Origin: Solirubrobacteraceae bacterium | GTDB taxonomy: Bacteria; Actinomycetota; Thermoleophilia; Solirubrobacterales; Solirubrobacteraceae | Direction: 5' to 3' | Assembly: GCA_024711025.1 (NCBI GenBank) | Contig: JANJTP010000041.1 | Span: forward strand, 45,230-109,229 | Length of the DNA: 64,000 bases | In this document: positions 1 through 64,000 of the stretch, in pieces | Layout of the letters: each line of letters begins with the position of its first letter | Numbering within the stretch: position 1 is the first letter of the stretch | Made by a program: the position numbers and the translations under genes | The notes under the pieces: generated by a model | What the model was told of the DNA's origin: nothing | Seen by the model: only the letters and a program-made list of their open reading frames with translations | The model's database searches: none

Positions 1-1484
1 CGGGTGCCGGGCCGCAGGTCGGCGATCACCGAGTAGCCGTAGATCAGCTCCATCGGGTGCTTCTCGAGCCCCCAGATCCCGTTGTTGCCCATCACGCCGA
101 CGACGTTCACGCCGTGGCGGGTGAGAGTGTCGAACTCTATGCCGCTGAAGCCGAACGCCCCGTCGCCGAGCAGCAGCACGACCTGGCGCCCCGGATGGGC
201 CAGCTTCGCCGCGAGGGCATAGCCGGGACCCGACCCCAGGCAGCCGAACGGCCCGGGATCGAGCCAGCAGCCCGGCTCGTAGGACTCGATCATCCGGCCC
301 GCATACGACACGAAGTCGCCGCCGTCGCAGACGACCACCGCGTCGCGATCGAGCAGCGCGGTGAGCTCGCGGTAGATCCGCATCGGGTGCAGCGGCGCAC
401 GGTCGTCGTCGAGCTCGGCGCGCTCGGCCGCCCGCCGCTCGTCCTCGATCGCGCGAAGCTCCGTGACCCAGGTGCCGGTCGCGTCCTCGAGGCCGGAGAT
501 GCCGGCGCGCAGCGCGTCGAGGGTCGCGCCGATCCCGCCGTAGAGCTCGGCGGCAACGGCGCGCGGGTGGTCACGGTCGGGCTCGGCGCGGTCGAGCACG
601 ATCAGCTCGGTGTCCGGGCCGAACGCATCGCCGAACGCGAGGCGGAAGTCCATCGGCACGCCGACGACGAGCGCCACGTCGGCGCCCTTCAGCCCCGCTG
701 AGCGAGCCCGCGAGAAGAACAGCTCGTGGTCGGCCGGTACGCAGCCGCGCGCCAGGCCGTTGAGGAAGGCCGGGATCCGCCGCTCGGCGACGAGCGCCAG
801 CAGCGCCTGCTCGCCGCGGCCCCACCACACGTTCGTGCCGGCCATGACGACCGGCCGCTCGGCGTCGCGCAGCAGCGCGATCGCCCGCTCCATTCCGTGC
901 ACGGCCGCAGGCTCGGCGCTCGCGTCCGGCAGCGGCGCCGCGGGCTCGGGCACGCCGGACTCCATGAAGACGACGTCGAGCGGGAAGTCGACGAACGCGG
1001 GGCCGGACTGCGGGCGCAGCGCCGCTGCGAGCGCGTCGTCGAGCAGGCCGGGGATGTCGGAGGTCTGCTCCGCGGTCGTCGCGAGCTTCGTCAGCGGGCG
1101 CACGAACGGCACGTGGTCGATCTCCTGAAGCGAGCCCATGCCCCAGCGCATCGCCGGCGCTCGGCCGCCCAGCACGATGAGCGGCGAGCCGCTCATCTGC
1201 GCGGAGGCGAGCGCGCTCATGCCGTTCGTCACTCCGGGGCCGGCGGTCAGCGCGGCGACGCCCGGCTCGCGCGTCACCTTGGCCCAGCCCTCGGCGGCGA
1301 ACGCCGCGGACTGCTCGTGGCGCGTGTCGACCAGCTCGATGCCCTCGGCGCGACAGCCGTCGTAGATCGAGAAGAGGTGGCCGCCGGACAGCGTGAAGAG
1401 CCTCGTCACACCGTGCTCACGCAGCCTCCGCGCGACCAGCCGGCCACCGTGGAGGCGGGTCGCCTCGTCGGTCTCGGTGCTCAT
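1..1484 (-). CDS. Thiamine-pyrophosphate-dependent acetolactate synthase-like protein (3' end runs off window)
   Basis: Minus-strand reading frame from ATG at 1484 ([36 protein letters not shown]...) open to base 1; TPP-binding motif [29 protein letters not shown]. Confidence 0.85.
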
Positions 1485-1739
1485 GGGCGGCCAGCCTACG
1501 CCTTGGACGCGCACGCCGGGACGAGCGTCACGCCGGCTCGACGCCCCGCTCATCGCGTCGTTCCAGGCGCCCGCCCGCCGAACCGGTTCGATACCCGCCC
1601 GCGGCGCCCGTTCGAGACTGCGACGCCGGTTTGACAGCCGGCGCGGCCGGGTATCACGCTCGCTGCCACTCGATGCTGGCGTCGGCGTGTGCAGGGACGT
1701 GCCGGCGCGGAGGGTTCCCGTGGAAGGAGCGACGAGGCC

Positions 1740-2426
1740 ATGTCCCCGCCACCCCAGAAGCGCCATCCGTACGATCAGTGGTCCCCCGACGCGCGTGCGC
1801 TGGACGTCGTCGGCGACAAGTGGACGCTGCTGATCGTGCGCGATCTCGCCGGCGGCCCTCGCCGCTTCGTCGAGCTGCAGCGGACGCTGCCGGGCATCTC
1901 GACGGAGCAGCTTCGCTCGCGGCTGAACCGGATGGTCGCCGACGATCTGCTGACGCGCAGGCGCTACCGCGAAGTGCCGCCGCGCGTGGACTACGACCTG
2001 ACGGAGCGGGCCCGCGACCTGCTCGCCGTCGTCGCCGAGATCGCCCGCTGGGGCTACCGCCACGCCTGGGGGCAGCCGCGGTCCGGCGAGCGCATCGACA
2101 TCGGCGCGATCCTGCGCGCCACCTGCGGCGGCGGAGCACCGGACGGCCTGGAGGGAGCGGTCGAGCTGACCGTGTGGTCCGGCCAGGATCGCGGCGAGCT
2201 GCGCTACACGCTGCACGCACGCGACGGAACGCTCGGCTACCGCGAGTCCGGTGAGCCCGGCGCCCACGCCCACGTGACCGGCCCTCAGGAGGCGTACGTC
2301 GAGGCGTTCGGCCCGTCCCGCTCGAGGGTCGCCCTCCGCTTCGAGGGCGACCGGGAGCTCGCCGAGCGCCTGCTCGACGTCGTCGCGGGCACGGCGGCCA
2401 CGTCGAGCGCCGTCCCGGTCGCCTGA
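1740..2426 (+). CDS. HxlR-family winged-helix transcriptional regulator
   Basis: [52 protein letters not shown] is a typical HxlR domain; start chosen at internal ATG 1740. Confidence 0.85.
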
Positions 2427-2446
2427 GCGCCCCGAGGCCGCGCGGG

Positions 2447-2725
2447 CTACCGTCGCTCGCGCAGCCGAGCCCGTGCCTCGTCCGCGCTGAGCCCCTCGAC
2501 GCGGACCGTCTTCTCGCGCGAGCGCGCGCCGCGCACGACGCGCACGCGCGACGGCGCCACGCCGAGCGCCTTCGCCAGCAGCCGCTCGAGCGCGGCATTC
2601 GCGCGACCCTCGACCGGTGGCGCGTTGACGCGCGCCGCGAGCACGCCGTCGTCACGTACCAGCACCTCCTCGCGACCCGCGCGCGGCGTCAGCCGTACCC
2701 GCAGCTCGCCGGGAGCGCCGCTCAC
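2447..2725 (-). CDS. DUF167 family protein (YggU-like)
   Basis: [76 protein letters not shown] start inside a 38-bp duplication. Confidence 0.75.
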
Positions 2726-2773
2726 GGCTCGAGCACCCGCAGCTCGCCGGGAGCGCCGCTCACGACTCGAGCA
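2698..2773. repeat. 38-bp tandem duplication (2 copies, 1 mismatch)
   Basis: cccgcagctcgccgggagcgccgctcac(g/a)gctcgagca at 2698-2735 and 2736-2773 (one g/a difference). Confidence 0.95.
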
Positions 2774-2948
2774 CCACGCGGACGACGCCGCCCTGCGGCG
2801 GCAGTCGTGGGACCCCGGTGAGGAAGCGCGCGCAGCGGCTCTCCGAGCGGAGTGCGTCGCAGCCGCGAGCCAGAAGGTCGGCATCACCTCGCTCGAGCGG
2901 CCGGATCACGACCTCGGAGCCGTCGCGCAGGCGTGCGGAGCGCTCCAT
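2760..2948 (-). pseudogene. Truncated GNAT acetyltransferase N-terminus
   Basis: MERSARLRDGSEVVIRPLERGDADLLARGCDALRSESRCARFLTGVPRLPPQ resembles the start of a GNAT domain, then stops after a few unrelated residues; acetyl-CoA-binding region absent. Confidence 0.55.
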
Positions 2949-3168
2949 CGGCGCCTGATCGTAGACGACGCCGTCCGGCGTTCCGTCCGAGGCCCCGCTA
3001 GGGTTTCGCGGCGAAACGTCATACGACCTGCCGAATCCCGGTGCGGCCATGCCCACCGGGAGCGGGGGAACCAACTTCAGGGGCAAAGCGACCGCTTCGA
3101 GGTCGCCGCGCAGCTCACCGCGCGAGCCCGTCAGCTCACCCCGTAGGCGTCAGGAGAGCGGTCCGGCG

Positions 3169-4341
3169 ATGCCCGACGACACGATCGACGCCCGTACCCG
3201 TACACGCGCAGCCGCGGTGCCGGCCGCTGCCGGCTGCGCCGTGCTCGCCGCCTGCGCCGCGCTCGCCGGCGGGTCGCTGACGAGCACCGCCGATGCGCGC
3301 CCGTCGGGCGGCTTGAGCGTGCCCGGCAAGCCGGCGGTCAGCGCTGCGATCTGCGCCGCCCAGCGCTCCTGGACCTGCGCCCGCGGGCAGGTCCTGACAC
3401 TGCGCGGCGAGAACCTGCAGGCCGTCAGGGCCGTCGTCTTCCTCGGTGCCGCCGGACGCCGCGACGACGTGCGCCTGCGGATCGGCGCCCGCGCGTCGAG
3501 CGCCGGCGAGCTGCTGGCGATCGTTCCCAAGCGTGCGCGCAGCGGGCGCCTGCGTCTCGTCAGCTCGATCGGCACGGCGGCGAACTCCGCCAAGCCGCTG
3601 CGCGTGGTCAACGACATACCCGGGATCGACGAAGCCGGCGGGACCGGCCGGATCTTCGCCGGCGGGCGCCTGCAGGCGACGTTCGCCTACCGTGCGGCTG
3701 CCCTCGGCGGCGAGGATGCCGCCGTCGAGGCGGTGCGGGTCAGCGATGGCGAGGTCGTACGCCGCTGGCCGCTGGCACCCGGACCGGACGGGCGCGGCGA
3801 GGTGCTTTGGGACGGGTTCGCCGGCGACGCGCCGGTTCGCACGGGCACCTACCTGCTGCGACTCAGCGAGGCGGCCGCCACGATCGCAGCCACCGAGCCG
3901 GGTCAGCGCGCCGAGGTCGAGATCATCGAGGGCTTCTACCCGATACGCGGCACGCACCGTGCCCCGAGCACGGCCACCCAGCGCTTCGGCGGCGCACGCG
4001 GCCACCAGGGCAGCGACCACTTCGCTCGCTGCGGGACCCCGCTCGCCGCGCACACCAAGGGCGTCGTGCACAAGGTCGCCTTTCAGTCGGCGGCAGGCAA
4101 CTACGTCGTCGTGAACACCCCCGACGGCGGCTCCTACGCCTACATGCACCTGCGCGACAGGCCGCTCGTGCGCGAGGGCCAGAGCGTCTTCACCGGGCAG
4201 CGCCTCGGCTACGTCGGCGAGACGGGGCGCGCCTGGGGCTGCCACCTGCACATCGAGCTGTGGAGCGCGCCCGGCTGGTACCAGGGCGGCCGGCCGGCGG
4301 ACTCCGAGCCGCTGATGCTGAGGCTCGACCGCTGGTCGTAG
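3169..4341 (+). CDS. Secreted M23 (LytM) peptidase with IPT/TIG-like and FlgD-Ig-like segments
   Basis: Signal-peptide-like N-terminus; GARGHQGSDHFARCGTPLAAHTKGVV... YMHLRD ... HLHIELW M23 motifs. Confidence 0.85.
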   Translation: MPDDTIDARTRTRAAAVPAAAGCAVLAACAALAGGSLTSTADARPSGGLSVPGKPAVSAAICAAQRSWTCARGQVLTLRGENLQAVRAVVFLGAAGRRDDVRLRIGARASSAGELLAIVPKRARSGRLRLVSSIGTAANSAKPLRVVNDIPGIDEAGGTGRIFAGGRLQATFAYRAAALGGEDAAVEAVRVSDGEVVRRWPLAPGPDGRGEVLWDGFAGDAPVRTGTYLLRLSEAAATIAATEPGQRAEVEIIEGFYPIRGTHRAPSTATQRFGGARGHQGSDHFARCGTPLAAHTKGVVHKVAFQSAAGNYVVVNTPDGGSYAYMHLRDRPLVREGQSVFTGQRLGYVGETGRAWGCHLHIELWSAPGWYQGGRPADSEPLMLRLDRWS

Positions 4342-4423
4342 GGGCCGAGCGTGGCGAGCGCGCCCATGCCGCCGGCCGTCTCGACGCCCGGTCGCCTCGC
4401 CGGGCAGACGGGCCCCTCCGAGG

Positions 4424-4507
4424 TCCCCGGGGAGGGTCTCGAACCCCCACGCCCTCGCGGGCAGCCGGTTTTAAGCCGGCCGCGTCTACCGATTCCGCCA
4501 CCCGGGG
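4424..4507 (-). tRNA. tRNA-Leu (UAA)
   Basis: Minus-strand CCCCGGGTGGCGGAATCGGTAGACGCGGCCGGCTTAAAACCGGC...GGGGGTTCGAGACCCTCCCCGGGGA; perfect 7-bp acceptor CCCCGGG/CCCGGGG, anticodon TAA, long variable arm, T loop TTCGAGA. Confidence 0.95.
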
Positions 4508-4592
4508 CCGGCGGGAACGCTAGCTTGTCGTCATGCCGGCGCGTCGCCCTCGGGGCTACCAGCCGCAACCCCAGCCGTCGCACGGTGTTGCA

Positions 4593-6077
4593 GTGAGTGG
4601 ATCCACTGTGGAGAGCGCCGCAATAAAGAGCGCCGGCGTCGTCGGCATGCGCGGGCCGAGCCCGTTCCTGCGCCTGCAGAGCGACGAGCGCCTCGTGGCC
4701 CTCACGCGACGCGGCAACCAGGCCGCCTACGAGGTGCTCGTCGGCCGCTACGACGCGCGCATGCTGGCGTTCTGTCGCCACATGCTCGGCTCGAAGGAGG
4801 ACGCCGAGGACGTCGTCCAGGAGACGTTCGCCGCCGCGTACAACGCGATGGTCGCCGACGAGCGACCGATCAACGTCAAGCCGTGGCTCTACCGGATCGC
4901 GCGCAACCGCTCGCTGAACCACCTGCGCCGGCAGAGCGCGATAGCCGTCGACTCGCTCGAGCACCACGTCGCCGACCACGGCTCCTCGACCGCCGACAAG
5001 GTCGATCGTCGCGAGGACCTGCGCCAGCTCGTCGCCGACATCCAGGATCTCGCCGAGACCCAGCGCACGGCGCTGCTGCTCCGCGAGATCGACGCGCTCT
5101 CCTACGAGCAGATCGCTGAGGCGATGGAGACGACGGTGCCGAGCGTCAAGTCGCTGCTCGTCCGTGCGCGCGTCTCGCTCGCCGAGGCCGCGGAGGCGCG
5201 CAAGCTGTCGTGCGAGGAGGTGCGACTCGAGCTCGGCGAGGTCGCCGAGGGCCTCAAGCGGATCTCGCCGCCGGTTCGCCGGCATGTGCGCTCGTGCGAG
5301 CGCTGCGCCGGCTTCCGCCGCGAGCTGCGCCAGACGAACAAGGCGCTGGCGCTGATGCTCCCGTTCGGCCCGCTGCTCGTCGTGAAGAAGCTCTTCCTCG
5401 CCCAGCTCGGCACGACCGCCGGCGCCGGTGGTGGCGTCGTGGCCGGCGTCGCGGCGAGCGGGACGGTCGGAACGGCCGCGGGCGGCGCGGCCGGCGGCGC
5501 GCTGTCGGCCGGGATGAGCGCGGTCGTCTCGAAGGCCGCCGCGACGGTCGCCGCGGCGGCGATCGTCACCGCCGGGGCGGTCGAGGTGAGGCATGCGAGG
5601 AATCCGACGACCGCCCGCGAGCCGGCGGCCGTCGTCGCTCAGGCACCCCCTGCACCGCGGCCCGCGCTCGCGACGCCCGCGGCAGAGGTCCCGGACCGGC
5701 CGGCGATCCACCGCTCGCGCAAGCCCGCCGAGGACCCCGACGCGCCGGTCGCGCCACCCGTCTCCCAGCCGGCGCCCGCCGTGGCGCCGGACGGCAGCCT
5801 CGCTCCGGCAGCGCCGCCGGCGCCGTCCGGCACGCAGGAGGAGGTCGACGACATCGTCCTGCCCCCGCCCCCAACGCAGCCCCCGGCCCAGACGGCGCCG
5901 CCCGTCGATCCCGCCGCGCTGCCCGAGGTCGTGCCGCCTCCACCGCCGGCGGGTGCGCCCGCCGCGACGACGCCGCCGCCCGCGCCGGTCGAGACGCTCA
6001 CGCCTCCGCCGGATCCGACTCCGGCGCCGTCCGGGGCACCGACGCCGCCTGCCCCTCCCGCGCCGGGCTCGCCCTAG
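4593..6077 (+). CDS. ECF-type sigma-70 factor with C-terminal zinc-finger-like motif, hydrophobic segment and Pro-rich tail
   Basis: sigma2 (YDARMLAFCRHMLGSKEDAEDVVQETFAAAYNA...WLYRIARNRSLNHLRR) and sigma4 (ALLLREIDALSYEQIAEAMETTVPSVKSLLVRARVSL); then HVRSCERC and an Ala/Gly-rich hydrophobic stretch. Start uncertain (4533/4593/4648). Confidence 0.85.
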   Translation: MSGSTVESAAIKSAGVVGMRGPSPFLRLQSDERLVALTRRGNQAAYEVLVGRYDARMLAFCRHMLGSKEDAEDVVQETFAAAYNAMVADERPINVKPWLYRIARNRSLNHLRRQSAIAVDSLEHHVADHGSSTADKVDRREDLRQLVADIQDLAETQRTALLLREIDALSYEQIAEAMETTVPSVKSLLVRARVSLAEAAEARKLSCEEVRLELGEVAEGLKRISPPVRRHVRSCERCAGFRRELRQTNKALALMLPFGPLLVVKKLFLAQLGTTAGAGGGVVAGVAASGTVGTAAGGAAGGALSAGMSAVVSKAAATVAAAAIVTAGAVEVRHARNPTTAREPAAVVAQAPPAPRPALATPAAEVPDRPAIHRSRKPAEDPDAPVAPPVSQPAPAVAPDGSLAPAAPPAPSGTQEEVDDIVLPPPPTQPPAQTAPPVDPAALPEVVPPPPPAGAPAATTPPPAPVETLTPPPDPTPAPSGAPTPPAPPAPGSP

Positions 6078-6222
6078 GAGCAGGCTGACGGGCCCGCGGA
6101 TCCGCGGTCGCCCGACCGCGGTCGCGCCATTCCCGTATCGGAGCGGCTTCTGCAGCCACGATCGCCACGGGCAGGGTCCACGAGCCCCCGGGCGGGGATG
6201 ACCCGCCCTCGGCGTCGCGGGC

Positions 6223-6888
6223 TCACGCCCCCTCGGTGCCGAGCCGCAGCGAGCGGTAGGGCAGCTTCGTCGGCCCGACGGAGCCGACGTCGTCGGGCGT
6301 CGTGATCGACGCCGAGCGCGCGGTCAGCAGGGTGACGTCGATGCCTTCGCGCTGCGCCACCTCCTCGGCCAGCAGCAGCGTGCGCCGCCCGTACCAGGTA
6401 CGTCCGTCGCGCGTGAACTGGAACTGGATCTGGTACCCGGGCTGCTTGTTGACGTTGGCCCGCCCCTCCGCGCGCAACACGAACCCGGGGTAACGGGGCG
6501 CCATCGCGCCGACCATCCGCGCGGCGACGATCGGAAGGGTGCCCGACGAGTTGCCGCGGTAGGCGGGCATCCGCAGCGCGCGCACCGCGAGGCTCTGCGG
6601 ATCGCGCGCCCCGGCGCGCGTGCTCAGCAGCAGCGAATCGCCCGGCATGGGCCTCTCGCGCTCGAGCTGCGAGGAGTCGTAGCGCAGGTTGAAGGCGACG
6701 GGCTCCCGGACGACGACATGCTCCGCGCCCTCCCGCAGGACCGCCCAGCCGGCGACCAGCAGCACCAGCGCCGCCACGAGCGCCGCGGCGGCGAGCACGC
6801 GCCGCACCGGCGAGGCGCGGCGCCAGCGCGGCGCCAGGCTCTGGGGCAGCGTCGGCCCGAACCCGGGCTTCACGAGCGGCGTCGGCAC
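6223..6888 (-). CDS. Membrane-anchored hypothetical protein
   Basis: Long ORF with N-terminal TM segment (VLAAAALVAALVLLVAGWAVL). Confidence 0.6.
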   Translation of the reverse strand: MPTPLVKPGFGPTLPQSLAPRWRRASPVRRVLAAAALVAALVLLVAGWAVLREGAEHVVVREPVAFNLRYDSSQLERERPMPGDSLLLSTRAGARDPQSLAVRALRMPAYRGNSSGTLPIVAARMVGAMAPRYPGFVLRAEGRANVNKQPGYQIQFQFTRDGRTWYGRRTLLLAEEVAQREGIDVTLLTARSASITTPDDVGSVGPTKLPYRSLRLGTEGA

Positions 6889-6909
6889 CTGCCGCAGGGT
6901 ACTTCCGGC

Positions 6910-7194
6910 TCAGCGCGGCGGGTTGCCGACGTCGAACATGGCCTCGAGGTCGTGGCGCGAGAACGCCTCGAACGCGACCATGGTCTGAGTTCGGTGGATC
7001 CCGTCGACATGCGCGATCGTGCCGGCGACGACCTCGGCCAGCTGCTCGTGGCGCGGCACGCGGACCAGGACGACGAAGTCCCAGTCCCCTGTCACCGAGT
7101 AGGCCTCGGCAACCCCCTCGACCTCGGCGAGGCGGCCGCCGAGAGTCGCCAGCGCATCGCGATCGGCCTCGATCAGGACGATCGCCGTGATCAC
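6910..7194 (-). CDS. Lrp/AsnC ligand-binding (RAM) domain protein
   Basis: MITAIVLIEADRDALATLGGRLAEVEGVAEAYSVTGDWDFVVLVRVPRHEQLAEVV...GIHRTQTMVAFE; no HTH. Confidence 0.8.
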   Translation of the reverse strand: MITAIVLIEADRDALATLGGRLAEVEGVAEAYSVTGDWDFVVLVRVPRHEQLAEVVAGTIAHVDGIHRTQTMVAFEAFSRHDLEAMFDVGNPPR

Positions 7195-7883
7195 CGCAGC
7201 TCCAGGATCCCGCCCGGCTCGAGCACCGTGACGCTCGCCTTGCCGGTGCCCTGCACGTCCGCGGCGAACGCCTGCGCGTCGGTCTCGATCGGCGGGAACG
7301 TGTTGTAGTGGATCGGCACGACCTGCGGCGCCCCGATCAGCTCGCAGGCGACCACGGCGTCGAAGCGGTCCATCGTGTAGTGCCCGCCGATCGGGACGAG
7401 CGCAAGGTCGAGCCGGTCGCGGCGCCCCGGAAGCGCGAGATCGCTGAAGAGCGCCGTGTCGCCGACGTGGTAGATCGTCCGCCCGCCGATGCTCACGACG
7501 ATGCCGGCCGGAGTGCTGATCGTGCCGGACGGCGTCGTCGACGTGTGCCAGGCGGGCACCCAGCGAGCCCAGCCCCAGTCGAAGTCGATCGTCCCGCCGA
7601 GATTCGGGTCGTGCACCGGGTGGCCCTCGCCGAGCGCCGCGGACAGCTCCCCCGCGAGCTCCACGATTGCGGCGACCGGAGCCCCGGTGCGCCGCGCGAT
7701 CGCGACCGTGTCGCCAAGGTGGTCGCCGTGGCCGTGCGTCACGAGGATCGCGCTCGCTGCGATGTCCTGCGCGCGGGCGGCGGCCTTCGGGTTCCCCGTG
7801 AGGAACGGGTCGATCAGGACACTGACGCCCTCGTGCTCGAGCGCGAAGGCGGAGTGACCCAGGTAGCGGACGACGACGCTCAT
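7191..7883 (-). CDS. UPF0173/UlaG-type metal-dependent hydrolase
   Basis: VRYLGHSAFALEHEGVSVLIDPFLTGNP...VTHGHGDHLGDTVAIA...HVGDTALFSD. Confidence 0.88.
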   Translation of the reverse strand: MSVVVRYLGHSAFALEHEGVSVLIDPFLTGNPKAAARAQDIAASAILVTHGHGDHLGDTVAIARRTGAPVAAIVELAGELSAALGEGHPVHDPNLGGTIDFDWGWARWVPAWHTSTTPSGTISTPAGIVVSIGGRTIYHVGDTALFSDLALPGRRDRLDLALVPIGGHYTMDRFDAVVACELIGAPQVVPIHYNTFPPIETDAQAFAADVQGTGKASVTVLEPGGILELR

Positions 7884-8218
7884 CCCTCTCCCTCCTCGGC
7901 CTGGCGGCGCAGCTCGACGGCGAGCTCCAGACCGACCGCGACCCCGATCAGCATTCCGACCCGCGACTCCTCGGCGACCAGCGTACGAACCCCCGTCAGG
8001 CGCTCGCCCGTGTCGTCGATCGCGCTGACACGAGCGACCTCGGCGTCGTGGGCCTTGTCGAAGAAGCCCCCGGCGTGCAACGTCTCGGCGAGGATGCGCT
8101 GCAGGCCCGGCGCGGCGTGCGTGACGATCTCCTGGGCGTGCGCGAAGCGCTCGCCGTCGGCCGCGAGCGCCGCGATCGCCGAGTCCACCTGCTCTGCGCT
8201 GTGACGCCGGCCGTCCAT
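7880..8218 (-). CDS. Hypothetical protein
   Basis: ORF with start overlapping the upstream/downstream minus-strand gene order; no recognised domain. Confidence 0.5.
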   Translation of the reverse strand: MDGRRHSAEQVDSAIAALAADGERFAHAQEIVTHAAPGLQRILAETLHAGGFFDKAHDAEVARVSAIDDTGERLTGVRTLVAEESRVGMLIGVAVGLELAVELRRQAEEGEG

Positions 8219-8228
8219 GCGGCGGAGC

Positions 8229-8984
8229 CTAGCGTCGCGCGAGCGCCACGCCTGCGACGAGACCGGCCAGCAGGCCGACCGCGCCGGCCGTGGGACTTGC
8301 CTCGTCGACGACGAGCGGCATCAGCAGCAGCGCCGCGGCGATGACCGCGACTCCGAGCAGGTCCGCGGAGCTCTCGCCCTCGCGGCGCAGCTCGAGCGCG
8401 GGGCGCACCGACCACGCCGCGAGCATCCCGAGCGCGGCGCCGTTGGCACCGAACGCGAGCGGAACGGTCTCGAGCGCCGCCGCGGCCGCAACCCCGCCGA
8501 TCCCGCACAAGGCGAACAGCAGGATCGCCACCAGGTGTCCGTGGCGCAGCTCGAGCAGGCCGCCGAACAGCGCGACGACCGCACCGCAGGCGGCTGCGTA
8601 CCAGAGGCTCTCGGCGAAGAACGGCGCCGTCGCGACCTTCCACCAGTCGCCCTGGGGCTTGCCGACGATGCCCACGTCGACCGGTGAGACCACGGCCAGC
8701 GAGATCGCGCCGAGCGCGATCAGCACGACCAGCGAGACGGCCGCGACCGGCCGCCCGGCCGTCTCGGCGCGGATCCCGGGGATCTCGCCCGGCCGCAGCT
8801 TCGGCAGCCGCGCGCGGCCGCGACCCCGGCGCCGTCCGCGACCCCGCTCGCCCAGCGGCGTCCCCTCCAACTTCGGAGCCCGCTTGCGCAGCCGTGTCCC
8901 GCAGTAGGGGCACTCGGTGACGAAGCTCGAGACCTCGGAGCCGCAGTGCCGGCAGACGACGAAGAGGTCGGGCGCCTGTGGCAT
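8229..8984 (-). CDS. Zinc-ribbon + rhomboid-like membrane protein
   Basis: N-terminal CRHCGSEV...CPYCGTRL; multiple TM segments; FGANGAALGMLAAW in the position of the rhomboid GxSG motif. Confidence 0.65.
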   Translation of the reverse strand: MPQAPDLFVVCRHCGSEVSSFVTECPYCGTRLRKRAPKLEGTPLGERGRGRRRGRGRARLPKLRPGEIPGIRAETAGRPVAAVSLVVLIALGAISLAVVSPVDVGIVGKPQGDWWKVATAPFFAESLWYAAACGAVVALFGGLLELRHGHLVAILLFALCGIGGVAAAAALETVPLAFGANGAALGMLAAWSVRPALELRREGESSADLLGVAVIAAALLLMPLVVDEASPTAGAVGLLAGLVAGVALARR

Positions 8985-9089
8985 CGCCACCCTGATGCTA
9001 CTCCGCCGCCGCGGGCTCGGCACCGGCGACTTGCACCCGCGCCCGCACGGGCTCGCGGCGGCCGCGCCGGGGGCCCGGCGCGGCGTGGC

Positions 9090-10205
9090 TCAGGCCTCGC
9101 CCAGCCCGCTCCCGGTCTGCTCGACGAGGACCTTCATCACCTCTCGAAGGTCGCGGTTGGCGTCGTACACCTTGATCTGGCGCTCGGAGCCGGTGCCGTG
9201 AGCGAGCAGATCCTCGATCCCTTCCAGGTGGGCCAGGCCGCCCAGCTCGTCCGCGTGGCCCGCCAGCCGCTCCAGCAGCCGGCGCGTCAGGTCGCGGGCG
9301 CTCACCCGCTCCGCGCTGGGCAGGTCGACCAGGAGCGCGTCGATCCCGTGCCGCGCCGCCAGCCACTTGTTCTCGTCGAGCATCTGCAGGGGGTAGTAGG
9401 ACAGGCGCAGCCCCGCCTCGAAGTGCTCACACAGCTCCTTGACCATCGCCTGGATCAGCGCGGCGAGCCCGAGCGTGTGCTCCACCCGGGTCTGGCTGTC
9501 GCACATCCGCATCTCGACGGTGCCGAGCCGCGGGTGCGGGCGGACGTCGTACCAGAGGAAGGTGTAGTCGTCGATCACCCCGCTGCGCGTCATGAAGTCG
9601 ATCTCCTCGCAGAAGCCGGCCCAGCCCCGGTGGGTCGGCGGGATGCCGACACGCGGCAGCGCGCGGAAGATCGGCACGCGCGTCGAGTGCAGGCCTGTCA
9701 GATCGGCGCGCCAGAACGGCGAGTTGACCGACAGCGCGAGCAGCACGGGGATGTGGACACGCATGCCGTTGGCGACATGGATGGCCTTCTCCGGGTCGTC
9801 GACCCCGACGTGCACGTGCAGGCCGAACAGCAGCTCCTGGCGGGCGACGAAGCGCAGCGCCGAGACGATGTCGCGGTAGCGCTCGCGACCGACGATCCGC
9901 TGGTCCTCCCACATCGCGAAAGGGTGCGTGCCCGCGGCGGCGATCGTCAGCCCGCGCCCGGCGGCGCTCGCGCGGACCTGCGCGCGGAGCGCGCGGAGCT
10001 GGCGGCCGACCTCGGCGGTGCCGGAGCAGGGCTCGGTGGCGATCTCGAGCACCGACTCCATCAGCTCCGGCTTGATCTCGCCCTGCGGCGCATCCTCCAG
10101 AAGGGCCTCGATCGCATTGACGAGATCGAACTGCTCACCGTCGACGATCATCAGCTCCTCCTCGATCCCGAGCGTGTAGCTCGGGCCGGTGAAGCGGTGC
10201 TCCAT
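9090..10205 (-). CDS. Carboxylate-amine ligase / glutamate-cysteine ligase family (YbdK-type)
   Basis: [51 protein letters not shown]...[22 protein letters not shown]. Confidence 0.88.
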
Positions 10206-10249
10206 GGCGCGCAGCGTACCCCGCCGCATCCCGTGACATCCGAGGATTC

Positions 10250-10279
10250 CCCCCGATCGCATGCCCGCGCGATCGGGGG
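10250..10279. promoter_or_regulatory. 11-bp perfect inverted repeat in the divergent promoter region
   Basis: CCCCCGATCGC-N8-GCGATCGGGGG between ybdK-like gene (start 10205, -) and aldolase (start 10328, +). Confidence 0.6.
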
Positions 10280-10327
10280 TACCGTAGGGGTCAAGCAGTT
10301 CACGACCGAGAACGGGAGCACGAGACA

Positions 10328-11416
<1,089 letters not shown>

Positions 11417-11541
11417 CGGCGATCGCTCGTCTCGCCGGGGCGCGAAGCCCGCGCCCCGGCGCACGACGTCGCGGCGCGACGGTCCTCGGGACGCCGCGGA
11501 TCCAGGCCCGGCCGCGGCTCAGCCGCTATGGTTTCGTGACG

Positions 11542-11787
11542 ATGGCGACGCGCTTGCGGCAGAGCCTGCGCGACTTCGAGGACGCCTTCGTCGAGCAGGC
11601 GCGGGCCGATCGACTCCGGCGCGAGCGGGTCGTTCGTGCCGTGGCGGCGCGTTCGACGTCGCGGCGCCTGGAGCGCCAGCACAAGCATGGGACGCTGCGC
11701 TTCGTCATGCTCATCCTGCTGCTGATCGCGACCGCGGTCGTCGTGACGATCGCGATGTTCGAGACGCTCTACATCGTCATGGGCTGA
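11542..11787 (+). CDS. Small single-TM hypothetical protein
   Basis: MATRLRQSLRDFEDAFVEQARADRLRR...RFVMLILLLIATAVVVTIAMFETLYIVMG. Confidence 0.65.
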   Translation: MATRLRQSLRDFEDAFVEQARADRLRRERVVRAVAARSTSRRLERQHKHGTLRFVMLILLLIATAVVVTIAMFETLYIVMG

Positions 11788-11828
11788 GCCGGGGCTCGAC
11801 GGCACGTCCCGTCGGCGAAGGACGGCGG

Positions 11829-12041
11829 TCAGCCCTCGGGCTCGGGCGCCGGCGCGGTCGTCGTCTCGGCTTCCGCCTGCTCCTGGCGGATCTCGAGATA
11901 GACCTCCTTGCGGAACACCGGCACGTCCCGCGGCGCCTGGATGCCGATTCGCACCTTGTCGCCGACGACCGACAGCACCGAGATCTCGACGTCGTCGCCG
12001 ATCATGATGCTCTGGTGAGACTTCCTGGTCAGGACCAGCAT
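11829..12041 (-). CDS. csrA: Carbon storage regulator CsrA
   Basis: [55 protein letters not shown], canonical CsrA. Confidence 0.96.
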
Positions 12042-12187
12042 CCTGCTGAGACCTCCGCTCGACGGCCTGTCCCCGCCGCCCCCCCTGGGCGCGTCGCCCA
12101 ATGTACCGATCTGCGGTGCGTGCGGGCAAGCCGGTGTGCGAGCGTCGCCCCGCGCGGCCCCCGCGCTCCGCTAGGCTGCCCCGCGGC

Positions 12188-12778
12188 ATGGCACGACGCT
12201 CTCTGAAGCCCCAGCTCAACCAGATCCGTACATGGGTGCGCCAAGGGCGCACCGATGCCTGGATCGCTCACCAGCTCGAAACCACGGTCCAGCAGGTGCA
12301 GTCCTTCAAGAGGGAGCACGAGCTCGCTCCGGAGGGCGCCGAAGGAACGGCGGAGCCCAGCGCTGAAATCGATCTGCGCGCGGAGGACGACGCGCTGATC
12401 GCCGAGCAGCTCGAGGCCGAGGCGCAGGCCCGCCGCGAGGAGCAGGAGCGGCTCGCCGCGGAAGAGGCGGAGGAGCTCCGCGCGCAGGCCGAGGCGGAGG
12501 CGCAGGCGGCTGAGGCCGGCGAGGAGGGCGAGGCGCCGAAGCGCCGCCGCAGTCGTCGCGGCGGTCGTGGGCGCACGCGCCGTGCCGCGCCGGCCGGAGC
12601 CCTGGAGGGCACCTTCGACCACGGTGAGGAGGGCTACGGGCTGTGGCTCGACCCTGCCGTCGCCGACGATCCGATCTACGCCGAGCACTGGGCCGGCCAC
12701 CGGTCGGTCACGGTGACGATCGAAGAGGACCAGATCGTGATCCGCCGCAGCGGCGAGGAAGAGCCCGACGAGGACTGA
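12188..12778 (+). CDS. Hypothetical protein: HTH-like N-terminus, Glu/Ala-rich coil, Arg/Gly-rich basic patch
   Basis: MARRSLKPQLNQIRTWVRQGRTDAWIAHQLETTVQQVQSFKREH... [40 protein letters not shown]... Confidence 0.75.
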   Translation: MARRSLKPQLNQIRTWVRQGRTDAWIAHQLETTVQQVQSFKREHELAPEGAEGTAEPSAEIDLRAEDDALIAEQLEAEAQARREEQERLAAEEAEELRAQAEAEAQAAEAGEEGEAPKRRRSRRGGRGRTRRAAPAGALEGTFDHGEEGYGLWLDPAVADDPIYAEHWAGHRSVTVTIEEDQIVIRRSGEEEPDED

Positions 12779-12845
12779 GCTCGCGGCCGGATCCTGACGC
12801 CGGCTCACCCGGGCCGGCGGCCGGCTCGGTCGAGCCGATGCCCGC

Positions 12846-13169
12846 TCACTCGGGCGCGTCGACCCGGCGTCCCCCGGCGAAGTCGGCGGCCCCCCGCACG
12901 TAGCGGGCGAACGCGGCGTCCGCGACCCGCGCGTCCCAGGTCCAGGGCGCGCCGGGAGCGATCCTGGCCGCGAGGTCCAGGCACCAGCTCGCGCCGGCCT
13001 CGTACAGCCCCACCAGCTCGTCGACGGTGAACGCGCCGCCCAGACGGCGGCGAAGCTCGGCGACCAGCGCATTCTCGACGCGGTGCAGCGCCGGGAGCTG
13101 CTCGGGCGGCGCCTTGGCGACGTGCTGCTCACCCTGCCGCCACTGCTGGATCGTCGTCTCGTAGGCCAC
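12846..13169 (-). CDS. Hypothetical protein
   Basis: MAYETTIQQWRQGEQHVAKAPPEQLPALHRVENALVAELRRRLGGAFTVDELVGLYEAG..., compatible codon usage. Confidence 0.6.
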   Translation of the reverse strand: MAYETTIQQWRQGEQHVAKAPPEQLPALHRVENALVAELRRRLGGAFTVDELVGLYEAGASWCLDLAARIAPGAPWTWDARVADAAFARYVRGAADFAGGRRVDAPE

Positions 13170-13225
13170 GAGCGCCCCAGGCTAGCCGGAGCCCGGGCCG
13201 ACTCCGGACAGCCCGTCCGTCTCGC

Positions 13226-13594
13226 TCACTTGCGCGGCAGGCCCTCGATCACGTACGCGCGCTCGCCGGGGCGGACCATCCCCAGCGCGCGAGCCTCCTT
13301 CTCCAGCGCCCGGGGGTTCTGCAGCGCGCGCACGCGGCGGTCGAGACGCGCCCGCTCGGCCTGCAGGCGCACGACCTCGCCACGCCTCACGGCCGCCTCC
13401 TTGCGCGTCGACCAGACCGACAGCAGCGGATGGACGTAGAGGGCCGCGACGAGCGCCACCACGAGACCGACCATGACCCGCCCCACGCGATCCCAGCGAA
13501 TCGAGCTGCGGCGCTGCGGGCCGGCGACCGGGCGCGGGCGGTGAGCCGGGCGACGCTGCGACGGCGCGGCGCGGGCGCTGCGTTGGGCGGCCAT
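13226..13594 (-). CDS. Septum formation initiator (FtsB/DivIC-like)
   Basis: Single TM followed by coiled coil and RALQNPRALEKEARALGMVRPGERAYVIEGLP; next to eno. Confidence 0.8.
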   Translation of the reverse strand: MAAQRSARAAPSQRRPAHRPRPVAGPQRRSSIRWDRVGRVMVGLVVALVAALYVHPLLSVWSTRKEAAVRRGEVVRLQAERARLDRRVRALQNPRALEKEARALGMVRPGERAYVIEGLPRK

Positions 13595-13663
13595 CAGGCC
13601 TGGATTCGTCGCTCGGCGCCGCCCTCCTGCCGTCGATCGGCGATGACACGCTCCGCCCGAGGA

Positions 13664-13706
13664 TCCTGGCTGCAACAGCGTCCGTATCGGCACGCCTGCT
13701 GCGGCC
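13664..13706. repeat. Dispersed hairpin repeat, diverged copy
   Basis: TGGCTGCAACAGCGTCCGTATCGGCACGCCTGCTGCGGCCACG; imperfect inverted repeat; same 22-nt spacing from GTAT to CACG as copies at 6.1 and 24.85 kb. Confidence 0.6.
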
Positions 13707-13822
13707 ACGCCGCGAAGGCGTGCCGCCCGCCGATCGCACCACCCGAGGCGCACCACCCGAGGCGCTCGCCCGCCCCGAAGGCGCCGGTGGGAGACCGCCG
13801 GCGCCCGGGACGTCTGGCGCTC

Positions 13823-15891
<2,069 letters not shown>

Positions 15892-15902
15892 CCCGCGCTC
15901 CG

Positions 15903-17072
15903 TCAGCCGCCGGTCGTGGTCTGCGTGGTGGTGGGCGCGCTCTCGGTCGCCGCGCCGGGCGGTGCCTTCTCGGTCGAGGTCTTCTTCGAGTTCGAGCAGT
16001 CGGGGACGACGAAGTCCTTCTGGCACTCGGTCTTGTCGCGCCAGCGCTCCTGGTAGTCCTTGCCGAACTTGGTCAGGGCGGCCTGCTGGCGCTCGGACTG
16101 GACGATCTGCTTGATCGATGCCTCGAGGTCCTTGGTCAGCGGCTGGGTCTTGGCCGCGGTGTCCTTGGTGACCTCGAAGACGTACCAGCCGTCGGCCGTC
16201 TTGACGGGGCCCTCCAGCCGGTTCGGCGGCGCCTTGAAGACCGCGTCGTCGAAGGCCTTCTCGCCCTGGCCCTTCTGGACGCCGCTCAGCTTGCCGCCGC
16301 TGCTCTTCGACGTCGGGTCCTTCGAGTAGCGCTTCGCGACCTTCGCCCACGACTCACCGGACTCGAGCGCCTGCTTGGCCTCCTGCGCCTGCTTCTCGCT
16401 CGAGGTCAGGACGACCCGCAGATCGCGGGTCTGCGGCTGGGTGAACTGCTTGTCCTTGTTCTTCGCGTAGTAGGCCGTCACGTCCGCGGCGGTCACGCTC
16501 CCTGCGCTCTTGTTGACCTTCTCGGTGACCTTCTGCTCGAGCATCTGCGTGCGCTGGCGGAAGAGCAGGTCGGCCTCGGTCTGCCCGGAGTCCTTGAGGA
16601 ACTTCTGGTAGTCGGCGGGCTTCGGGAACGCCTGCTTGCGAGCCTTGTCGAGCTCCTTCTTGACGGCGGCGTCGGACAGCTCGATGCCCTGCTTCTTCGC
16701 CTCCGCCTCGAGCCACTGAGAGCGGATCAGGAACGTCATGACCTGGTCCTTGAGCTGCGTGTACTGCTGCTTGCACTGCGTCTCGAACTGCTTGTCCGTC
16801 GGCTTGGGCTGCCCCTTGACCGGCGCCGGGGCCGCCGCCTTCAGAGCGGCGACGCACTTCTCGTAGCCGGGCGGGTCGGGCACGACGCTGGAGCCGCCCT
16901 GCTGGCCGGCCGCGGAGGCGGCGATGCCCATCCAGTTGTCGAAGGCCTCCTTGGAGACGGTCTGCCCGTCGACCTTCAGCACCGCGCTGTCGGGGACGCC
17001 CCCGCACGCGGTCAGGCCGACAGCGAAAAAAACGGCGCCCAGCGCCATGGCACTACGAAGGATCTTCGACAT
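15903..17072 (-). CDS. SurA/PrsA-like peptidyl-prolyl cis-trans isomerase lipoprotein
   Basis: MSKILRSAMALGAVFFAVGLTACGGVPDSAVLKVDGQTVSKEAFDNW lipobox-like; PPIC region around VLTSSEKQAQEAKQALESGESWAKVAKRYSKDPTSKSSGGKLSGVQKGQ. Confidence 0.88.
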   Translation of the reverse strand: MSKILRSAMALGAVFFAVGLTACGGVPDSAVLKVDGQTVSKEAFDNWMGIAASAAGQQGGSSVVPDPPGYEKCVAALKAAAPAPVKGQPKPTDKQFETQCKQQYTQLKDQVMTFLIRSQWLEAEAKKQGIELSDAAVKKELDKARKQAFPKPADYQKFLKDSGQTEADLLFRQRTQMLEQKVTEKVNKSAGSVTAADVTAYYAKNKDKQFTQPQTRDLRVVLTSSEKQAQEAKQALESGESWAKVAKRYSKDPTSKSSGGKLSGVQKGQGEKAFDDAVFKAPPNRLEGPVKTADGWYVFEVTKDTAAKTQPLTKDLEASIKQIVQSERQQAALTKFGKDYQERWRDKTECQKDFVVPDCSNSKKTSTEKAPPGAATESAPTTTQTTTGG

Positions 17073-17133
17073 CGCGGCTCGCAGTGTATGAGGTGCATGG
17101 CGCCTGCGCGCCGACCGAGCACGGCGCCGCCGC

Positions 17134-20541
<3,408 letters not shown>

Positions 20542-20622
20542 CGGGCGGGCACGGCGAGCGGCCGCGCTGCCGCGCGGCCGGACCCTCTTGCGACGATAGC
20601 GTGCGGCGCCGCGAAGGGCGGT

Positions 20623-21183
20623 TCAGCGCTCGGGCAGATCCAGTTCGCCCTGCACGACGCGCTCCGTGGCGTCCGCGGCATCGCGCACCAGATCGGCAAC
20701 CTGCGCCGGCGACTGGCGCCAACGACCCAGGACGTACGCGGCCACGATCTCCGGATCGGTCGACTCGGGCCGTCCGACGCCGATCCGCACGCGGCCGAAG
20801 TCCGCGGAGCCAAGACCGCGGCGCAGCGACTTCAGGCCGTTGTGACCCGCGAGCCCGCCGCCGAGCCGTGGACGGATCTCGCCGAACGGCAGGTCGATGT
20901 CGTCGTGGACGACGAGCACGCGGTCGAGATCGACCTTCATCGCCCCGCGCGCCGGGCCGACCGACGAGCCCGACTCGTTCATGTACGTGAGGGGCTGCAG
21001 CAAGGCGACGCGCGGCCCGGTGTAGCCGGCACGACCCTCCGCGATCAGCCCGCCGAAGCGCTTCTTGGGCTGCCCCAGCCCCCAGCGCCCGGCAAGCTCG
21101 GCCACGACCTGGAAGCCGACGTTGTGCGGCGTGCGCTCGTAGCGGGCGCCGGGGTTGCCCAGGCCGACGATCAGCCAGTCCAC
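20623..21183 (-). CDS. pth: Peptidyl-tRNA hydrolase
   Basis: DWLIVGLGNPGARYERTPHNVGFQVV...LLQPLTYMNESG...HDDIDLPFGEIRPRLGGGLAGHNGLKS. Confidence 0.95.
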   Translation of the reverse strand: MDWLIVGLGNPGARYERTPHNVGFQVVAELAGRWGLGQPKKRFGGLIAEGRAGYTGPRVALLQPLTYMNESGSSVGPARGAMKVDLDRVLVVHDDIDLPFGEIRPRLGGGLAGHNGLKSLRRGLGSADFGRVRIGVGRPESTDPEIVAAYVLGRWRQSPAQVADLVRDAADATERVVQGELDLPER

Positions 21184-21234
21184 GGGCGCCGCGCCGGAGG
21201 ACGGGCGTCGCACGCGATCATCGAGCGCACCGGG

Positions 21235-21894
21235 CTACTCGCCGGGCTCGAGCTCCTCGCCACCCCCAGCCGAGGCCTGCGCCTCGCCGACAACGGCCGT
21301 CTCCTGCTCGATGCCCTCCTCGCCCTCGGCGCGCAGGCGCGGTGCGAGCACCGCCGCGACGACGATCTCGAGCTCCTCGAGCAGCGTCACGCCGGCGGGG
21401 AGGCTCACGCCCTCAAGCGTCGCGACGCCGCCGATCTCGAGTCCTGAGACGTCGAGCTCGATCGACTCCGGGATGTCGTTCGGCAGCGCCTCGATGTTCA
21501 GCTCACGCAGCTGCTGGTCGAGGATCCCGCCCTCACGGACTCCCGGGGCGTCGTCGCCGCCGGTCAGCTCGAGCGGCACGATCGCGTGGATCGGCTTACT
21601 GAGGTCGACGCGCAGGAAGTCGACGTGCGTGGTCTCCCCGCGGACCTGGTGGCGCTGGACCTCCTTGAGAACCGCGGGAGTCGACTTGCCGTCGAGCGTC
21701 AGCTCGATCACCGCACCGGTCGCCTGAAGCGCCAGGCGCAGATCGCGCGCGTCGACGGAGAGCGGCAGCGGTTCGCCGCCGCGCCCGTAGAGCACTCCCG
21801 GGACCTTCCCCTCGCGGCGCAGGCGGCGCGTCGCGCGCGAGCCCTCGACCGAGCGTGGGAAGACGGTGAGCGTGGTGGTCTGTTCCTTGGCCAT
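21235..21894 (-). CDS. rplY: 50S ribosomal protein L25/Ctc
   Basis: MAKEQTTTLTVFPRSVEGSRATRRLRREGKVPGVLYGRGGEPLPLSVDARDLRLAL...TTHVDFLRVDLSKPIHAIVPLEL. Confidence 0.93.
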   Translation of the reverse strand: MAKEQTTTLTVFPRSVEGSRATRRLRREGKVPGVLYGRGGEPLPLSVDARDLRLALQATGAVIELTLDGKSTPAVLKEVQRHQVRGETTHVDFLRVDLSKPIHAIVPLELTGGDDAPGVREGGILDQQLRELNIEALPNDIPESIELDVSGLEIGGVATLEGVSLPAGVTLLEELEIVVAAVLAPRLRAEGEEGIEQETAVVGEAQASAGGGEELEPGE

Positions 21895-22051
21895 GGCGGC
21901 TGACGAAGGTAGCAGGAAGCGCGCCCCGGCCGCGCTCGCGATCGAGCTCCCGTCCCGTGACGACGAGGCGCCGGCGACCGGCGCAGCCTCACGCGGGAGC
22001 AGCGCGGCGCATCGGACGAGCCGCGCGTCGGACGCCGGAGACACCCGCCGC

Positions 22052-24124
22052 TCAGCGATCGACCTGGCGCGTGGCGCGGAAGCGCTCACGGACGAGCGAG
22101 AAGGCGGGCTTGCGCTGCCCGTCGAACGTCACGAGGCCCTTCTCGTGGATCGGCGGGTCGGGCCGGGGATTGCCGCCGTCCCAGCCCGGGCGCACGCGGA
22201 ACTCCTGCAGCGCCCAGTAGATGGCACCGGACAGCCATGGTCGCCGGGCGAACACGCCGAGCTGGTAGTCGATCCAGTCGCTCTGGAACTCGTACGTGCC
22301 GCGCTCCTCGACAGGACCGCTGCGGTTCGCCTCCGCGCCGAACTCGCTGACGATCAGCGCCTTGCGAGGCAGGCAGCGGCGCATCGAGTCGAGGTAGTCG
22401 CCGAGCAGGTCGCGGTCGGCGATCAGCCCGGTCGCGCCCGGGTACCAGCCGAAGTAGTCGTTGATCCCTACGACGTCGAGCGGCTCGTAGCCGCTCTGGC
22501 AGCCGACCGTCGGAGCTCCGGAGACGGCCAGCGCGACCGGCCGCGTCGGGTCGACCGCCCTTGCGGCCGCCGCCGCGTCGGTCAGGTACCGCGACAACGC
22601 CGGCCCGGTCCGCGCGCTCAGCTCGTTGCCCAGCGACCACAGCGCGATCGACGGGTGCGAGCGGCTCTCGCGCACGTTCGCGGCGACAAGCGCGACCGCG
22701 GCGCGGCGCACGGACGGCTTCGCGAAGTCGCTCGACTCGAGCTGGTAGACGGGCACCTCGGACCAGACGAGCAGCCCGAGCGCGTCGGCGCGCTCCAGCG
22801 TGTGCGGGTGCAGCGGATAGTGGGCCCGCAGCATCGTCGCGCCGAGCTCGCGCGCCCAGCCGAGCTGCGCGTCGCGGACTCGGTTGTCGATCGCGAAGCC
22901 GTGCTCGCGCGAGTCCTCGTGCAGGCCGAAGCCGCGGACGTCGAGCCGGCGCCCGTTGAGCCTCAGTAGCCCGCCGGCGTCGACGCGCACCGAGCGAATG
23001 CCGATTCTCCTGACGACGCGCTGCAGCACTCGCGCACCGTCGCCGGCGGTGACGGACGCTTCGTACAGCGCCGGCCGGTCGGGCCACCAGAGCCGGGGCG
23101 CCGTCAGGCGCACCGAGCGCGTGACCTTCCGCTGTGCCCCGGGAGCGAGGCTGATGCGACCGAGCGCGACGCGGCGCGCGCCCAGACGCGACGTCAGCGT
23201 CGCGGATCGCGTGCGCGTGCCGAGGTTGCGCGCCAGCACCTCCCAGCGTACCGTCGCCGCGCAACGGGCGCAGGGCAGCCGAACGCTGACGCCGACGTCG
23301 GCCAGATCGAGATCCGCGACGCGGCGCAGGTAGACCTCGCGCAGGATCCCGCCGTAGTTCCACCAGCCGCCCTGCGGGCGACCCCGGACGTCGAGCTTCT
23401 GCGGCGGCAGGTCGGACGGCCCACGGCGGCTGTCGACCCGCACGACGAGCCGGTTGACCGCGTCCCGCCGCAGCAGCCCACGCGGCAGGCGCAGCTCGAA
23501 CGGGATCTGCGCGACCGCGTGCCGACCGAGTAGGCGCCCGTTGAGCCAGACGCGGGCCCGGTAGTTGACGGACTCGAACCGCACGACCCAGGAGAGCCCC
23601 GGATCGCGGCTGGGCAGCCGGAAGTCGCGCCGGTACCAGCCGACCGCGCCGAGGTAGGAGGCGAGGCTCTCATCGGTCGCGTTCCAGGCGTTCGGCACGC
23701 TCGTGCGGGCCCATCCCGCCGTCGACGAGGTCGACTGCCAGCGCAGCCGCTCCCCGGCGAGCGCCGGGTCGGCGCGGAACAGCCACGTGCCGTCGAGCAG
23801 GTAGCGACCGGATGGCCCCTGCTCGTAGAGGACGCGCGCAGAGGGCGTCGTAGCCGCGTACGCCGGGCCACGCGGCACGCCGGCTGCGGGTACCGGGCCG
23901 CGCGGCACGCCGGCTGCGGACGCCGGGCCCCCGGGTGCGACCGGCGTCGCCGTGGCCGCGGGTGCCGGGCCCCCGGGTGCGACCGTGGCCGGGCCCTGCG
24001 GCGAGCCGGCCGCCGCCGCGGGAGTGGGCGCTGCGCCGCCGGGCACGGCCGGCGTCGCCGTCGCCGCGGGCGCGGCGACGAGCAGCACCAGCGTCGCGGC
24101 GGCGACGGCGATCAACGCGGGCAC
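22052..24124 (-). CDS. Glycoside hydrolase family 2 protein (secreted)
   Basis: Sugar-binding, Ig-like and TIM barrel segments: GFGLHEDSREHGFAIDNRVRDAQLGWARELGATMLRAHYPLHPHTLERADALGLLVWSEVPVYQ, SLGNELSA, ALIVSEFGAEA; N-terminal hydrophobic segment plus Pro/Ala/Gly-rich linker. Confidence 0.9.
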   Translation of the reverse strand: MPALIAVAAATLVLLVAAPAATATPAVPGGAAPTPAAAAGSPQGPATVAPGGPAPAATATPVAPGGPASAAGVPRGPVPAAGVPRGPAYAATTPSARVLYEQGPSGRYLLDGTWLFRADPALAGERLRWQSTSSTAGWARTSVPNAWNATDESLASYLGAVGWYRRDFRLPSRDPGLSWVVRFESVNYRARVWLNGRLLGRHAVAQIPFELRLPRGLLRRDAVNRLVVRVDSRRGPSDLPPQKLDVRGRPQGGWWNYGGILREVYLRRVADLDLADVGVSVRLPCARCAATVRWEVLARNLGTRTRSATLTSRLGARRVALGRISLAPGAQRKVTRSVRLTAPRLWWPDRPALYEASVTAGDGARVLQRVVRRIGIRSVRVDAGGLLRLNGRRLDVRGFGLHEDSREHGFAIDNRVRDAQLGWARELGATMLRAHYPLHPHTLERADALGLLVWSEVPVYQLESSDFAKPSVRRAAVALVAANVRESRSHPSIALWSLGNELSARTGPALSRYLTDAAAAARAVDPTRPVALAVSGAPTVGCQSGYEPLDVVGINDYFGWYPGATGLIADRDLLGDYLDSMRRCLPRKALIVSEFGAEANRSGPVEERGTYEFQSDWIDYQLGVFARRPWLSGAIYWALQEFRVRPGWDGGNPRPDPPIHEKGLVTFDGQRKPAFSLVRERFRATRQVDR

Positions 24125-24564
24125 GAGGCCGTCCCCGCGATCCGCGGCCCGATCCGATGCGCGACGACGCGGCCGCCGAGCAGCGGCAGGCCGAGGCGCT
24201 CGACGTCGAGGCACTGGATGACCGGCGGCGAGCCCGCCCCAGTCATCCAGGCGACGCGCGTCGGACCGCGCTCGGCCAGCAGCGCGTGAGCGGTCGCCGA
24301 GTCGTAGCCGACGATCCGCACCTCGCCGGGCCGGCGCAGCATCCGCGCGAGCCGCCGCGTCGCGGCCCGGCAGCCGCCGTCACGGCGGCAACCTTCGAGC
24401 AGCGAGGTCATCGCCGCGCCGTCGCCCGCCGCCTGCGCTCGCAGCACGCGCGTCACGACCGCCCGCTCCCGGTTCTCCCCGGTCAGCCACAGCGCCAGCA
24501 CCAGCGAGCCGAGCAGGAACAGCGCGACGCCGAGGGCGAGGAGCAGCACGCGGCCTACGGTCAC
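24112..24564 (-). CDS. Single-TM hypothetical protein
   Basis: VTVGRVLLLALGVALFLLGSLVLALWLTGENRERAVVTRVLRAQAAGDGAAMTSLLEGC...; overlaps GH2 start. Confidence 0.65.
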   Translation of the reverse strand: MTVGRVLLLALGVALFLLGSLVLALWLTGENRERAVVTRVLRAQAAGDGAAMTSLLEGCRRDGGCRAATRRLARMLRRPGEVRIVGYDSATAHALLAERGPTRVAWMTGAGSPPVIQCLDVERLGLPLLGGRVVAHRIGPRIAGTASCPR

Positions 24565-24596
24565 GTCCGGCAGCCTAGACGAGTAGTTCCACGGGC

Positions 24597-24690
24597 TCAG
24601 GTGGTGTATTGGGCCAGGGAGCGGCTGGGGAGGCCGCGTCGGTGGTTGAGCGCGACGGCGGCGGCGAGCGCGAGGAAGCGGCAGGCCAGG
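24597..24690 (-). pseudogene. Probable transposase C-terminal remnant
   Basis: Minus-strand reading ...RLACRFLALAAAVALNHRRGLPSRSLAQYTT* resembles the C-terminal end of IS982/IS5-type DDE transposases (LLALAAAIxLNxxLGRPSRSLxxYxx); no intact upstream transposase. Confidence 0.45.
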
Positions 24691-24778
24691 CGTGTGCGCA
24701 GGCCAGGCGTATGCGCAGGCCAGGCGTGTGCGCAGGCCAGGCGTGTGCGCAGGCCAGGCGCGTGCGCAGGCCGTGCAG
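24682..24778. repeat. 17-bp minisatellite, 5 full units plus partial
   Basis: caggccaggcg(t/c)(g/a)tgcg at 24682, 24699, 24716, 24733, 24750; degenerates at 24767. Confidence 0.95.
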
Positions 24779-24825
24779 GGTGCGCGCACCGTGGCGTTGG
24801 AGGGGAGGATGCGATACGCCCCGAG

Positions 24826-24899
24826 CTGAGAGCGACACGCCTCCGGGAATTGTGGCTGCAGAAGCTCAGGTATGGGCTGGGTTTCTGCAGCCACGTTCC
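24826..24899. repeat. Hairpin repeat copy A (74 nt)
   Basis: CTGAGAGCGACACGCCTCCGGGAATT-GTGGCTGCAGAAGCTCAG-GTATGGG-CTGGGTTTCTGCAGCCAC-GTTCC; 18-bp stem with G-T wobbles, 7-nt loop. Confidence 0.92.
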
Positions 24900-25041
24900 G
24901 GACGCGGCGGCGACGGACGAACGCGGCACGGTTCTGTCGCGGGGCGTCCGCGATCCGCGGGCGTAGAGGGTCTCGTCGGAGATCGGACGGTGGCCGCGGG
25001 CCGCGGAACCACCCACCCAGACGCGTCGCGCCCGTCGCGCC

Positions 25042-25115
25042 CTGAGAGCGACACGCCTCCGGGAGTTGTGGCTGCAGAAGCTCAGGTATGGGCTGGGTTT
25101 CTGCAGCCACGTTCC
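25042..25115. repeat. Hairpin repeat copy B (74 nt)
   Basis: Identical to copy A except one A/G difference upstream of the stem. Confidence 0.92.
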
Positions 25116-25190
25116 AAACGACGCGCCGGCGCCACGTCGACCGGCATCCCCGGCCGGCGGATGCGCGCCGACCGCGGATAGGCTTGCGCG

Positions 25191-25499
25191 GTGATCGCGA
25201 ACCTCATCTTCAAGCCGATCGGCGTCCTGGTCGGGGCCGTCGTCGGCGGCAAGGTCGGCAACCGGGCGTTCGAGGGCTTCTGGGCGCATCGCTACGGCAC
25301 CGAGGCGCCGACCGCGACGACGGAGCGCGCCAGCTGGCCGCAGGTGCTGGGCGCCGCCGCGCTGCGCGCCTCGCTCGTCGCCGTCACGGTCGCCGCGCTC
25401 AGCCGCGCCGCCGCGAGCGGCTTCCGACACGTCACCGGGTTCTGGCCCGGCGAGGAGCGCCCCAAGCCCGCCCCGCGCATCGAGCCGCGCGCACGCTGA
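25191..25499 (+). CDS. DUF4235-like membrane protein
   Basis: IANLIFKPIGVLVGAVVGGKVGNRAFEGFWAHRYGTEAPTATTERASWPQVLGAAALRASLVAVTVAALSRAAA; GTG start. Confidence 0.75.
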   Translation: MIANLIFKPIGVLVGAVVGGKVGNRAFEGFWAHRYGTEAPTATTERASWPQVLGAAALRASLVAVTVAALSRAAASGFRHVTGFWPGEERPKPAPRIEPRAR

Positions 25500-25510
25500 T
25501 CGCGGCCGGG

Positions 25511-25819
25511 ATGGATCCACCCGCCGCACGGCTGGCCCAGCGCCTCGGCCTCACCGACGAGGAGCTCTGCCGGATCCTCGACGTCGACCCGATCGCGCTG
25601 ATCGGCGGCGAGCTGCGCCACCGACCCGAGCTCGGGATCCTGCTGGCGCTGACCGACGAGCCGGAGGGCGCGCTCGGCCCCGGGGTCCTGCGCCGCTGGG
25701 TGCGCACCACGGGACCCGCCGGCCGGCCGCTCGACCACCTGATGGGCCGCGACTTCGCCGGCTTCGAGCGCGCCGTGGAGGCGCTCGTCGAGCGCGGCTT
25801 CGTGATCGGCGGGCGCTGA
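25511..25819 (+). CDS. Hypothetical protein (HTH-like)
   Basis: MDPPAARLAQRLGLTDEELCRILDVDPIALIGGELRHRPELGILLALTDEPEGALGPGVLRRWVRT... Confidence 0.6.
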   Translation: MDPPAARLAQRLGLTDEELCRILDVDPIALIGGELRHRPELGILLALTDEPEGALGPGVLRRWVRTTGPAGRPLDHLMGRDFAGFERAVEALVERGFVIGGR

Positions 25820-25880
25820 TCGCAGGAGCCGGTCCTCGCAACGCTCGCGCGTCCTGCGCGGCGCGACGGGCCGGCGCCGA

Positions 25881-26876
25881 TCAGAAGAGCTGGTTCTCGC
25901 CGCCGAAGACCTCGCTCACCGAGTCGTCGGTGAAGATCCGGCGGATCGAGTCGGTCAGCAGGTCGGAGCACGACAGCACGCGGATGTTGTCCGGCGCGCC
26001 GGGCCGCAGCGGGATCGTGTCGGTCACGACGATCTGCTCGAAGCCGGCGGCAGCGAGGTTCTCGTACGCGTTGCCGCTCAGCACCGCGTGCGTCGCGGCC
26101 GCGTAGACGCGCGAGGCACCGGCGTCGAGCACGGTCTGCGCCGCGGCCCGCAGCGTCCCGGCGGTGTCGATCATGTCGTCGACGATCACCGCGGTCTTGC
26201 CGCGCACGTCGCCGATGACGTAGCCGATCTCCGCCACCTGCTGCGCGGGGCGCTCCTTGTCGAGGATCGCCAGCTCGGCGCCGATCTTCGAGGCGAACTT
26301 CTTGTTGAGCTTCACGCGCCCCGCATCAGGCGAGACGACGACGAGATCCTGCAGGCCGAGGTCCTCGAAGTACTGCGTGAGCATCATCATCGCCGTCATG
26401 TGGTCGACGGGGATCTGGAAGAAGCCCTGCACCTGGCCGGCGTGGAGGTCCATCGTCAGGACGCGGTCGGCCCCGGCCGCCTCGAGCATGTGAGCGACCA
26501 GCCGTGCGCTGATCGGCTCGCGCGGAGCGGACTTCTTGTCCTGGCGGGAGTAGCCGTACCACGGCGTCACCGCGATGACGCGGTGGGCGCTGGCGCCGAC
26601 GGCCGCGTCGATCATGACGAGCAGCTCCATCAGCGAGTCGTTCGCGGTGACGCCGGTCGCGAGGTTGCCGCAGGTCGGCTGGACGATGAACACGTCGGCG
26701 CCGCGGATCGACTCCTCGAAGCGGCAGTAGACCTCCCCGTTGGAGAACGTGCGCAGCGTCACCGGGCCCAGCTCCACGTCGAGGCGCGCGGCGATCTTCG
26801 CGGCCAGCTCCGGGTTGGCGCGCCCGGAGAACAGCATCAGCCGCTTGTCGTAGTCGATCGGGAGGCTGGTTGTCAT
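25881..26876 (-). CDS. prs: Ribose-phosphate pyrophosphokinase
   Basis: KRLMLFSGRANPELAAKIAARLDVELGPVTLRTFSNGEVYCRFEESIRGADVFIVQPT...VSPDAGRVKLNKKFA...VIVDDMIDTAGTL. Confidence 0.96.
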   Translation of the reverse strand: MTTSLPIDYDKRLMLFSGRANPELAAKIAARLDVELGPVTLRTFSNGEVYCRFEESIRGADVFIVQPTCGNLATGVTANDSLMELLVMIDAAVGASAHRVIAVTPWYGYSRQDKKSAPREPISARLVAHMLEAAGADRVLTMDLHAGQVQGFFQIPVDHMTAMMMLTQYFEDLGLQDLVVVSPDAGRVKLNKKFASKIGAELAILDKERPAQQVAEIGYVIGDVRGKTAVIVDDMIDTAGTLRAAAQTVLDAGASRVYAAATHAVLSGNAYENLAAAGFEQIVVTDTIPLRPGAPDNIRVLSCSDLLTDSIRRIFTDDSVSEVFGGENQLF

Positions 26877-26932
26877 GCTCGGCTCGGTCTGCGACCGCTG
26901 GGCGCGGGAGAGGATAGGCGTCTGCGCGGTCA

Positions 26933-28339
26933 TCAGGGCTCACCGGCCGCGAGCGGCTCGCTCGCGGCGGACTCGCGGCGGCGCTCGTCGTAGTTCTCGA
27001 GGTTGCGCTGGCGCTCGCGCGCGATCCCCAGCGCGCCCGCCGGAACGTCCTTCGTGACGACCGAGCCGGCGGCCGTCCACGAATGGTCGCCGAGCTCGAC
27101 GGGCGCGACGAGCGATACGTGCACGCCGCCCTTCACGCCGGTGCCGATCGTCGTGCGGTGCTTGTGCCGTCCGTCGTAGTTGGCGGTGATCGTGCCGGCG
27201 CCGAGGTTCGTGCCCGGGCCGACGTCGGCGTCGCCGACGTACGACAGGTGCGGCACCTTCGTGCCGGTGCCGATGTCGGAGTTCTTGACCTCGACGAACG
27301 TGCCGATCTTGGCGCCGGCGCGCACGACCGTCCCCGGGCGCAGGTAGGCGAACGGGCCGACCTGGACGCCGTCGTGCAGGTCGGCCTGCACCCCGTAGGT
27401 GTGGAGCACGACGACGTCGTCACCGAGCGTCATGTCGGTGAGCGTCGTCCCGGGCCCGATCCTGCAGCGCTCCCCCGCTCGCGTGGCACCGCGCAGCACG
27501 GTGAACGGCTCGACGACCGTATCGCGGCCCAGCTCGACGTCGGCATCGATGATCGTCGAGCCGGGGTCGACGACGTCGACCCCGGCTCGCTGATGGTCCT
27601 CGATGATCCGACGCCGGCAGAGCTCGCGCACCTGGGCGAGCTGCACGCGGTCGTTGACGCCCAGCACGAGCGCCGGATCGTCGACGAGCTGGACGTCGAC
27701 GCGGGCCCCGCCGTCGCGCAGCAGCGCCAGCGCGTCGGGCAGGTACAGCTCGCCCTGGGCGTTGTCGGGCCGAAGGCGCTCCAGCACGTCGAGCAGCGCC
27801 CCGCCGTCGAAGACGTAGATGCCGGTGTTCACCTCGCCGATCGCGAGCTCCTCGGGGGTCGCGTCGCCGGGCTCCTTCGTCTCCACGACCCGCTCCAGCG
27901 AGCCGTCCGGCGCCCGCACGACCCGCCCATAGCCGGCCGGGTCGTCGAGGACGGTGCTGGCGAGCGTCGCGGCGGCGCCGGAACGGGCGTGCGCGCTCAG
28001 CAGGTCGGAGAGCGCCTGCGCCGAGACCAGCGGCACGTCGCCGCTGAGGACGATCACGTCGACGTCGCGCTCGAGCGCCCCCGCGGCGGCACGGACCGCT
28101 CCGCCGGTGCCGTTCGGCTGGGGCTGGACGACGATCTCGACGTCGTCCGCCAGCCGCCCGTCGAGCGGACGCGCGGGCGCGTCGACGACGACGATCCGGC
28201 CGGCTCCGGCGGCGCGCGCAGCCGCGACCGGCCAGGCGATCAGCGGCCTGCCACAGAGATCGTGGAGAACCTTCGGCGTGCACGAGCGCATGCGCGTGCC
28301 CTGACCGGCGGCGAGGATGAGGGCGACCGGCGCGCTCAC
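26933..28339 (-). CDS. glmU: Bifunctional UDP-GlcNAc pyrophosphorylase / GlcN-1-P acetyltransferase
   Basis: VALILAAGQGTRMRSCTPKVLHDLCGRPLIAWPVAAA ... left-handed beta-helix KNSDIGTGTKVPHLSYVGDADVGPGTNLGAGTITANYDG. Confidence 0.96.
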   Translation of the reverse strand: MSAPVALILAAGQGTRMRSCTPKVLHDLCGRPLIAWPVAAARAAGAGRIVVVDAPARPLDGRLADDVEIVVQPQPNGTGGAVRAAAGALERDVDVIVLSGDVPLVSAQALSDLLSAHARSGAAATLASTVLDDPAGYGRVVRAPDGSLERVVETKEPGDATPEELAIGEVNTGIYVFDGGALLDVLERLRPDNAQGELYLPDALALLRDGGARVDVQLVDDPALVLGVNDRVQLAQVRELCRRRIIEDHQRAGVDVVDPGSTIIDADVELGRDTVVEPFTVLRGATRAGERCRIGPGTTLTDMTLGDDVVVLHTYGVQADLHDGVQVGPFAYLRPGTVVRAGAKIGTFVEVKNSDIGTGTKVPHLSYVGDADVGPGTNLGAGTITANYDGRHKHRTTIGTGVKGGVHVSLVAPVELGDHSWTAAGSVVTKDVPAGALGIARERQRNLENYDERRRESAASEPLAAGEP

Positions 28340-28392
28340 CGGGTCATCGTAGTCGGCCGCCCGCGATGCTGCTCGGCGGCAGGGAACGGCCA

Positions 28393-28464
28393 CTGGGGGG
28401 CAGGGATTCGAACCCCGACCTCACGGCTCCAAAGGCCGTCGTGCTGCCATTACACCACCCCCCA
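28393..28464 (-). tRNA. tRNA-Gln (UUG)
   Basis: TGGGGGGTGGTGTAATGGCAGCACGACGGCCTTTGGAGCCGTGAGGTCGGGGTTCGAATCCCTGCCCCCCAG; acceptor TGGGGGG/CCCCCCA, anticodon TTG. Confidence 0.95.
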
Positions 28465-28554
28465 CCGTCTGGGCTCCGAAGCGGTCGGCGCCGCCGTGGA
28501 GACGATACGCGCTCTCGCGGGACGGCTGGGACGGCGCGCTGCCTCGCCCTCGGG

Positions 28555-28773
28555 CTACTCCGCTTCGCCCTCGTGGTCGGCCTCGCCGTACTCGGCGTCG
28601 GCGGCGGCCGCATCCTCGGTGGGGAAGGCGTCGTGCTCGGGCGAACGGCCCTCCCAGTTCTCCGCGCGCTCGACGAGCTCGCGCTCGGCCTGCTCGAAGC
28701 CCTCGGACTCGCCGCCGCCGGCCTCCTCGACCGGCCGCCTGGACTCGCGGCGCTTATCGATCCAGTTCGACAT
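28555..28773 (-). CDS. Small acidic hypothetical protein
   Basis: MSNWIDKRRESRRPVEEAGGGESEGFEQAERELVERAENWEGRSPEHDAFPTED... Confidence 0.6.
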   Translation of the reverse strand: MSNWIDKRRESRRPVEEAGGGESEGFEQAERELVERAENWEGRSPEHDAFPTEDAAAADAEYGEADHEGEAE

Positions 28774-28817
28774 GGCAACGTTGTAGCCGATGGCGACGGG
28801 CCGCGCGTCAGGGCGCG

Positions 28818-30002
28818 CTACGGATGCCCCCGCCGCGCAACGCCGAGCACCCGCATCGCCTTCAGGCCGAGGCTGAGCTTCTCGCGCCCGTCGGAGGAGC
28901 CGACGTCGAGCCCCGAGAGCTCGCGGACCCGCTCGAGCCGGTAGCGGATCGTGTGGCGGTGCGTGAACAGCCGCTGCGCGGTGCCGGCGATGTTGCCGTC
29001 GGCCTCGAGGAACGTCTCGACCGTCGTGACGAGATCCGTTCCGTACTGCTCGTCGTAGGTGACGAGCGGCTCGACCGTCTCGGCGTAGAAGCGCTGCAGC
29101 TCCTCCGGGTCGTCGGCCATCGCCGACAGCAGCAGCCGGTAGGCGCCGGTCTCGTCGAACGAGAGCGTGCGGCGGTCGGCATCGCCGTCGGCCACGTTCG
29201 CCGCGAGCAGGGCCTCGCTCGCCGCGCGGCGCAGGTCGCCCGCCTCGCACGGGCGGCTGCGGCCGATCGCGAACGTGTGGCCGCTGAGGCCGCTCTCGAG
29301 CTCCCGCCGGATGCTCTCGGCGGCTCTCGTCGCCTGCTCGCCGTCGCCCGACGGAAGCAGCACGACGACCTCGTCCCCCGGCAGGTCGCGGCGCTCGGCG
29401 AGCGCGGCGATCGAGCCGGGGACCGTGGCGAGCGCACCGCGCTCGACGAGCGCAAGGACGCGCGCGGGGCGACCCTCGTCGGCGGCGACATGAGCGTGCA
29501 CGCGGACGACGACGACGCTCGCGCCGCCCGCCACGTCGAGGCCGATCTCCTCGGCGGCATGCGCGATCGCCTCCGCGCCGTCCAGCTCGCGCGCCAGGAG
29601 CGCGCCCAGGAAGGTGGCGGCCGCCTGAGCCGACGCGCGCTGAGGCGCGCGCACACGCTCCAGCTCGGAGGCGACGAGCGCGGTGACCAGCCGCACGATC
29701 GTCGGGTCCGGCTCGGCTCGGGAGCGCATCCGCAGCGTGCCGACCTGCTCGTCGGCGACCCGCAGGTCGAGCAGCACGACGCCCTCCCGCCCGGCCAGCA
29801 GCGCCTGCTCGTCGGCGGTCGAGCGCGCTGCGACCGCGAGCACCCGCCCAGCGCGATCGCTGAGCGCGAGGCTCGCTTCGAGGGCGCGCGCTGCGGCGCG
29901 GACGACCTCGGGCAGCCCGGCGCCCGATTCGACGGCGTCGCTGATCGCGTCGAGCGCCTCGAGGTCCAGCCGCGCCGGCGCGCCCTGCGCCGGGGTGGAC
30001 AT
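28818..30002 (-). CDS. PucR/CdaR-family transcriptional regulator
   Basis: C-terminal VETFLEADGNIAGTAQRLFTHRHTIRYRLERVRELSGLDVGSSDGREKLSLGLKAMRVL is the PucR HTH. Confidence 0.88.
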   Translation of the reverse strand: MSTPAQGAPARLDLEALDAISDAVESGAGLPEVVRAAARALEASLALSDRAGRVLAVAARSTADEQALLAGREGVVLLDLRVADEQVGTLRMRSRAEPDPTIVRLVTALVASELERVRAPQRASAQAAATFLGALLARELDGAEAIAHAAEEIGLDVAGGASVVVVRVHAHVAADEGRPARVLALVERGALATVPGSIAALAERRDLPGDEVVVLLPSGDGEQATRAAESIRRELESGLSGHTFAIGRSRPCEAGDLRRAASEALLAANVADGDADRRTLSFDETGAYRLLLSAMADDPEELQRFYAETVEPLVTYDEQYGTDLVTTVETFLEADGNIAGTAQRLFTHRHTIRYRLERVRELSGLDVGSSDGREKLSLGLKAMRVLGVARRGHP

Positions 30003-30129
30003 GGCGTGGATTCTAGGCGCGCCGCCGCGGAGCGCCCCGCCGGCACGACCATCGCCCCCCGCGTCCGCCGGACCCGGCCTCGCCCGCCCGCGCCCGCGCC
30101 CGCGCGCCGGCGCCGTCAGGGCACCGGCC

Positions 30130-30345
30130 TCAGCTCGCCCACAGCCAGACGACGAGCGCGCCGAGCCCGACGCCCACGACGAGGAAGGCCGCCACCACGT
30201 ACAGCGACAGGAAGACCGCGGCGACCCGCTCCCAGGCCCGCGAGTAGGACTGCCAGGCCGGGATCGCGAGCAGGCCGACCCAGGCAGCCAGCGCGAACAC
30301 ACCGCTGCACGCGGCGACCAGGAGGATGATCGACTCGTTGCTCAT
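30130..30345 (-). CDS. Small membrane protein
   Basis: MSNESIILLVAACSGVFALAAWVGLLAIPAWQSYSRAWERVAAVFLSLYVVAAFLVVGVGLGALVVWLWAS. Confidence 0.65.
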   Translation of the reverse strand: MSNESIILLVAACSGVFALAAWVGLLAIPAWQSYSRAWERVAAVFLSLYVVAAFLVVGVGLGALVVWLWAS

Positions 30346-31880
30346 GCGCTCTGCGAACGTCGACGCCCATTCTCGCGCACGAACGCGACGATCAGCGCCG
30401 CGATCGCGACGAGCGAGAAGCACATCGCACCGGCTCCCCAGCCGCCGAGCACGTCGGACAGCCAGTGCGCACGCAGCACGAGCCGCGTGACCCCGACGAG
30501 AGCGGCAACGACGCTCGCGAGACCCACGAGCCACCAGCGCCCCCGCAGGGCCGGCACGACCCGCACGGCGACGACCGCGAGCGCGACCCACGCCATCGCG
30601 TAGGCGGCATGCCCCGACGGGAACGCGCTGCCGGCCGCGTCGACCAGGGCGTTGTCCGGCCGATCCCGATCCACGATCTGCTTGCCGGCCTGGACGACGC
30701 CGACCGTCAGCAGCATCCCGCCGCCGACGACGACCGCCTCGAGGGTCCGCCGCGCGGCAAGCAGCGCGATCACCGCGACCGCGCAGACGCTCTCGACGAG
30801 CAGCGGATCGCCGAGCGTGGTGAGCAGCTTCGCGACGTCGGTCGTCCACGGCATCGCGAGCTCCACCGCCCAGCGGTTCACGGTCCCGTCGAGCGCGCCG
30901 CCTCCGTGCTGGATGATCGCGACCCAGTAGCCGAACAGCCCGAACGACCCGACGGCGGCGATCGCCAGGAGCGTCGTCAGCTCCAGGCCGAGCTCGCCCG
31001 GCGTCAGGCGCTGCAGGAAGAAGCGGGCCGGACCGCGCGCCCAGCGCACGAGCGGCCGCAGGAGACGCAGGCCCGGCCGGTCGAGCGCCGCCTCCAGCCG
31101 ACGTTCGACCTCGTGCCGGCGCTGCTCGTCGCGCAGCCGGCGCACCGCCCAGACGATCGCGACGACGACGGTGATGACGACCCCCAGGCCGAAGGCGCCC
31201 CGCTTGGCGATGTCGAGCACCTGGCCCAGGCTCTGCCAGAACGCATAGCCGAGCAGGATGAAGGTCGTCGCCCAGAGCCCCGCGCCGAGCACGTCGAACG
31301 GCAGGAAGCGGCGGAACGGCATGCCGCCCGAGCCCGCGAGGAACGGAGCGACCGCGCGGACCAGCCCGACGAATCGGCCGACGAAGATCGTCTTGCCCCC
31401 GTGGCTCGCGAAGAAGCCCTCCACCTTCTCGAGGCGCTCCGGAGTGATCTGGAAGCGCGGGCCATGGCGCACCAGGAAGCCGCGGCCCAGGCGCCGGCCC
31501 AGCTCGTAGCTGACGCAGTCGCCCGCGACCGCGGCCGCCCACACGATCGCGATCAGCGTCGTGACGGAGATCTGACCCTGGCCCGCGACGACGCCGCCCA
31601 GGATCATCGCCGTCTCGCCCGGCGCCAGCAGCCCGACGAACGCCCCGGTCTCGAGGAACGCGAGCGCGCCGACGAGCAGGTACGTCCACTGGCCGAGCGT
31701 CTCGCCGACCTGGATCAGGAGATGCTCGAGGTTCGGCAGCTGGACGACGCCCGCGCCGTACACGGCGAGGGCGAGCGCCGCCAGCGCGCCGCCGACGACC
31801 GCCGGAGGCTCGAGCCGGCGGCGGCGGGCGACGATCAGGACGAGCAGCGCCGCCGCCGCCAGCAGCGCCCAGGGCTTCAT
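30342..31880 (-). CDS. DedA (VTT domain)-PAP2 phosphatase fusion
   Basis: DedA: FLETGAFVGLLAPGETAMILGGVVAGQG...VGRFVGLVRAVAPFLAGSGGMPFRRF; PAP2: GKQIVDRDRPDNAL...FPSGHAAYAMAW...HWLSDVLGG. Confidence 0.92.
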   Translation of the reverse strand: MKPWALLAAAALLVLIVARRRRLEPPAVVGGALAALALAVYGAGVVQLPNLEHLLIQVGETLGQWTYLLVGALAFLETGAFVGLLAPGETAMILGGVVAGQGQISVTTLIAIVWAAAVAGDCVSYELGRRLGRGFLVRHGPRFQITPERLEKVEGFFASHGGKTIFVGRFVGLVRAVAPFLAGSGGMPFRRFLPFDVLGAGLWATTFILLGYAFWQSLGQVLDIAKRGAFGLGVVITVVVAIVWAVRRLRDEQRRHEVERRLEAALDRPGLRLLRPLVRWARGPARFFLQRLTPGELGLELTTLLAIAAVGSFGLFGYWVAIIQHGGGALDGTVNRWAVELAMPWTTDVAKLLTTLGDPLLVESVCAVAVIALLAARRTLEAVVVGGGMLLTVGVVQAGKQIVDRDRPDNALVDAAGSAFPSGHAAYAMAWVALAVVAVRVVPALRGRWWLVGLASVVAALVGVTRLVLRAHWLSDVLGGWGAGAMCFSLVAIAALIVAFVRENGRRRSQSA

Positions 31881-32773
31881 GGCTCGTCCGGCGCGCGGAG
31901 CGCCGTCCCGTACCACGGCTCGACGGCGAGCGGCGCCGGGTCGCGGCCGCTGAGCCGCGCCGCCGCCGCGCGCGCCTGCTCGACGTCCGCGAACAGCCCG
32001 ACGACGGTCGGGCCGGAGCCGCAGACGAACGCGTGCGCGGCGCCGACGCCGCGCACGTCGTCGAGCGTCCAGGCGAGCTCCGGCCGCAGCGATACCGCGG
32101 CCGGCTCGAGGTCGTTGAGCAGCAGGTCGCCCGGCGGCAGCGGCGAGCCCGCGACGAGCGCCGCGGCCAGCTCGGCGCGGCGCGCCTCCAGCTCGGCCCA
32201 GCTGCGGGGCAGCCGGAGCCTGTCCGCCTCGCGGAAGACGTCCGCGGTCGCCAGCCCGCGCGCGTCGCGCACGACGAGCACCCCGAACGGCGCCGGATCG
32301 GGCAGCGCGTGCAGCAGCTCCCCGGCTCCGCCCGCCAGGTAGCGGACCGGGCGCACCTGCGCCGGGACGTCCGCGCCCAGCCCGGCGGCGATCTCGCGGA
32401 GCAGCCGTTGGTCGCGCAGTCCGGCGGCCCTCGCGACCAGGCGCAGTGCCGCGCCTGCGTCGGCCGAGCCGCCGGCCATCCCCGCCGCCACGGGGATGCG
32501 CTTGTCGATCTCGACCCGGACCGGGGCGCCGGTCCAGCCCGTTCGCTCGCGGAACGCCGCGAGCGCCGCGAGCGCGAGGTTGTCGCCCACGACGCCGGGG
32601 CAGGCGACCTCGTCGCGGATCGCGCCGAGCCCTGCCGGGCGCAGGCGCACGCGATCGCAGAGCCCCACCGGCTGCATCACCGTCACGAGCTCGTGCCGGC
32701 CGTCGGCGCGCGTCGGCCCGAGCGTGAGACCGAGGTTGACCTTGGCCGGAGCGTCCTCGCTGAGCGCGGTCAC
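31877..32773 (-). CDS. ispE: 4-diphosphocytidyl-2-C-methyl-D-erythritol kinase
   Basis: APAKVNLGLTLGPTRADGRHELVTVMQPVGL...IPVAAGMAGGSADAGAALR; overlaps rsmA. Confidence 0.92.
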   Translation of the reverse strand: MTALSEDAPAKVNLGLTLGPTRADGRHELVTVMQPVGLCDRVRLRPAGLGAIRDEVACPGVVGDNLALAALAAFRERTGWTGAPVRVEIDKRIPVAAGMAGGSADAGAALRLVARAAGLRDQRLLREIAAGLGADVPAQVRPVRYLAGGAGELLHALPDPAPFGVLVVRDARGLATADVFREADRLRLPRSWAELEARRAELAAALVAGSPLPPGDLLLNDLEPAAVSLRPELAWTLDDVRGVGAAHAFVCGSGPTVVGLFADVEQARAAAARLSGRDPAPLAVEPWYGTALRAPDEP

Positions 32774-33624
32774 CGCTCGAGCAGCTCCAGCAGCGCCGGG
32801 TACTCGTCGGGCGCGAGCCGCTCGGCGCGCGCATCGGGCGGGTGGCCGAGCTCGACCAGCGCGGCGCGCGCCCGCTCGCGCACGTCGGGGCGCCGGCGGG
32901 CGGACAGGCTCAGCGACCGCGGCAGCGCCTTGCGACGGTGGGCGAACGCGTCCTGGACCAGCGCGCGCAGCTCCGGCGAGGCCGCCTCGCCGATGCGCTC
33001 GAGGCGGACCAGCACCGAGTCGACGTTCGGCACCGGCGCGAAGACGGTGCGCGACACCGATCGCTCGACGCGGACTTCGCAGGCGAGCTGGGCGAGCACC
33101 GAGGGAATGCCGTAGAGCGTGCTCCGCGGCGCGGCCGCGAGCCGCTCGCCGACCTCCCGCTGGACCATCGCGACCCAGCGGCGGACGCCGGGCAGCTCCT
33201 CGATCGTGCGCAGGATGGCCGAGGCCGCGATGCCGTACGGCAGGTTCGCGACGACCTTGTCCGGCTGCGGGTCGAGCGCCGCGAGGTCGAGCGCCAGTAC
33301 GTCGGCGACGTGCAGGGTCGCGCCCGGGTGCGGCGCGAGCGCCTCCTCGAGCGCCGGCACGAGCGCGCGGTCGACCTCGACGACGTGCAGCCGGCGGCAG
33401 CGTGGAGCGAGGTGCTCGCTGAGCACCCCGAGGCCGCCGCCGATCTCGAGCACCACGTCGTCGGGCTCGAGCCCGGCGAGTCGCTCGATGACGCCGAGGA
33501 TGTTCGAGTCGACGAGGAAGTTCTGGCCGAGGTCGCGCCGCGGCCGAATCCCGTGCTCGCGCATACGCCGCAGGCTCGGTTGGACGGGCCCGTCCGACGA
33601 ACGCTCCCCCACGGCGATCACCAT
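32770..33624 (-). CDS. rsmA: 16S rRNA dimethyladenosine transferase
   Basis: RPRRDLGQNFLVDSNILGVIERLAGLEPDDVVLEIGGGLGVLSEHLA...VVANLPYGIAASAI. Confidence 0.95.
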   Translation of the reverse strand: MVIAVGERSSDGPVQPSLRRMREHGIRPRRDLGQNFLVDSNILGVIERLAGLEPDDVVLEIGGGLGVLSEHLAPRCRRLHVVEVDRALVPALEEALAPHPGATLHVADVLALDLAALDPQPDKVVANLPYGIAASAILRTIEELPGVRRWVAMVQREVGERLAAAPRSTLYGIPSVLAQLACEVRVERSVSRTVFAPVPNVDSVLVRLERIGEAASPELRALVQDAFAHRRKALPRSLSLSARRRPDVRERARAALVELGHPPDARAERLAPDEYPALLELLER

Positions 33625-34370
33625 CCCAGCAGGTCGGCTGCGGTGCGCTCGAGCTCGCTCTCGAGCTGCTCGTAGCTCACCCCGCGGCGCTCGGCGAGGA
33701 AGCTCGCGGTGTGCGCGACGAGCGCCGGGCGGTTGCGCTCGCCGCGGGCCGCCTGGGGCGTCAGGTACGGCGCGTCGGTCTCGACGAGCAGCCGCTCCGC
33801 CGGCACGCGCTCAGCCGCCCGGGCAAGCTCGGCGGCACCCGGATACGTCACGTTGCCGGCGAACGAGATCCACCACAGCGGCTGCTCCAAGCACTCCTCC
33901 AGCCGGTCCGGCATCGAGAAGCAGTGCAGGATCACCCGCAGCCCGTCGGCGCGCTCGCGCAGAAGCCGGATCGTCTCCTCCTCGGCGGCCCGCGTGTGGA
34001 TCACGAGCGGCTTGCCCACCTCGCGTGCCAGCTCGATCTGGGCCTCGAAGGCGCGGCGCTGATCGGCCCTGGGGGCGTGGTCGCGGTAGTGGTCGAGGCC
34101 GGTCTCGCCGATCGCCACGCAGCGTTCGTGGCCGGCCAGCCGCGCGAGCTCGTCGAGCACGATGTCGTCGAAGCCGCTCGCGAGGTTCGGGTGGCGGCCG
34201 ATCGCGGCGAAGACCTCGGGGAAGCGATCGGCGGCGGCGAGCGCGCTCGTGCAGCTCTGCCCGTCCATTCCGACGGTGAGCATCCGCCGGACCCCGGACG
34301 CCCGAGCCTCCGCGACGAGCTCCTCGTTCGGCGGCTCGCAGGAGTCGAGGTGGGTGTGGCTGTCGATCAT
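33618..34370 (-). CDS. TatD-family hydrolase
   Basis: MIDSHTHLDSCEPPNEELVAEA...AIGETGLDHYRDHAPRADQRRAFEAQIELAREVGKPLVIHTRAA...LVETDAPYLTPQ. Confidence 0.93.
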   Translation of the reverse strand: MIDSHTHLDSCEPPNEELVAEARASGVRRMLTVGMDGQSCTSALAAADRFPEVFAAIGRHPNLASGFDDIVLDELARLAGHERCVAIGETGLDHYRDHAPRADQRRAFEAQIELAREVGKPLVIHTRAAEEETIRLLRERADGLRVILHCFSMPDRLEECLEQPLWWISFAGNVTYPGAAELARAAERVPAERLLVETDAPYLTPQAARGERNRPALVAHTASFLAERRGVSYEQLESELERTAADLLGW

Positions 34371-34379
34371 CTCCGGCCG

Positions 34380-35888
34380 TCAGCCGTGCTTGGGGAAGAG
34401 CGGCTCCAGGCGCTCGACTCGGCCGACGCGGCGCGCTCCGAGCCGGGCCGCCTCGAGAGCGTGATCCGGCGCGCCGAGCGCGGCCAGCAGCCGCTGCGCC
34501 GTCTGCGGCAGCCAGGGCTGCAGCAGCACGGTCAGGACGCGCAGCCCCTCGGCGAGCGAGGCCAGCACGACGTCGAGCTCGCCGGCGGCCGCAGCGTCCT
34601 TCGCCAGCTTCCATGGCGCGCGCTCCTCGACGTAGCGGTTGAGCCGCCGCACGCGCTGCCAGATCTGGTCGAGCGCCGCCGTGACCTCGGCGCGGTCCAG
34701 CAGCTCGGAGATCTGCTCGATGAGCCCGTCGAAGTCCTCGTCGAGCGCCGGGTCGTGGCGGACCTGCGGCGCCTCGCCACCGCGGTAGCGGTCGATCATC
34801 GCGATGGTGCGGCTCGCGAGGTTGCCGTACTCGTTGGCCAGCTCCCGCTCGTAGCGCCCCTCGAAGGCCGCCGCCGAGACGGAGCCGTCCTGACCGAAGG
34901 ACACGTCCCGCAGCAGGTAGTACCGCAGCGCGTCGGCGCCGTACCGGTCGATGGCCTCGAACGGGTCGAGCACGTTGCCCAGCGACTTGCTCATCTTCTC
35001 GCCCTCCATCAGGAGGAAGCCGTGGACGAACACGTGCTCGGGCACCGGCAGCCCGGCGGCCATCAGCAGCGCCGGCCAGTAGACCGTGTGGAACTTGAGG
35101 ATGTCCTTGCCGACCAGGTGGAACGTGGCGGGCCAGAAGCGCTCGGTCAGGTCCTCGCCCGGCCGGGCGTACGAGAGGGCCGTGTAGTAGTTGAGCAGCG
35201 CGTCCCACCAGACGTAGAAGACCTGGCTGGGATCCCACGGCACGCTCACTCCCCAGTCGACCTTGCGGCGCGTCAGCGAGACGTCCTGCAAGCCGCCGCG
35301 GATGAACGACAGCGCCTCGTTGAAGCGCGCCTGCGGGCGCACGAAGTCCGGCCGATCGGCGAACAGCCGCTCGAGCGGCTCCTGGAACGCCGACAGGCGA
35401 AAGAACCAGTTGTGCTCGTGCTCGCGCGTCAGCGGGATCTTGTGGATCGGGCAGGTGTTGCCGGGGTCGATCTCGCGCTCGGTCTTGAAGTCGGCGCAGC
35501 GCGGGCAGTACCAGCCCTCGTAGACGCCCTCGTAGGCGTGGCCGTTGTCCTTGACACGCGTCAGGACCTCCTGGACCTTCGCCATGTGCGCCGCATCGCT
35601 GGTGCGGATGAAGAAGTCGTTCGACGCGCCGAGCCGCGGGGCGAGCGCCTTGAAGTGCTCGTAGTTGCGATCGGCGAGCTCGGCCGGCGTGATCCCCTCA
35701 CGCTCGGCGGCGAGCTTCACCGGCTCGCCGTGCTCGTCGGTGCCTGTGAGGAAGAAGACGTCCTGGCCGCGCTGGCGATGGTGACGCGCGAGAACGTCGG
35801 CGGCGATCGTCGTGTACGCATGGCCGAGGTGCGGCGCCGCGTTGACGTAGTAGATCGGCGTCGTGACGTAGAAGCTGGAGGCTGCCAT
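34380..35888 (-). CDS. metG: Methionyl-tRNA synthetase
   Basis: YVTTPIYYVNAAPHLGHAYTTIAADVLARHHRQRGQDVFFLTGTDEHGEP...KMSKSLGNV. Confidence 0.96.
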   Translation of the reverse strand: MAASSFYVTTPIYYVNAAPHLGHAYTTIAADVLARHHRQRGQDVFFLTGTDEHGEPVKLAAEREGITPAELADRNYEHFKALAPRLGASNDFFIRTSDAAHMAKVQEVLTRVKDNGHAYEGVYEGWYCPRCADFKTEREIDPGNTCPIHKIPLTREHEHNWFFRLSAFQEPLERLFADRPDFVRPQARFNEALSFIRGGLQDVSLTRRKVDWGVSVPWDPSQVFYVWWDALLNYYTALSYARPGEDLTERFWPATFHLVGKDILKFHTVYWPALLMAAGLPVPEHVFVHGFLLMEGEKMSKSLGNVLDPFEAIDRYGADALRYYLLRDVSFGQDGSVSAAAFEGRYERELANEYGNLASRTIAMIDRYRGGEAPQVRHDPALDEDFDGLIEQISELLDRAEVTAALDQIWQRVRRLNRYVEERAPWKLAKDAAAAGELDVVLASLAEGLRVLTVLLQPWLPQTAQRLLAALGAPDHALEAARLGARRVGRVERLEPLFPKHG

Positions 35889-36003
35889 CTGCCGCCGAAC
35901 GCTAGCGGGCGCGCCCGGCGGCGCGGGGCCGCGGCTCATGCGCCCGGACGCCCCGGCCGGCGACCGCGGCGGTATGACGACCCCGGGATCGAGGGATCCG
36001 GGG

Positions 36004-36774
36004 TCACGCGCCGACCGGGGCTCGTCGGCTCGCGACGTGGGAGCGCCGCCGGGACGGCATCCGCCATGCCGCGCGACCGCAGGCGCCGAGGCCGAGGAGC
36101 ACGGCGCCGAGCCAGGCGAGCAGCGGGACAGGGGCGGGCGCCGGGGACGAGACGAGCTCCGTTGCTCGAACGGGTGTCTCAGCGGCCGGGGCCGGCGCCG
36201 GGATCGGGGCGTAGGCGGGGTCCGAGCTCGTGCGCCGGTGCGTCTCCAGGGGCCCGGGCGGACGCCCACCGGTCCGGATCCTCCGGGCCCGCGGCGGGGA
36301 CGGCACCGCGCTCGGTGGCACCGGGCGGCCCGACTCGAGCAGCGCGAGCGGGTCGCGATAGCCGTCGCGCTCGACGGCTCGGCGCGCGCCGAGCTGCAGG
36401 CGCGCCGACGCGCCGAGCCGCCCGATCAGCGCCCCGGCACGGACCCGCTCGCCTCCTCGCACGGTCAGCGACGCCAAGCCCAGCTCGGTCGCGACGAGCT
36501 CGCCGCAGCGGATCGCGACGCCCGGACCGAGCCGTGGATGGCGACCGGCGAACGTCACAAGGCCGGCGCAGACGGCACGCACCGGGGTGCCCGCCGATGC
36601 CGCGAGCCGCGCGCCGCGCCGCGCGCCCGCCGCGTACGGCGTGCGGGCGTCGAAGCGATACGGCGCCGCCAGCTCGTAGCGATCAAGCGGCGGCTGCCAG
36701 CGCTGCGCACCCGCCTCGCCGACCCAGCCGAGCAGGGCGGCCAATACCAGCGGCACGAGCACGAGCGGAGCCAC
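36004..36774 (-). CDS. Degenerate M23/LytM-fold membrane-anchored protein
   Basis: GTPVRAVCAGLVTFAGRHPRLGPGVAIRCGELVATELGLASLTVRGGERVRAGALIGRLGASARLQLGARR aligns with M23 fold but zinc-ligand residues are replaced. Confidence 0.65.
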   Translation of the reverse strand: MAPLVLVPLVLAALLGWVGEAGAQRWQPPLDRYELAAPYRFDARTPYAAGARRGARLAASAGTPVRAVCAGLVTFAGRHPRLGPGVAIRCGELVATELGLASLTVRGGERVRAGALIGRLGASARLQLGARRAVERDGYRDPLALLESGRPVPPSAVPSPPRARRIRTGGRPPGPLETHRRTSSDPAYAPIPAPAPAAETPVRATELVSSPAPAPVPLLAWLGAVLLGLGACGRAAWRMPSRRRSHVASRRAPVGA

Positions 36775-36870
36775 GGGAGCGACCGTAGGCGCTCTCCGAC
36801 GGGTCTGGGCACAGCGCGCCCGACGCGATCCCGGCTGGTCGCGCTCCCGTCGGACTGCGAGCGAGCGCCG

Positions 36871-37704
36871 TCACGAATCGCCCTCGTCGAGCGCCGCCCG
36901 GTAGAGCGCGTTCGCCGCCGTGCCGGTGAGCCCGGCGACGACGCGCGCCGCCTCCCGGGGTCGCGCGCCGGACGCGACGAGTCGGCGCACGGCCTCGACC
37001 GACGCCGCGTCCGGACCTGTTCTCGCGTCACCCGCAGGCGCTTGCGCGGCGCCGATGACGAGCGCGACCTCACCCCGCGGCTCGGTCCCGGCGAAGCGCT
37101 CGGCGAGCTCCGCCGCGCTGCCTCGCACGATCTCCTCGTGGAGCTTCGTGAGCTCTCGGCAGAGCGCCGCCGGACGCTCGGGATCGAGCCCCGCCAGCAC
37201 GGCGAGCGTCCCCGCGACGCGGCGCGGAGAGTCGAACGCGACGAGCGCGCCCGGGTCGCGCAGCACGGCCTCGAGCTCGCCGCCCCGACGCGGCAGGAAG
37301 CCGACGAAGCGCCACGAGTCGCTCGCCAGCCCGCTCACGACGAGCGCGACCAGCGCCGCGCTGGGGCCCGGCAGCGCCTCCACGGCGATGCCCGCGTCGA
37401 TCGCGGCACGCACGAGCGCGGCCCCGGGGTCGCTGACGAGCGGCGTGCCGGCGTCACTGACGAGCGCGACCGTCTCGCCCGCCAGCATGCGGGCGACGAG
37501 CGCCGGGGTGGCGCGGCGCTCGGCGTGCTCATCGCAGCGCACCCGCGGTGTGGCGATCTCGTAGCGGTCGAGCAGCACCTTCGTGCGACGGGTGTCCTCG
37601 CAGGCGACGACGTCGGCCTCGCGCAGCGCGCGCAGCACCCGCAGCGTGACGTCCTCGAGGTTGCCGATCGGGGTTGGGCAGACGACGAGCCGGCCGGCGC
37701 TCAC
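36871..37704 (-). CDS. rsmI: 16S rRNA (cytidine1402-2'-O)-methyltransferase
   Basis: GRLVVCPTPIGNLEDVTLRVLRALREADVVACEDTRRTKVLLDRYEI...ALVSDAGTPLVSDPGAALV. Confidence 0.94.
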   Translation of the reverse strand: MSAGRLVVCPTPIGNLEDVTLRVLRALREADVVACEDTRRTKVLLDRYEIATPRVRCDEHAERRATPALVARMLAGETVALVSDAGTPLVSDPGAALVRAAIDAGIAVEALPGPSAALVALVVSGLASDSWRFVGFLPRRGGELEAVLRDPGALVAFDSPRRVAGTLAVLAGLDPERPAALCRELTKLHEEIVRGSAAELAERFAGTEPRGEVALVIGAAQAPAGDARTGPDAASVEAVRRLVASGARPREAARVVAGLTGTAANALYRAALDEGDS

Positions 37705-38669
37705 CCGAGCTCCTCGAAGGCGAGCGTCGCCGCCCCGAGCAGCCCGGCGTCGGCGCCGAAGTGGGCCGGGACGATCTCGACGACGTCGCGCAGCACCGGG
37801 AAGGCGTGCAGCGCGACCTCGCGACGTGCCGGCTCGAGCAGCAGGTCGCCCGCGGCGACCGCGCCCCCTCCGACGACGATCCGCTCCGGGTTGAAGACGT
37901 TCACCAGCGTCACCATGCCCGCGCCGAGCCGGCGCCCGACGAGCTCGATCGCGGCACGCGCCGCCTCGTCGCCGTCATGGGCGAGCTCGCCGACCAGCGC
38001 GCCCGTGATCTCGCGCCCCGACGCGAGCTGGCGCCCCAGCGCGGAGTCGGGCCGGTCGCGCGCGGCCTGCTCGCCGGCGCGGCCGATCGCGCGGCCCGAC
38101 GCGTACCACTCGTAGTGGCCGCGCCCCGGGCACTCGCCCTGGCAGGGCGGTCCGTCGAGCTCGACCACCATGTGGCCCAGCTCGGCGCCCCCGCCCGACG
38201 CCCCGCGCAGGAGCTGCCCGCCCGCAACGATGCCGCCGCCGAGCCCCGTCCCCACCGTCAGCATCACCGCGTCTCCGCAGCCGCGGGCCGCCCCGTGACG
38301 CCACTCCGCGAGCATCGCGGCGTTCGCGTCGTTGTCGACCGCGACGCGCAGCCCGGTGCGCTCGGCCAGGAGCGCCTCGAAGCGCACCCCGGCCAGCGGC
38401 AGGTGCGGCGCGGCGGCGACGACTCCGGAGCGCCGATCGAGGCTGCCCGCGACGCCGCAGCCCACGGCGACGACCGGTGAAGGGGACGACTCGACGCACT
38501 CGGCAACGAGCTCGGCGAGCACGTCGAGCAGCGCGCCTGTGCCCAGCCCTCGGGTCGGTCGCTGGGCGCGGTGGTGCACCCCGAGCTGCTCGTCGACGAC
38601 CCCGGCGAGCAGCTTCGTGCCGCCGAGGTCGAGACCGATGACGCATCGGGAGGCCACGACCGCCACCAT
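37701..38669 (-). CDS. ROK-family kinase (glucokinase-like)
   Basis: CVIGLDLGGTKLLAGVVDEQLG...AVDNDANAAMLAEWRHGAARG...VGTGLGGGIVAGGQLLRGASGGGAELGHMVVELDGPPCQGECPGRGHYE. Confidence 0.9.
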   Translation of the reverse strand: MVAVVASRCVIGLDLGGTKLLAGVVDEQLGVHHRAQRPTRGLGTGALLDVLAELVAECVESSPSPVVAVGCGVAGSLDRRSGVVAAAPHLPLAGVRFEALLAERTGLRVAVDNDANAAMLAEWRHGAARGCGDAVMLTVGTGLGGGIVAGGQLLRGASGGGAELGHMVVELDGPPCQGECPGRGHYEWYASGRAIGRAGEQAARDRPDSALGRQLASGREITGALVGELAHDGDEAARAAIELVGRRLGAGMVTLVNVFNPERIVVGGGAVAAGDLLLEPARREVALHAFPVLRDVVEIVPAHFGADAGLLGAATLAFEELG

Positions 38670-38677
38670 ATCCGGCG

Positions 38678-39808
38678 ATGCCCGACGAACCGTCGGCGCC
38701 GCCGGCGGAGCCCGGCGCACGCCCGAGCTATCGCAGGTACCGCGCCCGGCCGAGGCTCTTCGGCGGCCGGGACGAGGGCCCGATGCCGCGCGAGCCCAGG
38801 GCCGCGAGGCCGGCGTCCAACGGCGCGCCGCCACGACGGCGGCGGCTCCGCGAGGCGCCGGCGCGACGGCGGATCGCGCCCGCCCGCATCGTGCTCTGGG
38901 CGCTCGTCGCGGTGCTCGGCTGGATCGCGTTGTCGGCCGTCCTCTTCCTCGTGAGCGCGCAGCTCGCGCAGGACCGCGTCGACAGCGCGACCAAGGCCGA
39001 GCTGTCGTCCGCCGGGCTACCGGTCCTGTCGCCGACGACCGTCCTGATCCTCGGCTCCGATCTGCGGGCCAAGGGCGACGCGGAGCCCGGCGCCGCGACC
39101 TCCGGCCCGAGCCGCTCGGACTCGATCCAGCTCCTTCGCGTCGGCGGCGGCCACAGCGCGAAGCTCTCGATCCCCCGCGACATGGCCGTGCAGATCCCGG
39201 GGATCGGCCTGCAGAAGATCAACGCCGCCTACGCGGCCGGTGGCCCGGCGCTCGCGGTGAAGACCGTGAAGCAGTTCCTCGGGATCGACGTCGACCACGT
39301 GGTGCTCGTCAGCTTCGCCCGCTTCCCGGACCTGGTCGACGCGATGGGCGGCGTCGACTACACGGGCGGCTGCGTCGTCTCGCGGATCAACGGCGGGTTT
39401 CGCAACGGCGGCTACACGCTGCGGCTGAAGGCCGGGACGACCCGGATCGACGGCCGGCAGGCGCTGGCGCTCGCGCGGACGCGCAAGAACGAGTGCAACC
39501 CGCGAGAGAACGACCTGACCCGCCAGCGCCGCCAGCAGAAGATCCTCGCCGCGATGAAGCGACGCACCCTGTCGCCGACCGGCTTCGTGCGCTGGCCGTG
39601 GATCGCGTGGCGCGCGCCGCAGGCGGTCAGCACCGACATGGGCGCCGCCGGGATGAGCGGCCTGGCGGCGACGATCGCGCTCGCCGGCAACGCCCCGACG
39701 CGGATCCTGGAGCCGACCGGCTCGGTGACGCTGCCGGACGGCGGCGCGGCGCTGACGATCGGCGACCAGAGTCGGCGCCGCCAGGTGCAGCGCTTCCTCG
39801 ACGGCTAG
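38678..39808 (+). CDS. LytR-CpsA-Psr (LCP) family protein
   Basis: LILGSDLRAKG...GPSRSDSIQLLRVGGGHSAKLSIPRDMAVQIPGIGLQKINAAYAAGGPALAVKTVKQFLGIDVDHVVLVSF. Confidence 0.93.
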   Translation: MPDEPSAPPAEPGARPSYRRYRARPRLFGGRDEGPMPREPRAARPASNGAPPRRRRLREAPARRRIAPARIVLWALVAVLGWIALSAVLFLVSAQLAQDRVDSATKAELSSAGLPVLSPTTVLILGSDLRAKGDAEPGAATSGPSRSDSIQLLRVGGGHSAKLSIPRDMAVQIPGIGLQKINAAYAAGGPALAVKTVKQFLGIDVDHVVLVSFARFPDLVDAMGGVDYTGGCVVSRINGGFRNGGYTLRLKAGTTRIDGRQALALARTRKNECNPRENDLTRQRRQQKILAAMKRRTLSPTGFVRWPWIAWRAPQAVSTDMGAAGMSGLAATIALAGNAPTRILEPTGSVTLPDGGAALTIGDQSRRRQVQRFLDG

Positions 39809-39950
39809 CCCGCGGGCGAGGCGAGACCCCCGGGCCGCCCGAGCCCTCACGGGCGAGGAGGCCCGCCACCCTGCGCGAGGAGGGCCCACCGCCCTGCGAA
39901 AACCGGGTGCGCCTGCACCGCCCGGGCGCGGGCCGGCGCCGCGCCGCGCC

Positions 39951-40295
39951 TCAGGCCGCGGCCTTGGTCGAGCCGGACGCCTTCTTGTCCGATCCGCCCG
40001 ACCCGGCGCCCTTGCCGTCCGTGGACGGGGCCGCGGCGTCCTTGCGCTTCTCGGCGCTCTTCGCGTCGTTCTTGTCGGCGCCGTCCTTCGCGGACCGCTC
40101 CAGCTCCCGGTTGCGGCGCTTGGTGCCGTAGTCGGTGTTGTGGAAGCCCTTGCCCTTGAAGTGGATCGCGACGGGGTGGAAGACGCGCTCGACCGGCACT
40201 CCGCTCTCGGGGTCGGTCGTGAGCGGGTCGTCGCTCATCTTCTGAAGAACCTCGAACGTGGTCCCGTCGGGACGCCGGTACTCGTAGATCGGCAT
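39951..40295 (-). CDS. FmdB-family protein lacking all zinc-ribbon cysteines
   Basis: MPIYEYRRPDGTTFEVLQKMSDDPLTTDPESGVPVERVFHPVAIHFKGKGFHNTDYGTKRRNRELER...; no Cys in the protein. Confidence 0.8.
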   Translation of the reverse strand: MPIYEYRRPDGTTFEVLQKMSDDPLTTDPESGVPVERVFHPVAIHFKGKGFHNTDYGTKRRNRELERSAKDGADKNDAKSAEKRKDAAAPSTDGKGAGSGGSDKKASGSTKAAA

Positions 40296-40320
40296 TGCCG
40301 AGCGAGGATACCCCATGCTG

Positions 40321-40347
40321 TTGGCACTCTCAACCGACGAGTGCCAA
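40321..40347. promoter_or_regulatory. CIRCE-like (HrcA operator) inverted repeat
   Basis: TTGGCACTC-N9-GAGTGCCAA; same geometry as CIRCE TTAGCACTC-N9-GAGTGCTAA. Confidence 0.8.
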
Positions 40348-40385
40348 CGCGCGCTCCCGGCGGGCGACCACTAGCATCGCCGCCT

Positions 40386-41771
40386 ATGCCTGACGACGTC
40401 GTGACCATGGAGAAGATCGTGGCGCTGTGCAAGCGCCGCGGCTTTGTGTTCCCCTCCTCGGAGATCTACGGCGGACTGGGCTCGACGTACGACTACGGCC
40501 ACTACGGCGTGCTGCTGAAGTCCAACGTCAAGGACGCCTGGTGGCGCGCGATGCTGAGCCGCGACGACGTGGTCGCGATCGACTCGGCGATCCTCCAGCA
40601 CCCGCGAGTGTGGGAGGCCAGCGGCCACGTCGGCGGCTTCAGCGACCCGCTGGTCGACTGCCGGACCTGCAAGAGCCGCTTCCGCGCCGACCACCTCGAC
40701 CAGGTCGCCTGCCCGCGCAAGCCGTCCAAGCACCCCGGCGAGGGACCCGACTGCGACCTCACGCAGGCGCGCGAGTTCAACCTGATGTTCCAGACGCACG
40801 TCGGCCCGGTGCAGGACACCGCATCGGTCGCCTACCTGCGGCCCGAGACGGCGCAGGGCATCTTCATCAACTTCAAGAACGTCCTGCAGTTCGCGCGCAA
40901 GAAGCCGCCGTTCGGCATCGCGCAGGTCGGCAAGTCGTTCCGCAACGAGATCACGCCCGGCAACTTCATCTTCCGCACGCGCGAGTTCGAGCAGATGGAG
41001 ATGGAGTTCTTCGTCCCGCCCACCGACACGCCGCGGTGGTACCGCTACTGGATCGAGGAGCGCGAGCGCTGGTACCTCGAGCTCGGGATCCGGCCCGACC
41101 ACCTGCGCGTCCGCGCGCACGAGGCCGATGAGCTGAGCCACTACTCGTCGGGCACGAGCGACATCGAGTACCTCTTCCCGATCGGCTGGAGCGAGCTCGA
41201 GGGGGTCGCCGACCGCGGCAGCTACGACCTGACCCAGCACAGCGAGCACTCCGGCGAGAAGCTCGAGTACTTCGACACGGCGAGCGGCGAGCGCTACGTG
41301 CCGCACGTCGTCGAGCCCGCCGCCGGCGCCGACCGCGCAGCGCTCGCCTTCCTCGTCGACGCCTACGACGAGGAGGACGTGCCGGTCGCCGGCGACGGCG
41401 AGCGGACCGAGCGGCGGACGGTGCTGCGCCTGCATCCGAGGCTCGCGCCGGTCAAGGCCGCCGTCCTGCCGCTGGTCAAGAAGGACGGCCAGCCCGAGCT
41501 GGCGCGAGAGATCGCGCAGACGCTGAGCGGCGTGCTGCAGGTCGAGTACGACGAGGGCGGCTCGATCGGCAAGCGCTACCGCCGACAGGACGAGATCGGC
41601 ACGCCGTGGTGCCTCACGGTCGACCACCGGAGCCTCGAGGACCGGACGGTCACCGTCCGCGACCGCGACTCGCTCGGCCAGGAGCGCGTCGCGATCGACG
41701 AGCTCGCGCAGCTGCTCGCCGGACGGCTCGCCGGGCCGTGGCGCAGCCCCAAGCTGACGGCGGTCGCCTGA
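40386..41771 (+). CDS. glyS: Glycyl-tRNA synthetase (alpha2 type)
   Basis: MEKIVALCKRRGFVFPSSEIYGGLGSTYDYGHYGVLLKSNVKDAWW...AYLRPETAQGIFINFKNV...IAQVGKSFRNEITPGNFIFRTREFEQMEMEFF. Confidence 0.96.
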   Translation: MPDDVVTMEKIVALCKRRGFVFPSSEIYGGLGSTYDYGHYGVLLKSNVKDAWWRAMLSRDDVVAIDSAILQHPRVWEASGHVGGFSDPLVDCRTCKSRFRADHLDQVACPRKPSKHPGEGPDCDLTQAREFNLMFQTHVGPVQDTASVAYLRPETAQGIFINFKNVLQFARKKPPFGIAQVGKSFRNEITPGNFIFRTREFEQMEMEFFVPPTDTPRWYRYWIEERERWYLELGIRPDHLRVRAHEADELSHYSSGTSDIEYLFPIGWSELEGVADRGSYDLTQHSEHSGEKLEYFDTASGERYVPHVVEPAAGADRAALAFLVDAYDEEDVPVAGDGERTERRTVLRLHPRLAPVKAAVLPLVKKDGQPELAREIAQTLSGVLQVEYDEGGSIGKRYRRQDEIGTPWCLTVDHRSLEDRTVTVRDRDSLGQERVAIDELAQLLAGRLAGPWRSPKLTAVA

Positions 41772-41831
41772 CGCCGCGCGGCCGGTCGCGCGGCGCGCCG
41801 CCGGCCGGCTACGCTCCCGGGCGCCACGTGC

Positions 41832-41876
41832 CCGGACGAGACGCGCGCCGTACCCGGAACGACAAGACGACGCGCG
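41832..41876 (+). ncRNA. Guanidine-III (ykkC-III) riboswitch-like leader
   Basis: CCGGACGAGACGCGCGCCGTACCCGGAACGACAAGACGACGCGCG; matches CCGGACGAG...GCGCCGTACCCGG...GACAAGACG core as recalled for guanidine-III; lies upstream of SD AGGAGG and an SMR/Gdx gene. Confidence 0.82.
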
Positions 41877-41917
41877 ACCTGCAACGTCGACACTCGTCTC
41901 CAGGAGGCAACCCCCCA

Positions 41918-42232
41918 ATGGCATGGGCCCTGCTGCTCCTCGCCGGCTTGCTCGAGATGGTCTGGGCGATCGCGCTCAAGCAATCGGACGGCCTCTCGCG
42001 GCTCTGGCCGACGGTCATCTTCGCGATCGTCTCGACGATCAGCATCGTGCTGCTCGCGCTCGCTCTGCGGAGCCTGCCGGTGAGCGTCGGCTACGCGGTC
42101 TGGACCGGCACCGGCGCCGTCGGAGTGGCGGTGCTCGGCATGGCGCTGCTCGGCGAGCCGGCGACCCTCGGGCGCATCGTGCCGATCACACTCGTGACCG
42201 TCGGCATCGTCTGGCTGGCGCTCGGCGACTGA
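41918..42232 (+). CDS. gdx: SMR-family exporter, SugE/Gdx (guanidinium) type
   Basis: MAWALLLLAGLLEMVWAIALKQSDGLSRLWPTVIFAIVSTISIVLLALALRSLPVSVGYAVWTGTGAVGVAVLGMALLGEP. Confidence 0.92.
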   Translation: MAWALLLLAGLLEMVWAIALKQSDGLSRLWPTVIFAIVSTISIVLLALALRSLPVSVGYAVWTGTGAVGVAVLGMALLGEPATLGRIVPITLVTVGIVWLALGD

Positions 42233-42344
42233 GGCGCCCGCCTCGACGCGGCCGGCGCGCACGGCCGGCCCCCACCTGGAGCGGCGGATGCTCCACCGCC
42301 GAGCGGGTTCGCCCAGGCGCGTGGCGGAAGGCGCGTGACAGCTC

Positions 42345-42360
42345 CTGACCGATCGGTCAG
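42345..42360. promoter_or_regulatory. TetR-type palindromic operator candidate
   Basis: CTGACCGATCGGTCAG, perfect 16-bp palindrome, 30 bp upstream of the ATG at 42391. Confidence 0.65.
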
Positions 42361-42390
42361 AATGGGTGCGGGCATCGACCGGAGGGAACG

Positions 42391-43659
42391 ATGAGCACCA
42401 CCGCGCATCGCGCCGTCACCGCGGGCATCGACTACGCCGACCTCTACGCGCGCTGGGAGCGCGGCAACTGGTCGGCGACGGCCATCGACTTCGCCCAGGA
42501 CCGAGTCGACTGGCACGAGCGGATGACCGACGAGCAGCGCCGCAGCGCACTGTGGTTCTACACGCTCTTCTTCCACGGCGAGGACGCCGTCACCGACGGG
42601 CTGTCGCCGTACATCGACGCGGCGCCGCTCGAGGAGCAGAAGTACTTCCTCGCGACCCAGCAGGTCGACGAGGCACGCCACAGCGTCTTCTTCAAGCGCT
42701 TCATGGCCGAGGTCGCCGGCCTCGGCGACGGGACGATGGCCGGCGGCATGCTGGCGACCGAGAGCCTCCTGACGTGGGGGCACCGGAAGATCTTCGGCAA
42801 GCTCGACGAAATGGCCGACCGCCTGCGCGCCGACCGCTCGCTGCCGCAGCTCTGCCGCGCCATCGCGCTCTACCACCTCATCATCGAGGGCGCCCTCGCC
42901 CAGCCCGGCCAGCACTTCATGGAGACGTACCTGGAGCGGATGGACGTGCTGCCCGGCTTCCGCGAGGGCATCCGCCATGTCTCGCTCGACGAGCAGCGCC
43001 ACATCGCGTTCGGCGTGAAGCTGCTCGCCGACGCGTACGCCACCGATCCCGCGATGACCACGGAGGCGATCCGCGAGACGCTTCAGGACGTCGGCGCGCA
43101 CATGGCGGCGATCGCGATGCCGCCGGGCTGGGACGAGACCTATTACACGACGTTCGGCTTCACGTACGACGAGCTGGCCCGCGAGGGCATGCGCCTGCTG
43201 GAGATGCGCCTGAAGGCGATCGGCCTCGACCTGGAGCGGCTCGACCGCTTCCCGATCCCGTTCGACGTACCGTTCGACGAGCGCGCGCGACGCGGACGCG
43301 TGCTGCTCGAAGCCAACCTCACCGGCCCCGACCGGCCCGCCTCACGCGACCGCTATGCGACCGGCGTCATGTTCGACGCGCTGCGCCGCCAGGCCGATCC
43401 GCGGATGGCGAAGCCCGGCACGACGATCGCCTGGGACTTCACCGACGCCGAGCCGTGGCACATCAGCTTCGACGCCGGCCGGGCCACGTCCGGCGCCGGA
43501 ATGACAGAGCACCCCGACCTGCGCCTGAGCATCGGCTTCGACGACTGGGCGGACATGTTCGCCGGGCGCGAGAGCCCACGCCGCCAGCTTCTCACGCGGA
43601 GGCTGCGCCCCCATGGGGATCTGCGGCTGTTCCTGCGGATGCGCCGGATCTTCGCCTGA
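42391..43659 (+). CDS. R2lox-like ferritin-superfamily diiron protein fused to C-terminal SCP2 sterol-carrier domain
   Basis: IDFAQDRVDWHERMTDEQRRSALWFYTLFFHGEDAVTDGL...QQVDEARHSVFF...IIEGALAQPGQ...LDEQRHIAFG; C-terminus AWDFTDAEPWHISFDAGRATSGAGMTEHPDLRLSIGFDDWADMFAGRESPRRQLLTRRLRPHGDLRLFLRM. Confidence 0.82.
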   Translation: MSTTAHRAVTAGIDYADLYARWERGNWSATAIDFAQDRVDWHERMTDEQRRSALWFYTLFFHGEDAVTDGLSPYIDAAPLEEQKYFLATQQVDEARHSVFFKRFMAEVAGLGDGTMAGGMLATESLLTWGHRKIFGKLDEMADRLRADRSLPQLCRAIALYHLIIEGALAQPGQHFMETYLERMDVLPGFREGIRHVSLDEQRHIAFGVKLLADAYATDPAMTTEAIRETLQDVGAHMAAIAMPPGWDETYYTTFGFTYDELAREGMRLLEMRLKAIGLDLERLDRFPIPFDVPFDERARRGRVLLEANLTGPDRPASRDRYATGVMFDALRRQADPRMAKPGTTIAWDFTDAEPWHISFDAGRATSGAGMTEHPDLRLSIGFDDWADMFAGRESPRRQLLTRRLRPHGDLRLFLRMRRIFA

Positions 43660-43685
43660 CGACGGACGCGAGCCGGCCCGTCGCG

Positions 43686-44189
43686 CTAGGCCCCCGCCGG
43701 CCCTTCGGCCGCTTCCGGCCCGGCGGCATCCGGCGCGGCCGGCTCGGCCGCCGCCGCAGCTGGCTCGGCGGCGGGCGGCGCGGTCGTCGAGACGTAGTCG
43801 AACTCCTCCTCGGCGCCGAACAGCAGGTCGAGCGCCTTGTTGCGCAGGCTCTCGCTGAGCGCCAGCGCAGCACCGGCCCCGACGACGACCAGCAGGACTC
43901 GCCTGCCCCAGTGGCGCTTGCGCCGCCCCTGCTCGACAAGCCGGCCGCGGGCCTCCGCGAGGCTCTTGCCGGCCGCGGCCAGCTCTGCCTGGAGCTTGCG
44001 GTCGTCGAAGATCGCGCTCAGCGGGCTGTCCGAGCCCTTCACGCGGTCGATCGCCTCGCGCGCCGAGTCGTAGGCGACGCGCGCGTTGTCGCGAATCGCC
44101 TGGTCCTGCACGACCTTCTTGACGTACGGGTTCGCGAGGAGCTCCTGGATGGTGTGGGCGGCACGCTCCGCCCCGCTCGATGCTGCCAT
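43686..44189 (-). CDS. Hypothetical protein with TM helix and Ala/Pro-rich tail
   Basis: MAASSGAERAAHTIQELLANPYVKKVVQDQAIRDNARVAYDSAREAIDRVK...RRVLLVVVGAGAALALSE. Confidence 0.65.
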   Translation of the reverse strand: MAASSGAERAAHTIQELLANPYVKKVVQDQAIRDNARVAYDSAREAIDRVKGSDSPLSAIFDDRKLQAELAAAGKSLAEARGRLVEQGRRKRHWGRRVLLVVVGAGAALALSESLRNKALDLLFGAEEEFDYVSTTAPPAAEPAAAAAEPAAPDAAGPEAAEGPAGA

Positions 44190-44226
44190 TTCGTCGTCTC
44201 CCGTCTGTGAGGGTCCGAGCGCCAGT

Positions 44227-46701
44227 CTACCCCGCAAAGACCGCCGCGGAGACCGGCGGGGGAACCGGCGCGGGGGCCCCCGCGGGGACCGGCGCGGGGG
44301 CCGGCGCGCGGCGCCTGCGGAGCTCGAGCGCCGCCTCCAGCACCTGACGAACGTCGTCGACGAAGACGAAGCTCAGCTTGCTGCGCAGATGCTCGGGGAT
44401 CTCCTCGACGTCGCCCTCGTTGAGGGCCGGAGCGATGACGGTCTCGATGCCGCTTCGCTGCGCCGCCAGCGCCTTCTCCTTCAGGCCGCCGATCGGCAGC
44501 ACCTGACCGGTCAGGGTCACCTCTCCGGTCATCGCCACGTTGCTTCGCACGGCGCGCCCGGAGAGCAGCGAGACGAGCGCGGTGGTCATCGTGATCCCGG
44601 CGCTCGGCCCATCCTTGGGGATCGCCCCGGCGGGCACGTGCAGGTGCAGGTCGTGGGTCGCGAACCAGTCCTCCGGCAGCTCGGGTGCCAGATCGGCCAC
44701 GTGGCCGCGGACGTAGCTGAGCGCGGCCTGCGCCGACTCGCGCATCACCTCGCCGAGCTGGCCGGTGATCGTCAGCGAGCCCTTGCCGGGCATCGCCGTC
44801 GCCTCGATGAAGAGCACGTCGCCGCCGACCGGCGTCCATGCGAGCCCGGTCGCGACCCCCGGCTCGCGCGTGCGCCTGCGCGACTCCGCGAAGAAGCGGC
44901 GCTTGCCGAGCAGCTCGCGGGCCCGTGCCTCGCCGATGGCGACGCGCTTCTCGGGGCGCCCGTCCGGCCGCTCGGCGACATCGCGCGCGACCTTGCGGCA
45001 GAGTGTCCCGATCTCCCGCTCGAGGTTGCGGACCCCGGCCTCGCGGGTGTAGTCCGAGATGATCGCCTTCAGCGCCGCGTCGGAGATCGAGATCCAGCTC
45101 CGCTTCAGCCCGTTGCGCTCGATCTGCCTCGGCACGAGGTAGCGCCTGGCGATCTGGAGCTTCTCGTCGGCGGTGTAGCCGGCGAGCTGGATGACCTCCA
45201 TGCGATCGAGCAGCGGCCGCGGGATCGTGTCCAGCGCGTTCGCGGTCGTGATGAACATGACGTCCGAGAGGTCGAACGGGACGTCCAGGTAGTGGTCGCG
45301 GAAGGTCGAGTTCTGCTCGGGGTCGAGCACCTCGAGCATCGCGCTCGACGGATCGCCGCGCCAGTCGCTGCCCATCTTGTCGATCTCGTCGATCATGAAG
45401 AGCGGGTTGCGCGAGCCGGCGTCGCGCAGCGCGCGGATGATCGTGCCGGGCATCGCGCCGATGTACGTCCGCCGGTGGCCGCGGATCTCCGCCTCGTCGC
45501 GCACACCGCCGGTGCTGATCCGCTCGAACTCGCGGCCCAGCGCGCGGGCGATCGAGCGGCCGAGCGAGGTCTTGCCGACGCCGGGCGGGCCGACGAAGCA
45601 GAGGATCGAGCCACGCGCGTCCGGCTTCAGCCGCCGCACGGCGAGGAACTCGATGATCCGCTCCTTGACCTGCTCGATGTCGTAGTGGTCCTCGTCGAGC
45701 ACCTGGCGTGCGTGGGCGAGGTCGAGGTTGTCCTCCGTCGAGGCGCTCCACGGCAGGGAGGCGATCCACTCGAGGTACGTGCGGATCACACCGTGCTCGG
45801 CCGCCTGCGGCGGAAGCTGCTCGAGCCTGCGCAGCTCGCGATCCACCTGGGTGCGGACCTCGTCGGGCAGGCCCGCGGCATCGAGCTGCTCGCGCAGCGT
45901 CTCCGCCTCGGCCGCCGACTCGTCGAACTCGCCGAGCTCCTCCTGGATCGCCTTGAGTTGCTGGCGCAGCACGTACTCGCGCTGGCTCTTGTCGAGCTCG
46001 GACTGGACCTGCGACTGGATCTTCGAGCCGATCGAGATGACCTCGAGCTCGCGCGCGAGGACCTCGGCGATCAGCCGCAGCCGCCTGGCGACGTCGGGCT
46101 CCTCGAGGATCCGCTGCTTCTCGTCGGTCTTGAGCCGCAGCGAGCCGGCGATCAGGCTCGTCAGCGCCGACGGGTCCTCGATGTTGGCGACCGCGACCTG
46201 CAGCTCCTCGGGCAGGTAGGGCACCTGCTCGACGATGCTCGAGAAGGTCTCCTGCACGTTGCGCGTCAGCGCCGTCAGCTCCGGCGTCTCGCGCACCACG
46301 TCGGGGATCTCGGTGATCTCGGCGACCAGGTATGGGCTCTCGCGAGCCCAGCGGTCGATGTGCACCCGCTCGGCGCCCTGGACGAGGATCCGCAGCGTCC
46401 CGTCGGGGACCTTCATCATCCGGGCGACCGAGCCGACGACCCCGACGTCGTGGACGTCGCCGGGGCCGGGCGCCTCGATCTCGGAGCTGCGCGCGGCGAC
46501 CATGACGAGCATCCGGTCGCCCGCGAGCACGTCCTCGACGAGCTTCACCGAGCGCTCCTGGCCGACGGCCAGCGGGATCAGCGTGTCGGGCAGCGGGACG
46601 GTCTCGCGCAGCGGCAGGGCCGGCAGCACGCGCGGCAGCGTCCGCGCCGCTCCGACCTGGACGTCGCGCTCGCCGCCGGCCTCGGCGATGTCGATGGTCA
46701 T
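44227..46701 (-). CDS. lon: ATP-dependent protease Lon
   Basis: ILCFVGPPGVGKTSLGRSIARALGREFERISTGGVRDEAEIRGHRRTYIGAMPG...KDGPSAGITMTTALVSLLSG. Confidence 0.97.
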   Translation of the reverse strand: MTIDIAEAGGERDVQVGAARTLPRVLPALPLRETVPLPDTLIPLAVGQERSVKLVEDVLAGDRMLVMVAARSSEIEAPGPGDVHDVGVVGSVARMMKVPDGTLRILVQGAERVHIDRWARESPYLVAEITEIPDVVRETPELTALTRNVQETFSSIVEQVPYLPEELQVAVANIEDPSALTSLIAGSLRLKTDEKQRILEEPDVARRLRLIAEVLARELEVISIGSKIQSQVQSELDKSQREYVLRQQLKAIQEELGEFDESAAEAETLREQLDAAGLPDEVRTQVDRELRRLEQLPPQAAEHGVIRTYLEWIASLPWSASTEDNLDLAHARQVLDEDHYDIEQVKERIIEFLAVRRLKPDARGSILCFVGPPGVGKTSLGRSIARALGREFERISTGGVRDEAEIRGHRRTYIGAMPGTIIRALRDAGSRNPLFMIDEIDKMGSDWRGDPSSAMLEVLDPEQNSTFRDHYLDVPFDLSDVMFITTANALDTIPRPLLDRMEVIQLAGYTADEKLQIARRYLVPRQIERNGLKRSWISISDAALKAIISDYTREAGVRNLEREIGTLCRKVARDVAERPDGRPEKRVAIGEARARELLGKRRFFAESRRRTREPGVATGLAWTPVGGDVLFIEATAMPGKGSLTITGQLGEVMRESAQAALSYVRGHVADLAPELPEDWFATHDLHLHVPAGAIPKDGPSAGITMTTALVSLLSGRAVRSNVAMTGEVTLTGQVLPIGGLKEKALAAQRSGIETVIAPALNEGDVEEIPEHLRSKLSFVFVDDVRQVLEAALELRRRRAPAPAPVPAGAPAPVPPPVSAAVFAG

Positions 46702-47180
46702 GCGCCGTTCCCGAGAACGTCGTCGGCGGCGTTGTCGCCCGGTACCTCGATCGGGACGCTGCGCGAGGTTCGCTCGGGCCGTGCGAGCGGCAGCTCGACG
46801 CGGAGGATCCCATCGCGATAGGTCGCACGCGCCTGGTCGGCGACGACGTCGGCCCCGAGCGGGATGACACGGCGGAACGGGCCGAAGTCGATCTCGAGCT
46901 GCTGGTAGACGCGCCCCTCCTCGGTCGCCGGCCGGCGGTGGCCCGTGATCACGAGGTCGCGACCGGTCACCTCGAGCCCGATGTCCGCCGGGTCGACGCC
47001 GGCCAGCTCGGCGTGCACGACGGCGTGCGGTGGGTCACCTTCGTAGAACAGGTCGACCGCCGGAGAGAATCCACCCCGGCGGCGCGAGGCCAGCCCGCTG
47101 CGGTCGAGGACGTCGCCGAACAGCTCGTCCATCTCACGGCGCATGCGCTCGAAGTTCGCGAAGAGGTCGCGCTCGGACAT
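46698..47180 (-). CDS. Hsp20/alpha-crystallin family protein
   Basis: PAVDLFYEGDPPHAVVHAELAGVDPADIGLEVTGRDLVITGHRRPATEEGRVYQQLEIDFGPFRRVIPLGADV; overlaps lon. Confidence 0.93.
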   Translation of the reverse strand: MSERDLFANFERMRREMDELFGDVLDRSGLASRRRGGFSPAVDLFYEGDPPHAVVHAELAGVDPADIGLEVTGRDLVITGHRRPATEEGRVYQQLEIDFGPFRRVIPLGADVVADQARATYRDGILRVELPLARPERTSRSVPIEVPGDNAADDVLGNGA

Positions 47181-47216
47181 GCAGGCGATCGTATCGGCGC
47201 GCCGCGACTTCCCGGC

Positions 47217-47996
47217 TCAGACGACGTACTCGGCGCCGGCGCGGGCGATCTCGACCGGGGCTCCGAACCCGCGGGAGGCCGCCTCGAGCGTGGCCCGCTG
47301 GTCGAGCTCGTCGGAGAGGTGCGTCAACACGAGCCGCCGCACGGCCGCCCGCCGGGCGAGCTCGCCGGCCTCGGCCGCCGTGAGGTGCCCACGCGGCCCG
47401 CTCGCCTCGGGCTGCTCGAGCGTCGCCTCGAGGAAGAGGAGCTCGCTGCCGCGCGCGAGGTCGACGACGGCCTCGTTGGGCCCGCAGTCGGCGCCGAACG
47501 TGAAGCGCGGGCCACCGGCCGCCGGCGCGATGTCGATCGCGCAGGTCGGGACGTAGTGCGGAACGGGCACGAAGCGCAGCCGCAGCTCGCCGATCTCCAG
47601 GGTTCCGCCGGGAGTGTGGAAGGCGGGTGCGAACGCCTCCTCGATCAGCGTCTCGGAGCCCCAGAGCCCGGCGAGCCGCCGGATCGTCGCGAGGCCGTCG
47701 TACTCGGGCAGGAGGAGCGCCGGACGGTCCGCCGCCGCCCCGCCCGCGACAGGCCCCGCCCGACCGTACGTCAGCGCGTAGGCGTACGGCATCAGGTCGA
47801 GGCAGTGATCGGCGTGCAGGTGGCTGATGACGACGGCGTCGACCCGGCGGTAGGAGCAGTGCTCGCGAAGCCTGCCGAACACGCCGTTGCCGCACTCCAG
47901 CAGCAGCCGCGTGCCCCCGTGCTCGACGACGTAGCCGCTGCACGCTCCGCCGGCGTCCTGCCACGCGGGTGACTTGCCCAGGACGGTGATTCGCAC
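47217..47996 (-). CDS. Metallo-beta-lactamase fold hydrolase (RNase Z-like)
   Basis: MRITVLGKSPAWQDAGGACSGYVVEHGGTRLLLECGNGVFGRLREHCSYRRVDAVVISHLHADHCLDLMPYAYAL. Confidence 0.9.
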   Translation of the reverse strand: MRITVLGKSPAWQDAGGACSGYVVEHGGTRLLLECGNGVFGRLREHCSYRRVDAVVISHLHADHCLDLMPYAYALTYGRAGPVAGGAAADRPALLLPEYDGLATIRRLAGLWGSETLIEEAFAPAFHTPGGTLEIGELRLRFVPVPHYVPTCAIDIAPAAGGPRFTFGADCGPNEAVVDLARGSELLFLEATLEQPEASGPRGHLTAAEAGELARRAAVRRLVLTHLSDELDQRATLEAASRGFGAPVEIARAGAEYVV

Positions 47997-48077
47997 GCTG
48001 GCCCGACTCTACCCCGGGGCCGCCGGCTCACGAGTCGGCCGAGCCGACGAGCCCGCGATCCGCGAAGATCCCGGGCG

Positions 48078-49331
48078 ATGGCGATCGCAGTATCCGTCTT
48101 CGTGGTCGCGCTCGTCGCACTCGCCGCCGAGCGCCCGCACCGCACGCTCGTCGCGCTGACCGGCGGCCTCGCCGTCGTCGCCGTCGGCACGATCAGCCAG
48201 GAGACGGCGATCGAGGCGATCGACTTCAACACGATCGGCCTGCTCGTCGGGATGATGCTGATCGTCCGCCTGACGGAGCCGACCGGCGTCTACAACTACC
48301 TGGCGATCCGCGCCGGGCAGGCCGCGGGCGGCGATGCGCTGCGGCTCGTCTTCGCGCTCGCCGGTGCGACCGCGCTGCTCAGCGCCTTCCTCGACAACCT
48401 GACGACGATCCTGCTGGTCGTCCCGATCACGTTCCTGCTCGCCGACGCGCTCGACGTCGACCCGATCCCGCTGATCGTCATCGAGATCGTCGCCGCGAAC
48501 GTCGGCGGCACCGCGACCCTGATCGGCGACCCCCCGAACATCCTGATCGCCGGCGCGACGGGGCTGTCGTTCACGGCGTTCATCGTCCACCTCGCGCCGC
48601 TCGCGACGGTGACCTTCGTCGCGACGACGCTGCTCCTGTACCGCTTCTTCCGCCACCGGCTGACGATCGACGAGGCGGCTCGCCACCGGCTGCTCGAGCT
48701 CGATGCGGCGCGCTCGATCGAGCAGCCGGAGCTGCTGCGTCGGATGGCGCCGGTGCTCGGCCTGACGCTGGCCGCCTTCTTCCTGCACGGTGCGCTGGGG
48801 CTGGAGCCGGCGACCGTCGCGATGGCGGGTGCGACGGCGCTCCTGTTCATGGCGAGGCGCCCGCTCGAGGACGCGATCGGCGGAATCGAGTGGCCGACGC
48901 TGTTCTTCTTCATGGGCCTCTTCGTGATGGTCGGAGCGCTCGAGGCGACCGGTGCGATCGGCGAGGTGGCGGACGCGCTGCGCTCGCTCAGCGGCGGCTC
49001 GCGCTCGGCCGAGCTGATGACGATCGCGTGGGGCTCGGCCGCCGGCTCGGGCATCGTCGACAACATCCCGTTCACCGCGGCGATGATCCCGGTCGTGCAA
49101 GAGCTCCAGGGCCCGGCCGGCGACGACGCCTACTGGTGGGCGCTCGCGATCGGCGCGTGCTTCGGCGGCAACGCGACGATCATCGCCGCCGCGGCGAACG
49201 TCGCCGCCGCCGGCATCGTCGAGCGCAGCGGGCGGCGGATCGGGTTCGTCGAGTTCATGCGCGCCGGGCTGCCGGCGACGCTCCTGTCGATGCTCATCGC
49301 GACCGCCTACATCGCGCTGCGGTACCTATAG
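48078..49331 (+). CDS. ArsB/NhaD/SLC13-type ion transporter
   Basis: 417 aa polytopic; LSAFLDNLTTILLVVPITFLLADALDVDPIPLIVIEIVAANVGGTATLIGDPPNILIA. Confidence 0.9.
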   Translation: MAIAVSVFVVALVALAAERPHRTLVALTGGLAVVAVGTISQETAIEAIDFNTIGLLVGMMLIVRLTEPTGVYNYLAIRAGQAAGGDALRLVFALAGATALLSAFLDNLTTILLVVPITFLLADALDVDPIPLIVIEIVAANVGGTATLIGDPPNILIAGATGLSFTAFIVHLAPLATVTFVATTLLLYRFFRHRLTIDEAARHRLLELDAARSIEQPELLRRMAPVLGLTLAAFFLHGALGLEPATVAMAGATALLFMARRPLEDAIGGIEWPTLFFFMGLFVMVGALEATGAIGEVADALRSLSGGSRSAELMTIAWGSAAGSGIVDNIPFTAAMIPVVQELQGPAGDDAYWWALAIGACFGGNATIIAAAANVAAAGIVERSGRRIGFVEFMRAGLPATLLSMLIATAYIALRYL

Positions 49332-49335
49332 GCCG

Positions 49336-49824
49336 ATGCCGAGCTCGCTCACCCCCCTCACGCGGATCGAGCCGGCACCGCTGCTGCGGCGCGAGACGAG
49401 CGTCGCCGACGGCGTCCGCGCGCTGCTGGACAGCGGCCTGCCCGGCCTGCCCGTCGTCGAGCCCGACGGCTCGCTCGCCGGCGTCTTCGGCCATCGCGAG
49501 GTGATCGCCGCGCTGTTTCCGGGGTACGTCGGCCTGCTGGAGTCGGCGACCTTCGTCCCTCGCTCGATCGACGCGGCGCTCGAGCTTCGCGCGGACTGCG
49601 TGGACGAGCGGGTCGGCGACTGGATGTACACCGAGCACGTGGAGGCGCCCGAGGACTGCTCCGACGTGCAGCTCGCCGAGACCTTCCTGCACCACCGCGT
49701 GCTCGCGATCCCGATCGTCGACGCGGCGCGGCGGGTGACCGGGCTCGTCACGCGCGAGGACTTCTTCCGCGCGCTCGCCGAGCGACTGCTCGAGCGCCGC
49801 GACGATCCGGCGCACCCGGCCTGA
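49336..49824 (+). CDS. CBS-domain pair protein
   Basis: LLRRETSVADGVRALLDSGLPGLPVVEPDGSLAGVFGHREVI...FLHHRVLAIPIVDAARRVTGLVTREDFFRAL; immediately follows transporter gene. Confidence 0.85.
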   Translation: MPSSLTPLTRIEPAPLLRRETSVADGVRALLDSGLPGLPVVEPDGSLAGVFGHREVIAALFPGYVGLLESATFVPRSIDAALELRADCVDERVGDWMYTEHVEAPEDCSDVQLAETFLHHRVLAIPIVDAARRVTGLVTREDFFRALAERLLERRDDPAHPA

Positions 49825-49888
49825 GCCGCTCGAGCCGGGCGATCCGGCGCGCGAGCCGCGCCGCGCCGCGCGGCACGGTCCGAGCCAC

Positions 49889-50122
49889 TCAGGCGCTGTG
49901 CAGCGCGGCCTGCTCGGCGGCGGTGGGAAACGCCCACACCGAGCGCACGCTGCGTTCCTGGCGGAAGACGAAGCGCATCTGCTGCGGCGGGCGCAGCCCC
50001 TCGGGATGGTTGGGCCGGTAGGTGGCGCAGGGCTCATCGAGGTTGAGCGCGCAGAGCTGGTTGCAATGGAAGAAGCAGCTCTCGCACGACGGCTTCACCG
50101 TCGTTGTACGCACCTTCGTCAT
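49889..50122 (-). CDS. Small cysteine-rich protein
   Basis: MTKVRTTTVKPSCESCFFHCNQLCALNLDEPCATYRPNHPEGLRPPQQMRFVFRQERSVRSVWAF... Confidence 0.65.
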   Translation of the reverse strand: MTKVRTTTVKPSCESCFFHCNQLCALNLDEPCATYRPNHPEGLRPPQQMRFVFRQERSVRSVWAFPTAAEQAALHSA

Positions 50123-50474
50123 TCCGGCCCTGCGCCTCCCGTGCTCGTGTGCCTGTGCTCCGTACCGACCGGCAGCCACCCAAGCACAGCGTCGTCGAGG
50201 CCCGCAACGCCACATCTCGCTCAGCGCATGTTTTTCGTCGGCGGCCCGTCGGCCGACCTCGCAAACGCCGTGAATCCTCTCGCGAGACTCCTATGCGTCG
50301 CCGCGCCGGAAGCCCCTCCCCCTCGCACGAGACAGATCCCGCACGTTGCGCGGATCGGCGCCGCGGGTGGCGCCCCCGCCGGCGCCGGCAGCCTCGACGG
50401 CGGGGGCGCGCGGGCGGCTGCCGCCGGCGCCCTCCGCCGCGCCGAAGGGCGAGCGCCCTAGCCTTCCCGTGACC

Positions 50475-51401
50475 ATGCGGATCCTCGTCACCGGTGCCAG
50501 CGGCGCGATAGGCGCCGCACTCGCGCCGGCCCTGGCGGGCGAGGGCCACGCCGTGCGCGCCCTCACCCGCGACCCGTCGCGCGTGCGCTCCGCCGGGGTG
50601 GACGAGATCGTCAAGGGCGACGTGCTCCTCGGCCAGGGGCTCGACGTCGCGCTCGACGGCGTCGACGTCGCCTACTACCTGATCCACTCGATGGAGTCGG
50701 TGACGCGAACGCAGGGCGCCTTCTCCGAGCGCGAGCGCACCGCCGCCGCGCACTTCGCCGGCGCGTGCCTGCGCTCGGGAACGCGGCGCGTGGTCTACCT
50801 CGGCGCCCTTGCGCCGAGCGACCGGCCGCCGTCCGAGCACCTGCGCAGCCGACTGGCGGTCGAGGAGCGACTGCTCGAGGCGGCCGGCGAGGCCGTCGCG
50901 CTGCGAGCGTCGATAGTCGTCAGCGCCGCCTCGCGCTCGTTCCGCTTCCTGGTGCGGCTCGTCGAGCGCACGCCGATCCTGCCGCTGCCACCGTGGCGGC
51001 ACCATCGCACCCAGCCGATCGACGGCCGTGACGTGATCGCCTATCTCGTCGCCGCCGGGACCTCGCCGGCCGTACGCGGCGCGCTGTCGCTCGACGTCGC
51101 CGGCCCGGACGTCCTGACGTACGGGCAGATCATCGAGCGCATCCGCGACGCCCTCCTGATCGACCGGCCGCGGCTCGACCTGCCGATCGCCCTGACGCCG
51201 GTCGCGAGCGCGATAGCGGCCGCGATCGCCGGCGAGGACCCCGCGCTCGTCGGCCCGCTGATGGAGGGCCTGGACGGCGACCTGATGCCGCGCGACGATC
51301 GCGCGCGCACTCTGCTCGAGGTGCGCCTGCACAGCTTCCAGTCCGCGGTCGAGAGAGCGCTGCGCAACTGGGAGTCGGGTGAGGAGCTGCGCGCGCGATA
51401 G
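50475..51401 (+). CDS. NAD(P)-binding NmrA/SDR-like protein
   Basis: MRILVTGASGAIGAALAPALAGEGHAVRALTRDPSRVRSAGVDEIVKGDVLLGQGLDVALDGVDVAYYLIHSM. Confidence 0.88.
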   Translation: MRILVTGASGAIGAALAPALAGEGHAVRALTRDPSRVRSAGVDEIVKGDVLLGQGLDVALDGVDVAYYLIHSMESVTRTQGAFSERERTAAAHFAGACLRSGTRRVVYLGALAPSDRPPSEHLRSRLAVEERLLEAAGEAVALRASIVVSAASRSFRFLVRLVERTPILPLPPWRHHRTQPIDGRDVIAYLVAAGTSPAVRGALSLDVAGPDVLTYGQIIERIRDALLIDRPRLDLPIALTPVASAIAAAIAGEDPALVGPLMEGLDGDLMPRDDRARTLLEVRLHSFQSAVERALRNWESGEELRAR

Positions 51402-51412
51402 CGTCGTCGTCC

Positions 51413-51865
51413 ATGGCCGAGGTCATCGCGAGCATCGACATCGCCGCACCGCCCGAGCAGGTGTGGGCGGTCGCGCTCGACCCGGGTCGGCTGCACGACT
51501 GGGTGACGATCCATCGCCACCTCGGCCGCCACGACGGCGGGCCGGCCCGCGAGGGATTCGAGATGACCCAGGTCCTGTCACTCCGCGGCGCGCCGTTCAA
51601 GGTCCACTGGCGCCTCGAGCGCTGCGAGGAGCCGCGCGTCGCCGAGTGGCGCGGGCGCGGGCCGGCGGGCTCGCGGGCCGAGACCGAGTACCGGCTCGAA
51701 CCGATCGACACGGGCACTCGCTTCTCTTACCGAAACGAGTTCCACCCCCCGCTCGGATTGCTCGGAAGGGTCGCCCATCACGCGGTCGCGGGCCATATCC
51801 CGGAGGTGCAGGCGGTCCGATCGCTGGAGCGCCTGAGAGCGATCTGCGAGCGAGCGTCGTGCTGA
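51413..51865 (+). CDS. SRPBCC (START-fold) protein
   Basis: MAEVIASIDIAAPPEQVWAVALDPGRLHDWVTIHRHLGRHDGGPAREGFEMTQVLSLRGAPFKVHWRLERCEEP. Confidence 0.85.
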   Translation: MAEVIASIDIAAPPEQVWAVALDPGRLHDWVTIHRHLGRHDGGPAREGFEMTQVLSLRGAPFKVHWRLERCEEPRVAEWRGRGPAGSRAETEYRLEPIDTGTRFSYRNEFHPPLGLLGRVAHHAVAGHIPEVQAVRSLERLRAICERASC

Positions 51866-51941
51866 GCAAACCTGAGCCCCCGTGCAGGATTCGCTTCATG
51901 GCAAGGACATCGCTGCGATGACGTGTCGCATAGGTGTTACT

Positions 51942-51964
51942 GTGAGCGGCTGTCCAGCGCTCAC
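51942..51964. promoter_or_regulatory. Inverted repeat GTGAGCG-N9-CGCTCAC
   Basis: Perfect 7-bp arms upstream of wHTH gene at 52051. Confidence 0.5.
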
Positions 51965-52050
51965 GGGGGCGTCCGCCGGACATGTGGCTGAGGTTCACCG
52001 TGAGCGCGGATTCGATCAACCCGCCCACAACACACCGAAAGGATGCGTCG

Positions 52051-52470
52051 ATGTCCGACTTCGTCGACGAGAAGCTCCGCGAGATGCAAGCGCGGATGAA
52101 GGAGCTCCGGCCACTGGTCGACGAGTATGCGCACCTCGAGACCGCCGTCACGGCGCTCCAGGGGATCGGCTCGCCGGCAGCGCGCGACGGAGCGACCCAG
52201 GAGCGTGCGCCGCGGCGTGCGACGACCACCCCGCGCCGTCGCGGCGCGGGCCAGGCCGCAGCGGGCCACCGTGGCCGCCCGAAGGGCACCGGCCTGCGGG
52301 CCAAGCAGGCCCTGGAGCTCGTCGGAGCGCGCCCCGGGATCACCATTCCCGAGATCGCCGCGGAGATGGGGATCAAGCAGAACTACCTCTACCGCGTCCT
52401 CCCCGGACTGCAGCAGGACGGGCTGGTGCGCAAGGAGGGCAAGGGCTGGCACCCGGTCGCGGCCGCCTAG
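52051..52470 (+). CDS. Coiled-coil, AT-hook-like, winged-helix protein
   Basis: MSDFVDEKLREMQARMKELRPLVDEYAHLETAVTALQ... GHRGRPKGTGLRAKQALELVGARPGITIPEIAAEMGIKQNYLYRVLPGLQQDGLVRKEGKGW. Confidence 0.8.
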   Translation: MSDFVDEKLREMQARMKELRPLVDEYAHLETAVTALQGIGSPAARDGATQERAPRRATTTPRRRGAGQAAAGHRGRPKGTGLRAKQALELVGARPGITIPEIAAEMGIKQNYLYRVLPGLQQDGLVRKEGKGWHPVAAA

Positions 52471-52495
52471 CCGCGCCTTTGCTGCGGCGCCGAGC

Positions 52496-53170
52496 TCAGC
52501 GCGGCGCCGCAGCCGGCTCGAGTATCTCGCGCAGCACCGCGAGCGCCCGCTCGCGGTGCTCGTCGAGTTCCTCGACGAGCCGCTCGACATCCCCCGAGCG
52601 CAGCGCGTCGAGTATCCGGTCGTGCGCGTCGACCGCGGCCTGGCGCTCTGCGGGCAGGTTGTAGTAGAGCGCGCGGTAGGCCTCGGTCGCATCCCACAGC
52701 AGTCGGATCAGGCGCATCGTGTGCGGACGCTCCACCGCGTCGAGGATCCCGAAGTGGAAGCGGCGGTTTGCGGCCAGCTCGGCGGCGACGTCCCCCTCGA
52801 CCGCCGCGTCGACGCAGTCGCGCGCGGCCGCGTCGATCCGCGCCAGCGCCTCTTCGTCGAGTGCCGGAAGCGCGCGGCGAGCGGCGCGCGACTCGAGGAT
52901 CGCGCGCAGCTCGTAGATCTCCTCGAGGTCCTCGATCCTCAGCTCCGTCACGACGTACCCGCGCCGGGGCAGGTACGTGAGCTGCCCCTCCTGCTCGAGG
53001 ACGCGCAGCGCCTCGCGGACCGGGACGACGCTGGCGCCGACCGCCTCGGCGACATCCTCCTGGACGACCTTGCGCCCGGGGCGAAGCTCGCCGGAGACGA
53101 TCGCCGCCCGGAGCCAGTCGACGGCGTGCTCCTGCGCAGTCGGTGAGCGCCGCGATGGCGCGCGGCTCAC
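52496..53170 (-). CDS. GntR-family regulator (FCD domain)
   Basis: HAVDWLRAAIVSGELRPGRKVVQEDVAEAVGASVVPVREALRVLEQEGQLTYLPRRGYVVTEL... FCD; GTG start overlapping stop of upstream dehydrogenase. Confidence 0.9.
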   Translation of the reverse strand: MSRAPSRRSPTAQEHAVDWLRAAIVSGELRPGRKVVQEDVAEAVGASVVPVREALRVLEQEGQLTYLPRRGYVVTELRIEDLEEIYELRAILESRAARRALPALDEEALARIDAAARDCVDAAVEGDVAAELAANRRFHFGILDAVERPHTMRLIRLLWDATEAYRALYYNLPAERQAAVDAHDRILDALRSGDVERLVEELDEHRERALAVLREILEPAAAPR

Positions 53171-54354
53171 CGGAACGCCTGGATCCCGGTCAGCGCACCG
53201 CCGACGACGAGCGCGTGCACGTCCGCCGTCCCCTCGTACGTCACGACCGACTCGAGGTTGTTCATGTGCCGGATGACCGGGTACTCGAGCGTCACGCCGT
53301 TGGCGCCGAGCACCTGGCGCGCGGTCCGGGCCACGTCCAGCGCCGCGTTGACGTTGCCGAGCTTGCCCATGCTCACGTGCTCCGGCCGCAGGACGCCCGC
53401 GTCCTTCATCCGCCCCAGGTGCAGCGAGAGCAGCGTCGCGCGGTTCACCTCGAGCGCCATCGTCGCCAGCTTCTGCTGCTGGATCTGGAACGAGGCGATC
53501 GGCCGGTCGAACTGCACGCGCTCCTTGCTGTACTCGAGCGCCGCCTCGAAGCAGGCGCGGGCGGCGCCCGCCGCTCCCCAGACGATCCCGTAGCGCGCCT
53601 CGTTCAGGCACGACAGCGGGCCCTTGAGCGAGGTGGCCTCGGGCAGCAGCGCCTCCGCGGGAAGACGCACGTCGTCGAGCAGCAGCTCGCTGGTGACCGA
53701 GGCGCGGAGCGAGAGCTTGCGATGGATGTCCTGCGTCGTGAAGCCCGGCGTGTCGCGCGGCACCAGGAAGCCGCGGACGCCCTCGTCGGTGCTCGCCCAG
53801 ACGATCGCCACGTCGGAGACCGAGCCGTTGGTGATCCACATCTTCTGGCCGTGGAGGATCCAGTCGCTCCCGTCGCGCCGCGCGCGGGTGCGCATCGAGC
53901 CCGGGTCGGAGCCGGAGTCGGGCTCGGTCAGCCCGAAGCAGCCGATCGCCTCGCCGGCTGCCATCCGCGGCAGCCACTCCTGCTTCTGCTCCTCCGAGCC
54001 CCAGCGCCAGATCGCGAACATCGCGAGCGACCCCTGGACCGAGACGAGGCTGCGCACGCCGCTGTCTCCGGCCTCGAGCTCCATGCACGCCAGTCCATAG
54101 GCGGTGGCGCTCGCACCGGCGCAGCCGTAGCCGGTCAGGTGCATGCCCAGGAGGCCGAGCTTGCCGAGCTCGGGGGCGAGCTCACCCGGCAGGATCGCGT
54201 CCTCGAACCACTCGCCGACGTTCGGCACGACGCGGTCCCCCACCCATGCGCGGACGGTGTCTCGGATCATCCGCTCCTCGTCGGAGAGGAGGCGGTCGAT
54301 ATCGAGGTAGTCGGTGGGCTTGAGGGGCGCCTTGACCGTCGCGTGCGAAGACAT
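53167..54354 (-). CDS. Acyl-CoA dehydrogenase (glutaryl-CoA dehydrogenase-like)
   Basis: GCFGLTEPDSGSDPGSMRTRARRDGSDWILHGQKMWITNGSVSDVAIVWA...GANGVTLEYPVIRHMNNLESVVTYEGTADVH. Confidence 0.92.
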   Translation of the reverse strand: MSSHATVKAPLKPTDYLDIDRLLSDEERMIRDTVRAWVGDRVVPNVGEWFEDAILPGELAPELGKLGLLGMHLTGYGCAGASATAYGLACMELEAGDSGVRSLVSVQGSLAMFAIWRWGSEEQKQEWLPRMAAGEAIGCFGLTEPDSGSDPGSMRTRARRDGSDWILHGQKMWITNGSVSDVAIVWASTDEGVRGFLVPRDTPGFTTQDIHRKLSLRASVTSELLLDDVRLPAEALLPEATSLKGPLSCLNEARYGIVWGAAGAARACFEAALEYSKERVQFDRPIASFQIQQQKLATMALEVNRATLLSLHLGRMKDAGVLRPEHVSMGKLGNVNAALDVARTARQVLGANGVTLEYPVIRHMNNLESVVTYEGTADVHALVVGGALTGIQAFR

Positions 54355-54397
54355 GCCGATCCTTTCTTATAAATTCTAAGGACGGCAGCCTAGCGCA

Positions 54398-54515
54398 CGC
54401 CTCCCGCCCGTGCACGGGCGGGAAGGCGCTCACCCGTGGTGGACGTCGGGCGCGCCCACCCGTGGTGGACGTCGAGCGGAACCACGCCTCCCGCCCGCGC
54501 ACGGGCGGGAAGGCG
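54398..54515. repeat. Nested repeat: 31-bp palindrome-bearing repeat flanking an 18-bp direct repeat pair
   Basis: CGCCTCCCGCCCG(T/C)GCACGGGCGGGAAGGCG at 54398-54428 and 54485-54515; CACCCGTGGTGGACGTCG at 54431-54448 and 54457-54474. Confidence 0.9.
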
Positions 54516-54551
54516 GGGCCCGGCGCCGCGCGCGCCGGGCCGTCGTCCGTC

Positions 54552-55604
<1,053 letters not shown>

Positions 55605-55654
55605 CTACCCAGCAGGCGCTCGCGATCGCCGCGCCGCCCTGGGAGACTCGCACG

Positions 55655-57343
55655 ATGCGAGCGATCGGTGGCAACGCCATCCGACCGGCCGGCGACGGCG
55701 CGGCGCTGGTCACGCACGACGTGGCCAACCAGCCGCCGCCGCTCACCGGGCGCAACCTGTTCGAGGACGACCGTCCGCTCGCCGAGGCGGTCGAGCGCGA
55801 GGGCGCGGCGTGGGCGCTCGGGATGCTGAGCGAGGCCGGGACGTTCTGGGGCGGGGAGCCCCAGCGCTGGGGCGAGCAGGCCAACCGGCGGCCGCCGACG
55901 CTGCAGACCCACGACCGCTGGGGCAACCGCGTCGACCTCGTCGAGTACGACGCGAGCTACCACGAGCTGATGGCCGCCGGAATCGCCCGCGAGCTGCACT
56001 GCGGTCCCTGGCGCACGCCGCGCGCGGGCGCGCACGTCGCCCGCGCGGCGCAGTTCGTCCTAGCGGGCCAGGCCGAGGCCGGCTTCCTGTGCCCCACGAC
56101 GATGACGTTCGCCGCGGTCCCCGCCCTGCGCGCGACACCGCGAGTCGCCTCGGAGTGGGAGCCGCTGCTGACCGCGACCGGGTACGACCCGCGGCTGGAG
56201 CCGGCGGTGGAGAAGGGATCGGCCACCTGCGGCATGGCGATGACCGAGAAGCAGGGGGGCTCGGACGTACGCGCCAACACCACGCGCGCCCGCGCGCTGG
56301 GCGTCGGCGGACCCGGCGAGGAGTACGAGCTGACGGGCCACAAGTGGTTCTGCTCGGCCCCGATGAGCGACCTGTTCCTCGTGCTCGCGCAGAGCGACGA
56401 GGGGCTCTCGTGCTTCGCGCTGCCTAACGTGCTGCCCGACGGCTCGCGCAACGCGATGCGCATCCAGCGGCTGAAGGACAAGCTCGGCAACCGCTCGAAC
56501 GCCTCGAGCGAGGTCGAGTATCACGGAGCATGGGCGCGGATGGTCGGCGAGCCCGGCCGCGGCGTCGCGACGATCCTCGAGATGGTCGGCCACACGCGGC
56601 TCGACTGCACGCTCGGCGCCGCGGCGGCACTGCGCGCCCAGGTCGCCCACGCCACCTGGCACGCCGCCCACCGCTCGGCGTTCGGGAGGCGGCTCGCCGA
56701 CCAGCCGCTGATGCGCAACGTACTCGCCGACCTCGCGCTCGAGGCGGAGGCCGCGACGGCCATCGCGCTGCGCCTCGCGCGCGCCTACGATCGCGCCGCA
56801 GCCGACCCCGCCGAGGCGCTGCTGCGGCGTTTGGCGACGGCCGTCGCCAAGTACCACGTCTGCAAGCGAGTGCCGGAGCACGCCTACGAGGCGATGGAGG
56901 TGCTCGGCGGCGCAGGCTACGTCGAGGACTCGGGACTGCCGCGCCTCTACCGCGAGGCGCCGCTGAACGCCATCTGGGAGGGGTCAGGCAACGTGATCGC
57001 GCTCGACGCGCTGCGTGCGCTGACGCGCGAGCCGGCGGCGCTCGACGCGCTGCTCGCCGAGATCGAGCTGGCGGCCGGGGCCGACGCGCGCCTCGACGCC
57101 TTCGTCCGGTCGCTGCACGCCGAGCTCTCAGGCCCCGCGACGCTGGAGGCGCGGGCACGGCGCCTGGTCGAGCGGATGGCGCTGGCACTGCAGGGCTCGC
57201 TGCTCGTGCGCCACGCGCCGGCGGCCGTGGCCGATGCCTTCTGCGCCGGCCGCCTGGCGCCGGACGGGCTCGCCGGCTACGGAACGCTGCCCGCCGGCGT
57301 GGACGTCGAGGCGATCCTCGAGCGCCACACTCCGGCGGGCTAG
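55655..57343 (+). CDS. Acyl-CoA dehydrogenase, AidB-like
   Basis: CGMAMTEKQGGSDVRANTTRARALG...YELTGHKWFCSAPMSDLFLVLAQ...MEVLGGAGYVEDSGLPRLYREAPLNAIWEGSGNVIALD. Confidence 0.9.
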   Translation: MRAIGGNAIRPAGDGAALVTHDVANQPPPLTGRNLFEDDRPLAEAVEREGAAWALGMLSEAGTFWGGEPQRWGEQANRRPPTLQTHDRWGNRVDLVEYDASYHELMAAGIARELHCGPWRTPRAGAHVARAAQFVLAGQAEAGFLCPTTMTFAAVPALRATPRVASEWEPLLTATGYDPRLEPAVEKGSATCGMAMTEKQGGSDVRANTTRARALGVGGPGEEYELTGHKWFCSAPMSDLFLVLAQSDEGLSCFALPNVLPDGSRNAMRIQRLKDKLGNRSNASSEVEYHGAWARMVGEPGRGVATILEMVGHTRLDCTLGAAAALRAQVAHATWHAAHRSAFGRRLADQPLMRNVLADLALEAEAATAIALRLARAYDRAAADPAEALLRRLATAVAKYHVCKRVPEHAYEAMEVLGGAGYVEDSGLPRLYREAPLNAIWEGSGNVIALDALRALTREPAALDALLAEIELAAGADARLDAFVRSLHAELSGPATLEARARRLVERMALALQGSLLVRHAPAAVADAFCAGRLAPDGLAGYGTLPAGVDVEAILERHTPAG

Positions 57344-57369
57344 CGCCCACAAGGGCCGGACCCCGGGGC

Positions 57370-57963
57370 TCAGCCCGCGCGGCGGCCGGCGAGCTTCCAG
57401 GCCGTCGGAAGCAGCCCCGCGGCGAGCAGCGCCTTGACGATCCCGCCGGGTATGAACGGGACGAAGCCGAGCGCGATCGCCTTGGACATGCTGAGGTCGG
57501 CGGCGACGGCGAGCCACGGCACGCCGATCGCGAAGACGATCAGCGAGCCGACCGTGAACAGCGGCAGCGCCTTCCAGGGGTTGCGGTCGAGCCGGCGCTC
57601 GGCGAGCAGGCCGACGACGTACGCCGCGACGATGAAGCCGACGAGGTAGCCGCCGGTGGCACCCCAGACGACCTCCCAGCCGGATGCCCCGTCGGCGTAC
57701 ACGGGCAGCCCGACAAGGCCCAGCAGCAGGTAGAGGCCCATCGCCGCCGAGCCGCGGCGCGAGCCCAGCGCCGCGCCGGACAGCAGCACTGCGAACGTCT
57801 GACCCGTCACCGGGACGGGATCGCCCGGCAGTGGGATGACGATCTGGGCGCAGATCGCCGTCAGCAGCGCCGCGCCGACGACGAGCGCTACGTCGCGCAC
57901 GCGACTGCTGGGCACGATGTCCGCCAGAACCTGGGGCCGGGCGGCGAAGGTGGCGTTGCTCAT
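57370..57963 (-). CDS. bioY: BioY-family biotin transporter
   Basis: ALLTAICAQIVIPLPGDPVPVTGQTFAVLLSGAALGSRRGSAAMGLYLLLGLVGLPVYADG...GYLVGFIVAAYVVG. Confidence 0.92.
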   Translation of the reverse strand: MSNATFAARPQVLADIVPSSRVRDVALVVGAALLTAICAQIVIPLPGDPVPVTGQTFAVLLSGAALGSRRGSAAMGLYLLLGLVGLPVYADGASGWEVVWGATGGYLVGFIVAAYVVGLLAERRLDRNPWKALPLFTVGSLIVFAIGVPWLAVAADLSMSKAIALGFVPFIPGGIVKALLAAGLLPTAWKLAGRRAG

Positions 57964-58107
57964 GGATCTCCTCGCATCGGGTCGAGGCGGGCCGCTCGGG
58001 GCGGCGCGCCGCGGGGATCATGGCGCAACGCGCTGACGCGGCGTGCGCCAGCGGAGCGCCGGCCCACCATTACGGGGGATGCGACATGCGACCATGGGGG
58101 GGTGCGC

Positions 58108-59268
58108 ATGGACCGCTCGATCCCGCTCTTCCGCGTCCTCGGCATCCGCGTGGGGGCCAGCCCGACGTGGTTCCTCGTGCTGTTCCTGATGATCTATTGG
58201 CTGTCGGGCTACTTCGGCGACGTCCTGTCGGGGTACTCGAACAGCGTCGCGTTCGCCGTCGCCGTCGCCGCGACGCTGCTCTTCTTCGTCTCGCTGCTGC
58301 TGCACGAGTTCGGTCATGCGCTCGTCGCGCGACGCGACGGCATCGACACCGAGGGCATCGACCTGTGGCTGTTCGGCGGGATCGCGAAGCTCAGCCGCGA
58401 CTCGCGGACGCCCGGCGAGGAGCTGCGCGTCGCCGCCGCCGGCCCCGCCGTCACCGCGCTGATCGTCCTGGTCTGTCTCGGCGCCGGCCTGCTGGCACGC
58501 AGCTTCTCCGGCGTCGTCGACACGGCGACGCTCGGGCACGCGGCCACGACGCCGCTGGTCGCGCTGACCGGCTGGCTGACGCTGATCAACATCGTTCTCC
58601 TCGTGTTCAACCTGATCCCCGCGTTCCCGCTCGACGGAGGGCGGATCGCTCGCGCGATCGCGTGGCGCCTGACCGGGGACCGCAACCGCGGCACGCGCTT
58701 CTCGGCTCGCCTGGGCGAGGTCTTCTCCTGGCTGCTGATCGGAGTCGGCGCGTTCTGGGCGCTGCGCGGCGACGTCACGAGCGGTCTGTGGCTCGCCGTG
58801 CTCGGCTGGTTCCTGGGGTCTGCGGCGCGCGGCGCCGTCGCCGGCACGCGCTTCAGCGAGCGCCTCGCCGCGCTGACCGCAGGCGACCTGATGGACGCCG
58901 CGCCGGTGACCATCCCCGGCTCGACGTCCGCGCTCGCGGCGCACGACGAGTGGTTCGGCCGGAGCCGCTGGCCGTGGCTGGCGGTCGTCGACGCGCACGG
59001 GCGGCTCGAGGGGATCCTCGACGCCGCGCTGGTCGGCCGCGCGGTCGCCGAGGGCCGCCCGGCCCTGGCCGTGCGCGATCTCCTCGACCCGTCCGACGGC
59101 GCCGGCTGGGTCACCCGCGAGACGCCCGTCGAGTCGCTCGTCTCGCTCGACGCGCTGCGCCGACTGGGCGCCGTGATGGTGGTCGACGGCGATGACCGTC
59201 TCTGCGGGGTGGTCACGGTCGAGCAGGTGCGCCGCGCGCTCGCGACGGCCGCCCGCGCCCGGCGCTGA
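58108..59268 (+). CDS. Site-2 protease (M50) with C-terminal CBS domains
   Basis: LLHEFGHALVARRDGIDTEGIDLWLFGGIAKLSRDSRTPGEELRVAAAGPAVTALI...NLIPAFPLDGGRIARAIAW. Confidence 0.92.
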   Translation: MDRSIPLFRVLGIRVGASPTWFLVLFLMIYWLSGYFGDVLSGYSNSVAFAVAVAATLLFFVSLLLHEFGHALVARRDGIDTEGIDLWLFGGIAKLSRDSRTPGEELRVAAAGPAVTALIVLVCLGAGLLARSFSGVVDTATLGHAATTPLVALTGWLTLINIVLLVFNLIPAFPLDGGRIARAIAWRLTGDRNRGTRFSARLGEVFSWLLIGVGAFWALRGDVTSGLWLAVLGWFLGSAARGAVAGTRFSERLAALTAGDLMDAAPVTIPGSTSALAAHDEWFGRSRWPWLAVVDAHGRLEGILDAALVGRAVAEGRPALAVRDLLDPSDGAGWVTRETPVESLVSLDALRRLGAVMVVDGDDRLCGVVTVEQVRRALATAARARR

Positions 59269-59409
59269 GCGCGCGCCCCGCCGGCCGAATCCGACCATTT
59301 TGCTAGGGATTCAGGCCGATGCGGGGGTACCGGGAGGCGCACGTCACGGGCGGACCGCCACGTATAGAGTCCTTGCAGCCGCAGTCACGATCTCCCTCCG
59401 GAAGCTCCA

Positions 59410-61104
59410 ATGCCAGCACATGACATCCTGATCATCGGCGCCGGCCTCGCCGGCCAGCGCGCCGCTCTCGCCGCGGCCCGCAAGGGCGCCACGGTCGCGA
59501 TCATGAGCAAGGTCCACCCGGTCCGCTCGCACTCGGTCGCGGCCGCCGGCGGCATCAACGCCGCGATCAGCCCGGCCGACGACTGGCGCTCGCACGCCTA
59601 CGACACCGTCAAGGGGTCGGACTTCCTCGGCGACCAGGACGCGATCGAGATCATGTGCCGCGAGGCACCGGACGAGGTCCTGCACCTCGAGCACATCGGC
59701 GTGACCTTCCATCGCAACGAGAAGGGCGAGATGGACCTTCGCGCCTTCGGCGGGGCGTCGATGAAGCGCACCGCGTACGTCGCGGACATCACCGGCCAGG
59801 CGCTGCTGCACGTGCTCTACGAGCAGCTCATGAAGCATCACGAGGTGATCGACCGCTACGAGGAGTGGTTCGTCACCTCGCTGGTGCTCGACGACGCGGG
59901 CAGCTGCATCGGGGCCGTCGCGCGCAACATCCGCGACGGCCACATGGAGACCTTCTCGGCGAAGAACGTGATCCTCGCGTCGGGCGGCGCCGGACAGTGC
60001 TTCAAGCCGACGACGAACGCGCTGATCTGCACCGGCGACGGGATCGCGCAGGCGTACCGCGCCGGCGCGCCGCTGATGGACATGGAGATGATCCAGTACC
60101 ACCCGACGACGCTCGTCGAGAACGGGTTCCTGATCACCGAGGGCGCCCGCGGCGAGGGCGCCCATCTCCTCAACGCTAGCGGTGAGCGCTTCATGGAGAA
60201 GTACGCGCCGAACAAGATGGAGCTCGCCTCGCGCGACGTCGTCTCGCGCGCCGAGCAGACGGAGATCAACGAGGGGCGCGGCGTCGGCCCGGACGGCGTC
60301 GGCATCTACCTCGACATCACCGTCGTCCCGAAGAAGCGCACGCTCGAGGCGCTGCGCGAGATCGTCAACATCGGCAAGGACTTCGCCGGCGTCGACATCA
60401 CCCGCGAGCCGATCATGATCCGCCCGGGAATGCACTACATCATGGGCGGCGTCAAGACCGACGTCGACGGCGCCACGTCGATCCCCGGCCTCTACGCCGC
60501 CGGCGAGGTCGCCTGCGTCTCCGTCCACGGCGGCAACCGCCTCGGCGCCAACTCGCTGCTCGACACGCTGATCTTCGGCCGCCGCGCGGGCGAGCACGCC
60601 GCCGACCGCGCCACCTCGATGGCGATGCCGCAGGCCGGCACGGGCGCTCAGCGCCACGACGAGCAGCTCCTCGGCGAGATCCTCGCCCGGCCCAAGACCG
60701 GCCGGCGGATCAGCGAGATCAAGGACGAGCTCGGCACGACGATGAACCGCTACGTCGCCGTCTACCGCGAGGAGGAGGGCCTGCGCACGGCCCACGAGAC
60801 GGTTCGCCGCCTCAAGGACGAAGCGCAGACCGCCTACGTCGACGACAAGGGCACCATCTTCAACCAGGACGTCCTCGGAGCCGTCGAGCTCGACTACATG
60901 CTCGACTGCGCCGAGGCGATCGTCGTCGCCGCGATCGAGCGCAAGGAGTCGCGCGGCGCCCAGTTCCGCGTCGACTACCCGGGCCGCAACGACGCCGAGT
61001 GGCTCAAGCACATCGACATCTCGCGCGACGGCGACGACACCCCCGCAGTCTCCTACTCCCCGGTGACCATCACCCAATGGCAGCCGGAGGAGCGCAAGTA
61101 CTAG
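59410..61104 (+). CDS. sdhA: Succinate dehydrogenase/fumarate reductase flavoprotein subunit
   Basis: [49 protein letters not shown]...[38 protein letters not shown]...[13 protein letters not shown]. Confidence 0.96.
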
Positions 61105-61126
61105 GACCCCGATCGAGGACCTGACG

Positions 61127-62185
61127 ATGGCCGAGTTCAAGCTCCGCATCCGCCGCTACGACCCCGAGTCCGGCAAGCCGCCGTACTGGGACGAGCACAC
61201 CGTCGAGCTCGAGCCGCACCGCTCGGTGCTGGAGGGCCTGCTGCAGGCGAAGGGCACCACCGACGGCTCGATCGGCGTGCGCTGCTCCTGCCGCGCCGCG
61301 ATCTGCGGCTCGTGCGGGGTGCGCATCAACGGCCGTCCCGGCCTGGCCTGCCACACGCACCTCGACGACGCGCAGTACCGGGCCAAGGACGGCGTGATCG
61401 AGGTCGAGCCGATGGGCAACATGCCCGTCATCAAGGACCTGATCGTGGACATGGACGCCGTCCACTGGAAGAAGGTCCAGCGCGTCACGCCGTGGCTCAT
61501 CAACAAGGAGCCGGTCCCCGAGCGCGAGTACATCGTCCCGCGCGAGTCGATGATCGACGTTACGCAGTCGATGGCGTGCATCCAGTGCGGCGCCTGCGTC
61601 TCGGACTGCCTGACCTTGGAGGTCGACCCGCTGTTCGTCGGCCCCGCCGCGCTCGCCAAGACCTACCGCTTCGTCGGCGACCCGCGCGACGCCGCGCACG
61701 AGCAGCGCCTGAAGGACCTCGCCGAGGACCCGCACGGCATCTACTCCTGCACGCACTGCTTCCAGTGCATCGAGGCCTGCCCGAAGGGCGTGGCCCCGAT
61801 GAGCCAGATCATGCGACTGCGACGGATCGCGGGCAGCGACTTCGCCATCAACGACCGCAACAACGGCTACCGCCACGAGCACGCCTACGTGGAGAACATC
61901 CGTCGCAACGGCCTGCTCCACGAGGCGGACCTGCTGCCCGACTCGTACGGCGGCAAGTTCCACCCGCGGGCGGTGCCCGCGCTGCTCAGCTCGCTGCCGG
62001 CGATCAGCAAGGCGCTGCTGCGCCGCAAGGTCACCCCCGCAAAGGCACTGCTGCACCCGCACAAGGCGCCGGACGGCGTGAAGCGGATCTACGACATCGT
62101 CGAGGGCCGCGACGAGCGCATCGAGCTCAATCTGTACATCACGGGCACGGACGAGGACAACGCCGAGCCCGTCGTGGCGTCCTAG
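61127..62185 (+). CDS. sdhB: Succinate dehydrogenase/fumarate reductase iron-sulfur subunit
   Basis: GVRCSCRAAICGSCGVRINGRPGLAC...CIQCGACVSDCLTLEV...CTHCFQCIEACPKGV. Confidence 0.95.
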   Translation: MAEFKLRIRRYDPESGKPPYWDEHTVELEPHRSVLEGLLQAKGTTDGSIGVRCSCRAAICGSCGVRINGRPGLACHTHLDDAQYRAKDGVIEVEPMGNMPVIKDLIVDMDAVHWKKVQRVTPWLINKEPVPEREYIVPRESMIDVTQSMACIQCGACVSDCLTLEVDPLFVGPAALAKTYRFVGDPRDAAHEQRLKDLAEDPHGIYSCTHCFQCIEACPKGVAPMSQIMRLRRIAGSDFAINDRNNGYRHEHAYVENIRRNGLLHEADLLPDSYGGKFHPRAVPALLSSLPAISKALLRRKVTPAKALLHPHKAPDGVKRIYDIVEGRDERIELNLYITGTDEDNAEPVVAS

Positions 62186-62198
62186 GAGGTCGCTGACG

Positions 62199-63113
62199 AT
62201 GAAGGTCGCCTACTGGCCCGGCTGCGTTAGCCGTGGCTTCACCCCGGAGCTGCACGGCTCGATGGCGAAGGTCGCTCCGCTGCTCGACATCGAGCTCATC
62301 GAGCTCGACCGCGCCAACTGCTGCGGCTCCGGCGTGATCGCCGAGCACAGCCAGGAGCTCGCCGACACGCTCAACGCACGGACGTTCGCGCTCGCCCAGC
62401 AGGTGCAGGGCGCCACGCTGATGATGAACATCTGCTCGACCTGTCAGGGCGCGCAGTCGGAGTGCCAGCAGCGTCTCGACGCCAACGCCGACTACCGCGC
62501 GACGGTCAACGAGACGCTCAAGACCTCCGATGGCCTCGAGTACTCGGGCGGCATCGTCAACAAGAACTTCCTCTGGGTGCTCGTCGAGGAGATCGGCCTC
62601 GACAGGCTCCGCTCGCTGGTGAAGCGCCCGCTGACCGACCTCAAGGTCGGGCCCTTCTACGGCTGCTACATCGTGCGCCCCACCGATCGGCTCGAGATCG
62701 ATCGCGATCGCCCGCGCGACCAGTACCTCGGGATGGTCATCGAGGCGCTCGGCGGTACCGTCATCGACTACGCCGGCACCCACAAGTGCTGCGGCTTCCC
62801 GATCATCACCATGAACAAGCAGGCCTCGCTCCAGCAGGCGGGCCGGCACCTCGGTGACGCGGTCGACGCCGATGCCGACTGCCTCGTGACTCCGTGCCCG
62901 CTGTGCCACCTGAACCTCGACCTGCAGCAGCCGCTCGCCGAGCGCGAGGTCGGCCGCGAGCTGAACATGCCGGTGCTGCACCTGCCCCAGCTCGTCGGGC
63001 TGGCGCTCGGCCTGCAGCCCAAGGAGCTCGGCCTGCAGCGCCACGTCGTCAAGCCGACATCGGTCATCAACTGGTCCGAGGCCGTCATCGCGAGCGTCCC
63101 GGCGACCGCCTGA
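62199..63113 (+). CDS. Heterodisulfide reductase subunit B-like (CCG-domain) protein; class-E SDH membrane-associated subunit
   Basis: Two cysteine-rich CCG clusters: YWPGC...NCCGSG...CSTCQ and YGCYI...CCGFP...CPLC; operon with sdhAB. Confidence 0.9.
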   Translation: MKVAYWPGCVSRGFTPELHGSMAKVAPLLDIELIELDRANCCGSGVIAEHSQELADTLNARTFALAQQVQGATLMMNICSTCQGAQSECQQRLDANADYRATVNETLKTSDGLEYSGGIVNKNFLWVLVEEIGLDRLRSLVKRPLTDLKVGPFYGCYIVRPTDRLEIDRDRPRDQYLGMVIEALGGTVIDYAGTHKCCGFPIITMNKQASLQQAGRHLGDAVDADADCLVTPCPLCHLNLDLQQPLAEREVGRELNMPVLHLPQLVGLALGLQPKELGLQRHVVKPTSVINWSEAVIASVPATA

Positions 63114-63257
63114 GGCGGCGCCGGACCGTCACCGCCGGAACCCCGTCGGGCGCCTGAGGCGGCCGCCGGGCCGTCATCGCCAGAGCCCCGTCGGGCGCCT
63201 GAGGCGGCCGCCGGACCGTCATCGCGAGCGTCCCGGCGAGCCCTGCGGCCGCCGGGT
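63084..63257. repeat. Approximately 45-bp imperfect tandem repeat, 4 units
   Basis: Units begin GTCA(T/C)CGC at 63084, 63128, 63173 and 63218; first unit contains the 3' end and stop codon of the HdrB-like gene. Confidence 0.9.
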
Positions 63258-63262
63258 GCCCG

Positions 63263-64000
63263 CTACGTCCGGGCGCCGACGAGCCCGCGCTCGACCGCGA
63301 GCTCGGCGAGCTGCACGGTGTTGAGCGCAGCGCCCTTGAGCAGGTTGTCGCCGACGACGAACATGTTCAGCGAGCGCGGGTCGGCCAGATCGCGCCGCAC
63401 GCGGCCGACGAACGTCTCGTCGCGCCCCGCCGCCTCGAGCGGCGTCGGCGCCTGCTCGACGATCAGGTTGGGGAACGCTCGCAGCGCCGCGAGCGCCTCG
63501 TCGAGGTCGACCTCGCGCCGGAACGTCGCGCGCACCTCGATCGCGTGGCCGACCATCACCGGCACGCGCACGCAGGTGGGCGAGACGGCCAGATCCGGCA
63601 GGCCGAGGATCTTGCGGCTCTCGTTCTGGAGCTTCATCTCCTCGTCGGTGTAGCCGTTCTCGTCCAGCTCGCCGAGCATCGGCACGACGTTGAACGCGAG
63701 GGTGTTCGCGTGGATGCTGGCCTGCACCATCCGCGCGACACGATGCCCGTCGGAGACCATCCCCTCGACCTGGGCGGCGAGCACCGGCACCTGTGCGGCG
63801 AGCTCGTCGATCCCCTTCTGCCCCGCGCCGCCTGCCGCCTGGTAGCTCGTGGCGACCATCGCCGTCATGCCGAACGCGTCGTGCAGCGCCTTGGCCGGCA
63901 GCATCACGACCATCGTCGTGCAGTTGGGGTTGGCGACGATCCCCTTGCGCGCCCCGTCCATCGCCTCCGGGTTGACCTCGCTGACGACGAGCGGGACGTC
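63263..64000 (-). CDS. asd: Aspartate-semialdehyde dehydrogenase (5' end outside window)
   Basis: GARKGIVANPNCTTMVVMLPAKALHDAFGMTAMVATSYQAAGGAGQKGIDEL...SPTCVRVPVMVGHAIEV. Confidence 0.94.
   Translation of the reverse strand, partial: DVPLVVSEVNPEAMDGARKGIVANPNCTTMVVMLPAKALHDAFGMTAMVATSYQAAGGAGQKGIDELAAQVPVLAAQVEGMVSDGHRVARMVQASIHANTLAFNVVPMLGELDENGYTDEEMKLQNESRKILGLPDLAVSPTCVRVPVMVGHAIEVRATFRREVDLDEALAALRAFPNLIVEQAPTPLEAAGRDETFVGRVRRDLADPRSLNMFVVGDNLLKGAALNTVQLAELAVERGLVGART

What the first reader, a model, noticed from the sequence alone, without database searches (positions are those of the whole stretch)
42391..43659. R2lox-like diiron oxidase fused to an SCP2 lipid-binding domain
The N-terminal ~300 aa resemble R2-like ligand-binding oxidases and keep diiron-ligand-like motifs (GEDAVTDG, DEARH, EG, DEQRH). 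The C-terminal ~80 aa look like an SCP2 sterol-carrier domain (WDFTDAEPWHISFD... RRQLLTRRLRPHGDLRLFLRM). Fusing an oxidase whose family binds a long-chain fatty-acid-like ligand to a lipid carrier domain suggests an undescribed lipid-oxidizing enzyme that delivers its own substrate.
Basis: partly seen in the sequence, partly recalled or inferred. Interest (0 to 1): 0.68.

Follow-up and report, generated by a model that had tools for sequence, protein, structure and literature searches.

The report
Oxygen-activating enzyme fused to lipid carrier
One bacterial gene joins a two-metal, oxygen-using enzyme of the R2lox type to a lipid-carrying SCP2 domain; the fusion is conserved in dozens of related bacteria and appears undescribed, and it offers a concrete way to find out what this puzzling enzyme family oxidises.

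Summary
ORF 42391-43659 (+, 422 aa) has an R2-type dimetal helical domain (PF00268, 8.8e-15) and a C-terminal SCP2 domain (PF02036, 2.7e-9), both above Pfam cut-offs. It is not an artefact: the same single-frame fusion occurs in 61 sampled genomes of the host's order and 13 outside its class. The two domains' divergences correlate (r = 0.80), and the fused proteins form one clade (95/80). All six metal ligands and the Val/Tyr cross-link pair of R2lox are kept here and in 49 of 53 fused proteins.

It is not a canonical R2lox. It lies outside a 100/100-supported canonical split, scores below NCBIfam R2lox cut-offs, and has glutamine for the R2lox cavity tyrosine (Gk Y175) in 49/49 intact fusions. 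It is not a ribonucleotide-reductase subunit: it is the genome's only R2-type gene, and the only RNR found is B12-dependent NrdJ.

Outside the host's class, the gene sits beside acyl-CoA dehydrogenase genes at 9 loci, pointing to acyl-lipid metabolism; in five of these the oxidase site has decayed.

Best reading: an O2-dependent Mn/Fe or diiron acyl-lipid oxidase carrying its own lipid-binding domain. Catalysis, metal and substrate are inferred.

The parts
42391..43659 (+). R2lox-like/SCP2 fusion gene, 422 aa
   Evidence: one frame in >70 genomes
42430..43242 (+). dimetal R2-type oxidase domain, residues 14-284
   Evidence: PF00268; phmmer to R2lox structures; Foldseek to R2lox from a low-confidence model
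42580..42591 (+). E64 (metal ligand, Gk E69) to V67 (cross-link valine, Gk V72)
   Evidence: alignment with GkR2loxI; kept in 49/53 fused
42670..42681 (+). E94 and H97, metal ligands (Gk E102, H105)
42871..42888 (+). Y161 (cross-link tyrosine, Gk Y162) and E166 (metal ligand, Gk E167)
42898..42900 (+). A170, counterpart of the Gk tunnel residue A171
   Evidence: role of A171 from PMC6399176
42910..42912 (+). Q174, where canonical R2lox has the conserved cavity Tyr (Gk Y175)
   Evidence: 49/49 intact fused = Q; 12/13 canonical = Y; PMC4118035
42991..43002 (+). E201 and H204, metal ligands (Gk E202, H205)
43243..43353 (+). inter-domain linker, residues 285-321 (approximate)
   Evidence: between the Pfam domains; low pLDDT at 282-319
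43390..43653 (+). SCP2 domain (Pfam bounds, residues 334-421)

Best explanation
An O2-dependent dimetal oxidase (Mn/Fe or Fe/Fe) of an uncharacterised sister group of R2lox, permanently joined to an SCP2 lipid-binding domain. The SCP2 domain holds a long-chain lipid (an acyl chain, possibly acyl-CoA) and presents it to the dimetal site, which performs a two-electron oxidation (hydroxylation or desaturation). Shown here: both domains, all ligand and cross-link residues, conservation, one clade of fused proteins, and acyl-CoA dehydrogenase neighbours in one lineage. Inferred: metal content, cross-link formation, lipid hand-over between the domains, reaction type and substrate.
For: Both Pfam domains above cut-off. 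Six ligands plus the Val/Tyr pair kept in 49/53 fused proteins and 5/5 solved R2lox. The N-terminal ligand is Glu, as in R2lox and R2c and unlike the Asp of class Ia/Ib R2 (PMC4118035). The tunnel residue Gk A171 is kept as A170. SCP2 profile matches lipid-binding SCP2 domains including MFE-2 and the C-terminal domains of alkyl sulfatases. Single-clade fusion (95/80; 94% of bootstrap trees), with domain divergences correlated, r = 0.80, 0/999 permutations as high. Acyl-CoA dehydrogenase gene(s) directly beside the fusion at 9 loci in 8 genera, against 11-22 such genes per genome. Known R2lox bind a fatty acid at the metals (PMC6399176), and GkR2loxI is reported to attack C10-C22 alkanes (PMC10867098).
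Against: No adjacent electron-transfer partner or lipid gene recognised at the window locus; in many genomes of the host's order the gene sits between glyS and lon as stable synteny. Four of 53 fused proteins in the set (and a fifth found at L140), all in family f13, have lost E69/Y162-equivalents while keeping SCP2, so some fusions may not be oxidases. The canonical cavity tyrosine is missing. The alkane report is weak: the ligand double mutant kept most activity (PMC10867098). Structure models were low confidence (pLDDT 52 and 46).
Confidence: 0.55

Rival explanations
1. The substrate is an isoprenoid lipid or quinone rather than an acyl chain: the SCP2 domain plays the role of UbiJ and the R2-like domain acts as an O2-dependent hydroxylase, as in ubiquinone synthesis.
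For: SCP2 domain of UbiJ is proposed to bind the polyisoprenoid tail of quinone intermediates in the Ubi metabolon (PMC9499169); dimetal ferritin-fold hydroxylases act on quinones in ubiquinone synthesis (COQ7, own knowledge).
Against: Neighbours in family f13 are acyl-CoA dehydrogenases; no quinone-biosynthesis gene among the neighbours scanned.
Confidence: 0.15
2. A lipid sensor or carrier in which the R2 half is structural, with the metal site kept by history.
For: Some fused proteins lost E69, Y162 and in part H105 equivalents yet keep SCP2 and the acyl-CoA dehydrogenase neighbours.
Against: 49/53 keep all nine checked active-site positions exactly although the oxidase domains differ at 47% of positions on average, which indicates purifying selection on the site.
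Confidence: 0.12
3. A canonical R2lox whose extra domain is incidental.
For: Same ligands and Val/Tyr pair; R2lox structures are the best matches in PDB by sequence and by fold.
Against: Canonical R2lox form a separate 100/100 split; Q174 for Y175, H162 for N163, Q90 for F98, R96 for K104, W22 for the usual Gly at Gk position 27 are fixed in the fused clade; below NCBIfam R2lox cut-offs.
Confidence: 0.1
4. A class I ribonucleotide reductase small subunit (the usual automatic annotation).
For: PF00268 hit; relatives on Streptomyces plasmids are annotated that way.
Against: Only R2-family gene in the genome; the only large subunit found is vitamin B12-dependent NrdJ, which needs no R2 protein; the C-terminus is an SCP2 domain instead of an R1-binding tail.
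Confidence: 0.02

Closest known systems
R2-like ligand-binding oxidase, R2lox (MtR2lox 3ee4, GkR2loxI 4hr0, SeR2lox 7qbp, SaR2lox 6qrz/7qbk)
   Same: R2 fold, six ligands, Val/Tyr cross-link residues, tunnel Ala
   Different: 25-34% identity; outside the canonical clade; Gln for the conserved cavity Tyr175; carries a C-terminal SCP2 domain
SCP2 domains appended to lipid enzymes (MFE-2, SCPx thiolase, alkyl sulfatase SdsA1)
   Same: C-terminal SCP2-fold domain joined to an enzyme that acts on long-chain lipids; sequence matches
   Different: Those enzymes are hydratase/dehydrogenase, thiolase or sulfatase; no dimetal oxidase partner found in the papers searched
UbiJ SCP2 protein of the Ubi metabolon
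   Same: SCP2 domain proposed to hold a lipid within a complex of lipid-modifying enzymes
   Different: Separate polypeptides, different hydroxylases, quinone substrates
GkR2loxI alkane monooxygenase (GK2771)
   Same: Same metal-site residues; proposed long-chain hydrocarbon oxidation; gene in a beta-oxidation cluster (PMC10867098)
   Different: No SCP2 domain; canonical R2lox clade; activity evidence modest

Membership tests
R2lox | Six metal ligands with Glu first (E69, E102, H105, E167, E202, H205) | tested here: met
   E64, E94, H97, E166, E201, H204 by alignment
R2lox | Val72/Tyr162 cross-link residues | tested here: met
   V67 and Y161
R2lox | Cross-link actually formed; Mn/Fe cofactor | not testable with these tools
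   needs purified protein
R2lox | Conserved tyrosine lining the ligand cavity (Gk Y175) | tested here: not met
   Q174 in the window and in 49/49 intact fused; feature from PMC4118035
R2lox | Score above an NCBIfam R2lox cut-off | tested here: not met
   best 136.5 bits against 194
R2lox | Falls inside the clade of characterised R2lox | tested here: not met
   canonical split 100/100 excludes it
R2lox | Binds a long-chain fatty acid at the metal site | not testable with these tools
   only the tunnel Ala (A170) could be checked and is kept
SCP2 family (PF02036) | Pfam gathering score on the C-terminal part | tested here: met
   37.7 bits against 21.3; 22/22 orthologs match
SCP2 family (PF02036) | Binds lipid in the SCP2 pocket | not testable with these tools
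   models too poor to judge a pocket
Class I RNR subunit R2 | Co-occurs with a class I large subunit | tested here: not met
   only NrdJ found

The most novel reading that the evidence does not exclude
A new family of self-loading lipid oxygenases: an R2lox-sister dimetal enzyme with a covalently attached lipid carrier, coupled in one lineage to acyl-CoA dehydrogenases, using glutamine in place of the R2lox cavity tyrosine and so possibly a different oxidation chemistry on a defined acyl-lipid substrate.
Probability: 0.4. Interest if true: 0.75.

Novelty: new variant of a known kind. Interest (0 to 1): 0.58.

Why it matters
The physiological substrate of R2lox has been an open question since its discovery; the fatty acid seen in crystals is presumed to be an expression artefact (PMC4118035), and the one activity claim (alkane oxidation) is weak. 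A natural fusion to a lipid carrier, conserved in >70 genomes, says independently that this branch of the superfamily handles lipids, and the acyl-CoA dehydrogenase neighbours narrow the guess to acyl chains. The SCP2 domain is also a ready-made handle for pulling the natural substrate out of cells.

Tried and rejected
RNR-subunit reading rejected. Chance or frameshift fusion rejected. An apparent unfused member inside the fused clade (L107) proved to be a fusion cut off by its contig end. Viral contigs gave one partial hit at a contig end. No plasmid record covers 80% of the protein. Operon partners in the host's order: none consistent; glyS and lon are synteny, a TetR gene lies close by at some loci. 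Literature: no held paper mentions R2lox with SCP2 or sterol carrier, but subscription journals are mostly missing from that library, and InterPro architectures could not be queried.

Full report
Observation. The ORF at 42391-43659 (+) encodes 422 aa with coding-like third-position GC of 0.95. Pfam finds Ribonuc_red_sm at residues 17-234 (E 8.8e-15) and SCP2 at 334-421 (E 2.7e-9), both above curated cut-offs. The best solved relatives of the first half are R2lox structures. A profile of 22 fused C-terminal parts matches SCP2 domains of human MFE-2 (2.8e-10), nonspecific lipid-transfer protein and, more weakly, the C-terminal domain of alkyl sulfatases; all 22 parts match PF02036 individually.

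Distribution. In a class-wide sample of 299 genomes, 61 carry the protein over essentially its full length in one frame (my count from the match table), all within the host's order (four families); the two database relatives found by the search for related loci are 70% and 61% identical. In the phylum sample it recurs full length at 33-43% identity in 13 genomes of two families (f13, f18) outside the host's class; within the order of f13, 12 of 16 sampled genomes have a match. Some close relatives lack it (for example G023, same genus, 99% complete), so it is not universal. The host lineage is indicated by the 70% identical protein of a Solirubrobacteraceae MAG (L004).

Active site. Aligned to GkR2loxI, the six ligands E69, E102, H105, E167, E202, H205 are E64, E94, H97, E166, E201, H204, and the cross-link pair V72/Y162 is V67/Y161; the tunnel alanine A171 is A170. 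The nine-residue signature EVEHYEAEH is identical in 49 of 53 fused proteins and in all five solved R2lox. Four fused paralogs of f13 (L048, L049, L051, L125), and a further one at L140, replace E69 and Y162 equivalents, and some also H105.

Not a canonical R2lox. A tree of the oxidase domain puts characterised R2lox on their own side of a 100/100 branch, and all fused proteins on one side of a 95/80 branch (94% of bootstrap trees), with unfused paralogs between (wider quick tree). The fused proteins share fixed differences from canonical R2lox: Q174 for Y175, H162 for N163, Q90 for F98, R96 for K104, and W22 where most canonical members have Gly. Y175 is described as the conserved tyrosine lining the R2lox ligand cavity and a candidate for substrate oxidation (PMC4118035). 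The protein scores 136.5 bits on the best NCBIfam R2lox model, cut-off 194. So it may work like an R2lox at the metals, but should not be filed as one.

Not a ribonucleotide reductase subunit. It is the only PF00268 protein of the genome, and the only RNR large subunit found is a vitamin B12-dependent NrdJ.

One fusion event. Domain-wise distances among fused proteins correlate (r = 0.80, none of 999 permutations as high), consistent with one old fusion inherited as a unit. This test does not remove the effect of shared ancestry and is supportive, not conclusive.

Neighbourhood. In many genomes of the host's order the gene lies in a stable stretch between glyS and lon, here with a small multidrug-resistance transporter gene just upstream; this says nothing about function. 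In f13, by contrast, the fusion lies directly beside one or two acyl-CoA dehydrogenase genes at 9 of 13 loci of the main f13 branch examined, in 8 genera. Typically one dehydrogenase is divergent and one co-directional, with gaps of about 10-60 bases in L134, L140 and L138. The genomes have only 11-22 such genes each, so the association is not expected by chance, though the genomes are related. Four of these loci have an intact oxidase site and five a decayed one. On plasmids, canonical R2lox genes also stand near fatty-acid-CoA ligase, alcohol dehydrogenase and adenylating-enzyme genes.

Mechanism. Most likely the SCP2 domain binds a long-chain lipid and presents it to the O2-activating dimetal site for a two-electron oxidation. 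Precedent for the parts: R2lox hold a fatty acid at the metals (PMC6399176), have been proposed to be desaturases (PMC4118035), and one is reported as an alkane monooxygenase, although its ligand mutant lost only part of the activity (PMC10867098). SCP2 domains are joined to several lipid enzymes, and UbiJ is proposed to hold polyprenyl lipids for the Ubi enzymes (PMC9499169). Metal content, cross-link, lipid transfer and product are inferred.

Novelty. No held paper links R2lox with SCP2 or sterol carrier; the library lacks most subscription papers. The parts are known, the combination and the clade appear uncharacterised: a new variant of a known kind.

Noticed in passing
L048, L049, L051, L125 and L140 (family f13): Fused paralogs that lost E69/Y162-equivalent (some also H105-equivalent) residues but keep SCP2; all five lie beside acyl-CoA dehydrogenase genes (loci L133, L134, L136, L138, L140). 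Possibly pseudo-oxidases.
   Followed up: partly
L053, L123, L124 (f13) and L052, L107 (f18): Deeper fused branches with intact ligands, 33-36% identical to the window protein; at L139 one lies near short-chain dehydrogenase, aldehyde dehydrogenase and metallophosphatase genes.
   Followed up: partly
L062:5893-6882 (Streptomyces goshikiensis plasmid): Unfused relative annotated as RNR beta, with Gly and Phe in place of the cross-link Val and Tyr, in a cluster with acyl-CoA dehydrogenase, ketosynthase-like and adenylating enzymes: perhaps a natural-product tailoring oxidase.
   Followed up: no
L127:1039-5148 (own genome, contig C27): B12-dependent ribonucleotide reductase NrdJ appears to carry an intein (TIGR01445 match, extra ~400 residues between the two NrdJ parts).
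   Followed up: no
L005: Record titled 'Bifidobacterium breve' MAG is most likely mislabelled: its contig has the same length as G292:C4, a genome of the window's own genus.
   Followed up: partly
59410-63113: FAD/Fe-S/CCG-domain gene trio that looks like a succinate:quinone oxidoreductase with a cysteine-rich (HdrB-like, type E) third subunit.
   Followed up: no
53167-57343: An acyl-CoA dehydrogenase and an AidB-like acyl-CoA dehydrogenase about 10 kb downstream of the fusion, with a malate/lactate dehydrogenase between them.
   Followed up: no
G250:C26:13836-14165: A 112-codon frame 55% identical to the fused SCP2 domain, apart from the full-length fusion on C48; a free SCP2 copy or an assembly fragment.
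   Followed up: no
G258:C1:2033978-2035238: Oxidase and SCP2 parts match in two different frames with a short overlap: a split or frameshifted copy.
   Followed up: no
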